DNA from: Pelagibaculum spongiae | GTDB taxonomy: Bacteria; Pseudomonadota; Gammaproteobacteria; Enterobacterales; Pelagibaculaceae | Assembly: GCF_003097315.1 (NCBI RefSeq) | Contig: NZ_QDDL01000007.1 | Span: 62,001-126,000, forward strand | Length of the DNA stretch: 64,000 bases | Direction of reading: 5' to 3' | Shown here: piece after piece, positions 1 through 64,000 of the stretch | Layout of the letters: the number at the start of each line of letters is the position of its first letter | Position numbering within the stretch: position 1 is the first letter of the stretch | Made by a program: the position numbers and the translations under genes | Notes under the pieces: generated by a model | Told to the model about the DNA's origin: nothing | Databases searched by the model: none | Seen by the model: the letters and a program-made list of their open reading frames with translations, nothing else

Positions 1-1
1 T

Positions 2-967
2 CGTCCAGGCATACCTTCGGTATGGGAGAGTGATGATATGTTTTCCAAGGAAATTCAAATCATCAATTTTCCAACTAAAGATCATTGGAGAAACCCTTCT
101 AAATATGAATATGTCGAAGATGGTCTAAAGTGGCTATCTGAATATTTGAAACAAATAAAACACTCAGTAATTACTTTGCCTGCGTTAGGTTGTGGACATG
201 GCGGTTTAGATTGGCTAAAGGTTAAGAAACTTATTGAAAGTTACCTTTCAGATTCACAGCATAAGATCTTAGTGTTCGAGCCTGATAGTTCAAAAAAAGC
301 TGGCAAAATTGAATCAAGCATAATCGAAGATGATAAATTATTAGCACAAGAAAGCATTACGACTATAACTATCAAGTCTGCTGACTACCCAGATCGATTG
401 AGATTATTTACAGAAAAGAATTTATATTTATTTAATTCTAATAATATTAATATCAAAAGCTATGATATTTCACTAATCTCAAGCTCCAAGCCTAACTCGC
501 ATGAGATAGAGTTTGTGAAAAAACTGGTTAATTACTGTAAGTTCAACCGCCTAAGTATCCTCTTTGGTAGCTCTGCGTTCGATAAGAAAATGGCATTTGA
601 AGCAGCAAAGAAAGGTATTGTAGTGGGTGTTTTTATGCCTACGGGGATTTTTAAATCGGCTCAAAAAGCAAATGCAAATGCAAATTTAACTTGCTTGACG
701 CTACTTTCTATTGGTAACCCTTTTGATTCGTTTGATAGAAAGGCTTATATGCCTTCTGTATTAAGTCGTTTATTTCTTGCTGAAAAGGCTGTTTTCACAA
801 CCAATAGGTTAGAGTGGGTTGCCAAACAGGCAAAACATATAAACAAGTGTGCCTCAAGATTCTACTATACGGATATCCAAGCCTTATCAGAAAAAGATGC
901 CTTAGCTATTGAAAAGTTTTCGGCAGTGAAGGTTAAAATAAAAGATGACATTATTGAGCTCAATTAA
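2..967 (+). CDS. Macro domain / DprA-like (SLOG) fusion protein, 5'-partial, integron cassette gene
   Basis: The frame is open to the left window edge, so the gene starts upstream; the ATG at 38 is internal. The first ~85 visible residues match the second half of a macro (ADP-ribose-binding) domain of the DarG type, with an INFPTKDHW stretch and a PALGCGHGGLDW loop. The rest has a DprA/Smf-like Rossmann (SLOG) character: YPDRLR, an ISSSKP stretch, GSSAFDK, and GIVVGVFMPTGIF. Macro and SLOG domains are both nucleotide-ligand binders; their combination recalls sensor or effector proteins of defence systems, but that role is inference. An attC site follows the stop codon, so this is a gene cassette. 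The N-terminal half of the macro domain is outside the window. Confidence 0.75.
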   Translation, partial: RPGIPSVWESDDMFSKEIQIINFPTKDHWRNPSKYEYVEDGLKWLSEYLKQIKHSVITLPALGCGHGGLDWLKVKKLIESYLSDSQHKILVFEPDSSKKAGKIESSIIEDDKLLAQESITTITIKSADYPDRLRLFTEKNLYLFNSNNINIKSYDISLISSSKPNSHEIEFVKKLVNYCKFNRLSILFGSSAFDKKMAFEAAKKGIVVGVFMPTGIFKSAQKANANANLTCLTLLSIGNPFDSFDRKAYMPSVLSRLFLAEKAVFTTNRLEWVAKQAKHINKCASRFYYTDIQALSEKDALAIEKFSAVKVKIKDDIIELN

Positions 968-973
968 GGTAAG

Positions 974-1090
974 CCCTAACAAGCGCTTCCACAGGGACAA
1001 CTTTTCGCTTCGCATTTTTGTGTCGTCGCTGCGCGCCAGTATCACACAAAAATGCTTCACTACAAGTTGCCCGTGAAGCGGGCGTTAAAT
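974..1090 (+). repeat. Integron attC recombination site 1
   Basis: A long imperfect inverted repeat directly downstream of the macro/DprA-like gene. The left box CCCTAAC (974-980) and right box GTTAAAT (1084-1090) fit the RYYYAAC/GTTRRRY integrase core pattern. Outer arms (AAGCGCTTCCACAGGGACAA against the region 1062-1086) and inner arms (GCATTTTTGTG against CACAAAAATGC) pair into the usual extruded attC hairpin. At 117 bp it is of the long, Vibrio-superintegron-like class. Confidence 0.85.
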
Positions 1091-1119
1091 GAAAAGAGAT
1101 GAATTATGGAGTTGAAAAA

Positions 1120-1524
1120 ATGAACGAAGAATGTAATAGCTTAGTTAAGGAAATTGCTAAGTTATATATGGAGTATTCAGACGAAAAATTTTCAGGTTGG
1201 TCAAAGGCATTTTATCGTATTAGAGCACTCCCGTCCCAATTTGGTGGGAACGGCTCATATATCAATGGTGATGAAGTGGAGTTGATCGGTGTATTCGATC
1301 ATGAAGAGCTTTTAGAACCGTTGCATAAGTTGTTTAAGGAGTTATGGCAGGCATTAGAGAGTATAGAAAAAGAATTTATAGTTTGCCTGCTCGTTGTGGA
1401 TTCTGAATATAATTTCAACATCTATTTTGATTATGAAGACCCTGAAAAATGGAGCATTAGTAAATTGGACGGAGGGATTGGAATTCCCGTCGGATATGAA
1501 CAATTGATTGAAAAAAGCATTTAA
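1120..1524 (+). CDS. Cassette-encoded small acidic protein, possibly immunity-like
   Basis: A 134-residue protein filling the second cassette. I chose the ATG at 1120 because GGAG lies 8 nt upstream; an ATG at 1099 in the same frame lacks a well-spaced site. No signal peptide or membrane segment. The protein is acidic and rich in aromatic residues, and the C-terminal stretch with FNIYFDYEDPEKWSI resembles small immunity-type proteins (YezG/DUF600-like) only loosely, so I do not assign a family. The stop codon overlaps the left box of the next attC, the usual compact cassette arrangement. Confidence 0.7.
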   Translation: MNEECNSLVKEIAKLYMEYSDEKFSGWSKAFYRIRALPSQFGGNGSYINGDEVELIGVFDHEELLEPLHKLFKELWQALESIEKEFIVCLLVVDSEYNFNIYFDYEDPEKWSISKLDGGIGIPVGYEQLIEKSI

Positions 1525-1602
1525 CAAGTGCATGTTGTTCGCCCACTTCGTGGGCTGGGACCTCCGCACTGCGTGCTCCGGCCCCAAATGCAGACGTTAG
1601 GC
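1519..1602 (+). repeat. Integron attC recombination site 2
   Basis: Left core box ATTTAAC (1519-1525) overlaps the stop codon of the preceding gene; right core box GTTAGGC (1596-1602) is a perfect consensus. The 84 bp between can fold through the arms CCCACTTCGTGGGC and GCACTGCGTGC. It marks the boundary between the second and third cassettes and shows that cassette orientation is left to right, so an integrase gene would be expected to the left of the window. Confidence 0.88.
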
Positions 1603-1633
1603 GTACATCCCCCTCATATATTGGAGAATTAAA

Positions 1634-2098
1634 ATGGATAGGGAATTTCCTGAGTTATTAAAGCAACTACATTCTATTGAAATAGACTATAACGATGGGG
1701 AAGGAATTGATTTCGAACCATTTGATTCTTTTTACTCTAAAAGCGAAACCACAGAATGGATAAAAGCTTGGACGGGAAATAATGAAGTTGATGGGAATGA
1801 TTATCTAATTTTTGGTCAAGATGGAAGTGGTGGGTATGCTGCATTTTGGTGTGTAAAAGATAATTGCGACTTACTCCAACAGCCAATTGTGTTTTTTGGT
1901 TCTGAAGGGGAGTTAGGTATAATTGCTCAAACTTTTTATGATTATCTTTGGCTTTTTGCTAGAGGTGTAGGGCCATATGAAGCAACGGTTTATCCAGATG
2001 AGTCAGGAATTGAAAATCAATTGTTTTTGGACTTTGCGGAAGAAAGAGCGCCACTCATCGGAAGAAAGAGCGCCACTCATAATTTTATTTATAATTAA
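1634..2098 (+). CDS. SMI1/KNR4 (SUKH)-like protein, 3' end replaced by RAYT element
   Basis: Third cassette gene, with GGAG 7 nt before the ATG. The residues around DYLIFGQDGSGGYAAFW, the QPIVFFGSEGE stretch and WLFARGVGPYEA are typical of SMI1/KNR4-type (SUKH) proteins, a fold used widely as immunity proteins against polymorphic toxins and common in integron cassettes. The last ~18 codons are not native: they are encoded by two 22-bp copies of the left tip of RAYT element A, so the original C-terminus and the attC of this cassette are gone. It may be non-functional. Confidence 0.7.
   Translation: MDREFPELLKQLHSIEIDYNDGEGIDFEPFDSFYSKSETTEWIKAWTGNNEVDGNDYLIFGQDGSGGYAAFWCVKDNCDLLQQPIVFFGSEGELGIIAQTFYDYLWLFARGVGPYEATVYPDESGIENQLFLDFAEERAPLIGRKSATHNFIYN
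2037..2080 (+). repeat. 22-bp junction unit duplicated in tandem at the left end of RAYT element A
   Basis: Two exact tandem copies of a 22-bp unit (2037-2058 and 2059-2080). Each combines ~11 bp of cassette sequence with GCGCCACTCAT, the tip of the RAYT element. The other RAYT junctions in this window are iterated in the same way. Confidence 0.85.
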
Positions 2099-3496
2099 TG
2101 ACATTTTATTTATATCCAAAAACCACCGGAATTCTTCGGTTTTTTGAGTTTATTCCTTCTCTCTAGGCTGCTATCTGAAAACCTAGACAACAGAAACACC
2201 AGGCATGCCCGGCAAGTTAAATACACAGATTTAATTAACAGTATTAGCTGGAGTTTTTTGGTGGTGGTTGATTTGCTCGCCAAACTTTCGTTTGTTGCAT
2301 CACTCTTGCCTTGAACGCGCTGATATTTAGATAACTGCCTATCGCATGGGCAAATGCTCGAACGTTCGATAACGCCTTACTTTGGCCGCTCATGGTTTTA
2401 GCCCACCAGACCGCAGTGGTATCAATTTTTAATCTGTCAAAAATAGGAAGCAGTTGGCTATCCATGTGATATTTTTTATCATTTCGCGCCATTCTGGCAC
2501 TGACATCAACCAGCTCCAGATAATCATTTAATGAAAACGGCAAAGGCTTTTGCTTTACATGTGACTTGTTGGATTTGTTCTTTGAATTAGTGCTATCTGA
2601 AAAAGGTTTCAGTAAAGCAAACTGATAATCATGGCGTCGTTTTTTAGCTGCTTTTTTATTGTTTTTGGTACGGCCCGATTTAGACGCCACTTCTGGCAAC
2701 TCGGTTTCGACTCTTGCTTGAATGGACGTGTAATCTGATGTTTCTGGTGTTTTAGCAATGCCTGCACGCAAAGGATTGAGGTCAACATACGCCATGCAAG
2801 TCAGTAGCGCTTGTTCGTCGAGTAACGCTTGGGCCTTAAAACGGCCTTCCCAAAAACGCCCTTTGCAATGGTCTTCGGCATTGGCCAACCGAGCCAGTGG
2901 TTCATTAATCGATTTCATAAACCAGCTAATTGAATACAATCGCTTGCGATATTCTTCAGCTTTGGCTTCAACATAATGAATTTCAGCTGCGCTGAGCAGG
3001 CGTCGCTTTTGTGAACTAAGGTATTTTTTAACTAACGGCTCGGCATCGAACACTTTGGTATATTGCAATAATACCTGGCGTGCACTCCATTTATTGGCTC
3101 GTGCAACATCGACATAAAGCACCAGATGGTAGTGATTGCTCATCACGGCATAGGCCGCCACATCAATCGAAAATGCCCGAGTTAACCGATCAATTCGATC
3201 GACAATCCACTGGCGACGATGATCATAATTTTTTCGAAGCTCAGGCACAATCGCAGGATCTTCACCACACAACCACCCTCGCCTAACGCATCTTGAACAG
3301 GCATGCACATATGGATTCGACTTTGGGTCAAACAAGATCGCACGAGGTGCAGGCATAATAGAAAAGGAAGGCTTTTTACAAGCATCCACTCCAGCTTATT
3401 TCAGTGGTTGGTTGATGTTAACTGGGATAGATTTATTTTTGAAATCAAATGTTTTTAGGCAAAGCGCCGGTCATAAATAATTTTTTGGGTGGCGCT
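2070..3496. mobile_element. RAYT (REP-associated transposase) element A, 1427 bp
   Basis: Bounded by GCGCCACTCATAA on the left and its near-complement ending in GGGTGGCGCT on the right, giving imperfect terminal inverted repeats. It contains one transposase gene on the minus strand. Copy C (31384-32812) has the same organisation and almost the same length (1429 bp), which fixes the ends. It lies inside the third integron cassette. Confidence 0.75.
2244..3356 (-). CDS. REP-associated tyrosine transposase (Y1/IS200-like), copy A
   Basis: HUH-family single-strand transposase: the motif SNHYHLVLYV carries the His-hydrophobic-His metal site, and the Y1 core (WFMKSINEPLARLAN, GRFWEGRFKAQALLD, CMAYVDLNPLRAGIA) is intact. 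About 370 residues, longer than IS200 TnpA, with a lysine-rich linker and an extra C-terminal domain, typical of this RAYT subgroup. The ATG at 3356 (MPAPRA) aligns with the start of the divergent copy D; an upstream in-frame GTG at 3389 would add 11 residues but has no usable ribosome site. It probably acts on the GCGCCACCC-type tips that flank it. Confidence 0.85.
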   Translation of the reverse strand: MPAPRAILFDPKSNPYVHACSRCVRRGWLCGEDPAIVPELRKNYDHRRQWIVDRIDRLTRAFSIDVAAYAVMSNHYHLVLYVDVARANKWSARQVLLQYTKVFDAEPLVKKYLSSQKRRLLSAAEIHYVEAKAEEYRKRLYSISWFMKSINEPLARLANAEDHCKGRFWEGRFKAQALLDEQALLTCMAYVDLNPLRAGIAKTPETSDYTSIQARVETELPEVASKSGRTKNNKKAAKKRRHDYQFALLKPFSDSTNSKNKSNKSHVKQKPLPFSLNDYLELVDVSARMARNDKKYHMDSQLLPIFDRLKIDTTAVWWAKTMSGQSKALSNVRAFAHAIGSYLNISAFKARVMQQTKVWRANQPPPKNSS

Positions 3497-3543
3497 GATG
3501 ATGGCTGCGCTGATGATGGCTTTTGGGTGGCGCTGATGATGGC
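3492..3543 (+). repeat. Right junction of element A: 14-bp unit repeated three times
   Basis: GCGCTGATGATGGC occurs at 3492-3505, 3507-3520 and 3530-3543, with a second partial tip GGGTGGCGC before the third copy. The unit joins the element tip to flanking DNA, as at the other RAYT junctions. Confidence 0.85.
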
Positions 3544-3598
3544 CGCTCTATCGGATAGCAGTGGAGAGTAAACCGATGATCCGGCAATATAGCTACCC

Positions 3599-4819
3599 AT
3601 GATTGAAATTAAACATCCACAACAACTCACCCAGCTGCGTCGCCTTTGCCTAACCGCCCAAGGTTTGCAACAAACCCAGCCCTATGGCCAGGGTTTGGCA
3701 GGTGCTCGAAAAGCGATTAACCAACTCGGTTATGTTCAGCTCGATACGATTTCAGTAATAGAACGTGCGCATCACCATGTGTTGTATTCGCGAGTACCAA
3801 AATTCCAACCCACCATGATCAATAAATTGTTGCTAAATGGTGATATTTTTGAATATTGGTCGCATGCTGCATCTGTACTGCCAATTGCAGATTTTCGCTA
3901 TTCCCTCCCCTATAAACATGCAATTAAAAGCGGACAAACCCATTGGCATAAAACCCATGATAAAAAGCTAATGGCCGAGCTGTTGGCTCGCATACAATCT
4001 GACGGGCCATTACGATCGAGAGATCTAGAAAGTATCGCTTCAGAAAACACCGCGACACGGACCGGCTGGTGGGACTGGAAGCCTGCAAAGAGAGCGCTTG
4101 AGCAGTTATATATGGAAGGCGATTTGATGGTGAGTAATCGTGAAGGCTTTCAAAAAACTTATGATCTAACCGAACGGGTTCTGCCTGCTGGGATAGATTC
4201 AAAAATGCCGAGCATGGAGCAATTTGCAGCTCACATGCTCGAACAACAGTTACGCTGCCATGGTGCCGTTTCACTTAAGGGGTTGACTTATCTGCGTCGA
4301 AGCGCCGAACTCCGTAAAGCAATAAAAGTACTAGTCGATGAAAAAATAGCCCAGCGCACTCTAGAATCTATACAAGTTAGCAGCGGCGAAGTATTTATTA
4401 TGGAAGCAGGTTCGTTGGAGCACCCTGTTCCCCGAACCAATAACCGCATGCAGATTCTTTCACCATTCGATAACTGTGTTATCCAACGCCAGCGCCTTAA
4501 GCACTTATTTCAATATGAGTACCAGCTAGAATGCTACCTACCTGAAGCAAAACGACAGTATGGTTATTTTTGCCTACCGCTTCTTTTTAGTGATCAGTTT
4601 ATTGGCCGAATGGATTGCAAAGCCCACCGTAAAACCGGTAATTTTGAAGTGAAATCGCTGTATTTAGAACCGCATAATTTTGATCAAGATGCAGTAATCT
4701 CAGCGTTAGTTGATGCCATTAAAAACTTCTGCCATTTTCAAAATTGCAGCTCGATAACTTTAACAAAAGCAAATCCAAAACATCTGATTAAAATTTTACA
4801 ACAGGCATTAACTCGCTAA
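3599..4819 (+). CDS. YcaQ-like winged-helix DNA glycosylase (HTH_42 family)
   Basis: About 406 residues with the features of the AlkZ/YcaQ (DUF1006, HTH_42) family: an N-terminal LRRLCLTAQGL start, the YVQLDTISVIERAHHHVLYSR segment containing the Q-x-D catalytic pair of YcaQ-type members, GWWDWKPAKRALEQL, and the C-terminal LSPFDNCVIQR...GYFCLPLLF region. Members unhook interstrand cross-links and excise bulky alkylated bases; whether this one does is inferred from family. It stands alone, immediately right of RAYT element A and convergent with the Zn-ribbon gene; no clear Shine-Dalgarno site precedes the ATG. Confidence 0.82.
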   Translation: MIEIKHPQQLTQLRRLCLTAQGLQQTQPYGQGLAGARKAINQLGYVQLDTISVIERAHHHVLYSRVPKFQPTMINKLLLNGDIFEYWSHAASVLPIADFRYSLPYKHAIKSGQTHWHKTHDKKLMAELLARIQSDGPLRSRDLESIASENTATRTGWWDWKPAKRALEQLYMEGDLMVSNREGFQKTYDLTERVLPAGIDSKMPSMEQFAAHMLEQQLRCHGAVSLKGLTYLRRSAELRKAIKVLVDEKIAQRTLESIQVSSGEVFIMEAGSLEHPVPRTNNRMQILSPFDNCVIQRQRLKHLFQYEYQLECYLPEAKRQYGYFCLPLLFSDQFIGRMDCKAHRKTGNFEVKSLYLEPHNFDQDAVISALVDAIKNFCHFQNCSSITLTKANPKHLIKILQQALTR

Positions 4820-4823
4820 TTCG

Positions 4824-5075
4824 CTACTTAAACCACACCTTTCCGCCAATAAATTTATATGCAGGCAAGCCGCGAATGAGCGTTTCACGGGCAAACGGTT
4901 TATGGCACTTAGGACAGATGCAAGGCTCAGCAGTATAGTCTTGGCTAATCCGTTCTTTAAAACTCTTTACTAATGCGCCCTTACCACCCTTTCGATATTT
5001 AAATAATATCTCATTGCAGCCAGCACAAAAAATATCAACCGTTTTAGTCGGCCCTTTTTTATTAGGTTTTGCCAT
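4824..5075 (-). CDS. Small Zn-ribbon protein
   Basis: An 83-residue basic protein with two Cys pairs (CAGC and CPKC, the latter within CICPKC), consistent with a rubredoxin-like zinc ribbon. Lysine-rich N-terminus, no signal peptide. Similar short zinc-ribbon proteins of unknown role occur in marine gammaproteobacteria. It ends 5 bp from the convergent YcaQ-like gene. No specific function can be assigned. Confidence 0.65.
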   Translation of the reverse strand: MAKPNKKGPTKTVDIFCAGCNEILFKYRKGGKGALVKSFKERISQDYTAEPCICPKCHKPFARETLIRGLPAYKFIGGKVWFK

Positions 5076-5145
5076 AACGTATTTTACTTATTGTTTTCCA
5101 TTTAATGGTAGAAATAGTACCAAACATAGCCTTGCGAATGAAAAT

Positions 5146-5180
5146 AAAAAAAACCGCTAAAAGTTAGCGGTTTTTTTTGT
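5146..5180 (-). terminator. Rho-independent terminator of gsk
   Basis: Hairpin AACCGCTAA/TTAGCGGTT with a 3-nt loop (5152-5172), flanked by an A run on one side and a T run on the other, so it can work in both directions. It lies 25 bp beyond the gsk stop codon. Confidence 0.9.
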
Positions 5181-5204
5181 AGCTTATTTAGTTTCGCTTA
5201 ACCG

Positions 5205-6506
5205 CTAGCGACTCCAATATGCCTCTTCAAGGCTGTCTTCTCGCTCTGGCAGTCCACGTGATAAGCGTGGCGAGCTCTGCGCTAGCACTTGGTAACTAAC
5301 CCGGTTGGCATATTTACAAACCTGGGCGAATGACGAGTAAGTTAAATAACCGCGAGAATGCTTGCCTGAAGTCGGTAACACCCGACCATGAAAGTCTTTA
5401 GCTGCAACATCATGCACTACTGCAGCCAATGCACCATCGCCGGCACCATTAGTATTACTGATACGCTCAGGACCGCCCATGTAAGGATCGATCTGAGCAA
5501 ATACCTGCACTGGATCATTACAATATTTTTTGATCATTGGTCGGCTAAATTCATAACGATTAAAATCGCTAATTGAGCCAGAGCGAATTGGATTTGAAGT
5601 TTGACGCAAGGCATCTCGATCAGAATAACCTGAAAGGTATAAGCCTTCTGGGCCGGCAGTCAATAACACTAAATCAACAATTTTTAATAAATCCTGACTG
5701 GCCAACAACGGATCTGCATAACCGGTTAAGGCTTCTGCTTCACTTTCATTCATCGCAACAATATTGACATATTCTGCGATAAACTCATTAAATTCTTTTT
5801 TTCGCGCTTCAACCATTTGCCGCGAGCCCATCGTCAACACGACCGGCACTTCATTTTCTTTAGCAATTTTCGCTGCTTTTATTGTTGCTTGATAAATTGG
5901 CAAATCAGCATTCGCCAGAGTATAAGCACAAAGCAGTAAAGCTGAGCCATTAGCAACCTGATCATCGGGAATAAACTCTGGTGTCAAATGGTTCATTAAA
6001 CCAGGGCTGATACCAAAAGTACGCTCGCCATCCTGGGTGATTAACGCAAATGCGCGCCCTATAGAGCCGGGAACTGGTTGCAAGAAAGTTAAATCAACCT
6101 TGCTGCTGGTGTTGCATAGGTAACGATAAGAAGACGTTCCAATAACGATATTTTCGCTCATTACACCAAACTGAATTGAGCGGTCATCGGCCAACACCGA
6201 ATAATTGTGCAGGGTGTTGCCAATGGTGCCACCGGCATATTCTTCTTCAATAAGCTTATTATCGAGCAAATATGCGTATAAGCGGTTGGCTGCATCGTTA
6301 TCTGGCAGCAGCTGAGATATGCCTTTTCCCAAGCCAAAATCTTCTAATACACTGTCGCTCACATGGGCGGTGACATCGACAATATTTTGATCAATACCGG
6401 TAACATAGGTATTTACATGGCCAAAGCTCACGTTCTCACGATCAAAACGATTGTCTGCGTTAACTGGAAAATAATGCTTGATTTTCCGTTGTCCGGGAAA
6501 CTTCAT
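5205..6506 (-). CDS. gsk: Inosine/guanosine kinase
   Basis: A 433-residue PfkB-family kinase that phosphorylates inosine and guanosine to IMP and GMP in purine salvage. Start MKFPGQRKIKHYFPVNA, the FAGGTIGNT-type stretch (here YAGGTIGNTLHNYSVLADDRS), the anion-hole motif NTNGAGDGALAA near residues 351-362 and the C-terminus RGLPEREDSLEEAYW all match E. coli Gsk nearly residue for residue over these blocks. GGTGG lies before the ATG. Monocistronic, with a strong terminator. Length is that of the family. Confidence 0.96.
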   Translation of the reverse strand: MKFPGQRKIKHYFPVNADNRFDRENVSFGHVNTYVTGIDQNIVDVTAHVSDSVLEDFGLGKGISQLLPDNDAANRLYAYLLDNKLIEEEYAGGTIGNTLHNYSVLADDRSIQFGVMSENIVIGTSSYRYLCNTSSKVDLTFLQPVPGSIGRAFALITQDGERTFGISPGLMNHLTPEFIPDDQVANGSALLLCAYTLANADLPIYQATIKAAKIAKENEVPVVLTMGSRQMVEARKKEFNEFIAEYVNIVAMNESEAEALTGYADPLLASQDLLKIVDLVLLTAGPEGLYLSGYSDRDALRQTSNPIRSGSISDFNRYEFSRPMIKKYCNDPVQVFAQIDPYMGGPERISNTNGAGDGALAAVVHDVAAKDFHGRVLPTSGKHSRGYLTYSSFAQVCKYANRVSYQVLAQSSPRLSRGLPEREDSLEEAYWSR

Positions 6507-6889
6507 GGTCCACCTACCCTGACGGGACTACTGAGCTATCGGCGAATTTTACTGCCGACTAATATTTGCTGCCGACCAAGAGTTGATCAGGCATAGAATG
6601 GAGCGGAATTTTACTCGCCAGATTGGCTAAATGCTAGAGGGGTCAGATCAATTCAGGCTTGGTTTGATGGCGATTTACAAATGAGTTTGTTGCTACAACT
6701 AAGCTCTAAAGCAACCAAGCTTACCAGTTGTTATCTGCCAAACCGATTGGTTAAAAACACTAGCGCCGCAAGTAAGTTTGTAAACCGATATTCTTAAGAG
6801 TCAACCGCTGCATGACAGATTGAGTTTGCATGAAATAACGAATCCATTACACTTCGCCGCAATTGATTCAACCCTTGTAAGAGAAGCAC
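6507..6889. other. Intergenic region between divergent gsk and ppiC
   Basis: 383 bp without a credible gene. It must hold the promoters of both divergent genes, but I see no clear sigma-54 or sigma-28 motif and only weak -10-like sequences. AAGAGAAGC before the ppiC ATG is its likely ribosome site. Confidence 0.5.
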
Positions 6890-7171
6890 ATGGCCAAGCG
6901 GGCAGCGGCATTACATATTCTGGTTAAAACTGAGGCTGAATGCCTTGCGCTAAAAGAAAAACTCGACAACGGCAGCAGCTTTAGCCAGCTGGCCAGTCGA
7001 CACTCGATTTGCCCATCGAAGCGAAAGGGTGGTGATTTAGGTGAATTTAAGCGCGGCACCATGGTCGGCCCTTTTGATAAGGCTGTTTTTAGTGGCGAAG
7101 AATTAAAAGTGCTTGGACCGATCAAGACCAAATTTGGATTTCATTTAATCAAGGTTTTATATACTAAATAA
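6890..7171 (+). CDS. ppiC: Parvulin-type peptidyl-prolyl isomerase
   Basis: A 93-residue single parvulin domain with AAALHILVK at the start, [36 protein letters not shown] and [11 protein letters not shown], the standard order for E. coli PpiC. No signal peptide, so a cytoplasmic cis-trans prolyl isomerase. It stands alone and ends in a bidirectional terminator shared with the convergent porin gene. Confidence 0.95.
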
Positions 7172-7182
7172 CCCTGATTGAA

Positions 7183-7221
7183 ACAAAAAAAAGCATGACG
7201 TTTCTGCCATGCTTTTTTGTT
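7183..7221. terminator. Bidirectional terminator between ppiC and the FadL-like gene
   Basis: Arms AAGCATG (7191-7197) and CATGCTT (7207-7213), preceded by an A run and followed by TTTTTTG, so transcripts from both convergent genes can stop here. Confidence 0.9.
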
Positions 7222-7232
7222 TAAAAACTAAT

Positions 7233-8678
7233 TTATAGCTTCCAGCGTAAGCCCATTGCAAAAGAATTAAATTTATTGGTTATCTCACCCGTTGCACGAG
7301 AATCTTCCGCAAGACTTAACTGATCAAGCTGACGCTGATTGGTCATAGTGTGCTGCAGACCCATGTCCAACGATAAATCCCGATCGAAGCGATAACTCAT
7401 GCCAACCGAAAATGCTTTGTAGTGATTTAAACCCAAATCAACCGTCACATTACTGTCTGGAATCGGTGACTCGTCAAAGGCCATGCCAGCTCTTAACAGC
7501 AGCGCTGGAGAATAACGGTAGCTACCACCGAATGCTAGCCGTCGACTATTACGCCAATTTTGTTCTATCGGTAATGTCAGGCCTAGCGTGTCAACAGTCA
7601 CTGGGATTTGTTCGAATCTGCTCCAGCGGGTAAATCCAAAATCACCTTGTAAAGTTACATCTGGGCTAACTTGCCAAAAAGCTGCCAAAGAGGCCGACTC
7701 TGGCGTAGTAAGTATCATTTGCCCTTTACTATTTATACCCTGAACGCCTACTTTTGCGCCACCCGGCAAGGCTAGACTTACATCTGTCAATTCTATTTCA
7801 GCATCCAGCTTATGGGTGATTTTACTGCGGTAATTAAAACCAACCCTAATTGTTTGGAACTGATATAAGCCACCTAATGTATAACCAAAATCCAGTGAAT
7901 CACCCTCGATATTCAAATTGATGTCATTTTGTGGCGTGCTTGGGTCAATTAAACCTATCGCACCACAAACCGGCAGCGCCAAATCATCACCCAAAGTACT
8001 TTGACAAACACCTGACAAATTTAAATCCAGGTTTTGCACCACACTGGCATATTGCGCATTAACCGTTCCACCAATTGAAAACGCCGGCGTTAATTCATAA
8101 CCAGCACCAAAAGAAAAACTAATCCCTGTGATTTCAGACTCTTTGACCTGGTAGCGAAATACTTCATTATCATCAAATTGAGTGCCGGTTGCGTATGGTG
8201 CATTAACACCAAGCCCTAAAGTTAACCGGTCTGTTTTCGGAATAGCCAAATAAATAGAAGGGATTACCGACAAACTATCAATACCGTTTTTACTTCCTTC
8301 AACCTTGCTCGATTTAGAAACAATATCTTTTCCATCGGCATCTTTACCAAAAGTCGTATCTTGATCGCCCGACTTATTGACGATGAAAGAATCACCACGA
8401 ATTTTCGAGTTTGCCGAAACCATCGATAAATTACTGATCAACTCTGATTCATGAAGACGCGTCAGACCCGCAGGATTATAAAACAAAGTCGATGCATCAG
8501 CCGCTTCTGCTGCACCTCCAGAAAAAGCATCGCCCAATCTGCGACTACTTTGTTCATCAACATAAAACCCCTGCCCCTGTGCGCTTGTACTGCAAAGCAG
8601 AGCACCTGAAAGGCTGGCAATCAGCAGTGGAATCGCCTTATAGCGCAACAGTTTTGTTTTATCGTTATCGGTTTGCAT
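7233..8678 (-). CDS. FadL/OmpP1/TodX-family outer membrane transporter
   Basis: Long-chain fatty acid or hydrophobic-compound channel. After a signal peptide (basic start, LLIASLSGALLCSTSAQG) the mature N-terminus QGFYVDEQSSRRLGDAFSGGAAEAADASTLFYNPAGL carries the NPA-type hatch signature, and the rest has alternating beta-strand character ending in aromatic-rich strands (FAMGLRWKL). The longest frame starts at a TTG at 8726; I prefer the ATG at 8678, preceded by GGATGG and giving a normal signal peptide. Substrate cannot be told from sequence. It lies downstream of the oxidase-cytochrome pair with 98 bp between. Confidence 0.85.
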   Translation of the reverse strand: MQTDNDKTKLLRYKAIPLLIASLSGALLCSTSAQGQGFYVDEQSSRRLGDAFSGGAAEAADASTLFYNPAGLTRLHESELISNLSMVSANSKIRGDSFIVNKSGDQDTTFGKDADGKDIVSKSSKVEGSKNGIDSLSVIPSIYLAIPKTDRLTLGLGVNAPYATGTQFDDNEVFRYQVKESEITGISFSFGAGYELTPAFSIGGTVNAQYASVVQNLDLNLSGVCQSTLGDDLALPVCGAIGLIDPSTPQNDINLNIEGDSLDFGYTLGGLYQFQTIRVGFNYRSKITHKLDAEIELTDVSLALPGGAKVGVQGINSKGQMILTTPESASLAAFWQVSPDVTLQGDFGFTRWSRFEQIPVTVDTLGLTLPIEQNWRNSRRLAFGGSYRYSPALLLRAGMAFDESPIPDSNVTVDLGLNHYKAFSVGMSYRFDRDLSLDMGLQHTMTNQRQLDQLSLAEDSRATGEITNKFNSFAMGLRWKL

Positions 8679-8776
8679 TGAAGCCATCCATTGCTTAGGC
8701 ACTTGAAATGCTTTCGACAAGTGCAATTTATTTTTATTGTTTTTTAAGCATCGCTTCTATCGCGTATTTGCTTTCA

Positions 8777-10207
8777 TTAACCAATTGAAAATAATTCTTT
8801 TAAATTATTACTGACAAATTTATTTTGAGGATCCATTTGTTGCCGCACTTTCATGAAGTCATCCCAACGAGGATATAGCGCACTTAATTGCGATTGTTCT
8901 AGCGTATGAATTTTTCCCCAATGAGGTCGGCCCTGGTATTTTTTGAAGATCGGCTCTAAAAGCGCGAAATATTTTTTATAATCGCGGTCATGGAAGTTGT
9001 GGCAACTAATTGAACAAGAATCTCTCTGATAGAAAGGACTTAGCCAGACATCGTCAGCCTTGACGTAGCGATATTCAAGCGGAAAAATAACATCAACATC
9101 ATGTTTTTTAATCGTCGCTAAAATTTCAGACAAACACTCAACGCCGTGCTCAGCCGGAATCGAATATTCCATCTCATTAAATCGAATGTCGCGTAAATTT
9201 CCGAAAATATCATGGCTTCTGCCGTAACGCTCCTCAGGGTCTACCGTCGCGGCACCACGATTCATAATGAAACTACGCATAAATGGCGCGTAGTCGATAA
9301 CTTTGGCCAATGTTCGGAAGGTTTCATAAGCATCGCCGTTATTTTCAACCGCAGGTGCTTTAGCAAAGGTCTCTTGATCTACTTCATCGAGACTAATAAA
9401 TAAAATATAATCTGCATGGGGCAAGGCGTAGGCTTCAAAGTGCCTGTGCTGGTCTCGCTGCTGTTCTATTTGTGCCAAACCTTCACCCAGCGGCAACATC
9501 CAGCTACGTTCTTTCAAGTGATAGCGTTGCTTGGCCTGCAAGCGAAACTCGGTGGCCACACCTAACATGCCAATGTTATTTCTGGCGGCATTAAATACAT
9601 CAGAATTTTGTTCTGCCGAACAAATGACTTTATCACCTTGGCCATTGATCATGGTGATTTGCTGAACCGTACTCGACATGGAGCCTAGCGTTTTTCCTGT
9701 TCCATGGGTCGACGTTGCAATTGCACCTGCCAGAGATTGGGTATCTATATCAGGCATATTGATTAGGCCAAGCCCTGCTTCCCAGAGCGGCTCACCAATA
9801 TCAGCAAGACGCGTTCCTGCAGCAATGTCCACCTGCCTGGTCGCTTTATCAATATTTTTTACGCCGCGAAAACGGGCTAAAGACATTAAGGTATTATCAG
9901 TGGCAACAATATTAGAAAAACTATGGCTAGATCCAACACAACGAATTGGTTGCTGGCTGTTTTTCACCGCTTCAATTAATTGCGATTCATTGCGAGGAAC
10001 CAATCTTTGATTAGGTTGGCAACTTTGGTTTCCTGACCAATTACTCCAGGGCAATACTCTGCGGCCATCAATCCCGGTTATTCCCACCGGCTTTTTAGCT
10101 ACGCTTGCTGTGTTATCACTACAGCCAGGTAATGCAGCCGATACTGCGCCTACACCGGCAATTTTTAATAAATCCCGACGATTAAGATTAACTCTATCCC
10201 ACTTCAT
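8777..10207 (-). CDS. Tat-exported FAD-dependent sugar-lactone oxidase (D-arabinono-1,4-lactone oxidase type)
   Basis: The N-terminus has a twin-arginine motif (NRRDLLKIAG) and a hydrophobic stretch ending in LPGC, suggesting an exported, lipid-anchored enzyme. A PCMH-type FAD domain follows (VGSSHSFSNIVATDNTLMSL; GAIATSTHGTG), then the ALO C-terminal domain with HWGKIHTL and MDPQNKFVSNNL. Family members oxidise aldonolactones or related polyols. The gene overlaps the upstream cytochrome c gene by 4 bp, so that cytochrome is the likely electron acceptor in place of oxygen. The true substrate is unknown. Confidence 0.85.
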   Translation of the reverse strand: MKWDRVNLNRRDLLKIAGVGAVSAALPGCSDNTASVAKKPVGITGIDGRRVLPWSNWSGNQSCQPNQRLVPRNESQLIEAVKNSQQPIRCVGSSHSFSNIVATDNTLMSLARFRGVKNIDKATRQVDIAAGTRLADIGEPLWEAGLGLINMPDIDTQSLAGAIATSTHGTGKTLGSMSSTVQQITMINGQGDKVICSAEQNSDVFNAARNNIGMLGVATEFRLQAKQRYHLKERSWMLPLGEGLAQIEQQRDQHRHFEAYALPHADYILFISLDEVDQETFAKAPAVENNGDAYETFRTLAKVIDYAPFMRSFIMNRGAATVDPEERYGRSHDIFGNLRDIRFNEMEYSIPAEHGVECLSEILATIKKHDVDVIFPLEYRYVKADDVWLSPFYQRDSCSISCHNFHDRDYKKYFALLEPIFKKYQGRPHWGKIHTLEQSQLSALYPRWDDFMKVRQQMDPQNKFVSNNLKELFSIG

Positions 10208-10551
10208 GATTGCTTTCCCTGATCAGATTTGGCACTCGACATATAACGAATCAGATCTTCCAGATCTTCTGCGGTACATTCTCCGCAACCACCTACTGGC
10301 GGCATATTCTTAAACCCACTGACAGCAGAATTAACAAGTCCATTCAATCCTTTATTCGATAAACGCTGTTGCCAGTCGCTATGATCAAATGCTTGTGGTG
10401 CACCAGATTGAGGCGCAGTGTGACAGGCAACGCAATAGGTTGAATAAAGATCAAGTACATAGTCATCGGCAGACCATGCATTGGTTGGGAATGTCGCTGT
10501 GAAAGTAGTACTGAATACCAGCAACAGCAGTGTGCGAATCCTTGGCAACAT
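10204..10551 (-). CDS. Periplasmic c5-like cytochrome c
   Basis: A 115-residue monohaem cytochrome: signal peptide (MLPRIRTLLLLVFSTTFTA, cleaved near AWSA), haem-binding CVACH, and a C-terminal MPPVGGCGECTAEDLEDLI, where the Met ligand and Cys pair are typical of cytochrome c5. I chose the ATG at 10551 because GGAG sits 7 nt upstream; the longer frame to 10590 has no such site. Translationally coupled (ATGA) to the lactone oxidase, whose electrons it probably carries. Confidence 0.88.
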   Translation of the reverse strand: MLPRIRTLLLLVFSTTFTATFPTNAWSADDYVLDLYSTYCVACHTAPQSGAPQAFDHSDWQQRLSNKGLNGLVNSAVSGFKNMPPVGGCGECTAEDLEDLIRYMSSAKSDQGKQS

Positions 10552-10867
10552 AGCTTTCTCCATCAATGGATCAGCTACCAATAAGATCACATGTCGGCAA
10601 AACTGACAAATACCAATTTAAGAAAAATTACCCGAAACTTTAGAACCAGTTACAGTTGGAAACATTTTTGCCGAAAAAATTTCTGACAACCACAATTCTA
10701 TTCATCACTCTCAAAAATAATTTTATAGCTGTTATCTTGTTCTCATTCGAAAAACCAAAATCTTAGACAACCAAAATTTTTTTTATAACAAGTCAAAATT
10801 CTTTAATTTCCATTTCAAGAACTGTTCTTATAACCTTAGCAATCCACTGATATAAGCTGGAGTGGTT
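10552..10867. other. AT-rich intergenic region upstream of the cytochrome c and RAYT D genes
   Basis: 316 bp, divergent on both sides, strongly AT-rich, with no gene visible. It contains a small palindrome AAGAACTGTTCTT near 10817-10829 and, at its right end, the sequence AAGCTGGAG, also found in front of RAYT copy A, which supplies the Shine-Dalgarno site of copy D. Confidence 0.5.
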
Positions 10868-11911
10868 ATGGCTACCCCTCGTTATGCTCTAATAGATGCA
10901 ACGCTAACACCCTATTACCATGTAATGAGTAGAACTGTTCGAAAAGCGTGGCTTTGCGGCATCGATCCTGATACTGGCATTGACCACAGTCATCGCCGTA
11001 GTTGGATTAGCAGCCGATTAAGTAAACTCTGTAAATCCTTTACAATTGAGTTAGCAAGCTACGCCATAATGTCTAACCATTATCATCTAGTTTTGTATGT
11101 TAATACTCAAAAAAACTTCAAATTAGATATGAATCAGATCTTGCGTCGTTGGACTGCTATTTTCAATGGTTCAGAACTTTGTCAGCGTTATTTGTCAGGT
11201 GAAGCATTAAGCCAAGCCGAACTCAGTTTTTTACAGCAAGATGCAGAAATTTACCGACAACGATTGAAAGATATCAGCTGGTTTATGCGTTCACTGAACG
11301 AACCTATTGCCAGAATGGCTAATCAAGAAGACAACTGTAGCGGTCGTTTTTGGCAAGGCCGATTTAAATCACAAGCGTTACTAGATCAAACCGCCATATT
11401 GACATGTATGGCTTATGTCGATCTCAATCCAATTCGTGCTGGAATTGCGAAAACACCCCAATCATCTGAATTCACTTCCATTCAGAATCGAATAAATCGA
11501 ATAAATCGAATAAATCGAATAAATCGAATAGAAAATAAGGCTATTGCAACAAAAAAAGCAATACCAAAACTCAAGGCTTTCCACCGACTAGGAGCTTGCA
11601 ATCAGTCATCAATTCCCTTTACTCTCAAAGATTACTTGCAACTAGTAGATACCACGGCAAGAGCCATTAATTCTGACAATAAAGCAAAGATGAACTCTAA
11701 ACTAGCTACAATTTTACATATAGTTAGCAACAAGACAATACAACCTGAACAATGGCTACATACCATATCAAATCGAAATTATGGTCTCAATAGTTTTGGA
11801 TCTGCTATTGGCACTTTTGAAAAGCTAAAAGATTTCGCTAGTCATTTTAATAAGAAGTGGTGCAAAGGATTTTCAAGTAGCCGGTGGTGGCAGCAACAGC
11901 GAGATAGTTAA
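10868..11911 (+). CDS. Divergent RAYT/Y1 transposase, copy D
   Basis: Same family as copies A and C but clearly diverged: the HUH motif SNHYHLVLYV, ISWFMRSLNEPIARMAN, GRFWQGRFKSQALLD and CMAYVDLNPIRAGIA are conserved. Start taken at ATG 10868 with GGAG 5 nt upstream rather than the GTG at 10862. A 9-bp tandem repeat (11483-11528) inserts a run of Asn-Arg-Ile triplets after residue ~205, in the linker between the Y1 core and C-terminal domain. Lower copy identity suggests an older resident than A to C. It may be the source of the repeat next to flhB. Confidence 0.85.
   Translation: MATPRYALIDATLTPYYHVMSRTVRKAWLCGIDPDTGIDHSHRRSWISSRLSKLCKSFTIELASYAIMSNHYHLVLYVNTQKNFKLDMNQILRRWTAIFNGSELCQRYLSGEALSQAELSFLQQDAEIYRQRLKDISWFMRSLNEPIARMANQEDNCSGRFWQGRFKSQALLDQTAILTCMAYVDLNPIRAGIAKTPQSSEFTSIQNRINRINRINRINRIENKAIATKKAIPKLKAFHRLGACNQSSIPFTLKDYLQLVDTTARAINSDNKAKMNSKLATILHIVSNKTIQPEQWLHTISNRNYGLNSFGSAIGTFEKLKDFASHFNKKWCKGFSSSRWWQQQRDS
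11483..11528 (+). repeat. 9-bp tandem repeat encoding (Asn-Arg-Ile)n
   Basis: About five copies of AATCGAATA inside the copy D transposase. The unit is a multiple of three, so changes in copy number keep the frame and only lengthen the interdomain linker. Confidence 0.9.
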
Positions 11912-12003
11912 TCAAACACCAATATCTTTGTAAATTGATACTGAGACGTTGGACTCAAGTGGACTATTGCCTCCTAACCTAGCTACTTCATTAAAAATAT
12001 TAC

Positions 12004-12383
12004 CACTATCCGTTTTCTTATCTTTCTCGCTGCTAAAATATAAAAAAATCGAACGATCCTGGTAAAAATTTAATCTGGCAACAACCGTATAAAAAATATT
12101 TTGGGTGGCTGAAATTTCAACTGGCTAATCTATAAGCATACTTAATCACATATAAATTAGAATAAAATTTAATGTGGGTGTCATTTTATTTGTCACTATC
12201 CGTTTTCTTATCTTTCTCGCTGCTAAAATATAAAAAAATCGAACGACCCTGGTAAAAATTTAATCCGGCAACAACCGTATAAAAAATATTTTGGGTGGCT
12301 GAAATTTCAACTGGCTAATCTATAAGCATACTTAATCACATATAAATTAGAATAAAATTTAATGTGGGTGTCATTTTATTTTT
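12004..12383. repeat. 190-bp tandem direct repeat ending inside flhB
   Basis: Two adjacent copies, 12004-12193 and 12194-12383, differing at three positions that I can see. Each contains ATTTTGGGTGGC, matching the tip of RAYT element B (GCCACCCAAAATATTTT at 29975), and ends in GGGTGTCATTTTATTT. The second copy covers the flhB stop codon and last codons, so the first copy carries a stray duplicate of the flhB tail. Probably a non-autonomous REP-type derivative or the product of junction duplication. Confidence 0.9.
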
Positions 12384-13506
12384 CACGCTGAAGGTCGGTT
12401 GGAATATCGAATTCACCCGGCATCTCAGGTTGGGTAGCTTGGCCTTTTTGGAATTCATTCAGCTGATAAACATATGCTAGTACTTGAGCAATTGATAAAT
12501 ACAGCCCTTCATTAATCGGCTCACCCACTTCACTGGAATAGTAAATAGCACGGGCAAGCGGTGGTGCTGTCACCATAATCACTTCATATTCTTTAGCAAT
12601 TTCACGAATTTTTAGTGCCACATGATCAACACCACTAGCAACTACGATCGGCGCATCCATTTCGCCATGCTTGTATTTTAATGCCACAGAGTAATGCGTT
12701 GGGTTGGTAATAATCACATCAGCTTCCGGCACGTCAGCCATCATTCTTCGTTGTGACATCTCTCGTTGCAACTGACGGATTCGCCCTTTTACCTCAGGCT
12801 TACCTTCGCTGTCTTTCATTTCATCTTTGATTTCTTGCAGACTCATTTTTAATTGACGACTGTTGTCCCATAACTGATACGGCACATCTATCACAGCAAT
12901 TAAAATCAAAGTGGAAGATAACTTCAGCAGTGACCACCCAAGAATCTCCATCGCCCTTGGGATTGCCAGATCTAGCGGAATCCCCGCCAAACGAGCAAAG
13001 TCATCAATGGTGTTTTGCAACAAGAACCAAGCAACCAACGCAACGATCGAAAACTTAGCTAATGATTTTCCCAATTCAACTAAAGCTTTAAGGCCAAACA
13101 TTTTGGCAAGGCCTTTCATAGGGTTCATTTTACTGACTTTAAAGCCAAGTGCTTTTTGACTGAAATTCAAGCCACCTAACATTGCACTACCAATAATAGC
13201 TGCAGCAACCATCATTAATAGAAAAGGCAGCAAACCCATTACCATTTGTTTTAATGCCAAACCAGTTGCTTGAACTAGCCAAGCCGGGTCTTGTAGCATG
13301 TGCCGCTGCGGCTGCCAGCTTAGATGGAAAACATTTTCTAATGCTTGATAGATGTATTTACCAACCACCATTAAACCAGCCGATGCAGTTAGCATCATCA
13401 CCAGTGTAGTTAATTCGCGGGATCGGGGAACCTGGCCTTTTTCCTTCGACTCTTTTTGCCGTTTGGGTGTGGGTTCTTCTGTTTTTTCAGAACTTTCATC
13501 AGCCAT
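12376..13506 (-). CDS. flhB: Flagellar export switch protein FlhB
   Basis: A 376-residue inner-membrane component of the flagellar type III export gate; its autocleavage switches export from rod/hook to filament substrates. N-terminal SSEKTEEPTPKRQKESKEKGQ, four membrane segments, then the cytoplasmic domain with the self-cleavage site NPTH inside VIITNPTHYSVALKY. It overlaps fliR by one base (TAATG). Its last codons lie inside the 190-bp repeat, and the flhA-flhF-fleN genes that normally follow are missing, so the cluster was broken here. Confidence 0.97.
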   Translation of the reverse strand: MADESSEKTEEPTPKRQKESKEKGQVPRSRELTTLVMMLTASAGLMVVGKYIYQALENVFHLSWQPQRHMLQDPAWLVQATGLALKQMVMGLLPFLLMMVAAAIIGSAMLGGLNFSQKALGFKVSKMNPMKGLAKMFGLKALVELGKSLAKFSIVALVAWFLLQNTIDDFARLAGIPLDLAIPRAMEILGWSLLKLSSTLILIAVIDVPYQLWDNSRQLKMSLQEIKDEMKDSEGKPEVKGRIRQLQREMSQRRMMADVPEADVIITNPTHYSVALKYKHGEMDAPIVVASGVDHVALKIREIAKEYEVIMVTAPPLARAIYYSSEVGEPINEGLYLSIAQVLAYVYQLNEFQKGQATQPEMPGEFDIPTDLQREK

Positions 13507-14297
13507 TAGACAATCAACCCTTCTAATGCAATAAAAGTACGTTCAAGCAAAATACCCAACTGACCCAAAAAACTGGACAGCGTATACCAAACAATTACAT
13601 AACCGCACAGCATGGTGATTGGAAAACCAATTGAAATAATATTAAATTGCGGTGCAGCACGGCTCATAACGCCAAAAGAAAAATTAATAAATAGCAGCGC
13701 AGCAACGGCTGGTAAAGCAACCATCACTCCTCCAGCAAAAACCCAACTGACAAAGCTAACTAGTTTAAATAAAATATTTGGATCAAAATTGCCTGCTGCA
13801 ACCGGCATGACTTCAAAACTACGTTGCAGTGCGCGAATCAACACCAAATGACCATTCATGGTTAAAAACATCAAACCACAAAGCAACTGATATAATTGCG
13901 CCACCATCGGCACTGTGACACCATTTTGTGGTGCAACCATTGCAGCAAAGCCAAGTCCAGTTTGGTTCGATATTAGCTGACCACCAAAAACTGCTGCTTG
14001 AAACACTAGCTGCAACATAAAGCCAATTACTGCACCAATACCAATTTCTCTGGCGACCAATAAAATCATTTGTGGCGACAAAGGATCGATTGCGGCAATA
14101 ACTGGCAGGGATGGAATCATCACCATACCCAGTGCAAGAGAAGCGGCAAGACGGATTTTAGCCGTCATAAGAACTGAGCCAAACAAAGGCATTGCCATCC
14201 ACATCGAAGAAATACGAAACAGCGGCAACAGCCAGCTCTCAACCCAGCTAATCAGTTGATCCAAACTCGAGGAAAAAAATAAAGCTTCAGGTTGCAA
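13506..14297 (-). CDS. fliR: Flagellar export gate protein FliR
   Basis: About 263 residues with multiple membrane helices, part of the FliP5-FliQ4-FliR1 export gate core. Recognisable blocks are RISSMWMAMPLFG, VAREIGIGAVIGFMLQLVFQAAVFGGQLISNQTGLGFA and the C-terminal GFPITMLCGYVIVW. The only start that keeps the first helix is TTG at 14297, without a clear ribosome site, so translation may depend on coupling with upstream fliQ (55 bp away). Confidence 0.94.
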   Translation of the reverse strand: MQPEALFFSSSLDQLISWVESWLLPLFRISSMWMAMPLFGSVLMTAKIRLAASLALGMVMIPSLPVIAAIDPLSPQMILLVAREIGIGAVIGFMLQLVFQAAVFGGQLISNQTGLGFAAMVAPQNGVTVPMVAQLYQLLCGLMFLTMNGHLVLIRALQRSFEVMPVAAGNFDPNILFKLVSFVSWVFAGGVMVALPAVAALLFINFSFGVMSRAAPQFNIISIGFPITMLCGYVIVWYTLSSFLGQLGILLERTFIALEGLIV

Positions 14298-14352
14298 GGG
14301 TTAACTCAAATAGTTTAAAGGTTAATTAAAAACCAATTGTACGATTAAATAA

Positions 14353-14619
14353 TTAGCCAATTAGTCCGGGAATTTCAGTAAAAACTTGCCGAGCAAATTC
14401 AACGAAAAGGCGTAATAACCAAGGCCCAGCAAGCCCTATCATCATCAAGGTAACAAAAAGTTTTGGTACAAAAGAAAGCGTTTGTTCATTAATTGATGTT
14501 GCCGCCTGAAAAACCGCAACCAACAAACCAACCAGCAAACCTGGAATGATGACTACCGCAGTGGCACTCACTACTACCATCAAACTCTCACGGAATAGAT
14601 CAATAAACCCTTCATTCAT
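14353..14619 (-). CDS. fliQ: Flagellar export gate protein FliQ
   Basis: An 88-residue two-helix protein of the export gate; LFRESLMVVVSATAVVIIPGLLVGLLVAVFQAATSINEQTLSFVPKL is the family signature region (two parts of it visible on both helices). It starts inside the fliP stop region (ATGA overlap), indicating translational coupling. Length is normal. Confidence 0.96.
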   Translation of the reverse strand: MNEGFIDLFRESLMVVVSATAVVIIPGLLVGLLVAVFQAATSINEQTLSFVPKLFVTLMMIGLAGPWLLRLFVEFARQVFTEIPGLIG

Positions 14620-15374
14620 GATAAAACTCCGCTTCCCACGCCAAAGCTTGTCATTAATGTTCCAATAATCATCGTCCAGCCATCGACCATTACAAACAGC
14701 ATGATTTTAAAAGGCAATGAAATAACCATTGGCGATAACATCATCATACCCATTGCCATTAGTACACTGGCGACCACCAAATCGATTACCAAAAAGGGCA
14801 AAAATAATAAAAAACCTATCTGAAAAGCAGTTTTTAATTCGCTAATTACAAATGCCGGTACCAATACATGGAAAGGTACTTCGTCTAAAGTGTCCGGCAT
14901 TTTATCGCCTCCATCCATACGAATAAACATATCGATATCTGCAACACGGGTTTGTTCGATCATAAATTCAGCAAAGGGGCGCTTGGCTTTTTCTAGCGCC
15001 TGCATCGATGTAATTTCTTCAGCCATATACGGTTGCAACGCTTCTTGATTGGCACGCTCTAAAACCGGATACATCACAAAAAAACTCAGAAATAAGGACA
15101 AACCCAAAATAACTTGATTAGATGGCACCGTTGGCATGCCCATCGCTTGCCGTAACAAACCAAGCACAATTACGATACGGGTAAATGCTGTGGTCATCAT
15201 CACCAGTGATGGCAGCAAGGTAAGCCCGGTCATAATCGCCAGAACTTGCAAGCTCACAGTAAATTCCTGGCCGCCATTCGCACCGGCAGTCACAGAAACA
15301 GCTGGAATCCCCGGTTCAGCAAGCGCAATCACTGGAAACATCAGAATTAAAAAACCAATGATTTTTCTAGTCAT
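14616..15374 (-). CDS. fliP: Flagellar export gate protein FliP
   Basis: A 252-residue protein with a cleavable signal (IIGFLILMFPVIALA) and the FliP core: LTLLPSLVMMTTAFTRIVIVLGLLRQAMG, PSNQVILGLSLFLSFFVM, and PFLVIDLVVASVLMAMGMMM. Five copies form the export channel with FliQ and FliR. It overlaps fliO by 8 bp. Confidence 0.97.
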   Translation of the reverse strand: MTRKIIGFLILMFPVIALAEPGIPAVSVTAGANGGQEFTVSLQVLAIMTGLTLLPSLVMMTTAFTRIVIVLGLLRQAMGMPTVPSNQVILGLSLFLSFFVMYPVLERANQEALQPYMAEEITSMQALEKAKRPFAEFMIEQTRVADIDMFIRMDGGDKMPDTLDEVPFHVLVPAFVISELKTAFQIGFLLFLPFLVIDLVVASVLMAMGMMMLSPMVISLPFKIMLFVMVDGWTMIIGTLMTSFGVGSGVLS

Positions 15375-16092
15375 TTTTTTTACCTAATGCACGAGCTAAA
15401 TGGTTAGAGAACTTATTGGGGATTTTTCCAGAAAATATATTAGATGTAATTTGATTTGAAGTTGATAATTGAGCGTCAACAATCGGCTTTTCAAATTCTT
15501 TTAACAGATTAATCGAGCCCGAACTGACACCAAGCAACAACTGATGTTCACCTGCTTGCACCACTAATAGCTGCTGTTTTTGCCCCAATGGCAAATTAGA
15601 TAGCACTTTTAATGTGCCATTGTTTGGCCCCGCCATGCCCATCCGCTTTAAAATCCAGGCCAGCAATAAAATCAGCGCGACAACTACTAATAATGAACCT
15701 AACAATTCAACAACAGAAATCAAACTAGTTTCAGGCTTGTTAGCAAATTTACTGTTCGAAGGGGAAAAAACATCCGTAAGCGAGGTATTTGTAACAGCTA
15801 ATTCTGGCGGAGCTTCTTTTATTTGTATGTTTTTATTAATTAATATCTCTTGCTGATTAGCAGCTTGCTTCGAGGAAGTCACGGCCGCTATTGGTGCAGC
15901 CTCTGTAATCTTCAGTTGACTCTTGTCAGTAAAATCAGACTCAGCGAAGCTAGCACTTGAGTATAAAACAGCAACAATAAAACACCCAGAAAGCCATGCA
16001 CTCTTGGCTCCTGAAGCTAAGTTAGTTGCTAAAAAAAAACACCTGAGATAAAACAGACGCTGAATTTTTAAACCTGCAAATTTATAATTCAT
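15367..16092 (-). CDS. fliO: Flagellar assembly protein FliO
   Basis: About 241 residues: an N-terminal hydrophobic segment, a low-complexity linker, then one membrane helix (LLGSLLVVVALILLLAWILKRM) and the conserved LKVLSNLPLGQKQQLLVVQAGEHQLLLGVS that defines FliO, the scaffold for FliP complex assembly. The extended N-terminus is longer than in enterobacteria. It overlaps fliN by one base and fliP by 8. Confidence 0.9.
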   Translation of the reverse strand: MNYKFAGLKIQRLFYLRCFFLATNLASGAKSAWLSGCFIVAVLYSSASFAESDFTDKSQLKITEAAPIAAVTSSKQAANQQEILINKNIQIKEAPPELAVTNTSLTDVFSPSNSKFANKPETSLISVVELLGSLLVVVALILLLAWILKRMGMAGPNNGTLKVLSNLPLGQKQQLLVVQAGEHQLLLGVSSGSINLLKEFEKPIVDAQLSTSNQITSNIFSGKIPNKFSNHLARALGKKND

Positions 16093-16661
16093 TACTTTAA
16101 TTTTTTGATTCGCTCGGACGGGCTGATAACATCAGTCAGCCGAATACCAAATTTTTCGTTGATCACAACCACTTCGCCATGGGCAATCAATGTTCCATTA
16201 ACTAAAACATCTAACGGTTCACCAGCTAGTCGGTCCAACTCAACAATAGAACCTTGATTAAGTTGCAATAAATTCCGTATGTTAATTTTTGAACGGCCAA
16301 TTTCCATTGAAATGGTCACAGGAATATCAAGAATTACATCCAGATTTGGATTGCCTGCACCAAAGCCTGTCGCTGAATCATTTAGCGGATCAAAATCCAT
16401 CGCCGATACTTGTTCTGGCTGAAATTCACTTGGTCCGGCGGGCATTGGTTGCGCTTGTTGTTGTGCTTGTTGTTGTGACTGCTGTTGAAATTGGGGTGCT
16501 GTCATAGCATCGACTGGAGGTTCTGCAGTCATAGCGGGTGCTGAATCTGCCGCAAAATCTCCCAACAACGCATCAATATCTTCCTGGTCTTCTTCAACAC
16601 CCTGCTCAGCCATAGCCGCTGCCCATTGTGCATCTAGATCTTCATTATCATTTTCACTCAT
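16092..16661 (-). CDS. fliN: Flagellar motor switch protein FliN
   Basis: A 189-residue C-ring protein. The C-terminal SpoA domain (ILDIPVTISMEIGRSKINIRNLLQLNQGSIVELD to VINEKFGIRLTDV) is canonical. The N-terminal half is an acidic, Gln-rich spacer (runs of Q with A and P), longer than in E. coli and typical of marine FliN. It follows fliM with a 4-bp overlap. Confidence 0.96.
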   Translation of the reverse strand: MSENDNEDLDAQWAAAMAEQGVEEDQEDIDALLGDFAADSAPAMTAEPPVDAMTAPQFQQQSQQQAQQQAQPMPAGPSEFQPEQVSAMDFDPLNDSATGFGAGNPNLDVILDIPVTISMEIGRSKINIRNLLQLNQGSIVELDRLAGEPLDVLVNGTLIAHGEVVVINEKFGIRLTDVISPSERIKKLK

Positions 16662-17704
16662 GATGCTACTTCACCTTTCTCATCTTCATCGGCATCACCG
16701 TCTTCGTCCTCATTACTAAAACTTCTCTGTACCGGACGCGGCACTTGCTCTTTAATTTTTAAAGCCATTTGGCCGTTAGATACACCAAAATTACAATAGT
16801 GTGTCGGTATCTGCTCCGCTCGCATTAAAATCCGCTCAGGCATTTCGATCGGAATAACATCTCCTGGCTTCATCTCCATCAACTCTCTCAAGGTTAATGA
16901 TGCTTCAGCTAATTCAGCAGATATTTCTACCGGCGCTTCAAAAATTTCTTCTTTTAAAGCGCAGCTCCAACGTTCATCAGATTGTTCACGGTCGGTTTGC
17001 AGACCAGAATCAAGCAAGTCACGAATCGGCTCCAACATCGAATACGGCATGGTTAAATGAAAATCACCACCACCACCTTCAAGTTCAATATGAAAGCTGC
17101 AAATCACGACCACTTCGCTTGGGCTAACAATGTTGGCCATCGCCGGGTTCACTTCTGAACCCATATATTCAAATTCAACTTGCTTGACCGGTGCCCAAGC
17201 TTCTGCGTAATAATGAAAAACTTCTTTCAATAGCAGCTGAACAATTCGGGTTTCCGTCGGTGTAAATTCACGCCCTTCAATTTTGGCGTGGAACCTGCCA
17301 TCGCCACCGAAGAAATTATCAACCAGTAAAAATACCAATCTGGCTTCAAGCGTAAATAATGCAGTGCCTCTTAAAGGCTTCATCCGAACCATATTCAAAC
17401 TGGTTGGAACATAAAGACTATGCACATACTCACTAAATTTGAGCATTTGCACGCCGTTAATTGATATCTCAGGGCTACGACGTAATAAATTAAATAAACT
17501 GATCCGTAAGAAACGCGAAAACCGTTCATTAATCATTTCCAGCGTTGGCATTCGCCCACGAACAATTCGATCCTGAGCGGCAAAATCAAAAGAGCTAAAG
17601 CCGTTTGTATCGCTGGAGTCTTCCTCTACCTCAATATCGCCGTCATCAACGCCATGTAATAGGGCGTCGATTTCGTCTTGAGAAAGGAGATCAGTAACAC
17701 TCAT
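16658..17704 (-). CDS. fliM: Flagellar motor switch protein FliM
   Basis: A 348-residue C-ring protein that receives CheY-P and sets rotation direction. N-terminal LSQDEIDALL is the CheY-binding segment; the CheC-like middle domain (YVHSLYVPTSLNMVRMKPLRGTAL, GGDGRF) and C-terminal SpoA domain (SLTLRELMEMKPGDVIPIEMPE) follow. An acidic tail (EDEDGDADEDEKGE) ends the protein. Starts 3 bp after the fliL stop. Confidence 0.97.
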   Translation of the reverse strand: MSVTDLLSQDEIDALLHGVDDGDIEVEEDSSDTNGFSSFDFAAQDRIVRGRMPTLEMINERFSRFLRISLFNLLRRSPEISINGVQMLKFSEYVHSLYVPTSLNMVRMKPLRGTALFTLEARLVFLLVDNFFGGDGRFHAKIEGREFTPTETRIVQLLLKEVFHYYAEAWAPVKQVEFEYMGSEVNPAMANIVSPSEVVVICSFHIELEGGGGDFHLTMPYSMLEPIRDLLDSGLQTDREQSDERWSCALKEEIFEAPVEISAELAEASLTLRELMEMKPGDVIPIEMPERILMRAEQIPTHYCNFGVSNGQMALKIKEQVPRPVQRSFSNEDEDGDADEDEKGEVAS

Positions 17705-17707
17705 TTT

Positions 17708-18223
17708 TTATTGCATCACAAAATTGGTAAACAATAATTTTTCAATTATTGGTAAGTTTTGAGATTGCATTACGCCATTCACTGCATCCTGTGCTTTTTG
17801 GCGCAACACTTCCATACTCTGAGAGTCTTTCAACTCTTCAGGGTTTTGCTCAGAAAACAAGCTCAACAATCGATTCTGAATTAGTGGCATGTGTTTTTTA
17901 ACTGCTTCTATTGCTTGCGGACTTCTCGCCAGAACATCTGCATGTATCTGTAAAAAACGAACACCTGCACTACCATCAAAGTTCACTACAAAAGGCGGCC
18001 TAATAGGATAATAAATAGCCGTTTGCGGAACAGCAGCCTGTTGCTGAGCAGACTGTTCGGCTTCTGCACTGGCTGAATCGTCAGGTGCGCCTCGTAAGAA
18101 GAACCACCATCCAGCAGCACCACCGCCAATTAGCAATAGAATCAATACGACGATAATAATTAACTTTTTCTTACCCATACCTTTTTCAACTTCCCCACTT
18201 AAGTCGACTTCTATATCCGCCAT
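17708..18223 (-). CDS. fliL: Flagellar basal body protein FliL
   Basis: A 171-residue single-pass membrane protein (KKLIIIVVLILLLIGGGAAGWWFF near residues 18-42) with a periplasmic stomatin-like domain ending in the conserved LLFTNFVMQ. FliL surrounds the stator and affects torque. It follows fliK with a 183-bp gap that lacks a clear promoter motif. Confidence 0.94.
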   Translation of the reverse strand: MADIEVDLSGEVEKGMGKKKLIIIVVLILLLIGGGAAGWWFFLRGAPDDSASAEAEQSAQQQAAVPQTAIYYPIRPPFVVNFDGSAGVRFLQIHADVLARSPQAIEAVKKHMPLIQNRLLSLFSEQNPEELKDSQSMEVLRQKAQDAVNGVMQSQNLPIIEKLLFTNFVMQ

Positions 18224-18406
18224 TTTTATCGTCTCTTCGGCAACTTATGACAAACTGACAACAATTTACTGACGCTTATCCGGTGAATATTGCTACAACA
18301 GGCTTCAATATTCAGAGATCCAAATACCATTATTTAAAAAAATAATTTGCCATCGACATTTCTTTTTTGATTTGTCTTAAGCAGATTCAGTTGAGATAGG
18401 CTTGCT

Positions 18407-19669
18407 TTAAGCATAAAAATCCAGACCATTATCAGCTGGTGCAATCTCTACTTCCTGCCAACCATCTTGATCTTGCAGGTCATCAGTAGACACTATTTGC
18501 TGACTCTCTGAACTCCCATCGCCACCCGAGTAAGCGTCGTTGTCAGTATTTTCGCCAGTATGCCCAGCTTGCCCTGAATCAACATTGACCTCTCCCAGGT
18601 TTAGCTGCTGACGGTCGAACAATTCTCTTAAACGGGGCAACGCTTGATCCAATACTTCCTTAGTTGCCATATGAGGTGCAGTGAAATGCAAACTGGCTTG
18701 ATCACCATCCATTTCAACTCGAATTCTTAAAGGTCCTAATTCGGATGGATGTATCTCGATATCAGCTTGTTGCATATTGCGCGCCATCATCACCATAATT
18801 TTGTCATTTAATTGACTAGCAATGGCTTTTGGTTCGGCGTGCATTTGCAAAGGGCTACCTTCAACAGATGATTGACTAGAGAGCGCTTGAGATGACGCAG
18901 TCACTGATGAAGGTTGACTATAAAGCCCAGCTCCCTCTAGCGATAGATCCCCAGTTACTGCTGCAGAAGATGCTGATAATTTAATAGCGTCAGCGGCAGA
19001 TTTCATTTGATCCAGTAATGGCTTTAGATCTAATGACTTTTCATTATTATCAGACTTCAGCTTTAGTTCTGAATCCAAACCAGACCATTCTTTTTTAGCC
19101 GAGCCATCTAAATTTAAGTCATCTAATTCAGCTGAAAAATCACCGTTCTTTGCTTTGGCAGAAAACCCCATACCACCAACATCACTGGTTGCTTCATTCT
19201 TTGTCTGCGTCAATAAATTGTCTTTTAAGCGACTTTGCTGCAAAACAGATAAAGCAACTGTTTGTTCAGACTTTGCAGCTTCACCATATAATATCTGTTT
19301 ATTTTCTGACTTACTGATGTCACGAGACTGCCGAAGTAGATTTAATAGCGGATTTATTTCATCCATCCCATCAAGCGCCATATCCTCTGACGATTCAACT
19401 GTCTCAGTGGATTCTTCAGCTTCTAATATTTTTAGTAAATCATGCGCTTCATTTTCTGCTGATCCGGACAATACCTCGATTGTGTCGTTGTTACCTGAAG
19501 CTGTATCCGCAAACTCAGCGTCATTCACCCCTGCTGTCGTTGTAGAAGCTTCTTTTGCAGTATTCTGAAATATATCGGAAAATCGCCCACTGCTTTCAGT
19601 AGCATTGGTCGTATTTTTAATTTCTGGGCTTGTTTCAGCAGCCGCAACTGCCGTGACAGAATTAAGCAC
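18407..19669 (-). CDS. fliK: Flagellar hook-length control protein FliK
   Basis: About 420 residues, low-complexity Ser/Glu/Asp-rich N-terminal two thirds, then the conserved C-terminal domain: ADIEIHPSELGPLRIRVEMDGDQASLHFTAPH followed by LRELFDRQQLNLGEVNVDSG, which contacts FlhB to switch export specificity. No ATG is available near the N-terminus: a GTG at 19669 has GAGG 5 nt upstream and is my choice; a TTG at 19696 is the longest option. A near-perfect sigma-54 promoter lies just upstream, so fliK begins a transcription unit of its own. Confidence 0.9.
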   Translation of the reverse strand: MLNSVTAVAAAETSPEIKNTTNATESSGRFSDIFQNTAKEASTTTAGVNDAEFADTASGNNDTIEVLSGSAENEAHDLLKILEAEESTETVESSEDMALDGMDEINPLLNLLRQSRDISKSENKQILYGEAAKSEQTVALSVLQQSRLKDNLLTQTKNEATSDVGGMGFSAKAKNGDFSAELDDLNLDGSAKKEWSGLDSELKLKSDNNEKSLDLKPLLDQMKSAADAIKLSASSAAVTGDLSLEGAGLYSQPSSVTASSQALSSQSSVEGSPLQMHAEPKAIASQLNDKIMVMMARNMQQADIEIHPSELGPLRIRVEMDGDQASLHFTAPHMATKEVLDQALPRLRELFDRQQLNLGEVNVDSGQAGHTGENTDNDAYSGGDGSSESQQIVSTDDLQDQDGWQEVEIAPADNGLDFYA

Positions 19670-19731
19670 CCTTGCCTCACTTTTGCTGACCAGCAATAAA
19701 AGTCAATTGAACCGTATTATGTGGGTTACAG

Positions 19732-19748
19732 AGCAAGGAGTGTGCCAA
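19732..19748 (-). promoter_or_regulatory. Sigma-54 promoter of fliK
   Basis: Minus-strand TTGGCACACTCCTTGCT matches the TGGCAC-N5-TTGCW consensus at every position. It lies 63-79 bp before the GTG start of fliK, well placed for RpoN/FleQ control of the fliK-flhB unit. Confidence 0.9.
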
Positions 19749-19837
19749 GATAATAATGACAATTTTACGGCACTATTTTCGGTACTATTTGCGGTACTAA
19801 AGGGCTGACTTTTGTTAAAAAGTCATATTTCAGACAC

Positions 19838-19867
19838 AAAAAAGACAGCCCTTTAGCTGCCTTTTTT
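19838..19867 (-). terminator. Terminator after the Hpt gene
   Basis: On the minus strand GGCAGC and GCTGTC (one G-T pair) enclose a 6-nt loop and are followed by TTTTTT. It separates the fliE-Hpt unit from the fliK promoter. Confidence 0.75.
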
Positions 19868-19897
19868 AAATTCGATGTTTTTTCATTTTTTAAAACT

Positions 19898-20248
19898 TTA
19901 CAAGAAAACTTCCATTAACTGGCAAACTGTTGATCGCTCTTTACCAATCATATCCAGAATCATTTCAATTGAATCCATTTCACCGGCCTTAACTTGAACT
20001 TCTAGCTGCTGACAAAATTCACTCAATGAGACTGCACCTACATTACTGCTACTGCCTTTTAAACTATGCACATCTCTCGACAAGGCAACCATATCACCTG
20101 CAACCCAATGATCTCGCATAGATTCAAATCTGTGCAAAGAGTCAGAAACAAAAGTGCTAATTAACAGAGAAAAATCCTTTCCCATTATATCCTGCAATTC
20201 ATCCAGAACCTCATTGTCCAGATGCTGCATTTCACTTTGCCCTATCAT
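19898..20248 (-). CDS. Hpt-domain phosphotransfer protein in the flagellar operon
   Basis: About 116 residues forming one histidine-phosphotransfer four-helix domain; the active-site block HSLKGSSSNVGA is intact. No other domain. It sits between fliJ and fliK, where related marine and Pseudomonas-like bacteria often have regulatory inserts. It presumably relays phosphate between a sensor and a response regulator controlling motility, but neither partner is in the window. The start at 20248 has GGGG 6 nt upstream. Confidence 0.88.
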   Translation of the reverse strand: MIGQSEMQHLDNEVLDELQDIMGKDFSLLISTFVSDSLHRFESMRDHWVAGDMVALSRDVHSLKGSSSNVGAVSLSEFCQQLEVQVKAGEMDSIEMILDMIGKERSTVCQLMEVFL

Positions 20249-20374
20249 GTGCATCCCCGCAGGTGAACATATCCCTATGATATAAAGTGAATTATGGCAG
20301 CAGATTACAGTCTGGCCAGATAAAATCGTAATTTAGCGCACATCTTTTTACCAAATACGCCGAAAAACAGACAA

Positions 20375-20818
20375 CTACTCACTTTCTGCAAATGAACGGA
20401 AGCGCCGCATTGCAAAATCATCAGCTTCTCTTTGCTGTTTTTTCACTTCAATTTTCACAACGGTATCCCGACGTCTCTGGCGTAATAAGTTAAGGCTTTC
20501 ATAATCCTTACGCTTATCTTGTAAATCACCCACACACTGATTAACTCGCAAATCACTGGCTTGATAATGATCCGACTGTTGTGACACTGCGGTATGTAGC
20601 TGGTTAAGAAATTGGCGGTAAGCGATCAGCTTTTGTGGGTTCATGCCACAGCCTGCACGAAAATTGAAGCTCTCACGGTATTCGTCAGCGAAGCCTTCTA
20701 ATTGATTCAGTTTGGCTTGCTCACTCGCCATTACGGTTCGTGCATCACCCAATTGCCGCTGCGCCTGTGTTTTACGATCTTCTGCCAGATCGATTAAGGT
20801 TTCTAAACCATCGCTCAT
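20375..20818 (-). CDS. fliJ: Flagellar export chaperone FliJ
   Basis: A 147-residue, mostly alpha-helical coiled-coil protein, charged and Gln/Arg-rich, with the C-terminal block RRRDTVVKIEVKKQQREADDFAMRRF typical of FliJ, which links the FliI ATPase to FlhA. AGGAG 7 nt before the ATG at 20818 decides the start against a longer frame to 20848. It follows fliI closely. Confidence 0.93.
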   Translation of the reverse strand: MSDGLETLIDLAEDRKTQAQRQLGDARTVMASEQAKLNQLEGFADEYRESFNFRAGCGMNPQKLIAYRQFLNQLHTAVSQQSDHYQASDLRVNQCVGDLQDKRKDYESLNLLRQRRRDTVVKIEVKKQQREADDFAMRRFRSFAESE

Positions 20819-20877
20819 AAAATAACTCCTTTTCTGGTCGTATAGCATTGCCCTAGCTTATGCTCGACCCATCAAAA

Positions 20878-22212
20878 TTAACTGGCTGAATTCATTAACT
20901 GCTGAAGCTGTGAGCTACTCTGTTCAAAATTGGATGAATGTCTAAAATCTTGCTGCAAGAACTCTTTAATTTTCGGCATTAATGCAATAGCTTGATCGAC
21001 TTGTGAATCACTGCCCTGTTTATAAGCACCGACACTGATCAGGTCACGGCTCTGACTCCAGGCACTGAACATGCTTTTTAACTGCAAAGCCAACTGCTGC
21101 TGCTCCGGTGTAACCACTTGGTTCATTACCCGACTAACCGAGGCTTCAATATCAATTGCCGGATAATGACCCGACTCAGCTAAATGCCGCGATAGCACCA
21201 TATGACCGTCTAAAATACCCCGCGCCGAATCGGCAATTGGATCTTGTTGGTCATCGCCTTCAGTGAGTACGGTATAAATCGCAGTAATCGATCCACCACC
21301 AGGCAACCCGTTACCGGCTCTTTCTACCAACGCCGGTAATTTGGCAAATACTGAAGGCGGATAACCGCGAGTAGCAGGCGGTTCACCAATCGCTAAAGCT
21401 AACTCGCGCTGTGCCTGAGCAAATCGGGTTAAAGAATCCATTAGCAACAACACATTCAGGCCTTGATCACGGAAATATTCGGCAATTGCGGTCGCGGTCA
21501 TGGCGCCTTGTAAACGCATTAAAGGGGATTCATCGGCCGGAGCAGCAACCACTACAGAGCGGCGCAAACCTTCAGGCCCTAAAATATGGTCAATAAATTC
21601 TTTAACTTCTCGGCCACGTTCTCCGATCAGCCCAACCACAATCACATCGGCTTCGGTATGGCGAGTCATCATTCCAAGCAAAACACTTTTACCAACGCCA
21701 GTACCGGCAAAAAGCCCCATCCGCTGGCCTCGCCCGACCGTTAACAAAGCATTAATTGCCCGAATTCCGACATCGAGTGGTTTTTCAATTGGTGCCCGGC
21801 CTAATGGATTAATCGGCTTACCGGTTAGCGAAGCTTTTTGGGCGCCGATTAATGGACCTTTTCCATCTAGCGGTTTACCTGCGCCATCTAATACTCGGCC
21901 TAACAACATATCGCCCACCGGAACCGATGCAGTTTCTCCAGTAGGAATAATTTTTGCGCCGGGTGTTAAACCTTCAATTGGTCCAATTGGCATTAAAAAT
22001 AATTTATTGGTATCAAAACCAACTACTTCAGCCATCGATGATTCGCCCGAGGCAGACTCGACCTTGCAACGACTACCCACCGGGCTAACGCAACCTTGTG
22101 CTTCCAGAGTCAAACCAACCATGCGAGTTAATTTCCCACTCACTTGCAAGCCACTTTTACTCGACTCAATATCTTGACGGCGAGCCTGTAACTTTTTAAT
22201 TAAATCTTGCAT
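20878..22212 (-). CDS. fliI: Flagellum-specific ATPase FliI
   Basis: A 444-residue F1-beta-like ATPase of the export apparatus. Walker [12 protein letters not shown], Walker [19 protein letters not shown], and the [18 protein letters not shown] block are all present. The C-terminus is slightly Ser/Gln-rich. It overlaps fliH by one base and hydrolyses ATP to support substrate unfolding with FliH and FliJ. Confidence 0.98.
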
Positions 22213-23090
22213 TAAAGCGCTCCAGAAGAATCAAGCAAGCTGGCGGCGATAGCGCTATAACGCTGCTCTAAAGTGGCATCGACTTCAGATACATTTCGAG
22301 ATACACGACAGCCGCCGCGAGTAATCTCCGGATCCATTTCCAAAACCCAATTGGCGGCTTCTGCCGGCGCTAATTGCTGAATTAATTCGACGTCCTGGGG
22401 ATGTAAATAAATAGTGACCGGCTGTTCATCTGACTGAGCATTTTTTGCTTGGTTTAGCAGCTTTAATGATTCATGAATTACGGCCAAAATTTGTTCCGGC
22501 GCAATTTTTAATTGTTGGCCAATTACCTGGCGAGAAATACAGTCAACCATTTGCAAAATTTCTTGCTGCAATTGATCAAGCTGCGAATTTGAATTAGTAG
22601 CATCTGACCCTGACAACCAGCCTTGTTTCAAGCTACTTATCAGCTGAGAAAATTCGACTCGCTGCTGTTGCAACAATTGCTGCTGCTCTGCTTGAGCTTG
22701 CTCTAAACCTTGCATTCGCCCCTGTTCAATACCTTGAGCTAAACCTTGCCCCATGCCTTGCTGAAAGCCTTTTTCAAAAGCAACTTCCTTACCTTTAATA
22801 AGCCCTTCTTTAAAGCCTGTTTTACTGGCGTTTTGACGCACGTCTTTTATCTGCTGGCGGATTTTTGATTGCTGCAACTGTTTTTTTTGTTGCACAGATT
22901 TTTGTTGTATCTGATTAACCGCCGGTTTGAGACCCAACTCAGAACGCGCCTGAACCAGCTGTTCTTTCTGCTGATCTTTCCAATTCTCCACTACCGGGCC
23001 ATTAACTGAGGGCAAATCCCAACTGGTTAATTCAGTGACATCTTCAGCAGCGATAACACCTGAGGTTTGCTCTTTGTTGCTGATCAGCAT
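22212..23090 (-). CDS. fliH: Flagellar assembly protein FliH
   Basis: A 292-residue regulator of FliI. N-terminal region Gln-rich; the central segment carries Gly-x-x-x-Gly repeats ([20 protein letters not shown]-type helix), a FliH hallmark; the C-terminal domain ([35 protein letters not shown]) matches the V-ATPase stalk-like fold. It overlaps fliG. Confidence 0.93.
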
Positions 23091-24136
23091 CAGAGCATCT
23101 CCTCGCCTTTACCAGCGAGTGTAATTTCACCAGAATCTGCCATACGTTTAGCAATCGAAATAATTTCTTTTTGCGCACCTTCAACTTCAGACAGTTTAAC
23201 AGGCCCTTTGTTATCCAGATCTTCACGCAAGAATTCAGCCGCACGTTTACCCATATTGCCGAAGATTTTCTCGCGAATGGTTTCATCTGCACCCTTCAAG
23301 GCCAGCACCAGCGTTTCAGATTCAACTTCACGCAACAGTGCTTGAATACCGCGGCTATCAATGTCGCCAATGTTGTCAAAGACAAACATCAAATCTTCAA
23401 TCTGAACGCCAAGCTCTTCATCAATTTCACGGATCGCATCCATTAATGGCGCTTCCATACTTGAATCGAGGAAGTTCAGCATATCCGCCACAGTTTTGAC
23501 GCCACCCATGCCAGAAGTTTGTCCACCAGCGCTGCCATTGACGAAATGCTTTTCCATAATGTCGTTCAATTCTTGCAGTGCAATTGGCTGAATGGTGTCT
23601 AATGAAGCCACTCGCCGCACAATATCCAACTGGACTTTTTCACCGAAGAACGACAACACTTCTGCTGCTTGGTCTGGCTCTAAATAAGCCACCATAATTG
23701 CCTGAATCTGCGGGTGCTCGTAACGGATAATATCTGCTACCTGGCGGGCATCCATCCACTTCAAGGTATCTAGTCCCTTAGTGTTGGCACCAATCAGAAT
23801 TCGATCCATCACTGAGCCGGCTTTTTCTTCACCCAGCGCCTGAGTCAGCATTTTCTTAATGTATTCATCCGAGCCCATACCGAGGCTGGTTTGGCCTTCA
23901 ACATTGGCCATGAATGCATCTAAAACACCCGAAATCGCTTCGCGCTTTACATCTTTCAAACTGGCCATCGCGATACCAATTTGTTGTACTTCTTTGGGCT
24001 CAAACTGCTTCATTACTTCAGCAGCGCCTTCTTCACCAATCGTCATCAGCAATAGCGCAACGCGATCTACGCCAGCCATGCCTTTAATTGCATCAAGCCC
24101 TGTAGCATCACTCGTTGCCAGTTCATTTTCAGCCAT
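23090..24136 (-). CDS. fliG: Flagellar motor switch protein FliG
   Basis: A 348-residue rotor protein that contacts the stator. The N-terminal VDRVALLLMTIGEEGAAEVMKQF, middle EHPQIQAIMVAYLEP (EHPQ motif) and C-terminal torque helix region (DIDSRGIQALLREVESETLVLALKGADE) are intact. It follows fliF with one base between. Confidence 0.97.
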   Translation of the reverse strand: MAENELATSDATGLDAIKGMAGVDRVALLLMTIGEEGAAEVMKQFEPKEVQQIGIAMASLKDVKREAISGVLDAFMANVEGQTSLGMGSDEYIKKMLTQALGEEKAGSVMDRILIGANTKGLDTLKWMDARQVADIIRYEHPQIQAIMVAYLEPDQAAEVLSFFGEKVQLDIVRRVASLDTIQPIALQELNDIMEKHFVNGSAGGQTSGMGGVKTVADMLNFLDSSMEAPLMDAIREIDEELGVQIEDLMFVFDNIGDIDSRGIQALLREVESETLVLALKGADETIREKIFGNMGKRAAEFLREDLDNKGPVKLSEVEGAQKEIISIAKRMADSGEITLAGKGEEML

Positions 24137-24137
24137 G

Positions 24138-25859
24138 TTACTCGCCCTCCTTCATCCATTGGCGCAGCACTATGGCTACTCGACCTGGGTCATCCATCGC
24201 CAGCGCTTTAATTGCATTTAATTGCGCTTGATAACTATCTTCTGGCGCCGGTAATTGCAGGTCGGTTGAACCGGTTAAGGTAATTTTGTCATCGCGTAAA
24301 TCGCCATTTTCATCCAGTAAATCGGGGTCTAATTCGTGCTCTGCCGGTAATTTATTGGTATCGCCTGCCAGACCGCGCATTACAGGCCGCAGCAAACCAA
24401 ACACCAGAATCAAAACCACTAACAATGCCAACAAATAACGCATCACACTTGGGTCTAATAACATTTGATACCAAGGTGCTGCTTCTGGAATTATTTCTTG
24501 GGGCAATGGTGCAAAAGCGGTATTAATGACTGTGACGCTATCGCCACGATTTTGACTAAATCCAACCGCATCTCGTACCAGTGCGGTAATTCGATCTAAT
24601 TGCTGGGTAGTCAGTGCAGTCTGCTGGGTTTCGCCATTAACGATTTGTTTAAAATCATCGATGACTACAGCCACTGATAGACGACTTAATGAGCCGACAG
24701 GGCCGCGTACATAACTGACAGTACGATCCACTTCATAGTTCTTGGTTCCCTGTCGAGATTTCTTAAGTGGAACTACTGCACCCTCAGCACCCTCAGCAGC
24801 AGCCTGTTCTGGCGCAACACTACCACCGGGAGGTTGGTTGCTTAATGCACCTGGAATGCCTCCATTGAGACTATCGCCAACTTTTTCTTCTTCATTCCAT
24901 TGCTCACTACGAACTGCCGACTGATTCGGGTTATATTTTTCTTCTGCCCGTTCTGCCGAAGAAAAATCCATATCAGCCGTTACCTGAGTTTTAAACGCTT
25001 TATCACCTAAAACCGGCCGTAAAATATCCTGAATTCGCTCAATGTAGGCTTGCTCTACTTTTTTTCGATAATCAAACTGGCGCTCAGAAACTTCTAATGG
25101 ATCTTTTTCAATATCGGATGACAATAAGCGACCGCGTTGATCAACCACCGTCACTTTATCGGCAGTTAATTCAGGAATACTGGTTGAAACCATATTAACG
25201 ATCGCTTGAACCTGAGATCTTTCAAGTCGACGGCCGCTAATTAAATCAAGCATTACAGAAGCACTGGGCTTACGACGATCACGAATAAATACCGCATCAC
25301 GTGGCACCGCTAGGTGAATACGCGCACTTCTTACCGCATCTAAACTGGTAATAGTGGTTGCCAGCTCCTGCTGCAACGAATGCATATAGCGCTTACGCTC
25401 CATAAACATTGAAGTACCCAGCGAAGACTCTTCCTGCTGCATTGCTGCAAAACCAGTAGTGGGTGTTGATGGCACACCTTCAGCCGCCAGTTTTAAACGA
25501 ACACTTTGCAGCTTTTCAGCATCAACCATTAAAAACCCAGTTGATTGATCAACGCTATAAGGGAAGCGAAGTCTTTCCATCGCATCCATTACTTCGGTCA
25601 TTTGCTGATTATCTAACCGAGTAAACAACACTCTTTTTTCTGGCTGCTGCGACCATAAAACGACTGCTACGCCTAAAGCGACACTAGCAGCTAAACCAAC
25701 CATCAACCCCAATTGACGTAAAATTGGCAGCTCGGAAATACCAGTCCACAACGCCGCCAGTTTTCCTAAAAAACCTGGCAATGGAATTTTGCGATCAGGC
25801 GCGGGCGAGCCCGCTTGAATATTAGTGTCAGCAGTGGCTGCTGCAGTTGAATCCGCCAT
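24138..25859 (-). CDS. fliF: Flagellar MS-ring protein FliF
   Basis: A 573-residue protein with two membrane helices (QLGLMVGLAASVALGVAVVLW near 50-70, and YLLALLVVLILVFGLL near 455-470) flanking the periplasmic ring-building motifs (LAVPRDAVFIRDRRKPSASVML, KNYEVDRTVSY). The C-terminal DDPGRVAIVLRQWMKEGE binds FliG. Export base of the flagellum. Confidence 0.97.
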   Translation of the reverse strand: MADSTAAATADTNIQAGSPAPDRKIPLPGFLGKLAALWTGISELPILRQLGLMVGLAASVALGVAVVLWSQQPEKRVLFTRLDNQQMTEVMDAMERLRFPYSVDQSTGFLMVDAEKLQSVRLKLAAEGVPSTPTTGFAAMQQEESSLGTSMFMERKRYMHSLQQELATTITSLDAVRSARIHLAVPRDAVFIRDRRKPSASVMLDLISGRRLERSQVQAIVNMVSTSIPELTADKVTVVDQRGRLLSSDIEKDPLEVSERQFDYRKKVEQAYIERIQDILRPVLGDKAFKTQVTADMDFSSAERAEEKYNPNQSAVRSEQWNEEEKVGDSLNGGIPGALSNQPPGGSVAPEQAAAEGAEGAVVPLKKSRQGTKNYEVDRTVSYVRGPVGSLSRLSVAVVIDDFKQIVNGETQQTALTTQQLDRITALVRDAVGFSQNRGDSVTVINTAFAPLPQEIIPEAAPWYQMLLDPSVMRYLLALLVVLILVFGLLRPVMRGLAGDTNKLPAEHELDPDLLDENGDLRDDKITLTGSTDLQLPAPEDSYQAQLNAIKALAMDDPGRVAIVLRQWMKEGE

Positions 25860-25872
25860 TAGTTACTACCCA

Positions 25873-26247
25873 TTACACTGGCATGTTCATGATGTCTTGA
25901 TATGCGCTAACCAGACGGTTTCGCACTTGAAGAGTGGTTTCAAAAGCCAAAGAAGACTTCTGGCTTTCCAGCATCACCCGCCCAATATCAATTGAAGGAT
26001 CGCCCTGCTCATAGCGGGTGGCGGTCATGTTGGAATGTTTTTGAATGTCGTTGACGTTATTAATCGCCCGGGAAAACAGCTGGCTAAAATCAGCTTTTTG
26101 TATCGCTGGTGCTTGCCCAGTCAGCCCTTGAAGGCCCATTTGCTCGCTTAATCCAGCAACTGCCTTTGGACCAGGGTTAACCTGATGAACCTGGCTTTGC
26201 AGATTTCGCAATTGCGCTAGCATTGGACTGGTTTCGATACCGCTCAT
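25873..26247 (-). CDS. fliE: Flagellar hook-basal body complex protein FliE
   Basis: About 124 residues; the C-terminal half (FSQLFSRAINNVNDIQKHSNMTATRYEQGDPSIDIGRVMLESQKSS, seen in parts) is the family signature, ending in VSAYQDIMNMPV. FliE joins the MS ring to the rod. The ATG at 26247 has AGGGA 8 nt upstream; an ATG at 26253 is too close to it. First gene of the operon, behind a sigma-54 promoter. Confidence 0.95.
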   Translation of the reverse strand: MSGIETSPMLAQLRNLQSQVHQVNPGPKAVAGLSEQMGLQGLTGQAPAIQKADFSQLFSRAINNVNDIQKHSNMTATRYEQGDPSIDIGRVMLESQKSSLAFETTLQVRNRLVSAYQDIMNMPV

Positions 26248-26293
26248 TTCCATTATCCCTGAAGTCGAAATTCCGACAGACTAACCAAGGATA

Positions 26294-26310
26294 TTCAACA
26301 AGCGTGCCAA
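26294..26310 (-). promoter_or_regulatory. Sigma-54 promoter of the fliE operon
   Basis: Minus-strand TTGGCACGCTTGTTGAA: the -24 element TGGCACG is perfect, the -12 element TTGAA differs from TTGCA by one base, and the spacing is right. It lies 47-63 bp before the fliE start. Confidence 0.82.
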
Positions 26311-26433
26311 GACTGCCAACAAATTGATTTACAGGAATTTAATAAGCGCGGAAGGTTTTTTTGACGCATAAACCGAGTAGCTAATGCGAAGATTTGGCGG
26401 TGATCATAATTAAACTAGGAGCTAGCCAGACTG

Positions 26434-26799
26434 TTATTGATATTGCCCACGTAGACCAATCAAATTACCAAAGGGATCTTTGAACTGACAAATACCTAGG
26501 CCGTTTTCAATTGCCATCGGACCGCGATACAGCTTAGCGCCTAAATGCTCAAATTGCTGCATTGCGATGCTTAAATCCTCAACCGACCAATACAGAACCG
26601 TACCAAATGCACCCGCTGCGACTTTGCTATCTGAAGGCACCATTTCTAATTGAAACCCATCAATATCTAAAACAGTAAAATCAAATTCAGCCACATAATT
26701 ACGCTGCGCACGCGGGAACGCTTTCTGGTACCAATCTAAAGCAGCGGGTATATTATCAACATAAAGAAATAACGCCGCCGGTTTTACTTCACTAGACAT
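26434..26799 (-). CDS. VOC (glyoxalase/bleomycin-resistance-like) family protein
   Basis: A 121-residue vicinal-oxygen-chelate protein: AALFLYVDNIPAALDWYQKAFP at the start and KDPFGNLIGLRG at the end are the usual beta-alpha-beta modules. The role could be a metal-dependent lyase, dioxygenase or binding protein; nothing here picks one. It stands alone. Confidence 0.8.
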   Translation of the reverse strand: MSSEVKPAALFLYVDNIPAALDWYQKAFPRAQRNYVAEFDFTVLDIDGFQLEMVPSDSKVAAGAFGTVLYWSVEDLSIAMQQFEHLGAKLYRGPMAIENGLGICQFKDPFGNLIGLRGQYQ

Positions 26800-26899
26800 A
26801 TTCTTAACTCAATGTGTTATTTATTAAATGAAATGTGCTGGTTGTTAAATAGACGAACCTTTGGCAATGGTTCGCAGATACAACTGATTATTGAACCAG

Positions 26900-27385
26900 T
26901 CAGCCAAGATAATCATGAGTTATTTCCCAAGCTCGATCCATAGTAATGCCGCTTTCTTGGGCCAAATACAATGGATGGTCTGATTGATCCAATACTACTA
27001 GTGGGCGCTGACCACTGCCTTGGAAGTGGACCATGGTTTTTAGGCTGAGCGTTGAAATACCGTCATACTTTAATTCATTTGCCAGACTGCCAATGAAAGG
27101 GCCAATTTCATTAGTGTCATAATTATCTAGGTAGTTGGCAAAATGCGCTTTCTCTTGGGAAATCCAAATACCAAACCCAAGATGCTCCTCACTTTCTAAT
27201 ACAGGGATGAGTAAAACAGCACGAATAAAAAAATGTTGCTTGTCTATCGCACACAAATCAGAATCCAATATAACTCGTGCATCTCGTTCTTCTTCAGCAA
27301 TGGATTGAGCATGCTCTGGCTGGTCGAATGTTAAATCTTGCATGTGATCATGCGTTTCTCCACAGCAGGCACATTTGTATTGCAC
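26900..27385 (-). CDS. DUF2199 domain protein
   Basis: A 161-residue protein beginning with a zinc-knuckle-like CACCGETH and followed by the DUF2199 pattern (DSDLCAIDKQHFFIRAVLLIPV, FGIWIS, HPLYLAQESGITMDRAWEI). Starts at GTG 27385 behind AAGGAG. Function unknown for the whole family. Confidence 0.85.
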   Translation of the reverse strand: MQYKCACCGETHDHMQDLTFDQPEHAQSIAEEERDARVILDSDLCAIDKQHFFIRAVLLIPVLESEEHLGFGIWISQEKAHFANYLDNYDTNEIGPFIGSLANELKYDGISTLSLKTMVHFQGSGQRPLVVLDQSDHPLYLAQESGITMDRAWEITHDYLG

Positions 27386-27530
27386 TTGGATATCTCCTTA
27401 AACAATCATCTATGTAGTTGTAGAACCAACATTCGCTATAGCCGGATCGCTTGATAACAAAAGTTTGTTGCTATCTGCAAGGTTTCATTCTGCCGTACTT
27501 GGCACGGCCATTAAACACAAGCATCAAGCA

Positions 27531-27722
27531 TCAAGCATCATCTTCACTGCGAACCAATACCTCTAACGAATCTTCCAAGGCGGAAACTGAAAATACAATA
27601 GGCTTGCAGCAAACCTGACAATCTTCAACATATTGATTGCCTATGTCTTCAAAATCAATCAACACATCAATTTTTTCACCACAATAGGGGCAATCAACTG
27701 AACGTTCACTTAACGAATTCAT
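27531..27722 (-). CDS. CPXCG-motif cysteine-rich small protein
   Basis: A 63-residue protein with VDCPYCGEKIDVLID near the N-terminus and a second Cys group (CQVCC), a two-pair zinc-binding pattern. The family is widespread in gammaproteobacteria and has no assigned function. AGGAT precedes the ATG. Acidic C-terminus. Confidence 0.88.
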   Translation of the reverse strand: MNSLSERSVDCPYCGEKIDVLIDFEDIGNQYVEDCQVCCKPIVFSVSALEDSLEVLVRSEDDA

Positions 27723-28100
27723 AACAACATCCTGAATGTACTTTTGAGATAATTGATTAGCAATCAGACCTGATAATAGTTAACTGACTGGAGAGTAATA
27801 GAAATTAAACATATCTATTCTCTAATGTTATTTTGAGAATAGCATTTTTCATCAAGATGTTAGCAAGAGTTGAACTGTGTGGGATAACTCGATATTTTTA
27901 CCAGCGACTACCCCAGCTAATGTTAATTGTTAAACAATATTAGCTGGAGCAGCAAAGCTCTGAGACTGAATTTTTTAGATTAACTAACACTGATTTATTT
28001 TTTGCACTGCACGATTTTGACAGATCATTTCACGGCAATAATCATGTCGTTACAAGTAGTGTTAGCAACACTGCCTCAGCCTATTTGATCGCAAATATCT
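27723..28100. other. Intergenic region with a long hairpin
   Basis: 378 bp without a gene. It holds a compound inverted repeat at 27913-27947: CCAGCTAAT pairs with ATTAGCTGG, and an inner ATTGTT pairs with AACAAT, giving a 15-bp stem with a 4-nt bulge. TATTAGCTGGAG also occurs beside the RAYT transposase genes (2247 and 31558), so this may be a solo REP-like sequence or serve as the terminator of the downstream dehydrogenase gene. Confidence 0.6.
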
Positions 28101-29279
28101 TCAAACAACATTATCAGAAGCAATATTTTTTTCTGGGTTGATACAAGCATGTGGATATTCAGCTTCACGCTGTTGAAATGACAAAATAGCATTGCTTTTA
28201 ATCACACCACAATCAATGTTAATTGCTCTTCGAATTGTTTCGTTTTCATGCCAAGATTCTCGACCAGCAAGTACTGCTGGCAAGTAAACAATTAACGCCG
28301 CTGAAATAGACCGGGTTGCACTTTCCCACAAATAGCTAGGCGTATGATCAACCGCATAATAATCAATGCTTTGATACTTAAACATCGGATTCTTAAAAGT
28401 GGTTGGCTTGGCAAAAAAGAATCCCATACCTTCATCACAACTGACGTCAATAATCAGACTATGCGGTTTAAGACAGCCACTTTCTGCTTCAGTAACGAAG
28501 TCAGTTGGGCTTTTAGTATTTTGAAAAGTGCCGTTTACAATAATATCAGCTTCACTAATCAATTCTGTCAGCGGTCTTGCGGTACCGTCATGCTCTACTA
28601 CCACCATACGGGCCTCACCTTCTTCACCGGCTCGGACTCTCACGTAGTTACAATCCAAGACCTCTTCACGAACTTCATCTTCTGTACGTTGAATACAGAT
28701 AGTAATATCTCTAAAACCATGTGCTTTCAGCGCATAAATCGCGCCCCGGCTAACTGCACCAAAACCGAAAATAATTGTTTTGCGCTGATCACCATAATGT
28801 CCATCAATACCTTTAAGCTGCAGAGAATGAATCACTGCACAATAGCCAGCCATTTCATTATTTTTATAGAAGGTATGGCGCCCTATCTGGCCATTCGGTG
28901 ACCAAATAAACATATCTTCAAAGGCAATCAGAGTTTGCTTGCGGTCTAGCGCCGCCTGTGTAATATCTTGCTGCTGCACACAGTGCACATAGCCCCAGAG
29001 CGTTCCACCTTCACGAAGCTCTTGCAGGTCAGCCAAAACCGGCTTGGCGATAATTACCGTGCCGATATCTGCCAGTAATTCATGTCGAGTGGCAACGCCA
29101 CCAGTCAGTTCAGCGATTTCAGCATCTGTGACACCAAACGGTTCGCCGTAACCTTTCTCAAAAATTAACTGACGGCGAAGCGCTTCGGGAATTCTCAGTA
29201 AGTGCTCGGGATGAATTGGGAAACGTCGTTCATCTTCTTTTCTTGAAGTCCCTATGACGCCTACTTTTGATAGGTTCAT
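28101..29279 (-). CDS. AlaDH/PNT-family dehydrogenase, N5-(carboxyethyl)ornithine synthase-like
   Basis: A 392-residue protein with the alanine dehydrogenase/transhydrogenase fold: N-terminal VIGTSRKEDERRFPIHPEHL, catalytic-domain FEKGYGEPFG, then a Rossmann domain with TIIFGFGAVSRGAIYALKAHGF. The ADIIVNGTFQNTKSPTDF and DYYAVDHTPSYLW blocks resemble N5-(carboxyethyl)ornithine synthase-like members rather than true alanine dehydrogenases, so the likely reaction is NADPH-dependent reductive condensation of pyruvate with an amino group. Substrate uncertain. AAGGA precedes the ATG; the gene stands alone. Confidence 0.72.
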   Translation of the reverse strand: MNLSKVGVIGTSRKEDERRFPIHPEHLLRIPEALRRQLIFEKGYGEPFGVTDAEIAELTGGVATRHELLADIGTVIIAKPVLADLQELREGGTLWGYVHCVQQQDITQAALDRKQTLIAFEDMFIWSPNGQIGRHTFYKNNEMAGYCAVIHSLQLKGIDGHYGDQRKTIIFGFGAVSRGAIYALKAHGFRDITICIQRTEDEVREEVLDCNYVRVRAGEEGEARMVVVEHDGTARPLTELISEADIIVNGTFQNTKSPTDFVTEAESGCLKPHSLIIDVSCDEGMGFFFAKPTTFKNPMFKYQSIDYYAVDHTPSYLWESATRSISAALIVYLPAVLAGRESWHENETIRRAINIDCGVIKSNAILSFQQREAEYPHACINPEKNIASDNVV

Positions 29280-29972
29280 GTCGTTGCGTCCTTGTTATTG
29301 TTATTGGCTTTTTCAGCGAATTACTACTTCTGTCAATAAGTCAGCATTACACACAACATCTGTAGGTAGGCTCAGGATTTCTGAAATCCCATTGCTGTAA
29401 GCAGACTCTATAGACAGCTCATTAGAAAACTTGACAAAATGCTGTATAGAAACGTATGTAAAAAATTGTGTAGAAATAACCGGGGAGATCAGCCTAATGA
29501 ACTTGATGGTTGACTGCATTTCCTGGAAATTCTAATAGCAATTTTTTTTAAAAAGATACTAATAAAATTCTCAAAATTTACAGTTAAACTCAGCTTTTAT
29601 AGTTCATTGGTTGACCATCATGCAGGATTGACTGCCGCTTTACCATCGAATTCATCCTTAAACTCAACTTTAGAGTGAGCGCCTCCGCTTATGGTGGCGC
29701 TTGCCATTCTTAAGTTTCTCTTTCTTTCTCTGTTCTATTGTGTTTTTACAGCACCTTACCGTTGCAGGTTTTTTCAACCGCTATTTTCGTAATCTCGTGG
29801 CTCGAATTTTTGATCTTTTGGATGCCACGAGCTTCGCACATTAACATGCATTAAATCCCGAACCAGCCCCTGCTATAGATGCCCTGCCGTCGTAGGGTGA
29901 TCTTGCCCCCAAGGTGAATGGTTATTTTTTCAAAAGCGCTATTTTTCAAAGTGCCATATATTATTTTTCAAA
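29280..29972. other. Gene-free stretch with REP-like hairpins left of element B
   Basis: 693 bp without a convincing gene; a 68-codon frame at 29313-29519 has no ribosome site or family features. Two hairpins stand out: GCGCCTCC/GGTGGCGC (29679-29700), built around the same GGTGGCGC tip as the RAYT elements, and CTCGTGGC/GCCACGAG (29794-29831) with a 22-nt loop. The region may be an eroded mobile element. Confidence 0.5.
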
Positions 29973-29981
29973 GTGCCACCC
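29925..29981 (+). repeat. Left junction of element B: ATTTTTCAAAG-type unit iterated about three times
   Basis: Three successive, slightly varied copies of a 16-19 bp unit, each ending in a GCGC or GTGCCA tip; only the last continues into GCCACCCAAAATATTTT. The pattern matches the iterated junctions of elements A and C. Confidence 0.7.
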
Positions 29982-31163
29982 AAAATATTTTCTATAACTA
30001 ATAACTCAAAACTTGATGGCTACATTCTGCAATATTTTAAGAGCATTTTACTTCAGATACATTTTAATGCTGATTATTTCGATAAAGCGCCCAGCAGAAG
30101 TACCGGATATATCCGGCAAGTTAAAATCATTTTTATTGAGAACTTTTAACTAGATTTTTTTGACGGCGGCTGGTGTAGCGGTGATTTCTGCTGATCAATC
30201 TGACTGACTTGAGCGTCACGCCAAACTTGTGTTTGTTGCTTCACTCTTGCTTTGAACGCGCTGATATTTAGATAACTGCCTATCGCATGGGAAAATGCTC
30301 GAACGTTCGATAACGCCTTACTTTGGCCGCTCATGGTTTTAGCCCACCAGACTGCTGTAGTATCAATTTTTAATCTGTCGAAAATAGGAGGCAGTTGGCT
30401 ATCCATGTGATATTTTTTATCATTTCGCGCCATTCGGGCACTGGCATCAACTAGCTCTAAATAATCCTTTAATGAAAACGGCAAAGGTTTTTGCTTTACA
30501 TGTGACTTGTCGGATTTGTTCTTTGGATTAGCGCTATCTGAAAAAGGTTTCAACAAAGCAAACTGATAATCATAGCGTCGGCTTTTAATCGATTTCTTAT
30601 TATTTTTAATACGAGTTTGGTTAGATGCTATTTCAGGCAGTTCAGTTTCGACTCTTGCTTAAATGGACGTGTAATCCGATGTTTCTGGTGTTTTAGCTAT
30701 GCCCGCTCGCAAAGGGTTGAGGTCAACGTAGGCCATGCAAGTCAGCAGTGCTTGCTCATCGAGCAGCGCTTGAGCCTTAAAACGGCCTTCCCAGAAACGC
30801 CCCTTGCAATGGTCTTCGGCATTGGCCAACCGAGCCAGCGGTTCATTAATCGATTTCATAAACCAACTAATTGAATACAGTCGCTTGCGATACTCTTCAG
30901 CTTTGGCTTCAACATAATGAATTTCAGCTTCACTGAGCAGACGACGCTTTTGTGAACTGAGGTATTTTTTAACTAACGGCTCGGCATCGAACACTTTGGT
31001 ATATTGCAATAATACCTGGCGCGCACTCCATTTATCAGCTCGCGCAACATCAACATAAAGCACCAAATGATAATGATTGCTCATCACGGCATAGGCTGCT
31101 ACATCAATCGAAAATGCTCGAGTTAACCGATCAATTCGATCAAAATAATGGCAAAATAATGGC
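29973..31163. mobile_element. RAYT element B, decayed and truncated
   Basis: Left tip GTGCCACCC at 29973; the right part is lost because homology with copies A and C stops at 31141, where CAAAATAATGG repeats and the tips of element C begin. Its 3' flank differs from that of A and C, so it is a separate lineage of the same family. Confidence 0.65.
30146..31144 (-). pseudogene. RAYT transposase copy B, inactivated
   Basis: Closely similar to copies A and C over most of its length, including the HUH motif SNHYHLVLYV and Y1 core, but broken in two ways. The first ~45 codons are missing because the gene is cut at 31141, and a TAA at 30659-30661 replaces the CAA found at the same place in copy C (C to T on the coding strand). 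Sequence before and after the stop stays in one frame, so the stop is the only internal lesion I see. The C-terminal extension (SQIDQQKSPLHQPPSKKSS) is longer than in A and C. Confidence 0.9.
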
Positions 31164-31393
31164 GCCACCCATAATTCAACTTACAAAATAATGGCGCCAC
31201 CCATAATTCAACTTATAACTAACGTTATTTTATTTATATCGAAAACCATTTGAGATCTTTCGGTTTTTTGAGCCAACATCTTCTCTCTAGGTCGCTATCT
31301 GAAAACCTAGACAACAGAAACATCAGGCATGCCCGGCAAGTTAAATACACCAAAAAATGGCGCCAAAAAAATGGCGCAAAAATGGCGCCACCC
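31141..31393 (+). repeat. Iterated left ends of element C
   Basis: The tip GGCGCCACCC occurs at 31161, 31193 and 31384. A 161-bp left-end segment is present twice (31190-31350 and 31381-31541) with only a few mismatches. The flanking 11-mer CAAAATAATGG occurs at 31141, 31152 and 31184, and shorter AAAATGGCGC units fill 31352-31386. These are stacked, partly degraded copies of one junction. Confidence 0.88.
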
Positions 31394-32812
31394 ATAATTC
31401 AACTTATAACTAACGTTATTTTATTTATATCGAAAACCATTTGAGATCTTTCGGTTTTTTGAGTCAACATCTTCTCTCTAGGCCGCTATCTGAAAACCTA
31501 GACAACAGAAACACCAGGCATGCCCGGCAAGTTAAATACACAGATTTAATTAACAGTATTAGCTGGAGTTTTTCGGCGGCGGTTGGTTGGCTCGCCAAGC
31601 TTGCGTTTGTTGTTTCACTCTTGCCTTGAGCGCGCTGATGTTTAGGTAACTGCCTATCGCATGGGCAAATGATCGCACATTAGAAAGCGCCTTACTTTGG
31701 CCGCTCATGGTTTTAGCCCACCAGACTGCTGTAGTATCAATTTTTAATCTGTCAAAAATAGGGGGCAACTGGCTATCCATGTGATATTTTTTATCATTTC
31801 GCGCCATTCTGGCACTGGCATCAACCAGCTCCAGATAATCATTTAATGAAAACGGCAAAGGCTTTTGCTTTACATGTGGTTTGTTGGATTTATTCTTTAG
31901 GTGAGCGCTATCTGAAAAAGGTTTCAATAGAGCAAACTGATAATCATAGCGCCGGTTTTTAATCGATTTCTTATTATTTTTAATACGAGTTTGGTTAGAT
32001 GCTATTTCAGGCAGTTCAGTTTCGACTCTTGCTTGAATGGACGTGTAATCCGATGTTTCTGGTGTTTTAGCTATGCCCGCTCGCAAAGGATTGAGGTCAA
32101 CATACGCCATGCAAGTCAGCAATGCTTGTTCATCAAGCAGCGCCTGAGCTTTAAAACGGCCTTCCCAAAAACGCCCCTTGCAATGGTCTTCGGCATTGGC
32201 CAACCGAGCCAGCGGTTCATTAATCGATTTCATAAACCAGCTAATTGAATACAATCGCTTGCGATATTCTTCAGCTTTGGCTTCAACATAATGAATTTCA
32301 GCCTCACTGAGTAAAAGACGCTTTTGCGAACTGAGGTATTTTTTAACTAACGGCTCGGCATCGAACACTTTAGTATATTGCAATAATACCTGGCGCGCAC
32401 TCCATTTATTGGCTCGTGCAACATCGACATAAAGCACCAGATGGTAGTGATTGCTCATCACGGCATAGGCTGCTACATCAATTGAGAATGCCCGCGCCAG
32501 CAGATCAATTCGATCGACAATCCACTGGCGGCGATGATCATAATTTTTTCGAAGCTCAGGCACAATCGCAGGATCTTCACCACACAACCACCCTCGCCTA
32601 ACGCATCTTGAACAGGCATGCACATATGGATTCGCTTTCGGGTCAAACAGAATGGCACGAGGTGCGGGCATAATAAAAAAGGAAGGCTTTTTACAAGCAT
32701 CCACTCCAACTCATTTCAGTGGTTGGTTGATGTTAGCTGACGTGAACTCACATTTGAAATCAAAAATTTTTAGGCAATAGCGTTGGTCATAGATAAATTT
32801 ATGGGTGGCGCT
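31384..32812. mobile_element. RAYT element C, 1429 bp, intact
   Basis: Left end GGCGCCACCCATAATT and right end ATGGGTGGCGCT form imperfect terminal inverted repeats; one intact transposase lies inside on the minus strand. Same structure and length (within 2 bp) as element A. Confidence 0.8.
31559..32671 (-). CDS. REP-associated tyrosine transposase (Y1/IS200-like), copy C
   Basis: Nearly identical to copy A, with the same HUH motif, Y1 core and C-terminal domain ending in ANQPPPKNSS. Differences are scattered substitutions, mainly in the lysine-rich linker (SNQTRIKNNKKSIKNRR), where it matches copy B rather than A. That mosaic suggests gene conversion between copies. Start taken at ATG 32671 (MPAPRA); an in-frame upstream start at 32704 lacks a ribosome site. 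Confidence 0.86.
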   Translation of the reverse strand: MPAPRAILFDPKANPYVHACSRCVRRGWLCGEDPAIVPELRKNYDHRRQWIVDRIDLLARAFSIDVAAYAVMSNHYHLVLYVDVARANKWSARQVLLQYTKVFDAEPLVKKYLSSQKRLLLSEAEIHYVEAKAEEYRKRLYSISWFMKSINEPLARLANAEDHCKGRFWEGRFKAQALLDEQALLTCMAYVDLNPLRAGIAKTPETSDYTSIQARVETELPEIASNQTRIKNNKKSIKNRRYDYQFALLKPFSDSAHLKNKSNKPHVKQKPLPFSLNDYLELVDASARMARNDKKYHMDSQLPPIFDRLKIDTTAVWWAKTMSGQSKALSNVRSFAHAIGSYLNISALKARVKQQTQAWRANQPPPKNSS

Positions 32813-32843
32813 TATCAAATACTTATCAAATACTTATCAAATA
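32811..32843 (+). repeat. Right junction of element C: CTTATCAAATA repeated three times
   Basis: Three exact, head-to-tail 11-bp copies that begin at the last bases of the element tip GGGTGGCGCT. This is the clearest example of the iterated RAYT junctions. Confidence 0.92.
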
Positions 32844-33256
32844 TTTTAAAGTAAGACACAACACCCTAGATAAATTACTATCAGTCTTGTTTTAAATTTA
32901 AACTTACTTTTTTATCAACAAAACTATTTAACGAATCGAAAAACTGCCAGGCTGTATAAAAGCGATAAGCACACACTCTAATATTTCGATTTTAAAATTA
33001 AATTTATTCAAACCAAGAACCATTAGAACCTATAAAAAACAATAGATTGCCTTTTTATGCTTAATGTAAAAATGCATAGATTGGCAGTCACTTAAGACTA
33101 TTTGTGGTATTTGCAACATTCATTTATTAATCAAATTGTTATTGTCGTTACCGCTTGAATGTCAGCATTTATTTTGAAACAATGATCTTTATTGCTTTAA
33201 CCATTTAAAAGCAATAAAACATAACTGCCTCTTGTTTTATTTTGGATCATTTCACA
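32844..33256. other. AT-rich leader region of secreted paralog 1
   Basis: About 413 bp, AT-rich, no gene. It resembles the region upstream of paralog 2 (35030-35492), increasingly so toward the start codon, and so belongs to the duplicated segment. Confidence 0.65.
33188..33218 (+). promoter_or_regulatory. Conserved hairpin upstream of secreted paralog 1
   Basis: TTTATTGCTTT pairs with AAAGCAATAAA (11 bp, 9-nt loop), ending 38 bp before the ATG. The paralog has the same hairpin at 35420-35454, with a compensating T-A to A-T change in the stem. Confidence 0.7.
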
Positions 33257-34168
33257 ATGAAAAAATTTATAATAACATCTGCTGCCGCTTTAGTGCTTTC
33301 AGCTTCGTTCACTGCCACGGCTGTTACAGCGCCTCTTAAAACTGTCACTCTTACCGGCTCGTATGGACAAAATATCGAAGTAGAGCTAAACCAAGCTCTA
33401 CATTTAGCGCCTACTCAAGGTGAATTCATTAATTACGTGTCTCGCGAAGCTTTTCGTACATGCAATCCAGACTTATTGGCTGCTGACGCTACTAATAGAT
33501 TCTCAAATGCTAACTTGACAGGAACCACTGCCTCAATAAACCAAAATGGAAGAGCCTCGCAGTATGCTACTCTCCAAATGAGTACGAATGGTGAGCTCTT
33601 TATACCATTCACATTCGATCTCATCGAACCCGATGATGTCGGAATACCGAATCCAGTGATACCTTATCAAGAAGATGGAAAAACCTTTGTCATTGCTCAT
33701 GACAGAAATAACGGCGAAAGTGCTGCTCAAGCATGTATTCGCGGTAAAAAATTCACTATCAGTCAACCAAACAATAGCGAAGCTGAATTACAACAAACAA
33801 TTGCTGAACTACAAGAACTAAAAAATCAAAATGCAAGACTAATTGAATGGTTTTTTCTTGCTCAATCTGAACTGATTTTCCAACCTAATGCGACATCGCA
33901 ACCTAAATTACATAGATATTCAGTAGATAGCCTTGATAGAGCGGGTATCTTACGCATTAAAAATCCAGATGGTAGTGCTGGCAATTTTCATTCCGTGACA
34001 AGCAGCAATGAAAATTATGTTTATTGGAATACTTTTAATGAACTTGGTCTTCCAACTATCAATATTGGCTACATGGAATGGATCGGTTCTCCCAATACTT
34101 ATGGATATCTAAATTATATTGGAAACGCTCCAAGGCCGGGCCAGGCCCTAGTTATTCAAACAAGATAA
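33257..34168 (+). CDS. Secreted protein of unknown function, paralog 1
   Basis: A 303-residue exported protein: signal peptide MKKFIITSAAALVLSASFTA with cleavage near TAVTA. ATG 33257 is chosen because the paralog starts identically; the longer frame begins with a TTG. Two cysteines (FRTC and QAC) are conserved in both paralogs and could form a disulphide. A short coiled-coil-like stretch (SEAELQQTIAELQELKNQNARL) precedes a C-terminal domain with RIKNPDGSAGNF, YVYWNT and APRPGQALVIQ. I recognise no family. About half of the residues match paralog 2. Confidence 0.82.
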   Translation: MKKFIITSAAALVLSASFTATAVTAPLKTVTLTGSYGQNIEVELNQALHLAPTQGEFINYVSREAFRTCNPDLLAADATNRFSNANLTGTTASINQNGRASQYATLQMSTNGELFIPFTFDLIEPDDVGIPNPVIPYQEDGKTFVIAHDRNNGESAAQACIRGKKFTISQPNNSEAELQQTIAELQELKNQNARLIEWFFLAQSELIFQPNATSQPKLHRYSVDSLDRAGILRIKNPDGSAGNFHSVTSSNENYVYWNTFNELGLPTINIGYMEWIGSPNTYGYLNYIGNAPRPGQALVIQTR

Positions 34169-34252
34169 TCGATTTTCTTAAATGATAATTAGCACTATAA
34201 AAATTTTTAAATTTCACAATCAGGCCATTAAAAATATTTGATAGTTAACTGA

Positions 34253-34296
34253 CAACAACACAGGTAGATTGACTATTGGTCTATCGGTGTTGTTGT
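34253..34296 (+). terminator. Putative terminator of paralog 1
   Basis: Inverted repeat ACAACAACAC...GTGTTGTTGT with AGGTAGAT/GTCTATC inside, followed by a weak T-rich tail. It occupies the same position as the stronger terminator of paralog 2, from which it has drifted. Confidence 0.6.
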
Positions 34297-34675
34297 TTAA
34301 TTAACCTACCACTTTCATTGACGCATTGAAAAATTAGGTGCCAATCATTATAAAAAACCTAAGAAAACCCCGCATCAATTTCAAATAAAAAATGCGCTAC
34401 ACCAATACTAACTGGAGGTTAATTTTATGTTACTAGAGCAAGCGCAAAATACACGACCTGATTGAAATACACCGATGTTTATAAATAGATGCAAGAATAA
34501 ATGCAGCGACTAAGGGTCGTGGAATAAAATAAACATCCTGTTTATCGAGGCACCGAACCTTATGTTGTATGTAGGTTTGATAAGCCTTCGGCGCAATCAG
34601 ACACTTTTGGAACATATCGCCAGATGTCTGGGACAATTTTAAATTTCTGAGCCCCTAATACTTGTCACTGAATGT

Positions 34676-34940
34676 TTAATCGCCAACCCAATGCACCAAG
34701 CTTAATAACAACAAAATTGCAGAAACACTCTGCCAAAAAACTAAAGGGTTTCGCTTTAGTAATGACTGTTGCTGCGGCAGTTTAAATAGTGGATTTGACA
34801 TTGAAAGATCTTGTGAAAATTTAGTCGAAACAGAATAACGGTTGTTAGGGGCCGGATTGCAGGCATTTTCAATGAGCATATTAACCCACCATGCCAAGTC
34901 TGGCCGATATTTAAGCAACAATTGATTACAGATCGGCGAA
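34676..34940 (-). pseudogene. Duplicated 3' fragment of the PP2C-kinase gene
   Basis: The minus-strand reading LLLKYRPDLAWWVNMLIENACNPAPNNRYS through SMSNPLFKLPQQQSLLKRNPLVFWQ to LVHWVGD aligns with the last ~85 residues of the full kinase gene at 36986-38713. The catalytic domains are absent, so this is a remnant left by segmental duplication, not a gene. The flanking DNA (34500-34640) also matches 36760-36870. No start signals are visible for the 99-codon frame (34676-34975). Confidence 0.85.
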
Positions 34941-35419
34941 TGTCTCGGGCGAGATTGCTCTAAAACATTCGGCAATATTGAAATTTACACTACTGCTGTT
35001 TATTGCAATCAGCTCTAACATAAAACTGGAGAAGTTTTATTAAAAATAAAAAACTCAATAGAAGACCTTGTTATTTTAAATCGACACTAGAGCAAACTCA
35101 AAGCCGAAAATAGATCACAGAAAGTCTCGTTTTAATTCAAACTCATTTCTTTACTTGCAAATTATTTAACACAGCTGAGAATTATTCAGTTGCATATAAG
35201 CAACAAGTACCTGCAATTGTAGATCCGCTTTTAGAAACAAAAACACTAGAACGGTAAAAGTCTATAAAACAATGCCTTGAGACTTATATATAAGATAAGA
35301 AAGCGTCATATAAACTATCAATCATTTAAACTATCTGCAACATTTAGAACGACTACCTATCACTTTAAGTATTGCCGCTACGACCACTTGAACTTCAGGA
35401 TTTATTTTGGTAAAAATGC

Positions 35420-35454
35420 TTATTATTGCTTTTGTTTTTCAAAAGCAATAATAA
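35420..35454 (+). promoter_or_regulatory. Conserved hairpin upstream of secreted paralog 2
   Basis: TTATTATTGCTTTT pairs perfectly with AAAAGCAATAATAA (14 bp, 7-nt loop GTTTTTC), ending 38 bp before the ATG. Same position and stem core as at 33188-33218. Confidence 0.75.
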
Positions 35455-35492
35455 CATAACTGTTTCTTGCTTTATTTTGGAATTATTTAACA

Positions 35493-36416
35493 ATGAAAAA
35501 ATTTATAATAACATCTACCGCTGCTTTAATGCTTTCAGCTTCGTTAACTGCTATAGCTGTTAATGATCGTTCAGCTGCTCTAAACTATAGAAATGCTACT
35601 GTTTCCGGCGCGTATGGAACAAACATCGAAGTAAAGAGAAATCAACCCTTAAAATTAGCGTTTACTCAAGGTGAATCTGTTAATTTCGTGTCTCTCGAAG
35701 CTTTTCGTACATGCGATTTAGAATTATTGACTGCTGATGCTACTAATAGATTCTCAAGTGCAAACTATTCAGGAGGCTTCTCTTCAATAGCTCAAGATGG
35801 AACAGCCTCGCGGTTTCAGCCCCTCAAAATGAGTGAGGATGGTGAGCTCTTTGTAGAAGCTGCATTCGACGTCATCGACGACTATGACGTCGGAATACTG
35901 AATCCAGCAATACCTTACCAAGAAGATGGTAAAACCTATGGTATTGGTTTTGATGGGAATAACAACGAAACTCTTGTTCAAGGTTGTGTCCGTGGTAAAA
36001 AATTCACTATCAGCTTGCCAGAAGCTAGTAAGACTGAATTACAAGAAACCATTACTAAACTGAAAAGTCAAAATGCAAGACAAAATGACTGGTTCCTTTT
36101 AACTCAATCTCAGCGTTTAGCTCTAAATCAGTATTTCTTTCCAAACAGCTCTACATCTAGATTTTCAATCGGCAGCCTTGATGGCTCAGGAAACTTACGC
36201 ATTAAAAATCCAGATGGCAGCCCTGCTAAATTTTCTCCTCAGTTGACGGCCCTTAACAATTTAGTTTATTGGAATACCCTTGATCAACTTGGTAATTCTA
36301 TCGTTAAGTATGGCGCAATCAGATGGTTCAGTAACGATAAAACTTATGGACAGTTTAATCTAAATGGTAATAACGCTCCAAAACCGGGCCAAGCAATCAT
36401 CATTCAAAAACTGTAA
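35493..36416 (+). CDS. Secreted protein of unknown function, paralog 2
   Basis: A 307-residue exported protein with the signal peptide MKKFIITSTAALMLSASLTA. Shares with paralog 1 the blocks YGTNIEV, EAFRTC, TADATNRFSSAN, NPAIPYQEDGKTY, CVRGKKFTIS, LRIKNPDGSPAKF and KPGQAIIIQ. The most variable part lies around residues 90-135. No lipobox, no membrane anchor, no known domain recognised. It converges with the PP2C-kinase gene, 569 bp away. Confidence 0.82.
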   Translation: MKKFIITSTAALMLSASLTAIAVNDRSAALNYRNATVSGAYGTNIEVKRNQPLKLAFTQGESVNFVSLEAFRTCDLELLTADATNRFSSANYSGGFSSIAQDGTASRFQPLKMSEDGELFVEAAFDVIDDYDVGILNPAIPYQEDGKTYGIGFDGNNNETLVQGCVRGKKFTISLPEASKTELQETITKLKSQNARQNDWFLLTQSQRLALNQYFFPNSSTSRFSIGSLDGSGNLRIKNPDGSPAKFSPQLTALNNLVYWNTLDQLGNSIVKYGAIRWFSNDKTYGQFNLNGNNAPKPGQAIIIQKL

Positions 36417-36501
36417 TTTGCTCGCTAAAAATAACCAGCGTCGTGAATAATTCTTAATGGTTTATTAATCCGCCAATTAGATAATTCATGCATGACTGAC
36501 A

Positions 36502-36550
36502 ACACCGGTAGATTAGAAAATCAATTACTAGTCTACCGGTGTTTTTTTTT
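36502..36550 (+). terminator. Rho-independent terminator of secreted paralog 2
   Basis: ACACCGGTAGA pairs with TCTACCGGTGT, followed immediately by nine Ts. Strong, and 86 bp beyond the stop codon. Confidence 0.9.
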
Positions 36551-36985
36551 GAATAAGGGGTGCGGAATTTAATAAACACCCTTAATTTAGGTCGTCATGA
36601 GCGAAGCGAATAGCGATTCGCCAACGAAATGTCACGATTCACCGAGGTTCAGGGACGATTTACGAAAAGATACAGAAAGATTATTTATTTCTAAGACCAA
36701 AATACACATAAACTAAAACTATCACGCAAGCGGCTTTTTAAATACAAGGCGCTCTAAGGGTTGTGGAATATAATAAACACCCTGTTTCCCGAGGCGCCGA
36801 ACCTTATGTTGCATGTAGGTTTGATAAGCCTTAGGCGTAATCAGATACTTTTGGAACGTATCGCCAGATGTCTGATTTCGCTAGTGCTCATCAAACCTAC
36901 AATATTCGGGGCAGTTTTAAATTTCTGAGCCCCTAAAGGGATGCAAGCGCAGCGGTTAATACCCGCAACAATTACCACTACTTTT
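36551..36985. other. Gene-free stretch between paralog 2 and the kinase
   Basis: About 435 bp with no gene. The part at 36757-36870 is similar to 34500-34640 and belongs to the duplicated segment. Confidence 0.6.
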
Positions 36986-38713
36986 CTAATCAGTAACCCA
37001 ACTCACCAAGTTTAATAACAACAAAAAAGCAGAAACACCTTGCCAGAACACGAGTGGGTTTCGTTCTAACAACGGCTGTTGCTTTGGCAGTTTAAATAGT
37101 GGGTTTGGCATTGAAAGATCTTGTAAAAATTCAGACAAGGCAGAGTAACGGTTTTTAGGATCCGGGCTACAGGCCTTTTCAATGGCCATATCAATCCACC
37201 ACGGTAAGTCTGGCCGATGCTTAAGCAACGACTGATAATGCAAATGCTGATAATGGCGTACCCGAATACTACTCCCTGCTTGTTCTTTGTAAGGTAACTG
37301 GCCCGACAACATTTCATAGGCCATTACTGCAATTGAAAACTGCTCGGCGCTGGTATCAATATTTCCGCTATCCAGAAAGTATTCTGGTGCCATATAGTTT
37401 TTGGTTCCGGGCGGCAGCGGCAGGTCATCATCAAGGTTTATATTTTGCTCACCTGCCACCCTAGCCGAGCCAAAATCAATCAGCAACACTCTGCCTTGCT
37501 GATCTAACATTAAATTCTCTGGCTTTAAATCTTGGTGCAATATCTGCATGCGGTGCACCACTCTAACCGCGCTTACAATCTGTTTTAACAAATTACGAAC
37601 TTCAGACATCGCTGGCTTTGGATGATCAAAAATCCATTGCCGAAGATTATCGCCGCTAATATATTGGCAACTATGGTAAAGAAACTTGCGATCTTCTCTT
37701 GGTGGATAGACCGACATCACCGCAGGATGATTTAAACGGCGGCCAATCCACTCTTCACGCAAAAAGCCTTCGATATATTTTGGGTCATCCTGATAATTCA
37801 CCGATGGTGTTTTTAATAATACCTGATTGTTTTCATTGTCGGCATCTGCTAACAAATCTTCAGCTAAATATAATTGCGACCGTTTACTGGCATGCAATTG
37901 TTCAATAATTAAAAAGTTATCAATTTTCTGTCCAGAATATAAATCAGGCGGGAATCGTAATTTTGCTAGCTGCTGTAGCCTGGTTTGCTCATCGCAAACC
38001 GGCAAAGATTCAACATAAGCAAGCATCACTGAAAGATTGTCTGTGCTACCTTGCTCCAGAGCCATTGCAACTAACTGATCGGCCATTTTTTGCAATGACC
38101 ATGGCTGCGATAATAACTGCCTGACCTGACTTCTATCCAACACATCATGCACTCCATCGGTGGTTAGCATAAGTAGATCACCCACTTGCAATGCATGCTG
38201 TTTATAATCTATTTCAATGCCGGGCTCTATGCCCAGCGCCCGGCCTAAATAATGTTGCTGGCCAACATGATGCATATGGTCTCGGGTTAAATGCTCCAAT
38301 AAACCATTGCGCATTAACCAACCTCGTGAATCACCAGCATGCAACAAATGCAATTGATTATTTTTAGCAACCATCGCGGTAAATGTGGTACACCAACTAC
38401 CTTGATCATCGGGAATTTGGTGGCCAAGTTGGTATAACCAGCGATTTAATGCGTAAAGCACTTTGGCTGCAGCATGCTTAATCGTCCATGAATCTGGGGT
38501 ACTGTAATAATCTGCAATAAAGCTATTAACCGCAGTCTGGCTAGCTTGCTGGGCATGACTAGATGCACTCACACCATCAGCAATAACCAACACCAAACCT
38601 TTATTGGCCAGAACAGAATCTGAATCAGGAATCGAAATTGCGCAAGCATCTTGGTTTTGTTGTTTTATTCCTTTATCTGACGCAACTGCCGTGATTATTT
38701 TCAATTTGCTCAT
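36986..38713 (-). CDS. PP2C phosphatase / Ser-Thr protein kinase with C-terminal membrane anchor
   Basis: A 575-residue protein with two catalytic domains. Residues ~1-245 are a PP2C phosphatase (NQDACAIS, VIADGVSASSHAQQAS, HAGDSRGWLM, TTDGVHDVLD, GSTDNLSVM). Residues ~265-525 are a Hanks-type kinase (catalytic loop HQDLKPENLM, DFGSARV, APEYFLDSG) whose Gly-rich loop is weak. A single helix near the C-terminus (FWQGVSAFLLLLNLVSWV) anchors it. Proteins with this architecture are known next to nitrate transporters in gammaproteobacteria, as here, so a role in tuning nitrate uptake or assimilation is likely but inferred. Confidence 0.92.
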   Translation of the reverse strand: MSKLKIITAVASDKGIKQQNQDACAISIPDSDSVLANKGLVLVIADGVSASSHAQQASQTAVNSFIADYYSTPDSWTIKHAAAKVLYALNRWLYQLGHQIPDDQGSWCTTFTAMVAKNNQLHLLHAGDSRGWLMRNGLLEHLTRDHMHHVGQQHYLGRALGIEPGIEIDYKQHALQVGDLLMLTTDGVHDVLDRSQVRQLLSQPWSLQKMADQLVAMALEQGSTDNLSVMLAYVESLPVCDEQTRLQQLAKLRFPPDLYSGQKIDNFLIIEQLHASKRSQLYLAEDLLADADNENNQVLLKTPSVNYQDDPKYIEGFLREEWIGRRLNHPAVMSVYPPREDRKFLYHSCQYISGDNLRQWIFDHPKPAMSEVRNLLKQIVSAVRVVHRMQILHQDLKPENLMLDQQGRVLLIDFGSARVAGEQNINLDDDLPLPPGTKNYMAPEYFLDSGNIDTSAEQFSIAVMAYEMLSGQLPYKEQAGSSIRVRHYQHLHYQSLLKHRPDLPWWIDMAIEKACSPDPKNRYSALSEFLQDLSMPNPLFKLPKQQPLLERNPLVFWQGVSAFLLLLNLVSWVTD

Positions 38714-39127
38714 GTACCTGCGCCCCCAGCTTCAATTACTACTTTTTAGTCTGTTATTATTTGGCTTTATCGCTCTTTTTAATTACCCAACAAAGCATTA
38801 TCTATAACCATTAATCGTTGAGCAAGTATCCGCATAAGACGATGCTCTAAGACACCTAGGTTTTCGGATGATTGTTGGGTGCGCCTTAAAGCTTACCCAA
38901 CCTACTTTAGTTCGGTATCAGCTGAAATATCAGAACCTTATTAATGAAAATCAATCGGTTTTCGTAGCCTGGGTAAGCCTGTGGGCGAACCCGGGGTTAA
39001 ATGCCATATATTTCAAATAGTGCAAGAGCAAATGCAACAATTAATAACAACTAGAAAACTTTTATAAATTCTTATTATCTAAGCCGCCTAAAATATTTTA
39101 GGCGGCTTAGGCTGAATGAAAACTAAA
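38714..39127. other. Intergenic region between the nitrate transporter and the kinase
   Basis: 414 bp without a gene. It contains a REP-like hairpin (GTTGGGT at 38874-38880 with ACCCAAC at 38895-38901) and a long perfect palindrome listed separately. The size of the gap suggests the kinase may have its own promoter. Confidence 0.55.
39080..39109 (-). terminator. Perfect 30-bp palindrome after the nitrate transporter gene
   Basis: TAAGCCGCCTAAAAT is followed directly by its exact reverse complement, with no spacer. As RNA it forms a long, GC-rich hairpin 19 bp past the stop codon. It has no T run beyond the stem, so it could be a weak terminator, an RNA-stabilising 3' hairpin or a DNA-level cruciform. 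Confidence 0.6.
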
Positions 39128-40609
39128 TCAAGTCACATCAATCATAGTCACCGTACCATCGGGTAAAACCTCTGCCACCTGCCCTTCTGGCTCTTCCAAA
39201 AATAACAAGGTAACAAAGCCCAACACCGCTGTACCGGCAATCACGAAAAAGAAAGTCTGGTAGCTGACCAATGACAATACCGTCAGATAGAACACCGCGC
39301 CTACGTTACCGTAAGCACCTGTCATGCCAGCAATTTGACCGGTAAGGCGGCGTTTAATTAAAGGAACTACCGCAAATACCGCGCCTTCACCTGCCTGAAC
39401 AAAGAATGAACAAGCCATCGCTGCAATTACTGCGAAAGCTAATGGCCAACTACTATCCACGTACCCCATCAGCAAGTAACCCAACGCCAGGCCAGCCGTT
39501 AATACCAATAAGGTCGGTTTACGGCCAAATTTATCGCTAATAATGCCACCACCAGGTCGAGACATTAAATTCATAAAGGCATAAGCTGATGCAACCAAAC
39601 CGGCCATAACCGGATTTAAACCAAAGGTATCGGCAAAGAATAATGGCAACATAGAAATCACAGCCAGTTCTGAACCGAAAGTAGCAAAATATAAAATATT
39701 TAATACTGCGACTTGCTTGAATTTATACTGATGAATTTCAGCTACTGGTTTTTCGAAAATCTCGCAATTTACCTGCCATGCTTTCCAACACTCGAATAAA
39801 TACAATGCACAGAGTCCGACATAAATAGACAGTACAACCGATTGCTCTAACATAGAAACGCCCGCAGGTGACAATTTCCATGCTAACAGTGCTAAAGCGG
39901 CATACATTGGGATTTTCATCACTAACAACAGTACAAAGTCACCCTTTGAGGTCACTTCCATTGCACCGAGGTTTTTAGGCCTAAAGTAGGTCGAACCTTT
40001 CGGAGTATCGGTTACGTTTTTATAATAGATAACGCTATAAATTAACGAGATCAATCCAGTAATACCAATGGCATACCTCCAGCCATCATCGGTTCCGAAT
40101 ATTGATCCAATAACAATCGCTAGCGTAGGCAACGCCATTGCCGCAGCAGCAGAACCAAAGTTGCCCCAACCACCATAAATACCTTCAGCGGTACCTAACT
40201 GACGGGCAGGAAACCACTCTGAAACCATTCGTATTCCGACCACAAAGCCTGCACCTATCGCGCCTAACATAAAGCGCGCAACTGCTGCCTGAGTAAAGGT
40301 TTCAGCAAATGCATACATAAAGCAAGGAATACTACATAGCGCTAACAGCCATGAATATACTAATCTGGGCCCATATTTATCGGTCAGCATGCCGATTACA
40401 ACCCGTGCCGGAATGGTTAAGGCCACATTCAATATCAGCAAGGTTTTTAACTGCTCTCGCGTCAATCCCAAGCTTTCAGAAATCGCCAACGTGAGCGGTG
40501 CATGGTTAAACCACACCACGAAGGTGATAAAAAAAGCAATCCAGGACAAATGTAGAACTTTCATTTTTCCCTGAAATGAGAACAGGTTAATTCTATCTGG
40601 ATTTTCCAT
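39128..40609 (-). CDS. Nitrate/nitrite transporter, MFS NNP family (NarK/NasA type)
   Basis: A 493-residue, 12-helix major facilitator. The two nitrate-signature regions are present: GGWGNFGSAAAAMALPTL after helix 4 and GMTGAYGNVGAVFYL after helix 10, with conserved RMVSEWFPARQLGTAEGIYGG. It imports nitrate for assimilation, or exchanges nitrate and nitrite. GAGGTGA precedes the ATG. The sigma-54-type promoter upstream and the downstream PP2C-kinase favour an assimilatory role. The nitrate and nitrite reductase genes are not in the window. Confidence 0.93.
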   Translation of the reverse strand: MENPDRINLFSFQGKMKVLHLSWIAFFITFVVWFNHAPLTLAISESLGLTREQLKTLLILNVALTIPARVVIGMLTDKYGPRLVYSWLLALCSIPCFMYAFAETFTQAAVARFMLGAIGAGFVVGIRMVSEWFPARQLGTAEGIYGGWGNFGSAAAAMALPTLAIVIGSIFGTDDGWRYAIGITGLISLIYSVIYYKNVTDTPKGSTYFRPKNLGAMEVTSKGDFVLLLVMKIPMYAALALLAWKLSPAGVSMLEQSVVLSIYVGLCALYLFECWKAWQVNCEIFEKPVAEIHQYKFKQVAVLNILYFATFGSELAVISMLPLFFADTFGLNPVMAGLVASAYAFMNLMSRPGGGIISDKFGRKPTLLVLTAGLALGYLLMGYVDSSWPLAFAVIAAMACSFFVQAGEGAVFAVVPLIKRRLTGQIAGMTGAYGNVGAVFYLTVLSLVSYQTFFFVIAGTAVLGFVTLLFLEEPEGQVAEVLPDGTVTMIDVT

Positions 40610-40893
40610 TGTGACTTCACCTCTCCATTGGATATATCGTCACAACAGCCATCGCAAGGGTTAGGCCAACTTAACTAAAATTGTTTTTACGTTTAATTTC
40701 AACAAATTAACAGGATTTGCAATCTTTCTCTATCAAAGCACCTGCCAATTAACAGTGCACTTAAACAACCACTCGCACCAGTTGAATGCAATTTAATTGA
40801 AAAACGAATATTGCAGTTACCAAATTACTCGATGGTTTTTATATTTAAAATGACAACTTAGTTTAGCCATTTTGACCTGGTTAATTTTGAACG
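40610..40893. other. Promoter region of the nitrate transporter
   Basis: About 280 bp between fleQ and the transporter with no gene. It contains the sigma-54-type promoter (40654-40669) and, 60-100 bp further upstream, GCAC...GTGC half-site elements that could be NtrC sites but have irregular spacing. Confidence 0.5.
40654..40669 (-). promoter_or_regulatory. Sigma-54-type promoter of the nitrate transporter
   Basis: Minus-strand TTGGCCTAACCCTTGC keeps the invariant GG and GC with the exact spacing of TGGCAC-N5-TTGC, with two mismatches in the -24 element. It would start transcription roughly 30 bp before the ATG, which fits NtrC-controlled nitrate uptake. Confidence 0.65.
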
Positions 40894-40920
40894 AAAAAAA
40901 ACCAGCACTTGGCTGGTTTA
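40892..40920 (-). terminator. Rho-independent terminator of fleQ
   Basis: On the minus strand AAACCAGC pairs with GCTGGTTT around a 5-nt loop and is followed by a run of Ts. It lies 37 bp past the fleQ stop. Confidence 0.9.
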
Positions 40921-40956
40921 AAAATAAAATCACTTTTTAAAATCTATAATTTGTCG

Positions 40957-42438
40957 CTATGCTATTCTGGCTATTTCATACTTACGCATCTTTTCAACTA
41001 GCGTGGTTCGGCGCATTTTCAATTGCTCGGCAGCTCTGGCAACCACACCACCACTTTGCTCTAAAGCTAAGCCAATGATTTCAATTTCAATCTGTGCTAA
41101 ATGCTCTTTTAGATCAAGCCCACCTTCAGGTAGCTCGGTTTTTAAAACAGGTGCAGCCATAGGTTCGTCAACAATCCATTGATCATCTGGCAAAGGTGGT
41201 AGCTCATCTAAGTTAACTGGCTGATTTAATAACTGACTTTCCAACCCCGGAGGTGCCTCATAACGTGGTGTTTCTTCAGGAATTTCACCCTGACGGTAAC
41301 GTTCGGGCAAATCATGATATCCGACGACCGAATCGGGATATAAAATGGTCAAACGTTCAATCAGATTCGATAACTCACGAACATTACCTTTCCAAGTGCA
41401 ATTCTGCAGCGCAATGATCGCTTCAGCAGAAAGCGTGACACCTGGTCGACCTTGTTTAGTTAATCGATATACCAATCGATCAAATAATTCGGGTAAATCT
41501 TGCAAGCGCTGGCGGAGCGAGGGCACTTCTATCGGAAAAACATTAAGTCGATAATATAAATCTTCTCGAAAGTCGCCTTTTCGAATAAGCGTTTCCAAAT
41601 CCCGATGCGTTGCAGCAACAATCCGCACATCACAGGCAATGCTTTTATTACCGCCAACTCTTTCAAAAGTGCGCTCTTGAAGTACTCGCAATAATTTGAC
41701 TTGCATCTGTAGTGGCATATCGCCTATTTCATCAAGAAATAACGTGCCACCTTTTGCAAGTTCAAATCGACCGGCTCTTGCGCTGATTGCTCCAGTAAAA
41801 GCGCCTTTTTCATGGCCAAACAATTCGCTTTCTAAAAGCTCACCTGGTATTGCACCGCAATTCACCGGTACAAAAGGCCCTTCTTTACGACAAGATGCTT
41901 CATGTAAGCTACGAGCGACTTCTTCTTTGCCGGTACCCGATTCGCCTAATACCAGAACATTGGCATCGCAATCTGCAACTTGTGACACTAATTGTCGGAT
42001 TTCTGACATCGCAGAGCTTTGGCCTGCCAAACGTGTGATCGCAGCCACAGAACACGGCTTTTTCATCGTTTGATAACGACGCGCGCGTTGAATCATATCT
42101 AACATTTGGCTACGGGATAGCGGCCATGGCATATGATCAAACAATAACTTTTCTGCTTGTGATTTAAATGGTGCCAGCTGTAAATCTGGACTAATCCCCA
42201 GCACAACCGCATCGCCAATAAAATCAGGGAGTGTCTGTAATAGCTTGTTAGTTTGGGTGTTTTTGTTTGCATTTCCAACCAGGTAAATTAAAACATCCTG
42301 GTCTTTATTCGCAATATCCAACCACTGATCCACACTATATGCATCCGCAGAAAAACCCATAAAATTCAGCAGTAACTGCAAATCTCTTCTGCGCTGTGCA
42401 TCATCGTCGATGCATAGTAGTTTGAATTCCTGAGCCAT
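40957..42438 (-). CDS. fleQ: Sigma-54-dependent master flagellar regulator FleQ
   Basis: About 493 residues: an N-terminal FleQ receiver-like domain ([23 protein letters not shown]), an AAA+ domain with Walker A GESGTGKE, the sigma-54-contacting GAFTGA loop and [11 protein letters not shown], and a C-terminal Fis-type helix-turn-helix ([24 protein letters not shown]). The ATG at 42438 is chosen because GGGGGAG lies just upstream; the longer frame begins with TTG. FleQ activates the sigma-54 promoters seen here. Unusually, it follows flgL directly, without flagellin, flaG, fliD or fliS between, and fleSR do not follow it. Confidence 0.95.
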
Positions 42439-42444
42439 TTTCTC

Positions 42445-42473
42445 CCCCAATACGGGACATTCTTGTATTGGGG
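42445..42473 (-). promoter_or_regulatory. Hairpin overlapping the fleQ ribosome binding site
   Basis: On the fleQ mRNA strand CCCCAATAC pairs perfectly with GTATTGGGG (9 bp, 11-nt loop). The last Gs of the 3' arm are part of the GGGGGAG Shine-Dalgarno sequence, and the ATG lies 6 nt further. Folding would block ribosome entry. As DNA it could also be an operator dyad. Confidence 0.75.
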
Positions 42474-42525
42474 TGAAGCTTACTGGATGTCACATGTCAG
42501 TTTATTGACACAATACTGTTTTACG

Positions 42526-43743
42526 TTAGATATAGTCAAAAAGACTGCTGCCTTGCGCCAAACTAAAACTTTTCATTGATGCCTGTAGCGATGCTTGTTT
42601 GACACTTAATTCTGTGACAAGCGTCGCAAAATCGGCATCTCGTAAATTTGAGCGTAATGTTTTATCGAAAAGACTTAATCCTTCATTTACTTCTCGCTCG
42701 GTATCTACACTATTTAATCGCGAACCAATTTCCGCTCGCTGTAGTGAAATATTATTCATACCAGAATCTAAATCATTTAATAATCTACCAAGACTTTCCA
42801 TGCGAACTGTATCTGCTTCAGTGCCACTATCTGGATCTTCTAAAACCTGAATGATATTACTCACGGTGGTAAATAAATCTTGGTTGCCGCCAAATGTCAG
42901 ACCAAATGTATCATTCGTTTTGGCTCCATCAGAAATAATTATTTCTACACCATCAACGACTATCGCAGCACCTTTTGTTGAGTCATAAGCGAAAGCTGGA
43001 TCACCAGGTTTTGGAAAAAGTTGTTTACCTGCGAGATCACTCGCTACTATTTCTGGTCCAGCACCTTCATCGACAATTTTAACCTGTAACGGAGTCGCTG
43101 AGTAAGCACCTTTAACTCGACTTTCTACCGTAGCGGTTCCGGTATTAGCTACACCAGCAACTACTCGAGGTGCGCCAGCTGTTTCTATATTTACAAAGAT
43201 TTCACTACCTGGATGATTGGTAATGACTCGAGCATTTGGGCCAATTTCTATTTCTCGGCTGCCATTGTCACCTTGGTAAGAATAAATACCTTCACGGTTG
43301 ACAGTAAAAGGCTGCTGCTGGCTTTGAAAACCGGAAAACAAATATTCTCCATTTGCTTCGCGCGTATTGGCTAAGCCAGTGACGTGTTCTAATTGTGTTT
43401 GCATTTCCTGAGCAATAATGTCGCGGTCATTTTGCGACAATGATTCTTTATTGGCGCTGATCATTAATTCTCGAATCCGCTGCAAGCTGCTCGTAACAGC
43501 ATCTAGCGTACTGTCTTCTAAAGCCAATCGATTTTCTGCGAAATTAGCATTACCTTGAAACTGTTCCAACTGATTGATTTCTTGATCTAACACAATGATC
43601 TGTGCCATTGCTAAAGGGTCGTCAGATGCTTGATTGACTCTTTTACCCGTCGACATTTGTACTTGAATATCAGACATTTCCGATTGTGACTTATTTATTT
43701 GCGACAGAGTGCTGTTATACATTTGTAAAGTTGATATACGCAT
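42526..43743 (-). CDS. flgL: Flagellar hook-filament junction protein FlgL (HAP3)
   Basis: A 405-residue flagellin-like protein. N-terminal MRISTLQMYNSTLSQINKSQSEMSDIQVQMSTGKRVNQASDDPLA and C-terminal LRDADFATLVTELSVKQASLQASMKSFSLAQGSSLFDYI (seen in parts) are the two coiled-coil arms of HAP3; the variable middle is long. It follows flgK by 13 bp. Confidence 0.96.
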   Translation of the reverse strand: MRISTLQMYNSTLSQINKSQSEMSDIQVQMSTGKRVNQASDDPLAMAQIIVLDQEINQLEQFQGNANFAENRLALEDSTLDAVTSSLQRIRELMISANKESLSQNDRDIIAQEMQTQLEHVTGLANTREANGEYLFSGFQSQQQPFTVNREGIYSYQGDNGSREIEIGPNARVITNHPGSEIFVNIETAGAPRVVAGVANTGTATVESRVKGAYSATPLQVKIVDEGAGPEIVASDLAGKQLFPKPGDPAFAYDSTKGAAIVVDGVEIIISDGAKTNDTFGLTFGGNQDLFTTVSNIIQVLEDPDSGTEADTVRMESLGRLLNDLDSGMNNISLQRAEIGSRLNSVDTEREVNEGLSLFDKTLRSNLRDADFATLVTELSVKQASLQASMKSFSLAQGSSLFDYI

Positions 43744-43756
43744 TTAAAAATACCTC

Positions 43757-45802
43757 TTAAACTCGAATCGCATCTAACAATGTTTGAATCACACCATCAG
43801 CGACCGAAATCACTTTTGCCGATGCCTGATAAGCCTGTTGGTATTGCATTAATCGAGTGGCTTCTTCATCCAGATTGACGCCAGAAATCGATTGCTGATT
43901 CTGATTCGCTAAATTCAACAAGGTTTTGCTAGCATCCATATTGATTTTTGCATTATCACCTTGAGCTCCAATCCGTGACACGGTTTGCCCGTAGGCTTCA
44001 GTTAATGTGCGGCCATTGACTAGATTTTGATCTTTTAAACCGGCCATTAGCTGCATATTTCTATTATCACCTTGCCCGCTTCGGTTAGCAGAAATCTTGA
44101 TGCTATCGCCTGCCTGTGGTGTGCCAGCTAGATTAAATTCAATTTTACCCAAGTCTGCAATTTCAATTTGGTAGCCCTTTACTGTTTCATCTGTTGCTTG
44201 ATTATATGGAATACTAGCGGTCGTTGTTACACCACCATCTATTGACAAAGTAAACCCAGGGCCGTCTGGAGTACCATCGCCATCAAAATCGATCGCATCC
44301 TGAAAAGTCAGCGTGATATCTTTCAAGCTATTCCAGCCAGAACCATCGCCGGTTCTTTCTACAAACTTCAGATTTTGAATTCTGCTATCACCGGCATTAG
44401 TTTCAGCATTAACGTTAGTGACGGGCACTGCTGCTGCAATTTTTTCTGGGTCATCAATCCGACGTTGAAAATCAGTTAGTCCATGACGGGTAGGTGTAAT
44501 CAGGAACTTATCACCCACAGCTGGCGCTTCTGATAATTCAATTGAAAAACCTTCATCAAAATCATTCGGTGCAGTACCGCCAGCAATTTTTATTAATAAC
44601 GGATCAGCTTGTTCTGTGGTATCTATCTCAAAAGTCTCTTCAGGGTTTTTACGGGTAACCAAATATTTATATTTATCATTATCTACATCACCAATAAATT
44701 TAACCGTATAATCACTGGTGGTTAGTTTACTCGCATCATCAATAGAAACAGAAGCTTTTGCCGCGCCATTATTGGTTAAATACGCCTGCCCACGCGCGTC
44801 TTTTAAATGCTGGCTATTTACATCGCTATATAATGGTTCACCCAATTGACCATTAATATCAACACCGAGTTTTTGCTGTTCATTCATGGTCTGTTGGATC
44901 ACTAAAGCCAACCGCCCAAGCTCATTTTGAGTTTCTTCTACTGCGGTTTTTTTCAGTTCTTTCATTGCACCGATTTTACCGCCAGTAATGGTATCGGTAA
45001 TATCGATATCACCGGTATTGCTGGTAATTTGAATCGATCTGTTTAGTGGATCACCGGGATCAGGCGATGTTTTTAAGGTGTTATTAGCCCCGCCCAATAC
45101 CAAAGATTGACCCGTGCCAATAAAAACATCGACCATTAAACGCTCACCGGTTTGCACCTTGACTGAAGTGTATTCCGAGAGTTCACGAATCATGTCATCG
45201 CGTTTGTCTAATAAATCGTTTGGCTGAAAATTAGAACCGGCACTAATTTTATCAATTTCAACGTTAATAGCTGCAATTTGCTCTGCCAGTGAATTAACTA
45301 TGGTGACTGAGCCATCAATTGCTGAATTAATTCGATTACCCGATTCAAGCAATTGTTTATCTAGACTTTCCATTCTATCGACTAGTAATTGGCTTCGATC
45401 TAACATCACCTGACGTGCTGCAGGGTCCGATGGATTATTGGCAACCCCCTGCATTGAAGTAAACAAATGCTGCATTGAATCTGCCAGTCCGGTCGAAGAG
45501 TCTGACAATAATTTATCGATCTGGCTGGTGGTGTTGTAGCTGTAATCATACTGATTGGCGGTCGTGGTATTTGACCAAACCTGCATCACTGCAAACTGGT
45601 CATAATTGCGAAGAATATTACTCATTTCCGCACCGGTACCAATAAATCCGGCACCACTGAAATCGGGAATGCGAGCATCTTGGAATACACGCTGACGGCT
45701 ATAACCTGGCGTGTTAACGTTGGCAATATTGTGGCTGGTCGTGCTTAATCCTGCCTGACTTACTGTTAAGCCAGACAAGCCTGTCTGCATCATTCCTGCC
45801 AT
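43757..45802 (-). CDS. flgK: Flagellar hook-associated protein FlgK (HAP1)
   Basis: A 681-residue hook cap/junction protein. The N-terminal GLSGLTVSQAGLSTTSHNIANVNTPGYSRQRV and C-terminal LDEEATRLMQYQQAYQASAKVISVADGVIQTLLDAI are canonical. Two inserted central domains make it longer than the 547-residue E. coli protein, as is common in marine species. It overlaps flgJ by one base. Confidence 0.96.
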   Translation of the reverse strand: MAGMMQTGLSGLTVSQAGLSTTSHNIANVNTPGYSRQRVFQDARIPDFSGAGFIGTGAEMSNILRNYDQFAVMQVWSNTTTANQYDYSYNTTSQIDKLLSDSSTGLADSMQHLFTSMQGVANNPSDPAARQVMLDRSQLLVDRMESLDKQLLESGNRINSAIDGSVTIVNSLAEQIAAINVEIDKISAGSNFQPNDLLDKRDDMIRELSEYTSVKVQTGERLMVDVFIGTGQSLVLGGANNTLKTSPDPGDPLNRSIQITSNTGDIDITDTITGGKIGAMKELKKTAVEETQNELGRLALVIQQTMNEQQKLGVDINGQLGEPLYSDVNSQHLKDARGQAYLTNNGAAKASVSIDDASKLTTSDYTVKFIGDVDNDKYKYLVTRKNPEETFEIDTTEQADPLLIKIAGGTAPNDFDEGFSIELSEAPAVGDKFLITPTRHGLTDFQRRIDDPEKIAAAVPVTNVNAETNAGDSRIQNLKFVERTGDGSGWNSLKDITLTFQDAIDFDGDGTPDGPGFTLSIDGGVTTTASIPYNQATDETVKGYQIEIADLGKIEFNLAGTPQAGDSIKISANRSGQGDNRNMQLMAGLKDQNLVNGRTLTEAYGQTVSRIGAQGDNAKINMDASKTLLNLANQNQQSISGVNLDEEATRLMQYQQAYQASAKVISVADGVIQTLLDAIRV

Positions 45803-46779
45803 TAGCCCTGCACTCCTAGATTCACATTTACTTCGCTAGTGAAGTGTTCACCTTCAGCGATTCTTTGAATTTTTGCTGCGTAATTTGGATCGGTTGCATA
45901 ACCAGCATTTTGCAGCTCAGATAAATAAGCTTTGCTATCAGAAGTGTTTTTCATTGCCTGCGAATAGCGCGGTGATTGTGAAATAAAATCGACATAATCA
46001 TTAAAGCTTGATTTTAAATTTGGATACGCACGAAAGCTGGCCATTTCCTTTTTCGCCACACCACCGCGAAACTCCAGTGTCGATACCTGTACCCGCCCCC
46101 CTTGCCAGCGATGATCGGCCTTTATATTAAACAGGTTATTGCTGCCACTACCGTCCACACCTTTAACCATCTTTTTGCCCCAGCCGGTTTCAAGCGCCGC
46201 TTGAGCAATCAGTACTTCTGGCTTAACACCTAATTTGTTTGCTGCCGTTTTAGCCATTGGCATTAACTGACGAACAAAATCGGCAGGGTCAGAAAAGTTT
46301 GTTGCTGGCATTTGTGCATCAGAAAGCGCTTGCGAAAAACGACTTTTATTGGCCGAGCTATTATTTTCAATTGGGCTAGCAACTATTTTGTTTTGCAACT
46401 GCTTTAGTGATAACCATTGATTTCTTTGCGGTACATTTAATGTCTCTGGTGCTACTGCATCAACTTTTTTGGATGCTCGCTGTAACTGGTCAACAATCAT
46501 ATCTGTCAGACCTAAGCTGCCAGAACGTGTCATCCGATCTACCAGCTGATCATCCATCATCTGCTCGTAGACTTTTTCACCATTGCTATGCATGAAGTTA
46601 CCTTCTTCAAACACTGCATTACTTTCACGCATCGATTTCAGCATCATTTTAAAGAATTGACCTTCAAATTGACGCGCAGCTTCTCGCGTTGCTTCTGGGT
46701 TGTTTCGGCCAGCCTGGCGCTTTAAGTCAGCCAGTCCACGAACATCACTGGCTAGGTAATTTTCATTAGCCAGCTGCAT
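45802..46779 (-). CDS. flgJ: Peptidoglycan hydrolase and rod-cap protein FlgJ
   Basis: A 325-residue dual-domain protein: an N-terminal rod-capping domain (ARQFEGQFFKMMLKSMRESN) and a C-terminal glucosaminidase domain (LIAQAALETGWGKK with the catalytic Glu, NLFNIKAD, SFRAYPNLKSSFNDYVDFI). It opens the peptidoglycan layer for the rod. It overlaps flgI and flgK by one base each. Confidence 0.96.
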   Translation of the reverse strand: MQLANENYLASDVRGLADLKRQAGRNNPEATREAARQFEGQFFKMMLKSMRESNAVFEEGNFMHSNGEKVYEQMMDDQLVDRMTRSGSLGLTDMIVDQLQRASKKVDAVAPETLNVPQRNQWLSLKQLQNKIVASPIENNSSANKSRFSQALSDAQMPATNFSDPADFVRQLMPMAKTAANKLGVKPEVLIAQAALETGWGKKMVKGVDGSGSNNLFNIKADHRWQGGRVQVSTLEFRGGVAKKEMASFRAYPNLKSSFNDYVDFISQSPRYSQAMKNTSDSKAYLSELQNAGYATDPNYAAKIQRIAEGEHFTSEVNVNLGVQG

Positions 46780-47891
46780 TAGATCACCACCAAATCGGCT
46801 CTTAACGCACCGGCTTGTTTTAAGGCTTCTAAAATCGCCATTAAATCACCGGGAGACGCACCTACCCGATTAACTGCCGAGACTAAATCAGAAAGTGAAG
46901 CGCCTGGCTCGAATAAAAACATTTTACTGTCTTGCTGGGCTACGCTAATTTCAGAATCAGGCACAACGATCGTTTCGCCTTGTGAAAGCGGATTAGGCTG
47001 GCTGACTTTCGGATTTTCTGCAATGGTCACGGTTAAACTACCATGGGTAATTGCCGCTGGAGACAAGCTGACATGTCGGCCAATAACAATGGTTCCAGTT
47101 CGTGAATTAACAATGACTTTTGCGACTTCTTCTGCCGGTTGTACTTCAAGATTTTCTAATACCGAAACATACATAACCCGCTGGGAAGGATCTCTTGGAG
47201 CACTGACCCGAATTGAAGTGGCATCTAACGGGCGTGCCGTTTGACTACCAATAAATTCATTAATCACATCTGCCAATCTTCTGGCAGTAGTGAAATCTGA
47301 GCGCTTTAGATTAAAAACAATGCTATCGCCTTCACCAAATGGATTTTTCACCATTCGCTCAACCGTTGCACCATTTGGAATTCTACCGGCACTGGGAATA
47401 TTAATGCTGATTCGGGAACCATCATTGCCATTAACACCTAGCCCACCCACCACTAAATTACCTTGGCTCATTGCATAGATTTCGCTATCCGCACCACGCA
47501 ATGGAGTGAGTAACAAACTGCCACCACGTAAACTTTTCGCATTACCAATGGAAGAAACGGTAATATCAATCGATTGACCCGGCTTGGCAAATGCTGGTAA
47601 TTCAGCCTGAATCGCCACTGCAGCAACGTTTTTCAACTGAACACTCATACCGGCCGGTACCTGAATACCAAACTGACTGAGCATGGTTTTAAAGCTTTGC
47701 AGGGTAAAACCTGCCTGTGAGGTTTGGTCACCTGTACCGTCTAGGCCAACTACTAAACCATAACCAATTAGCTGATTGCTCCGAACCCCTGCAATATCAG
47801 CCATATCTTTTAATCGGTCGGCTTGTACCGGTGCGATACAAATAAAAACACCCATTAACGATGCAAAAACTTTTGCGCAAAGCTTGTTCAT
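46779..47891 (-). CDS. flgI: Flagellar P-ring protein FlgI
   Basis: About 370 residues with a signal peptide ([22 protein letters not shown]) and the P-ring core ([32 protein letters not shown]). The ATG at 47891 has GGAGG 5 nt upstream, which excludes the ATG at 47903. Assembles in the periplasm around the rod. Confidence 0.97.
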
Positions 47892-47903
47892 TTTTGCCTC
47901 CAT

Positions 47904-48620
47904 TTATAGCGGCCAGTATTTAGAATTAAAAAATCTTGCTAGCCAACCATTAGTATTAACATCTGCCTGTTCGCCAGTTGCCGAATAGCTAATTCTTGCA
48001 TTGGCAATCCGGTTTGAAGGAACCGTGTTATCTGGTGCTACATCTTCTGCACGAACCAAGCCAGATAAACGAATGAATTCTTCGCCCTGATTAATGGTCA
48101 TCCATTTCTCACCGCGAACTTCTAACAGCCCATTACCGTGGACCGCTGCTACTACAACTGAAATACTGCCTTTTAGACTATTACTCTGTTTTGCATCGGT
48201 ATTTCCAGAAAAACTACGCTCACCTTCCAAACCTGCCGACAAATTATTGCCATTAATTGTGATAGGTGCGCCCAATAAAGTTGGTGCGCCTAAAGTCACT
48301 TCATTGGTTTTACTGAGATTACTATTTGAGCTTTTTTGCGCGTTGGTTTGTTCATCCAAAGTGACTGTCAAAATATCGCCAACCTGGTGAGCCCTGCGAT
48401 CGCTAAACAAATCCATTCCTGGCGATTGAATTTGAAAAATTGCGCCGTTATTAATCACTTTTGTTTTTTCAACCGGAACAACAATCGGAGCCCAAGGTTG
48501 CTGATCAGGCCTTGGTGGCTGAGATAAGCAACCGGATAAAAGCATGGTAAATGCTATAGAAAGCAACAAAGAAAATGCTTTAAATAATAACCGAAGAGAC
48601 AACTCTTTATTTAATCGCAT
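47904..48620 (-). CDS. flgH: Flagellar L-ring lipoprotein FlgH
   Basis: About 238 residues: signal peptide ending in a lipobox (LLSGC), then FSDRRAHQVGDILTVTLDEQTNAQKSS and the C-terminal LSGLVRAEDVAPDNTVPSNRIANARISYSATG typical of FlgH. Start taken at ATG 48620; the 48632 start is TTG. Outer-membrane bushing. Confidence 0.96.
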   Translation of the reverse strand: MRLNKELSLRLLFKAFSLLLSIAFTMLLSGCLSQPPRPDQQPWAPIVVPVEKTKVINNGAIFQIQSPGMDLFSDRRAHQVGDILTVTLDEQTNAQKSSNSNLSKTNEVTLGAPTLLGAPITINGNNLSAGLEGERSFSGNTDAKQSNSLKGSISVVVAAVHGNGLLEVRGEKWMTINQGEEFIRLSGLVRAEDVAPDNTVPSNRIANARISYSATGEQADVNTNGWLARFFNSKYWPL

Positions 48621-48650
48621 AAAAATACTCAAAAATAATTTAAAAAACGA

Positions 48651-49436
48651 TTAAAGCGTTTGGTTAACGAAGCTCAACATCGAATCCACCGCTGAAATCA
48701 CTTTTGAATTCATTTCATAGGCACGTTGAACTTCAATCATGCTGACCATTTCTTCAACTGAATTGACATTGGATGTTTCGAGCATGCCTTGGCGAGTCGT
48801 ACCTAAACCATTGGTGCCTGGCACGCCTGTTTGAGGTGCACCAGATGCGGCTGTTTCTATAAACAGACTATTTCCAATAGGTTGCAATCCTGCAGGGTTT
48901 ACAAAACCAGACAGCTGAACACTACCAACCTGAACCGGAACTGGGTTGCCTGGCTGTAACACACTAACCACACCATCTTCACCAACCGTAATACTTTGTG
49001 CATTTCCCGGGATAGTTATTGCCGGTTCTACCGGATGGCCACTGGCATTAACAACCGTACCTTCAGCATTAACCTGAAATTCTCCAGCACGGGTAAAACC
49101 CATCGAACCATCTGGCATTAAAATCTGAAAAAAACCGCGGCCCTGAGTCATTAAATCCAGCGAATTGTCAGTTTGCTGCACGCCACCCTGAGTATGAATT
49201 TTTTGACTAGCAACGACTCGAACACCAGTACCTTGCATTAATCCAGAAGGCAGCTGGGTATCTTGAGTAGACTGAGCACCTGGTTGGCGAACCGTTTGAT
49301 ATAAAAGATCTTCAAACACTGCCCTGTCACGCTTAAAACCAACTGTAGAAACGTTGGCCAGATTGTTGGCAATGGTGCTGATGCCTTTTTGCTGGGCGTC
49401 CAGACCGGTTTTACTAATCCATAGCGCTGGGTGCAT
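48651..49436 (-). CDS. flgG: Distal rod protein FlgG
   Basis: A 261-residue rod protein: [43 protein letters not shown] at the N-terminus and [30 protein letters not shown] at the C-terminus. It follows flgF after a 110-bp gap that contains an inverted repeat (CAGAAAATG/CATTTTCTG) but no clear promoter. Confidence 0.97.
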
Positions 49437-49546
49437 TGTTTTCTCCTTTCAGATCCGCCAAAAAAATAGCGTCAGAAAATGGTTATTTGATTTATAAAAC
49501 CGAAAACCCCGACATTTTCTGGCTTTACGCTAGCGTTAAACTGCTA

Positions 49547-50290
49547 CTATGCGATACCTTGCAGAATTTGTGCCGATTTTGAATCCATTTCTTCAGCAGA
49601 TTTCATCATTTTAATTTGCATCTCAAATTGGCGAGATAACGAGATAATTTCTGTCATGGCTGAAACCGCATTGACATTGCTACTTTCCAATGCGCCGCGC
49701 TCAACACGGACTGCGCCATCGGCTTCTAATGGTTCGCCATCCCGAGCACGCATTAAGCCATCAGCACCTTTATCCATTCCGCCCGCCGGGTGCGCGGTTA
49801 ATTTAATCCGATTAATTACCGCCATTTGTTCAACACTTTGCCCGGCAGGCACAATGCTGATTGTTCCATCTTCACCAATTTCAACTTTATCTGCTGGCGG
49901 TAAAACAATCGGACCATCGTCACCCATTACTGGTTGGCCTTGTGCGGTCATTAACAAACCGCCTTCGCCAAAATGTAAATTTCCAGCCCGGGTGTAGGCT
50001 TCACTACCGTCGACAGACTGAACACCTATCCAGCCTGCGCCTCTTACTGCAACGTCCAAATCACGGTCAGTGGTAATTAATGGCCCAGAACTAAAGTCGG
50101 TGGCTGGCCGTTCTTCCATCGCATAAACCCGGCTTGGTGCGCCCGGGCCAAACACCGGCATGCTTCGCGCTTGCTCAAAATCCGCACGAAATCCAGTGGT
50201 TCTGACATTGGCAAGATTGTTTGAGTGAGTGGTTTGCCCGCGCATAGTTTCGCTGGCACCGCTCATGGCGATATAAAGCATCCGGTCCAT
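49547..50290 (-). CDS. flgF: Proximal rod protein FlgF
   Basis: About 247 residues: MLYIAMSGASETMRGQTTHSNNLANVRTTGFRADF and the C-terminal ALESSNVNAVSAMTEIISLSRQFEMQIKMM are the rod-family ends. ATG 50290 (MDRMLY) with GAGAGA upstream is the start; the longer frame to 50335 begins with TTG. Confidence 0.96.
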   Translation of the reverse strand: MDRMLYIAMSGASETMRGQTTHSNNLANVRTTGFRADFEQARSMPVFGPGAPSRVYAMEERPATDFSSGPLITTDRDLDVAVRGAGWIGVQSVDGSEAYTRAGNLHFGEGGLLMTAQGQPVMGDDGPIVLPPADKVEIGEDGTISIVPAGQSVEQMAVINRIKLTAHPAGGMDKGADGLMRARDGEPLEADGAVRVERGALESSNVNAVSAMTEIISLSRQFEMQIKMMKSAEEMDSKSAQILQGIA

Positions 50291-50388
50291 ATTAATTTCT
50301 CTCGATAATGAATACCGGTTAATTGTTAACAACAAAAAACCGGTAAATAAAACCCACTATATTCAAAGCAATTGAAGGTATAGATTAT

Positions 50389-51786
50389 TTAACGAATGTT
50401 AATAATGGTCTGGGTAATTGCGTTAAATGTTTCGATAGATTTGGCGTTGGACTGATAATTACGCTGTGCAGTAATTAAATGCACCAATTCAGAAGTAATA
50501 TCAACATTAGAGGATTCCAGCGCTCCGGCACGGATCGAGCCAAAATTTGAAGTGCCCGCTTGACCTGCCAGTGCAGTACCCGACGCCAAAGACTGGCGCC
50601 AGCTGGTGTTGCCGGTTTGGCTCAACCCCTGACTGTTAGCAAACTTAGCCATGGCAACTCGGCCTAATGCCAAAGATTCACCATTGGTGTAATTAGCACG
50701 TACCAAGCCAGTATCATCGATATCCATACCGGTTAAACGACCTACCGTATGACCATTTTGCGACAAACTATTGACGGTAAATGCAGAAGCAAACTGAGTG
50801 GGTGCATTGTTGGCCATATCAATACTCAGCTTCAAATCATTAGCACCATTTGTAGTACTTAAATTAATACCTGCAAGCTGCACATTACCCGGAACTACGG
50901 TTCCAGTGATTGGTGATGGTGGCGATGTGCGCTGATAGGTACCATCGTTATTAAAAATGACTCGAGCAAAAGAAACGCTTGCAGCATCTTTTTGAGATGG
51001 ATGCCCATCAAGAAAAGCAATATCTGGTGCACTCACATCATCCAGATTGACCGGCTTGCCATCGACGTAAGTGACCATTGCCCAAGCATTACTAATTTTA
51101 TTTTTTCCTTCAGGATCGACTGGACCACCATCAGTGGTCGCAGTGGCATCTTTAATGTAATAATAATTGGCAATATGCGCCTCACCCAGTGAATCATAAA
51201 CAGTCACTGAGGTAGACGATGTATAAGTATTGGTTTCTGTCGGATCAAAATTGGCCGGGTCTAACTCCGGCTCACTTGAAGGCAGGTTAACCCCAATATC
51301 AACCTCAGTCGTTGCTTCTGGAGAGCCCGCCGCTGCAGGTAAACGTAGTGGCTGAGTAGAAGACAGCGAAGTTGATTTAACCGATCCGTTGTCATTCACT
51401 TGAAATGCTTGCAAAAATTCACCCGCCGAACTCACTACATAACCATCTTTATCTACGGTAAAAGCACCGGCACGGGTAAAGGTTGGCTCTAATGTATCTA
51501 GGTTAGGTTTTAGTACGAAAAAACCTTCACCAGAAATCGCTAAATCCAAGCTGTTTTCAGTAAAATCCATATTACCCTGTTTAAATTGTTGGGTAACACC
51601 GCTAGTAATAACACCACTACCTATCGCGGTGCCTGAATTACCGAAGGCTGAAACCGCATAAACATCAGCAAATTCGGTACGAGATTTTTTAAAGCCATAG
51701 GTTGCACTGTTGGCAATGTTGTTACTGGTTACTGACAAATCGTTGGCCGATGATTTCAAGCCACTTAATGCAATATTAAAACTCAT
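50389..51786 (-). CDS. flgE: Flagellar hook protein FlgE
   Basis: A 465-residue hook subunit with the rod-hook N-terminus (SFNIALSGLKSSANDLSVTSNNIANSATYGFKKSRTEF) and C-terminus (GALESSNVDITSELVHLITAQRNYQSNAKSIETFN). Central D1/D2 domains carry DSLGEAHIANYYY. Follows flgD by about 30 bp. Confidence 0.97.
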   Translation of the reverse strand: MSFNIALSGLKSSANDLSVTSNNIANSATYGFKKSRTEFADVYAVSAFGNSGTAIGSGVITSGVTQQFKQGNMDFTENSLDLAISGEGFFVLKPNLDTLEPTFTRAGAFTVDKDGYVVSSAGEFLQAFQVNDNGSVKSTSLSSTQPLRLPAAAGSPEATTEVDIGVNLPSSEPELDPANFDPTETNTYTSSTSVTVYDSLGEAHIANYYYIKDATATTDGGPVDPEGKNKISNAWAMVTYVDGKPVNLDDVSAPDIAFLDGHPSQKDAASVSFARVIFNNDGTYQRTSPPSPITGTVVPGNVQLAGINLSTTNGANDLKLSIDMANNAPTQFASAFTVNSLSQNGHTVGRLTGMDIDDTGLVRANYTNGESLALGRVAMAKFANSQGLSQTGNTSWRQSLASGTALAGQAGTSNFGSIRAGALESSNVDITSELVHLITAQRNYQSNAKSIETFNAITQTIINIR

Positions 51787-51817
51787 AAATTAATCTCCAC
51801 ACTAATGGATGAAATGA

Positions 51818-52504
51818 TCAAGAAATTTTGTTGATCTGGTTAATTCCGGTTGTTTTACCACCAGGTAGATTCAATAGAATCGAGCCCTGATTTCGGTCTA
51901 TGGTAACGCTTTGTACTTCCTGCTTAACTGCAGCTTCCAGTGCCTGTGACTTACCATTAATAATTGCGGTTACTTTAATTTTGTAGTTGCCCGAAGCGAG
52001 ATCACCACCACCTTGTGATTGATCTTTTTTATCTAGAGTAAATTTAAACTCACCAGTTTCTACTCTACTGGTATTTTGAGTCGCCACGGTTACGCCATTC
52101 TCACCAACCAATTCAATTTTTAAATTGGTTGCAGTTGACGGAATATTGATTTGGCCAGAAACATCATCTCCAGCATTTTCTAGTGTTAACTCTTTGGTCG
52201 GTGCTAATACATGCTTGCCCACTAAAGAAGTCGCTTGAAGCGCCTGGTTAGAAGCAGAGAAGCCCGCGAGTACATCCATCTTGTTATTCACTGCAGTTAA
52301 GTTTTCTACACTACTAAACTGCGCTAACTGGGCGACAAAAGCTTCGTTCTTTACCGGATCGGTTGGGTCTTGATTCGCCAATTGCGCGGTAAATAATTTT
52401 AAAAATGCATCTTGACCTAGCGTCTGTGTCTGGCCGGTAGAAGACTGGTTTCCTTGAACCCGATCGGGTGTTATCGGCTGCTGTAAACTGGCAATTCCAC
52501 TCAT
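51818..52504 (-). CDS. flgD: Flagellar hook cap protein FlgD
   Basis: A 228-residue hook-capping scaffold: GQDAFLKLFTAQLANQDPTDPVKNEAFVAQLAQFSSVENL is the defining N-terminal block. The C-terminal FlgD Ig-like region is present (LASGNYKIKVTAI). Follows flgC by 11 bp. Confidence 0.96.
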   Translation of the reverse strand: MSGIASLQQPITPDRVQGNQSSTGQTQTLGQDAFLKLFTAQLANQDPTDPVKNEAFVAQLAQFSSVENLTAVNNKMDVLAGFSASNQALQATSLVGKHVLAPTKELTLENAGDDVSGQINIPSTATNLKIELVGENGVTVATQNTSRVETGEFKFTLDKKDQSQGGGDLASGNYKIKVTAIINGKSQALEAAVKQEVQSVTIDRNQGSILLNLPGGKTTGINQINKIS

Positions 52505-52515
52505 TAATTAAACTC

Positions 52516-52944
52516 CTACTGGCCCAGTGTTAAGGTTTTGCGATACATATCGCGCGCCGCTGCGGCGACATCAACATTGGTCTGGTAACTTCGTGATGCA
52601 GAAATCATATTGGCCATTTCTTCAACCGGATTTACATTAGGTCGAAAGATATAACCTTGCTCATCTGCCAACGGATGATCGGGTTGATACTCTTTTCGAG
52701 GCGGTGCAGCACTTTCTACTACACCTAAAACTTCAACACCGCCATTTGGCCGCAAGGCCGACATTTCTTTTTCCAATTCTTGGTTATGAATCGTGCTAAA
52801 TACTGGCTGGCGAGAGCGATAAACTTCATTAACGCTGCTGCTAACGGTATCGGCATTCGCCAAATTACTGGCGGTAGTGTTCAATCGCAGTGACTGGGCA
52901 CTCATCGCCGTTGAAGCGAGATCCATTACTCGGTTCAAGGACAT
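52516..52944 (-). CDS. flgC: Proximal rod protein FlgC
   Basis: A 142-residue rod protein; MDLASTAMSAQSLRLNTTASNLANADTVSS and FRPNVNPVEEMANMISASRSYQTNVDVAAAARDMYRKTL are canonical. Two bases after flgB. Confidence 0.97.
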   Translation of the reverse strand: MSLNRVMDLASTAMSAQSLRLNTTASNLANADTVSSSVNEVYRSRQPVFSTIHNQELEKEMSALRPNGGVEVLGVVESAAPPRKEYQPDHPLADEQGYIFRPNVNPVEEMANMISASRSYQTNVDVAAAARDMYRKTLTLGQ

Positions 52945-52946
52945 GG

Positions 52947-53387
52947 CTATTCTCCTTTAATGGCTCGGCGCAAGCCGCTAATTTTACCGCTCAACAGCTG
53001 CAGAGAAGTCTGGTACTGCATGGCATTTTCAGTAAATTGCATTTTTTCTTTATGTGGGTCGACGGTATTACCATCCAACGATGGTTGATCCACCAATCGA
53101 TAGCGCATAAAGGCATCTTCCAGAGATGAACTGCTTGAGGTTATTGCATTACCGGCAATATGACTCTGGTGTGTTTGGTTCATTGCACTCACGGTATTAG
53201 CTGAAGTGGCAGGCTTAACTATATTTTGCTGTGCACCTGCCAATGCCTGGCGAAAATCGATGTCGCGCGCCTTGTAACCGGGTGTTTCCGCATTGGCCAA
53301 ATTTGAAGCCAACATCTCCGCCCGCTGCGCCCTAACCTGCAACGCTTGAGCATGAATACCCAGTGCTTTATCAAGACCGATCGCCAT
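52947..53387 (-). CDS. flgB: Proximal rod protein FlgB
   Basis: About 146 residues: GIHAQALQVRAQRAEMLASNLANAETPGYKARDIDF is the family block. ATG 53387 with GGAGAGG upstream is the start; the longer frame to 53405 begins with TTG. First gene of flgBCDEFGHIJKL, behind a sigma-54 promoter. Confidence 0.97.
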   Translation of the reverse strand: MAIGLDKALGIHAQALQVRAQRAEMLASNLANAETPGYKARDIDFRQALAGAQQNIVKPATSANTVSAMNQTHQSHIAGNAITSSSSSLEDAFMRYRLVDQPSLDGNTVDPHKEKMQFTENAMQYQTSLQLLSGKISGLRRAIKGE

Positions 53388-53436
53388 CTTCGCCTCTCCA
53401 CTCAATTGCTAATCATGAGAACTACAAAGAGATAAC

Positions 53437-53453
53437 TACAAAGAATGTGCCAA
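53437..53453 (-). promoter_or_regulatory. Sigma-54 promoter of the flgB operon
   Basis: Minus-strand TTGGCACATTCTTTGTA: perfect -24 TTGGCAC, -12 TTGT at the right spacing, 50-66 bp before flgB. Confidence 0.8.
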
Positions 53454-53524
53454 GAAGGGTTTTGTTATTTTTTTTCAATAGATTGCAATCAAAACAAAAG
53501 AAGATTTTCTAGATTAATAGCCAT

Positions 53525-53560
53525 AAAAAAAAGCAGCGGCAAAAAAATGCCGCTGCCTTT
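53525..53560 (-). terminator. Terminator of the cheV-cheR unit
   Basis: GCAGCGGC (53533-53540) pairs with GCCGCTGC (53549-53556); on the minus strand the stem is followed by eight Ts. It isolates cheVR from the flgB promoter. Confidence 0.92.
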
Positions 53561-53614
53561 TAATCAGCGAATGCTGGGAAGGACTGCTAAAAAAAATGAC
53601 TGAATCAGTCAGAA

Positions 53615-54463
53615 CTATTTTTTCTGGTAAACAATGCCCGGAACCAAGTTTTGCATGGTTAACATATCATCAAAGTCAGTTAACGATTCTGAAGAACCTG
53701 GCACGAAATAGCCATTTGGCTTAATTTGTGCCGCCATTCGCCGAATAATGTCTGCTTTATTTTCTGGGGTAAAGTAAATCAGTACATTACGACAAAAAAT
53801 CAAATCAAATTGCCCCATCGATACAAAAGAATCTAATAGATTCTTTCGCTCGAAGCTAACCATCTTTCGCACGTCAGCAGAAATTTCCATATGACCATTG
53901 TCGACTTCTTTAAAGAAGCGGTTTAATCGAGCTACTGGTAAGCCTCTTCTAATTGCCAAGGTGTTATAAACACCCTTTTTAGCAATGCCGAGCATTTGAT
54001 CAGAAATATCGGTGGCGACAATCTGAATCGGCCGATTCAATGCAGGCCAGCTCGCTTTAAGCTCGCTTAGCACCATCGCAATCGAATAGGGTTCTTGGCC
54101 GCTGGAACAAGCAGCCGACCAGATTCGTAATGGCGAGATAGTATTTTTAGCTAAGCTAGGCTCAAGCATTTTTTTGAGTTTTTCAAATGGATAGCCATCA
54201 CGAAACCACTGGGTTTCATTCGTGGTCATCGCATCGACAATTAATTTTTGCAGCGTTAAATCACGCCCCAACTTCAAACGATCTACCAGCGCCTGAAGGC
54301 TCGTCATATTTTGCTGGCGAACAATTTCAGAAAGACGACTACTCACCAAATAGGCTTTATTTGCACCTAATTCAATGCCGCAGACTCGCTCCAGATATTG
54401 CCGGAATTCCTGGTAAGCTTTTGCACCACTACCGGTTTCCAGAGATTTTTGACTTAAAGGCAT
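53615..54463 (-). CDS. cheR: Chemotaxis protein methyltransferase CheR
   Basis: A 282-residue SAM-dependent enzyme that methylates glutamates on chemoreceptors. N-terminal helical domain, then TTNETQWFRDGYPFEKL, the SAM-binding IWSAACSSGQEPYSIAMVL, and FDLIFCRNVLIYFTPENKADI. It ends one base before the cheV stop region and forms an operon with cheV. Confidence 0.96.
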   Translation of the reverse strand: MPLSQKSLETGSGAKAYQEFRQYLERVCGIELGANKAYLVSSRLSEIVRQQNMTSLQALVDRLKLGRDLTLQKLIVDAMTTNETQWFRDGYPFEKLKKMLEPSLAKNTISPLRIWSAACSSGQEPYSIAMVLSELKASWPALNRPIQIVATDISDQMLGIAKKGVYNTLAIRRGLPVARLNRFFKEVDNGHMEISADVRKMVSFERKNLLDSFVSMGQFDLIFCRNVLIYFTPENKADIIRRMAAQIKPNGYFVPGSSESLTDFDDMLTMQNLVPGIVYQKK

Positions 54464-55402
54464 CTACCTAGACTGCTCCATAATTTTTTTGCTATCCGCA
54501 TATTTCATTACCGCCCCAGCAAGTTCGTCTGGTTGGAATTTGGCAATAAACTGATCTGCCCCAACCTTCTCAACCATCGCATTATTAAAAACACCACTTA
54601 AAGAAGTATGTAAAATAATATGTAAGTCTTTTAAGCGCGGATCACTTTTAATTTCGGTGGTCAGGGTGTATCCATCCATTTCTGGCATTTCAATATCTGA
54701 TATGACCAACAAAAGTTGTTTGTGAATATCCATGCCATCATCGGCCCAAGACTTCAACAGTTCTAGCGCTTCGCGGCCATTATTGGCAGTCGTGGTTTCC
54801 AGGTCGACCTGAGCCAATGTGCGACAAATTTGTTTACGGGCAACCGAAGAGTCATCGACCACTAATATATGCTGTGGCAAATGCTGTTGCACCTCGATAT
54901 TAATATCGGAAGATATTTGCACCGATCGTGGTGAAACTTCATCGAGTACTTTTTCAACGTCGATAATTTCTACCAATTGATTATCAATTTCGGTAACCGC
55001 TGTCAGGTAGTTATTTCGACCAGTGCCCTTTGGTGGTGGATGAATTTCACCCCAATTGACATTAACGATTCGTTCAACACCGCCTACCAAAAAACCCTGA
55101 ATAGTTCGATTATATTCAGTAATAATCATAAAACATTTGGTTGGATCTTCGACTGGTGGAGAACCAATCGCCATTCCTAAATCCATAACAGGGATAGTAT
55201 TGCCACGAATATGCGCAACGCCACGAACCACCGGGTGGCTATGTGGAAGTGCTGTCAGCCTCGGGCATTGAATAACCTCCCGAACCTTAAACACGTTGAT
55301 GCTGAATTGTTGTCTTCCATGCAATCTGAACAACAGCAACTCGAGCCGGTTTTGTCCCACCAACTGGGTTCGCTGATTGACAGTATCCAGTACGCCGGCC
55401 AT
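54464..55402 (-). CDS. cheV: Chemotaxis coupling protein CheV
   Basis: A 312-residue CheW-receiver fusion. CheW domain ~1-160 (FRLHGRQQFSINVFKVREVI, VRGVAHIRGNTIPVMDL) and a receiver domain ~175-305 (ILVVDDSSVARKQI, LVISDIEMPEMDGYTL with the phospho-Asp, LHTSLSG, KFQPDEL). Couples receptors to CheA in a phosphorylation-dependent way. It is divergent from flgA. Confidence 0.96.
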   Translation of the reverse strand: MAGVLDTVNQRTQLVGQNRLELLLFRLHGRQQFSINVFKVREVIQCPRLTALPHSHPVVRGVAHIRGNTIPVMDLGMAIGSPPVEDPTKCFMIITEYNRTIQGFLVGGVERIVNVNWGEIHPPPKGTGRNNYLTAVTEIDNQLVEIIDVEKVLDEVSPRSVQISSDINIEVQQHLPQHILVVDDSSVARKQICRTLAQVDLETTTANNGREALELLKSWADDGMDIHKQLLLVISDIEMPEMDGYTLTTEIKSDPRLKDLHIILHTSLSGVFNNAMVEKVGADQFIAKFQPDELAGAVMKYADSKKIMEQSR

Positions 55403-55421
55403 GAAATACTCCTTGATAAGA

Positions 55422-55443
55422 TTAGCGGCATCAAAATTGCTTT
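55422..55443 (-). promoter_or_regulatory. Tentative sigma-28-like promoter of cheV
   Basis: The minus strand reads GCCGCTAA, one base from the FliA -10 consensus GCCGATAA, preceded by TAAA-like sequence whose spacing is 11 rather than 15. A weak candidate 20-27 bp before the cheV ATG. Confidence 0.35.
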
Positions 55444-55463
55444 ATCTTTTATTGCATAAAACA

Positions 55464-55481
55464 GTGACAATTTTCTGTCAC
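55464..55481. promoter_or_regulatory. Inverted repeat between divergent cheV and flgA
   Basis: GTGACA and TGTCAC separated by 6 bp, 18 bp before the flgA ATG. Size and position suit an operator for a dimeric regulator; identity unknown. Confidence 0.45.
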
Positions 55482-55499
55482 CCAATCCATGGCAAAAAG

Positions 55500-56207
55500 A
55501 TGCAGCTTAAGACACTTTTTCTATCGACATGCTATCTGGTTTCTTTAATGTTAAGCGCAACCAGTTATGCGAAAGCCGATCAATGGCAACCTCTACAGAC
55601 GATCAGTAATGCTGCGGAGTTCCATGTAAAAAATCATTTTACCGAAAACGCGGGGAATTCATTCACCGCCAAGGCAGGAAAACTAGATAACCGACTTAAG
55701 CTTGCCTTATGTCAAAATCCGCTTGAAACCAAAACACACGGTAAAGCGCAGACAACGCAGCAAATTGTTGCAGTGAAATGCAGCCAGCCATCATGGAAAG
55801 TTTATGTTTCGGTAAAAACGGTTCGAACTGAACCTGTGGTGGTGGTCGTTAATCGATTAAATCGTGGCGATGTCATATCGCTCAGCGATATTAAAATTGA
55901 ATCACAGCAAACTAATCGTTTGCGCAACGGATGGTTCACCCGACTAGAACAAGTGCTCGGCAGAACATTAAAACGCGGCATTAGCTCCGGTCAGCCAGTG
56001 ACTGGCAACCATTTACAGAAAAACTGGCTGATCAATCGTAACCAACCGGTTAAACTGGTTGCCAATGCACGAGGGCTGTCGGTCGCCATGAAAGGCAAAG
56101 CACTATCAAATGCCGAATTAAACAGCATAGTGGCTGTCAAAAATTTGTCTTCAGGAAAAACCGTTGAAGGTGTGGTGATTGGGCCGGGTATTGTCAGAAT
56201 TGATTAG
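55500..56207 (+). CDS. flgA: Flagellar P-ring assembly chaperone FlgA
   Basis: About 235 residues: signal peptide MQLKTLFLSTCYLVSLMLSA, then a SAF-type domain (VVVVNRLNRGDVISLSDI, RTLKRGISSGQPVTGNHL) and the C-terminal VKNLSSGKTVEGVVIGPGIV. It aids P-ring assembly. ATG 55500 gives the signal peptide; the longer frame runs through the cheV promoter region. Confidence 0.94.
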   Translation: MQLKTLFLSTCYLVSLMLSATSYAKADQWQPLQTISNAAEFHVKNHFTENAGNSFTAKAGKLDNRLKLALCQNPLETKTHGKAQTTQQIVAVKCSQPSWKVYVSVKTVRTEPVVVVVNRLNRGDVISLSDIKIESQQTNRLRNGWFTRLEQVLGRTLKRGISSGQPVTGNHLQKNWLINRNQPVKLVANARGLSVAMKGKALSNAELNSIVAVKNLSSGKTVEGVVIGPGIVRID

Positions 56208-56275
56208 CATAAATTGATAGATTCAGGCTTGATCATTTCTAAATACGAACCGGCCTAAATTTGATGAAAAAAAGC

Positions 56276-56302
56276 TAAAGCTTTAAATTTGTGTGCCGAT
56301 AG
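56276..56302 (+). promoter_or_regulatory. Sigma-28 (FliA) promoter of flgM
   Basis: TAAA, exactly 15 bp, then GCCGATAG: one mismatch from the TAAA-N15-GCCGATAA consensus, 32-58 bp before flgM. It gives feedback: FliA drives its own anti-sigma factor. Confidence 0.9.
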
Positions 56303-56333
56303 TAAGTCAATAGATCAGGTTTTGGAGCCTCTC

Positions 56334-56654
56334 ATGAGTCAAATTAATGGTTTTGGTGGAAACAATCCGCTTAATCGGGCGCAACAGCAAAAGACCCAAC
56401 AAAGCCAGGATAGCCAAGGTATTAATGCAGGCGCTACTGTAAAATCGAATACTGACCAAGAAAGTTCTAGTCAGCTAAAAGTCAGTGCAGAAGCAAAGTT
56501 AATGCAGGCATTCCATGCTGCCACTACTCAGGCTCCGGATATTGACCAAGGCAAAGTAGATGCAATTCGCAGCGCACTGGAAGAAGGTAGCTATCAGATA
56601 GATTTTGACCAACTAGCAAATAAAATGATCGCCAGTGGCAAAGAGACTGAGTAA
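56334..56654 (+). CDS. flgM: Anti-sigma-28 factor FlgM
   Basis: About 106 residues, disordered Gln/Ser-rich N-terminus and the C-terminal sigma-binding region (VSAEAKLMQAFHAATTQAPDIDQGKVDAIRSALEEGSYQID). GGAG 8 nt before ATG 56334 decides against the longer frame from 56289. FlgM holds FliA until the hook is complete, then is exported. Confidence 0.94.
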   Translation: MSQINGFGGNNPLNRAQQQKTQQSQDSQGINAGATVKSNTDQESSSQLKVSAEAKLMQAFHAATTQAPDIDQGKVDAIRSALEEGSYQIDFDQLANKMIASGKETE

Positions 56655-56764
56655 TTAAAAAGCCGTAGGCCAGTCCTCTCGCCTTCATTTTGCGAAGCGG
56701 GAAATTAAACCTTCAGAGACTAAAGCGCTGGGCAATCTAAAATAACCAGCAGCAAGGATATGCA

Positions 56765-57175
56765 ATGATTGAAGCGCTTAACAACCTGAAATACAGAGTC
56801 GAAGTTTGGTTAAAATTGCTACAACAGCAAAATGCTATTCTGACCGCTGCATCATCCAGTGATTTGGAACAGATCACCCGCAAGGTTTCCCAGCACACTG
56901 AGGCGCTGGAAAAAGACATTGCCAACTTATTCGCCAGCGGCAACCCGACTTTGGCAGAAAAAGACACTGCAGCAGCAAACTTATGGCTTGAGTTAAAAGA
57001 AAATTTGATTGAATGCCAAAAGCTTATAACCGTAAATGGAAATATTGCACGATTGGCCAATGCCAGCCTATCTCGCTCAATCGATTTGATTACCGGCAAT
57101 ACGCATAACACCAGCTATAGTCGCAGCGGCCAATTAACTCGAAATCGAAACGCGACCTATAATCACAGCGCTTAA
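56765..57175 (+). CDS. flgN: Flagellar export chaperone FlgN
   Basis: A 136-residue helical protein; the pattern NLKYRVEVWLKLLQQQNAIL, EKDIANLF and VNGNIARLANASLSRSIDLI matches FlgN, chaperone for FlgK and FlgL. Downstream of flgM by 110 bp, in the usual flgAMN order. Confidence 0.9.
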   Translation: MIEALNNLKYRVEVWLKLLQQQNAILTAASSSDLEQITRKVSQHTEALEKDIANLFASGNPTLAEKDTAAANLWLELKENLIECQKLITVNGNIARLANASLSRSIDLITGNTHNTSYSRSGQLTRNRNATYNHSA

Positions 57176-57387
57176 TTTTTCTTATTTAAATTCAAGCGAC
57201 TTCCAGTTAGCTAGATAATCAATCCAGCATTATCTTATTATGCCACTTTCCATCATGCAGTTGAGCAGGTAGAATTGCCGACAGTTTTGCACGGAATAAT
57301 CGTGCGGTGTTTTGTTGTCGGTTTATAAGGCCGAAGTTGTACTGCTTGCACTCTACTGACGATTAAGTCAGAGAAAACAAACAATTT
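57176..57387. other. Intergenic stretch after flgN
   Basis: No gene. Contains a two-level inverted repeat (CCGACAG with TTGTCGG and, inside, GCACG with CGTGC; about 57274-57317) that may end the flgMN transcript, although it lacks a T run. Confidence 0.5.
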
Positions 57388-57428
57388 GCTCCCGTAGTTC
57401 AATGGATAGAGGGCGTCTAACCCCCTAG
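57388..57428 (+). pseudogene. 5' half of a degenerate tRNA gene
   Basis: GCTCCCGTAGTTCAATGGATAGAG reads like the acceptor and D arm of a tRNA-Arg-type gene (two adjacent segments quoted within one 24-nt stretch at 57388-57411), then sequence identity to any tRNA stops around the anticodon arm. No T arm follows. It is 130 bp from an intact tRNA-Arg gene and probably marks an old integration or duplication. Confidence 0.6.
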
Positions 57429-57444
57429 GTATTACCAGTTAGAC
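57415..57444. repeat. Inverted repeat GTCTAAC/GTTAGAC at the tRNA relic
   Basis: Seven-base arms with a 16-nt loop that contains the palindrome CCTAGG. It begins where the tRNA similarity ends, which suggests a recombination junction. Confidence 0.6.
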
Positions 57445-57483
57445 TTTCAAGCGAGCAAGAGCGTTGAAAAACATAAGTTTTTT

Positions 57484-57542
57484 ATGTGGTAACATGACCA
57501 ATTAGCGTATACTCACTTACCACATTGGAAGTGTGTTACCAC
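57484..57542. repeat. GTGGTAAC/TTACCAC motifs between tRNA relic and tRNA-Arg
   Basis: GTGGTAACA (57486), TTACCACA (57517) and GTTACCAC (57535) are arranged as inverted and direct copies over about 60 bp. This could be an attachment-site-like or operator array; no integrase gene lies nearby. Confidence 0.45.
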
Positions 57543-57556
57543 TTAAATTTTATACT

Positions 57557-57632
57557 GTCCCCTTAGTTCAGCTGGATAGAACGAGGGCCTCCTAAGCTTT
57601 AGACACAGGTTCGAATCCTGTAGGGGACACCA
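57557..57632 (+). tRNA. tRNA-Arg (anticodon CCU)
   Basis: 76 nt including an encoded CCA. Acceptor GTCCCCT/AGGGGAC, D arm GTTC...GAAC, anticodon loop CTCCTAA (anticodon CCT), T arm ACAGG TTCGAAT CCTGT. All four stems pair, with G-U pairs in the anticodon stem. Such tRNA-Arg genes are common integration targets, in keeping with the remnants around it. Confidence 0.95.
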
Positions 57633-57668
57633 TATTTGCAGCTTGTCATTCTTCTATTAATGCAAGCC

Positions 57669-57707
57669 AAAAAAAAACCCAGAACCTCATGCTGGTTCTG
57701 GGTTTTT
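57669..57707 (+). terminator. Rho-independent terminator after tRNA-Arg
   Basis: AAACCCAGAACC pairs with GGTTCTGGGTTT around a 7-nt loop, followed by TTTT and preceded by an A run, so it can also end the minus-strand gene on the right. Confidence 0.92.
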
Positions 57708-57813
57708 CAAATACATCTACCCTTAAAGGCGATCATCACCCCAAGTAGATAGACAACCTCTTCTCTTAATACTCTCGCCTCATACGCTATGCAGCAAGAG
57801 AGATGCCTACCCT

Positions 57814-58113
57814 TTACATTTTCGCAAACTTCCTGAGCAGCTCATTTTCTCGCTTTAAATGCTGATTTTCTTGAATTAATAGCCTGAACTCAAACTCCTC
57901 CCCATTTGCTAAATTACTTATCTCTTCCATTGGTAAGTCTCTCTCCTTCAATTTGACCAATCCTTGTAAGCCAGTTCTTGCCCAACCTCTTAACGTCGCA
58001 ATGTTAACTCTTATCTCCTTCGAGGTTTTAATGAGGTCAGATCCGTTTCTTCCAAGGGCTCTCACAGTCTGTATTTTAAAATCAATACTGTACGTTTCTC
58101 TCTTTTTTTCCAT
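57814..58113 (-). CDS. Orphan IS3-type OrfA-like HTH protein
   Basis: About 99 residues: a transposase-8-type helix-turn-helix (YSIDFKIQTVRALGRNGSDLIKTSKEIRVNIATLRGWAR) followed by a C-terminal leucine-zipper-like helix (LIQENQHLKRENELLRKFAKM), the layout of IS3 OrfA. There is no OrfB, no frameshift signal and no terminal repeats, so it may be a remnant or a domesticated DNA-binding protein. I take the ATG at 58113 because the longer frame (to 58170) would translate a palindromic operator. The divergent XRE gene carries the same operator. Confidence 0.7.
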   Translation of the reverse strand: MEKKRETYSIDFKIQTVRALGRNGSDLIKTSKEIRVNIATLRGWARTGLQGLVKLKERDLPMEEISNLANGEEFEFRLLIQENQHLKRENELLRKFAKM

Positions 58114-58128
58114 ATCAGCACATACCAC

Positions 58129-58153
58129 GCAAACTAAGCAATACTTAGTTTGC
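58129..58153. promoter_or_regulatory. Operator palindrome 1 (upstream of the OrfA-like gene)
   Basis: GCAAACTAAG and CTTAGTTTGC, exact 10-bp arms with a 5-bp spacer. Core ACTAAG-N5-CTTAGT. Confidence 0.8.
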
Positions 58154-58251
58154 AATTCTCTTTTTTTCATCACGATCCCTTTGCCGATGGAAGGTAATTG
58201 ATTTTATTGATAAAAAAATCAATTATATCTGCTAAACAATTGAGCTACCTC

Positions 58252-58270
58252 TACTAAGTATTACTTAGTA
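58252..58270. promoter_or_regulatory. Operator palindrome 2 (upstream of the XRE gene)
   Basis: TACTAAG and CTTAGTA with a 5-bp spacer: the same core as palindrome 1. The TGCGTGG that follows is also shared. Confidence 0.8.
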
Positions 58271-58286
58271 TGCGTGGAGTCAGGGG

Positions 58287-58303
58287 TCTAAGAGAATCTT
58301 AGT
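58287..58303. promoter_or_regulatory. Operator palindrome 3 (upstream of the XRE gene)
   Basis: CTAAG-N5-CTTAG, 34 bp (about three helical turns) from palindrome 2 and 24 bp before the likely start of the XRE gene. Confidence 0.7.
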
Positions 58304-58326
58304 TTTCTGACAAAGCAGTAAATGAT

Positions 58327-58641
58327 TTGAGTATAGAGAGCGGCAACGATTCTCCTTTCAGCACTAGGCTGAAGGAAGCAAGAGAGAGAAAGAGTGTTTC
58401 TCAAAAGCAACTTGGTATTTCGATTGGGCTTGATCCATCAGTAGCGAGCACCAGAATGAATCAGTACGAAAAAGGCAGACATGAACCTGGCTTTTCGATT
58501 CTAAAAAAGTTGGCTGCGTATCTTGAAGTACCTACTGCCTACTTCTATTGCGAAGATGACCAGCTTGCTTCGCTGATGGTTAGCTATAACAACGCTAGTA
58601 AAGAGCTTCGCATGCAAGCAAGAAATTTATTTGATCATTGA
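58327..58641 (+). CDS. XRE-family transcriptional regulator
   Basis: About 104 residues with one helix-turn-helix of the Cro/C1 type (FSTRLKEARERKSVSQKQLGISIGLDPSVASTRMNQYEKGRHEPGFSILKKLAAYL), then PTAYFYCEDDQLASLM, a tail found in phage- and island-borne regulators. The frame opens at a TTG (58327) without a good ribosome site; no ATG is available. Two ACTAAG-type palindromes upstream suggest autorepression, and a third suggests control of the divergent OrfA-like gene. Confidence 0.82.
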   Translation: MSIESGNDSPFSTRLKEARERKSVSQKQLGISIGLDPSVASTRMNQYEKGRHEPGFSILKKLAAYLEVPTAYFYCEDDQLASLMVSYNNASKELRMQARNLFDH

Positions 58642-58747
58642 AGCTAGGTCAGCTTTATATTGCTTAACAACGAACCATGCTGTACAGAGGCTTTGACACC
58701 CTCAGGTGAGGAGAGAGATTTAATTACGTGGATTCGTATCATAATTT

Positions 58748-59233
58748 TCAATTATCTTTCATTAAAAAAACACTTATAAAATTTTTCAATGCATTATCAG
58801 CAAAACATTGTTCTTGAGTTAACCGGGTGCCACAAATCTCAGCTGGACCATTGACGCCTGACAAATCGTACTCCTGATAGGTGTCTTGGTGTTGCTGCCA
58901 CCAAAAAAAACGTAAGTCTTCATTTTGTGAGGTCAAGCTGGCAGCCCATAGCGCTGCATCTTGCTCTGGCAGTGTTTTCAAACAAAAGCGCATCAGGGTT
59001 TCAATTTCGTCATCTTCGTTATTTTCAAAGTAAAGCTTTAACTGGTTGCCAGCGGCGCTCTGCATAGAATGCGAGTCAGGCAAAAGCTCGATGGTATCAA
59101 ATAAGTGCTGCTGATGCGCTGGCAAATCATCATCCCAGCCCGGGCGACTATCCTGAGCCAACCATTGTTTCACCTGTTTTAAAACAGCAGCTTTGGCAAA
59201 CTGAATCCAAAGCTCGGTTGTTTGACCGCCCAT
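58748..59233 (-). CDS. Hypothetical acidic protein
   Basis: A 161-residue soluble protein with a good ribosome site (AGGAG 6 nt before the ATG). Rich in Trp, Gln and acidic residues; no motif recognised. Mostly helical by composition. It converges with the XRE gene. Function unknown. Confidence 0.65.
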   Translation of the reverse strand: MGGQTTELWIQFAKAAVLKQVKQWLAQDSRPGWDDDLPAHQQHLFDTIELLPDSHSMQSAAGNQLKLYFENNEDDEIETLMRFCLKTLPEQDAALWAASLTSQNEDLRFFWWQQHQDTYQEYDLSGVNGPAEICGTRLTQEQCFADNALKNFISVFLMKDN

Positions 59234-59805
59234 ACTATCTCCTGCTTCTATAAAACGATCTGGTAAATTTTTTTGACCCGATTTGGGATTACTTGATTGG
59301 TTTTACTCATTCAGATTTAATAATCCAGCATCACTTGCTGCATGGGTTCTGGCAATGCGAAGTCCAGATCATTACAAGGAATCTTGTGTTGTTCACAAGT
59401 AGCTTTCCAAGCGCTATCAATGCAGATACAGGTTCATTTATGAAACATTCCAAACAGTTTTTTATCAGCCTCAAGTTTTGTGGGCTAATTATTGCCGCTA
59501 CAAAGCTCTGCCACAGCATCAGATAGCGCTTGTAAACCCGTTATGTAGAATTCAACTCCATTATTAATTGATGGCGCCCAATCGTCCAGATAATATTGAA
59601 AAGGTTGAAATGGTTATATAACTCAAAACCCACCAGCTAAAGCCTATGGGTTTAACCTTCCCACTGGAGAATAAAGTTTGATTAGATTTTCATGCTTTAT
59701 TATATGTAAATTGCCGCTTTTTACGTATAATATTGCGATCGTTGTCCGATAAGAGTGAGGCACCAGTACTTATCAGAATGTAAAGCGGTGAACTCGGGAG
59801 CAAAG
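59234..59805. other. Gene-free upstream region of the GNAT-radical SAM cluster
   Basis: 572 bp in which only short frames without ribosome sites occur. The right end carries a good -10 box TATAAT (59726-59731), about 75 bp before the acetyltransferase start, without a recognisable -35 box. Confidence 0.5.
59726..59731 (+). promoter_or_regulatory. Likely -10 box of the GNAT-radical SAM-peptide operon
   Basis: TATAAT in a very AT-rich context upstream of the first gene; the -35 region (TATGTA) is poor, suggesting an activator or a stationary-phase sigma factor. Confidence 0.45.
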
Positions 59806-60426
59806 ATGTCTTCAACCACAGCAGTATCAGCCCCAAACTATGGCTACATTCAGGGTGAGTTGATTAGCTTGCGCGATGTTCAAGATTGTGACCTGTCCGA
59901 AATTTACCGAATCAGCTTTAACTCGCAAACTCAACACTTATGGGCACCTAACTTGCCGCTTGTGAGTTTTGAAAAATTTGCCGATCGACTGATGCGTCGG
60001 ATTCACCATCGTTGGGACCATTTTAAGGTGATTGTTCGCCGTAAAGACCAATGTATTTTGGGTTTTTCCTATTGCTATAACATTGCTTACGCCAACATGA
60101 CGAGCAATATATGTATCTGCATTGATAAAGCATACATGAATACATCTCAATGCTTACAATCAGCATATTTATATTTGTCACACCTATTTATCGATTTAAA
60201 ATACAGAAAACTATATTGTGAAGTGTTTGCTTATAACTACCAATGCCTGAGTATTTTGAAAAAGTTAGACTTTATACAAGAAGGGCGACTAAGTGAGCAT
60301 CAGTTCTGGAGTGAACAGTATTGGGATATGTTTATTTATTCGTTAAATCGCCGACAATTCTCTGAGTGTTGCCGTACTCGCTCACGACTTATAAAAAAAT
60401 TATCATGCCATCAACTGAAAAACTGA
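59806..60426 (+). CDS. GNAT-family N-acetyltransferase (RimJ/RimL-like)
   Basis: About 206 residues. ISLRDVQDCDLSEIYRISFN at the start, VIVRRKDQCILGFSYCYNIAYANMTSNICICIDKAYM in the core and YLSHLFIDLKYRKLYCEVFAYNYQCLSILKKLDFIQEGRL at the acetyl-CoA region match the ribosomal-protein acetyltransferase subgroup. ATG 59806 has GGGAG 5 nt upstream. It overlaps the radical SAM gene by 22 bp, so the products are co-expressed; it may acetylate the peptide made downstream, or serve as self-protection. Confidence 0.85.
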   Translation: MSSTTAVSAPNYGYIQGELISLRDVQDCDLSEIYRISFNSQTQHLWAPNLPLVSFEKFADRLMRRIHHRWDHFKVIVRRKDQCILGFSYCYNIAYANMTSNICICIDKAYMNTSQCLQSAYLYLSHLFIDLKYRKLYCEVFAYNYQCLSILKKLDFIQEGRLSEHQFWSEQYWDMFIYSLNRRQFSECCRTRSRLIKKLSCHQLKN

Positions 60427-62216
60427 TTCACCTACTCTATGTACCTACGATCTACTGCAATCTCGGTTGCCGTTACTGCTATTTGGGTAAACAGACAGAC
60501 CAAAGTTTATTAAAGAAAGACTTCGGCCGTGCATTATCAACATTGCAGGAAGGTGTTGATAAATTTCAGAAAGCTGGTTATACGCCATTTAATATTTCAC
60601 TGCATGGTGGAGAAGTTACTACTCTACCAGGTCATGTTCTGAATGATCTTTTTAGCTATATAAAAAATTATTACCAACGAGAAAAAGAAGTTCTGAACCG
60701 ACATGGTTTTAAGAAAAACCACCCGCACATTAAGACTAACTTGTATAACTTTGACAAGCACTACGACCTGATGCAAGAACAGCATGTTTCAATTAGTGCC
60801 AGCCTAGATTTACCGCTTTTTTTACATGATAAATACCGAGTGACCAAAAAGGGCGGATCAACACTTAAGCGAACCTTGAGCAATATCCGTTTGTTGGCAG
60901 ATTACCCATATAACAAAAAAATGTCCGCTGTAATTTATGCTGAGCATTTACAGTATGTTGATGAGATTATTAAAGATATCTGGTACCTTCATCAGCAGGT
61001 CGGTATTGATATGAATAATTTCAATTTCATGTTTGGATTTGAATCTTTAGACAATGCCGAAAAATATTTAGGCGAAGAAAACTTAGAAACTAAAGCGGTG
61101 AGTGACCAGGATCAAGTCTCATTCTACCAACAGCTAAAATCAGCGTTCACCGGCACTGAACTTGAACCCGGTTTTCACAAACATTGGTTTGATGAATTTA
61201 CGCCAAATTATTGTACCAATGCTTTTAACTGTGGAGAAAAGTTTTTTCTATTACAAAGTGATGGCGATATTTTTTCCTGTGTTCGCGGTCAAGGAAGTGC
61301 ACCTTTTCATTATGGCAATATTTTCAATGACAGTATTGAATCTATCATGGAAATTGCGAGTCAAAATATTAGCAATGTTCATCGCGCTCAAGGTTTACAT
61401 GAAGACTGTAAGCAATGCGAATATTTGTCGACCTGTCATACAGGTTGCGCTTATGTCAAACATGAACAGCAGTCTGCTAAGTCATATACCTGTGCACTGC
61501 AAAAGGAAATTTATCGAAACTATCCTGCGTTGTATCCAGCCACTCCTCAGGCAGAAAAAAAAGAAGCAGTAACGGTGTATACCGTGGACATGCACCCGCA
61601 CCTGATTTCAAGTGATCTTATTCCAGACCGCAAACGTATTATTCTGCCCAATGATTTATATGATCCAGGAAACAGCCTATTCGATCTGATTATGGCGGAT
61701 GAAACACTACAAAGCCTATATAGCTCCGAGCAAGTTAAGTTAAGTGTAAATGGGGCGTTTATCGATTTGCAGTCGCAGATTCTAAAAAGTAGTCGCGACA
61801 TACTTACGTTATGTGCAACTGATGATATAGCCATTCATATTCACAAGAACTTTTTGCAAGCTGCATGCGCTGACTCGATTCGCAATACGCTGCACTTACA
61901 GCTATTAAAAGATACTCCTGTTATCTATGGTGACGAGCAACGAACCAAGCAGGCCCACACTTATACTCTAGAAGTGTTTTCTGATCAGTTGCAGCACAGC
62001 AACTTAAATCAACCTGGCACCCTAAGTTTTGATTTAAAGCCGTTTTTAGCATTGAGCACCCATGCTTTTGAAGATAGTGTGATAAACAACCTACTGGTGA
62101 CCACCCATTTCTTGCGACGTTATCACTATGAAAAACAAAGAAATAATGCCTTTTATCATATTCAGGCGATTAACTTGCCATTTCAAAATATCGAGTTCTA
62201 CTGGATTAAGGAATAA
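60405..62216 (+). CDS. Radical SAM/SPASM peptide-modifying enzyme
   Basis: About 603 residues. The [4Fe-4S]-SAM motif is CNLGCRYC (Cys18, 22, 25), with HGGE (68-70) typical of SPASM enzymes. SPASM cysteines are visible at about 270, 276, 292, 335, 338, 344, 348 and 363 (FNCGEKFFLLQSDGDIFSC and CKQCEYLSTCHTGC), enough for two auxiliary clusters. A further ~220-residue C-terminal domain resembles nothing I recognise. Such enzymes make C-C, C-S or C-O cross-links, or epimerise residues, in ribosomal peptides. The next gene, 3 bp downstream, is the likely substrate. No ribosome site; translation probably coupled to the acetyltransferase. Confidence 0.9.
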   Translation: MPSTEKLIHLLYVPTIYCNLGCRYCYLGKQTDQSLLKKDFGRALSTLQEGVDKFQKAGYTPFNISLHGGEVTTLPGHVLNDLFSYIKNYYQREKEVLNRHGFKKNHPHIKTNLYNFDKHYDLMQEQHVSISASLDLPLFLHDKYRVTKKGGSTLKRTLSNIRLLADYPYNKKMSAVIYAEHLQYVDEIIKDIWYLHQQVGIDMNNFNFMFGFESLDNAEKYLGEENLETKAVSDQDQVSFYQQLKSAFTGTELEPGFHKHWFDEFTPNYCTNAFNCGEKFFLLQSDGDIFSCVRGQGSAPFHYGNIFNDSIESIMEIASQNISNVHRAQGLHEDCKQCEYLSTCHTGCAYVKHEQQSAKSYTCALQKEIYRNYPALYPATPQAEKKEAVTVYTVDMHPHLISSDLIPDRKRIILPNDLYDPGNSLFDLIMADETLQSLYSSEQVKLSVNGAFIDLQSQILKSSRDILTLCATDDIAIHIHKNFLQAACADSIRNTLHLQLLKDTPVIYGDEQRTKQAHTYTLEVFSDQLQHSNLNQPGTLSFDLKPFLALSTHAFEDSVINNLLVTTHFLRRYHYEKQRNNAFYHIQAINLPFQNIEFYWIKE

Positions 62217-62219
62217 ATA

Positions 62220-62603
62220 ATGCTAAATCACCACACTCAGGTTCATTCTTTTTTGACTTATCTTAATGCTCCTGCTTCTGATGCTTTAGTTGAAGCGTTG
62301 CATACTTTTATTGACCATCGTTTGATCAGTCCAAAACGAGAAGTAATTTTTGATCGTGGCCAGTTAATGTTTATTGAAAATGGTAAGCAGATGGCAAGCC
62401 ATACTCTTGAATCGAATAATGACCGAGTGGTGAAGTTTGATGGTCAGCATATTCAGGAAATTAATCCTTATGCCTACCTCAACACTACAGATTATCAAAT
62501 GAAAGGCGATAATGCTTCAAGTGGGCGTCGTTCAAGCGGCAATAGTTCAAGTGGTATAGGTAGCAATAACAATAACAATAACAATAATAACAATAACGGG
62601 TAA
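62220..62603 (+). CDS. Candidate RiPP precursor with Ser/Gly-rich and poly-Asn tail
   Basis: A 127-residue protein beginning 3 bp after the radical SAM stop, with AAGGA 7 nt upstream. Residues 1-95 look like a folded leader (helical, with EVIFDRGQLMFIENGKQMA and NPYAYLNTTDYQMKG). Residues 96-115 are Ser/Gly-rich (NASSGRRSSGNSSSGIGS); residues 116-126 are eleven asparagines, then a C-terminal Gly. No signal peptide or membrane segment. Position and the abrupt change to low complexity point to a leader-core precursor; no transporter or protease gene is adjacent. I recognise no RiPP class. Confidence 0.75.
   Translation: MLNHHTQVHSFLTYLNAPASDALVEALHTFIDHRLISPKREVIFDRGQLMFIENGKQMASHTLESNNDRVVKFDGQHIQEINPYAYLNTTDYQMKGDNASSGRRSSGNSSSGIGSNNNNNNNNNNNG
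62562..62597 (+). repeat. AAT/AAC microsatellite coding for poly-Asn
   Basis: About eleven Asn codons alternating AAT and AAC (hexamer AATAAC). Slippage by three or six bases would change tail length without breaking the frame. Confidence 0.85.
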
Positions 62604-62797
62604 AGTTTGCAGGTTGTCTGTGACTGAGCACGATCAATCACCATTGCCAAGGGTAGGTACTTGTTAAATCGTTGCTGCTAGGCTGAATCAACCTAATATT
62701 CCAAGTTTAATCAAAGTTACAGCACCAAGGCTCAGAATGAAAAATCAAAGCTGGCCGTAATGTCCAAGACAACCCTTACCAACAGCATCAAAAATTT

Positions 62798-63850
62798 TTA
62801 AGCGGTTTTACCTTCAAGCTTTTGCTGGATCAATTCAAACGGCAAATCTTGTGACTGAATCAAAGACACTACCTCATCAATTGCTTGATCACGGTTTGCG
62901 GTAATCGCAGTTTGAACGTCTTGCGCCAAATGCTCCAATTGCAGCTTATTGAGTTGCCTAAGTGCATTTATGCGTGCAGCTGCATTCTGGTTTAGCCATT
63001 CTGAAACGGAATCATCGCAAAGCATCTCATCGCTTACTTCAGCTTTGAAGTGATTGCTGGGGCTGCCAATAACGTTCGGCTCTGGCGCATCAGTAGACTC
63101 CGAAATTGGTAGTATTACAGGCTGAGGCCTAGCACTTGAGGGGGATACTGTTTTTTTAACGATGCCTGCTAGAGGTTTGAGTTCTGAAAGCACATTTGGG
63201 TTATTCATAGCATGATTCGCTGCGTGTGGTTTTGTGGTTTTATTATTGGAAAGCGGTCTATCGGCCTCATTAACTTGCAACTTCTCTGCATAATCAGCAG
63301 TTGTCGGCAACATAAAATTAAGGTGCTGCAGTAATTTGTTTTTTATATGATTAATTTGTTTGCCTGTAAGGTAAATTTTACTGCTACCAGCATTGGCTTT
63401 GATTGTTTCATCAGCAACCTGTAATCGAAACTTTTTTAATTCTGATAAATGCAATTTTGTTTTGATCGACTCAGATTCTTCTAGTTGAATCTGCTCGATT
63501 TTGCGCCTGATCAGCTTAATACAAGAAAGCGTAATTTGATCCACTTGCACCACCTTACACTCGCCCGCTTGTTCTACCGAATTAGCAGAGCTGCAGTCGG
63601 TATCATTTGAAGTAAGGGTATTTATCTCACGTATAATTCGTTTTACGTCGGCAATGAAATTATCAGCTGATTTGTTATCCGATGGTGTTGAACTGGTAAA
63701 GCAGGGTTTGTCTGCACCTTGAATCAATACTTTAAGATGGTTGTTATTGGTTCGTTCATGCCTGAAAGGAGTATCAGCACCCAAAGTTTGTTGTAAGCGC
63801 TTGATAATTTGCTTTTGGTAGCGGCTATATCCACGAACTTTGCTCACCAT
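62798..63850 (-). CDS. Uncharacterised protein, convergent with the radical SAM cluster
   Basis: About 350 residues; ATG 63850 has AAGGA 4 nt upstream and is preferred to 63880. The N-terminal block (HERTNNNHLKVLIQGADKPCFTSSTPSDNKSADNFIADVKR) resembles small phage-type or HicA-like modules with a TPSD motif, but this is only a loose likeness. A helical, Glu/Lys-rich middle (QIQLEESESIKTKLHLSELKKF) and a Pro/Ser-rich linker follow, then a C-terminal helical part. No membrane segment. It could belong to a mobile region or to the neighbouring cluster; I cannot assign a function. Confidence 0.65.
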   Translation of the reverse strand: MVSKVRGYSRYQKQIIKRLQQTLGADTPFRHERTNNNHLKVLIQGADKPCFTSSTPSDNKSADNFIADVKRIIREINTLTSNDTDCSSANSVEQAGECKVVQVDQITLSCIKLIRRKIEQIQLEESESIKTKLHLSELKKFRLQVADETIKANAGSSKIYLTGKQINHIKNKLLQHLNFMLPTTADYAEKLQVNEADRPLSNNKTTKPHAANHAMNNPNVLSELKPLAGIVKKTVSPSSARPQPVILPISESTDAPEPNVIGSPSNHFKAEVSDEMLCDDSVSEWLNQNAAARINALRQLNKLQLEHLAQDVQTAITANRDQAIDEVVSLIQSQDLPFELIQQKLEGKTA

Positions 63851-64000
63851 TCCTTTCCTTGTTTTTGATTTGGTCAGCATAAAATGGGGGACAAGAAAGA
63901 TAATTCAATGTCACGAATGTATAGCGGATAGCTGGATATCCATTAATTATTTGTTTTTATTGATTGAAAATCTGTAAATTTTAAGACTGAACGGATCATT

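Follow-up and report, generated by a model that had tools for sequence, protein, structure and literature searches.

What does a radical SAM enzyme do next to a small protein with a run of asparagines at its end? This question is raised by three open reading frames on the + strand of the window, by which we mean the whole 64,000-nucleotide stretch of Pelagibaculum spongiae DNA that was analysed. They encode a GNAT-like protein, a radical SAM/SPASM enzyme and an Asn-tailed protein, at the coordinates given here together with the features described below.

59806-60426, + strand: GNAT-like N-acetyltransferase gene, accessory and not core (weak NCBIfam and Pfam matches)
60405-62216, + strand: radical SAM/SPASM maturase, 603 aa (profile matches; AlphaFold2 mean pLDDT 91.8)
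60456-60479, + strand: CxxxCxxC radical SAM cluster motif (C18, C22, C25), invariant in 53/53 rows
61212-61493, + strand: SPASM region with eight invariant Cys (C270-C363) and C292-x-R294-x-Q296 (alignment)
61542-62213, + strand: family-specific C-terminal domain, aa about 380-603 (without Pfam match; confident model)
62115-62204, + strand: conserved C-terminal motif, aa 571-600, around NAFYHxQxxNLPF (alignment)
62220-62603, + strand: candidate Asn-tailed substrate/precursor protein, 127 aa (ORF and relatives)
62220-62489, + strand: leader-like body, aa 1-90 (modelled as a beta meander preceded by two helices)
62490-62564, + strand: Ser/Gly-rich linker, aa 91-115 (pLDDT <50 at 91-112)
62565-62600, + strand: Asn11-Gly tail, aa 116-127, mixed AAT/AAC codons (sequence)

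The GNAT-like gene and the enzyme gene overlap by 22 bp, and a 3-bp gap separates the enzyme stop from the peptide gene, confirming the tight coupling described in an earlier, sequence-only reading of this DNA. That reading had also noted an intact Cx3Cx2C motif and a full set of SPASM cysteines. Both descriptions held up in the family alignment, where C18, C22 and C25 and the SPASM-region residues C270, C276, C292, C335, C338, C344, C348 and C363 were all invariant (53/53 rows). These 11 invariant cysteines are presumably the cluster ligands, and none is spare beyond that putative role. The motif, the SPASM cysteines and a matching fold place the protein among the radical SAM/SPASM enzymes, and the general SPASM domain model (TIGR04085, 42.3 bits against a cut-off of 27 for the window enzyme) was the only model above its cut-off among the families listed. 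The extra C-terminal domain of about 220 residues that had been pointed out was likewise present, and gave no Pfam match up to E 1; in the AlphaFold2 model it was confidently predicted, with many strands from about residue 420. The VIA-align rows cover enzyme residues 2-377, so the structural comparisons below concern that part and the fold of the C-terminal domain lies outside them. PADLOC yielded no more than weak viperin matches, located in the radical SAM part.

The rare enzyme family has members in at least six phyla as well as in phages. In the class sample it was present in 3 of 369 genomes at E <1e-100; two further genomes with weak matches (E 1e-11 to 1e-12) were left out of the family. 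A genome scan, whose pattern was part of the C-terminal motif around NAFYHxQxxNLPF, retained 80 of 87 relatives, and the tree was built from 75 rows longer than 540 aa, 10 unlabelled rows being excluded from the label test. Searched at the protein level, the plasmid collection and the phage collection each yielded a single record matching most of the enzyme. A first viral scan with the window enzyme as sole query found no relatives, and in a viral structure library the radical SAM proteins had at most 571 residues, with TM-scores of at most 0.46 on the length of the model.

Across these genomes, the evidence for a conserved pairing of the enzyme with a poly-Asn-tailed protein is strong and covers at least six phyla. 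An (AAY)5+ tract on the + strand lay at most 1.2 kb downstream or at most 1.6 kb upstream of the enzyme in 68 of 76 non-phage relatives, a count that leaves out six phage loci (L095, L098, L101, L105, L112 and L116) as well as the window, L010 and L011; L010 and L034, and likewise L011 and L083, apparently come from the same genomes. For 65 of these 68 loci, the tract was read as Asn within a frame that stays open over at least 40 codons and ends within 12 codons, and Gly was the last residue in 56 of these 65 tails. The other three tracts lay at a contig end (L075) or in frames interrupted upstream by TGA (L085 and L086). Eight loci were exceptions: six ended with the contig, one had a transposase after the enzyme and no partner (L027), and one had the body without the tail (L099), the last two counting against the main reading given below. 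Near the enzymes 71 (AAY)5+ tracts were found in 196 kb, while the rest of the loci, 712 kb in all, contained a single one, and an exact (AAY)8 search of the window's own 5-Mb genome found two tracts, one of them the Asn tail of the locus. These two observations indicate that the pairing is more than chance. The other tract is a pure (AAC)n in an ORF that reads poly-Gln, which disposed of a second Asn-tailed protein in that genome as far as exact runs of 8 are concerned. In the class sample, all three enzyme genomes carried an (AAY)8 tract, compared with 25 of 369 overall (Fisher p 3e-4). A candidate precursor gene beside its presumed modifying enzyme, conserved as a pair as in RiPP systems, was present in 68 of 76 loci (65 in frame), and the expectation that homologous pairs recur in other genomes was borne out.

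The 127-aa protein consists of a body predicted to fold (aa 1-90; pLDDT >90 in 6 of 9 ten-residue blocks), the Ser/Gly-rich linker and N116-N126-G127, much as the sequence-only reading had divided it. Fold searches with the precursor gave nothing convincing (best E 0.75; best Z 4.4). Matches of precursors to EED and maltose-binding protein were discarded, being located on the Asn run, as was a GldI match found in 1 of 40 members. Throughout the bacterial relatives the tail consists of Asn and a closing Gly or a few other residues, with no Cys and no aromatic residue. The Asn ending is the feature common to all substrate types, namely the proteins with Gram-negative and Bacillota bodies, the Corynebacterium partners and the phage fibres; it is the most constant part, whereas the body and the neighbours vary.

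We then compared the enzyme with known radical SAM systems. The nearest fold was that of the anaerobic sulfatase maturase anSMEcpe (VIA Z 28.2, rmsd 3.6, 338 aligned, residues 6-378), whose auxiliary-cluster cysteines are in register with the eight SPASM-region cysteines of the window family. Unlike anSME, the window family carries the additional C-terminal domain, and it has an Asn-tailed neighbour where anSME has a remote sulfatase. The best NCBIfam profile was that of the dynobactin maturase DynA (NF041298), although at 87.7 bits against a cut-off of 450 the enzyme falls outside that family. Dynobactin reportedly involves chemistry on an Asn side chain; unlike the DynA substrate, the window's tail lacks an aromatic partner residue. 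Cyclophane synthase cores also contain aromatic residues, in contrast to the bacterial Asn tails. One such synthase, ChlB, shares the radical SAM/SPASM fold (Z 26.2, rmsd 3.7, 337 aligned), and titles in the reference list of PMC12636437 indicate that ChlB and other cyclophane synthases cross-link a leader-borne peptide. GrrM/OscB, HxsB, XyeB and PapB follow the same gene-pair logic, in which the maturase gene adjoins that of a precursor whose C-terminus is special. When the window enzyme and four relatives were tested against curated families (best 25 families each, 24 for L098), neither GrrM, HxsB, XyeB, PapB, FxsB, DarE nor any other curated RiPP maturase reached its cut-off among the matches listed, the scores falling far short, in agreement with the earlier failure to match the core to a known radical SAM RiPP class. 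We know of no Asn-homopolymer substrate for GrrM/OscB, HxsB, XyeB, PapB or the other curated maturases.

These data lead us to propose, with a probability of roughly 0.68, that the maturase oxidises or cross-links the C-terminal Asn tail of its paired carrier protein. The pairing, the constancy of the tail and the architecture of the enzyme are observed directly; from them we infer which part is modified (the tail), where the bond forms and of what type it is, and what purpose it serves. The chemistry is suggested by the fold being nearest to anSME and ChlB, by DynA as the best profile, and by eight cysteines in register with none spare. The locus would then comprise a dedicated radical SAM/SPASM maturase and a substrate ending in an Asn run, with the folded substrate body serving as a docking domain, or leader. 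The Cx3Cx2C cluster would cleave SAM to the 5'-deoxyadenosyl radical, which would abstract hydrogen from one Asn after another along the flexible tail, and two auxiliary clusters, fully Cys-ligated, would accept the second electron. Each site would undergo a net two-electron oxidation, most likely at the side-chain carbon Cbeta, and the tail would finally contain internal C-N or C-C cross-links or dehydro-Asn. This would probably leave a stiffened or reactive tail still attached to its carrier, which may in bacteria be a small protein next to membrane partners and in Campylobacter-type prophages the tail-fibre tip; the GNAT would be an optional helper. No protease was apparent among the 12 neighbour clusters common to at least 4 loci within about 4.5 kb, and the Asn ending also occurs on a structural tail fibre. 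A strict RiPP with a released peptide is no more likely than a modification retained on its protein.

The Asn tail might instead be a handle for the enzyme or a solubility tail, with the chemistry taking place in the body, for example at FDGxKIxxIDxxYYLG, or in the Ser/Gly linker. The bodies of the Gram-negative precursors are conserved, and profile comparison by hhalign linked them with those of Bacillota (98% over 68 columns); a Ser/Gly linker precedes many of the tails. However, the linker is not constant, and the Corynebacterium partners and phage fibres are by eye unlike the body yet keep the Asn ending, so that we regard this explanation as unlikely. The picture of conserved leaders with variable tails in the earlier reading was right about related bodies among Gram-negative bacteria and Bacillota but not about the tail. 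Another proposal is that the enzyme is an epimerase converting alternate Asn residues to D-Asn and giving a beta-helical tail, as in the polytheonamide-type peptides. A long run of a single residue would suit such processive, pattern-making chemistry, and EpeE appeared in the fold list with a best Z of 15.6. Epimerases of the EpeE or PoyD type need a hydrogen-donor Cys apart from the cluster ligands, whereas the assignment of all invariant cysteines to clusters leaves none as donor (other donors are possible); fold and profile are also nearer to oxidising enzymes, and we consider epimerization distinctly improbable.

The AAY tract could in principle act as DNA or RNA, as a slippage switch or a stalling signal, and not as a protein tail, since it is a simple repeat and such repeats are known for slippage. 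A slippage tract would be expected to be homogeneous, like the (AAC)n elsewhere in the window's genome, whereas AAT and AAC were mixed irregularly (437:477) in loci of 24-67% GC, suggesting that selection acts on the protein; together with the conserved Asn frame and its terminal Gly, this leaves such a role very improbable. Least credible, and strongly disfavoured, is a sulfatase-maturase-like formylglycine enzyme with a distant target and an unrelated Asn-tailed neighbour: among solved structures anSME comes closest in both sequence and fold, but the window enzyme scored 80.9 bits against a cut-off of 349 for TIGR03942 and falls outside that family, the position of Asp277, which adjoins the second conserved SPASM Cys pair member and which we take to be catalytic in anSME, is V (28), P (18) or H (7) in 53 of 53 rows, with an invariant Arg one residue beyond it, and a tail lies close by in most loci, which also answers the earlier concern that the enzyme might belong to a known non-RiPP SPASM group.

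The pairing of the enzyme with Asn-ending proteins extends to phages. In Campylobacter-type prophages, the partner of the enzyme is a tail fibre ending in NNNNY, GNNF, GNNS or CNNNNN. A cassette swap among these prophages showed fibres ending in Asn residues in 14 of 14 cases with the enzyme and in 0 of 5 related fibres without it, the five having been taken from 16 listed records of Campylobacter and Helicobacter. Unlike the bacterial tails, these endings hold only 2-5 Asn and often close with an aromatic residue, suggesting that a long homopolymer is not required everywhere. Three cases count against the main reading: two Campylobacter copies in which the enzyme frame is broken and the fibre retains its Asn ending, and the phage relative L105, which has no Asn-ending neighbour. 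The idea that a diversity-generating retroelement produced the variable site of the fibre was rejected, as the changes are not restricted to adenines. The Campylobacter H-fibre, a Mu-like tail fibre with a DUF4376 chaperone, occupies the same place in the tail gene cluster; according to PMC7882524, it binds the host and requires its chaperone. The N-terminus of the prophage fibre is about 93% identical to the H-fibre over 152 aa. Unlike the H-fibre/DUF4376 system, the enzyme-bearing prophages carry a 211-aa gene and the radical SAM gene after the fibre gene, and their fibre ends in Asn residues.

We see about even odds that one radical SAM family performs an undescribed modification of C-terminal Asn tails in many phyla and phages, including on a receptor-binding tail fibre where related phages carry a fibre chaperone. 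Among the open-licence titles listed, none dealt with Asn-tailed substrates of a radical SAM enzyme or with radical SAM-modified fibres, absence there being weak evidence. To our knowledge, bacterial tails lacking Cys and aromatic residues are unlike the substrates of known radical SAM maturases, and such a modification would set two precedents, a maturase acting on a homopolymeric residue tract and a virion structural protein modified by radical SAM chemistry. The pair offers a clear-cut, testable enzyme-substrate system, and cross-linking or oxidation of the tail would be a new reaction; because the substrate repeats a single residue, mass measurements should reveal most of the chemistry. 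If true, the prophage version would mean that phages can finish a tail fibre by radical chemistry, with a bearing on fibre maturation and host binding by Campylobacter phages.

Finally, we considered the remaining neighbours. The three-gene system first proposed for this locus stands as regards the enzyme and peptide, but not for the GNAT, which was rejected as a core gene: sequence clustering placed it in 4 of 83 loci, a count that includes loci truncated upstream by contig ends and may have missed unlike GNATs. Its homologues adjoin the enzyme in three further loci (L027, L031 and L038), and the window GNAT matched the NCBIfam spermidine N1-acetyltransferase (E 5.8e-8) and Pfam Acetyltransf_3 (E 6e-4) families, both below cut-off. 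Upstream of the window locus lie FlgA and a CheW/response-regulator gene. A flagellar role was set aside, as a weak transposase match and a regulator intervene and relatives have other neighbours. An ABC-type ATPase cluster was found in 5 loci, 1.4-4.3 kb away.

The enzyme and its Asn-tailed partner constitute a genuine and widespread pair. Checking of the open reading frames (ORFs) in the window sequence confirmed the positions that the sequence-only reading had assigned to the three genes of the locus:

59806-60426, plus strand, GNAT-like gene
60405-62216, plus strand, radical SAM/SPASM enzyme, 603 aa
62220-62603, plus strand, 127-aa peptide, the putative precursor

The tight coupling that it had described was also found, with the enzyme start lying inside the 3' end of the GNAT-like gene (22-bp overlap) and a 3-bp gap between the enzyme stop and the peptide start. 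In the enzyme, the radical SAM domain is followed by a SPASM region that holds eight cysteines and by an extra C-terminal part of about 220 residues, and the peptide terminates in a Ser/Gly-rich stretch followed by Asn11-Gly. No Pfam match up to E 1 was obtained for the last ~220 residues of the enzyme. A minus-strand ORF (57814-58173) with a weak transposase HTH match (HTH_Tnp_1, E 0.0028, below cut-off) lies between the locus and the flagellar genes and adjoins a helix-turn-helix regulator at 58327.

Among the best 25 of the 47 NCBIfam matches of the window enzyme, the general SPASM model was the only family above its cut-off; the nearest of the other matches listed, DynA, scored 87.7 bits against a cut-off of 450, and anaerobic sulfatase maturase 80.9 bits against 349. 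The same profile picture was obtained for four relatives, from Archangium, a Lachnospiraceae, Corynebacterium and Campylobacter. A search of genome contigs with an eight-row alignment as the query yielded 87 relatives, and 79 loci were kept, many of them metagenome-assembled; by record title they belong to Pseudomonadota, Thermodesulfobacteriota, Myxococcota, Bacillota, Actinomycetota (Corynebacterium) and Campylobacterota, with one binned as Bacteroidia. The family is sparse: a phylum-wide sample of 398 genomes (E 1e-60) contained a single carrier of the enzyme, the window's own genome. In the window's class it was present in 3 of 369 sampled genomes at E < 1e-100, the window's own included and one copy being split over two contigs, and an Asn-tailed ORF adjoins the enzyme in both other carriers.

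Runs of at least five consecutive AAY codons (AAT or AAC) were tallied on both strands of 76 non-phage loci, with "near" defined as up to 1.2 kb downstream or 1.6 kb upstream of the enzyme. We found 71 runs in 196 kb near the enzyme versus 1 in 712 kb in the rest of the same loci. A plus-strand run lay near the enzyme in 68 of the 76 loci and was read as Asn in 65 of these, in a frame that runs open for 40 codons or more and stops within 12 codons; the longest run per ORF was 5 to 21 Asn, and the last residue was Gly in 56. In the remaining three, a contig edge falls in the run (L075) or TGA codons break the frame upstream of it (L085 and L086). A run is lacking in eight loci. Six are at a contig edge (L038, L076, L081, L082, L088 and L096), which in L076 falls inside four Asn codons; in L027 a DDE transposase follows the enzyme, and in L099 the body is kept, the tail is absent and the frame reads on into the next gene. 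In ten loci whose radical SAM matches were all weak (L002-L009, L012, L013; seven genomes), no ORF had at least four Asn in its last ten residues.

A DNA microsatellite is expected to be homogeneous, and an (AAC)n tract at another site of the window's genome, read by an ORF as poly-Gln, is so. In contrast, the last 25 codons of the 65 ORFs contained AAC (477) and AAT (437) irregularly mixed, in loci of 24 to 67% GC, from which we conclude that the run is maintained at the protein level. Tracts of (AAY)8 occurred in 25 of the 369 class-sample genomes, all three enzyme carriers among them (Fisher p 3e-4); tracts thus exist in 22 genomes with no enzyme as well, counted there at the DNA level, and those shown are partly pure repeats. 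The poly-Gln ORF of the window's genome, 392 aa (L121:411-1589, near 100435 of contig C11), encodes its long Gln run near the C-terminus from pure (AAC)n, likely a slippage tract.

The copies in L085 and L086 come from uncultured organisms and are nearest the Bacillota copies:

L085:8001-9713, enzyme gene, contig CAMVNA010000010.1
L086:8001-9716, enzyme gene, contig CAMOEC010000020.1

Their internal interruptions are TGA only (5 and 11 codons, respectively), at positions often occupied by Gly in homologues and, for several, by Gly in all 71 compared rows; UGA looks to be decoded as glycine in both. Bacterial decoding of this kind is described for Absconditabacteria and Gracilibacteria (PMC8629427).

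Most Gram-negative partner bodies form one cluster of 42 loci including the window. An alignment of 40 begins with a helical portion at the N-terminus, continues with strands around LYF and FDGxKI and then YLG, and passes through a linker that varies into the Asn run, mostly closed by G, GNNG or GNNNG. The window peptide was modelled with pLDDT >90 for most blocks between residues 11 and 80 and with the linker disordered; fold searches with the model gave no convincing resemblance to solved structures. Profile comparison relates the Bacillota bodies (12 aligned sequences) to the Gram-negative ones (98%, E 2.4e-13, over 68 body columns at 13% identity), and the last residue of these partners is N, R, H or G. 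In four Corynebacterium loci the partner lies upstream of the enzyme, has an S(F/Y)xxGW motif ahead of the run and, by eye, is unlike other bodies. The Asn ending is the feature common to Gram-negative, Bacillota, Corynebacterium and phage partners.

In the tail cluster of a Mu-like prophage of Campylobacter coli, the order is fibre gene, 211-aa gene, enzyme and DUF1353 gene. We inspected 14 prophage-type loci (L015-L025, L101, L112, L155), some with Campylobacter as the named host, several being viral contigs for which no host is given, and several near-identical; the fibre ends in NNNNY, GNNF, GNNS or CNNNNN in all 14, and the sequence immediately ahead varies between types. Five related fibres (~93% identity over the first 152 residues in three from Campylobacter, 72-75% in two from Helicobacter) had no enzyme gene within the fetched stretch, where a DUF4376 protein or a different short ORF came next, and ended in MELR (three), RYS and EFS. 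The Asn ending in 14/14 fibres with the enzyme versus 0/5 without it (five inspected of 16 such records listed) suggests that the fibre C-terminus changes jointly with whichever gene follows. In a CJIE1-like prophage, the H-fibre is described as binding the host, and the construct examined worked only with the downstream DUF4376 chaperone (PMC7882524). In PHROGs, the phage enzyme is phrog_1802, a radical SAM domain-containing protein of category "other". A further phage relative, on viral contig L105, lies near apparent tail genes with no Asn ending nearby; an ORF upstream of it (L105:5352-6767) has many LDSLYADK repeats and is possibly a long fibre shaft. The near-identical fibres of L015-L020 and L155 differ in one stretch of about seven codons, ~40 codons from the gene end, where the changes go beyond adenines. 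In two Campylobacter prophage enzyme copies (L024/L098 and L101/L116) the open frame is broken and the fibre ending, GNNS or GNNF, is intact.

The enzyme model was confident (mean pLDDT 91.8, pTM 0.69), and VIA-align, over enzyme residues 6-378 only, ranked the anaerobic sulfatase maturase (anSME) anSMEcpe best (Z 28.2, rmsd 3.6, 338 aligned), followed among other enzymes by ChlB (Z 26.2, rmsd 3.7, 337 aligned). Eleven Cys show no variation across the 53 aligned rows: three belong to the radical SAM cluster, and the other eight, within the SPASM region, are in register with those that ligate the auxiliary clusters of anSME; none is spare. After C292, at the position of the catalytic Asp of anSME, these rows have V, P or H and then an invariant Arg. 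Two fully ligated auxiliary clusters would suit an electron acceptor role in a two-electron oxidation, and the dynobactin enzyme reportedly acts on an Asn side chain; on these grounds we prefer a chemistry in which the enzyme would oxidise or cross-link Asn carbons in the tail. Epimerisation of the tail is less preferred, as there is no conserved Cys donor. Radical SAM maturases paired with precursors are already a known kind; a search of open-licence papers listed no description of this Asn-tailed pair or its phage version, and the chemistry would be of a new kind if an Asn-only substrate, and a tail fibre as substrate, were shown.

Neighbour typing of 83 loci did not bear out the GNAT as a constant partner: it was the third-gene type in four, the window included. 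The other types were a ~270-aa protein (24 loci), BspA-type leucine-rich-repeat proteins (18, eight of them with an additional zinc-ribbon protein) and a small protein with an FP(T/S)NARK motif (17). Pfam assignment was clear for the repeat and GNAT types and weak for the zinc ribbon; the FP(T/S)NARK and ~270-aa types had no convincing Pfam match and, by eye, look like membrane proteins. When mapped on a tree of 75 enzyme rows, 10 of which are unlabelled, the six labels, phage and Corynebacterium counted, need five changes, the minimum possible, and some clades mix phyla, suggesting that cassettes move between lineages, with the partner often in the membrane. No recurring protease cluster was found near the enzyme in the 83 loci, a hint that the product remains on its carrier.
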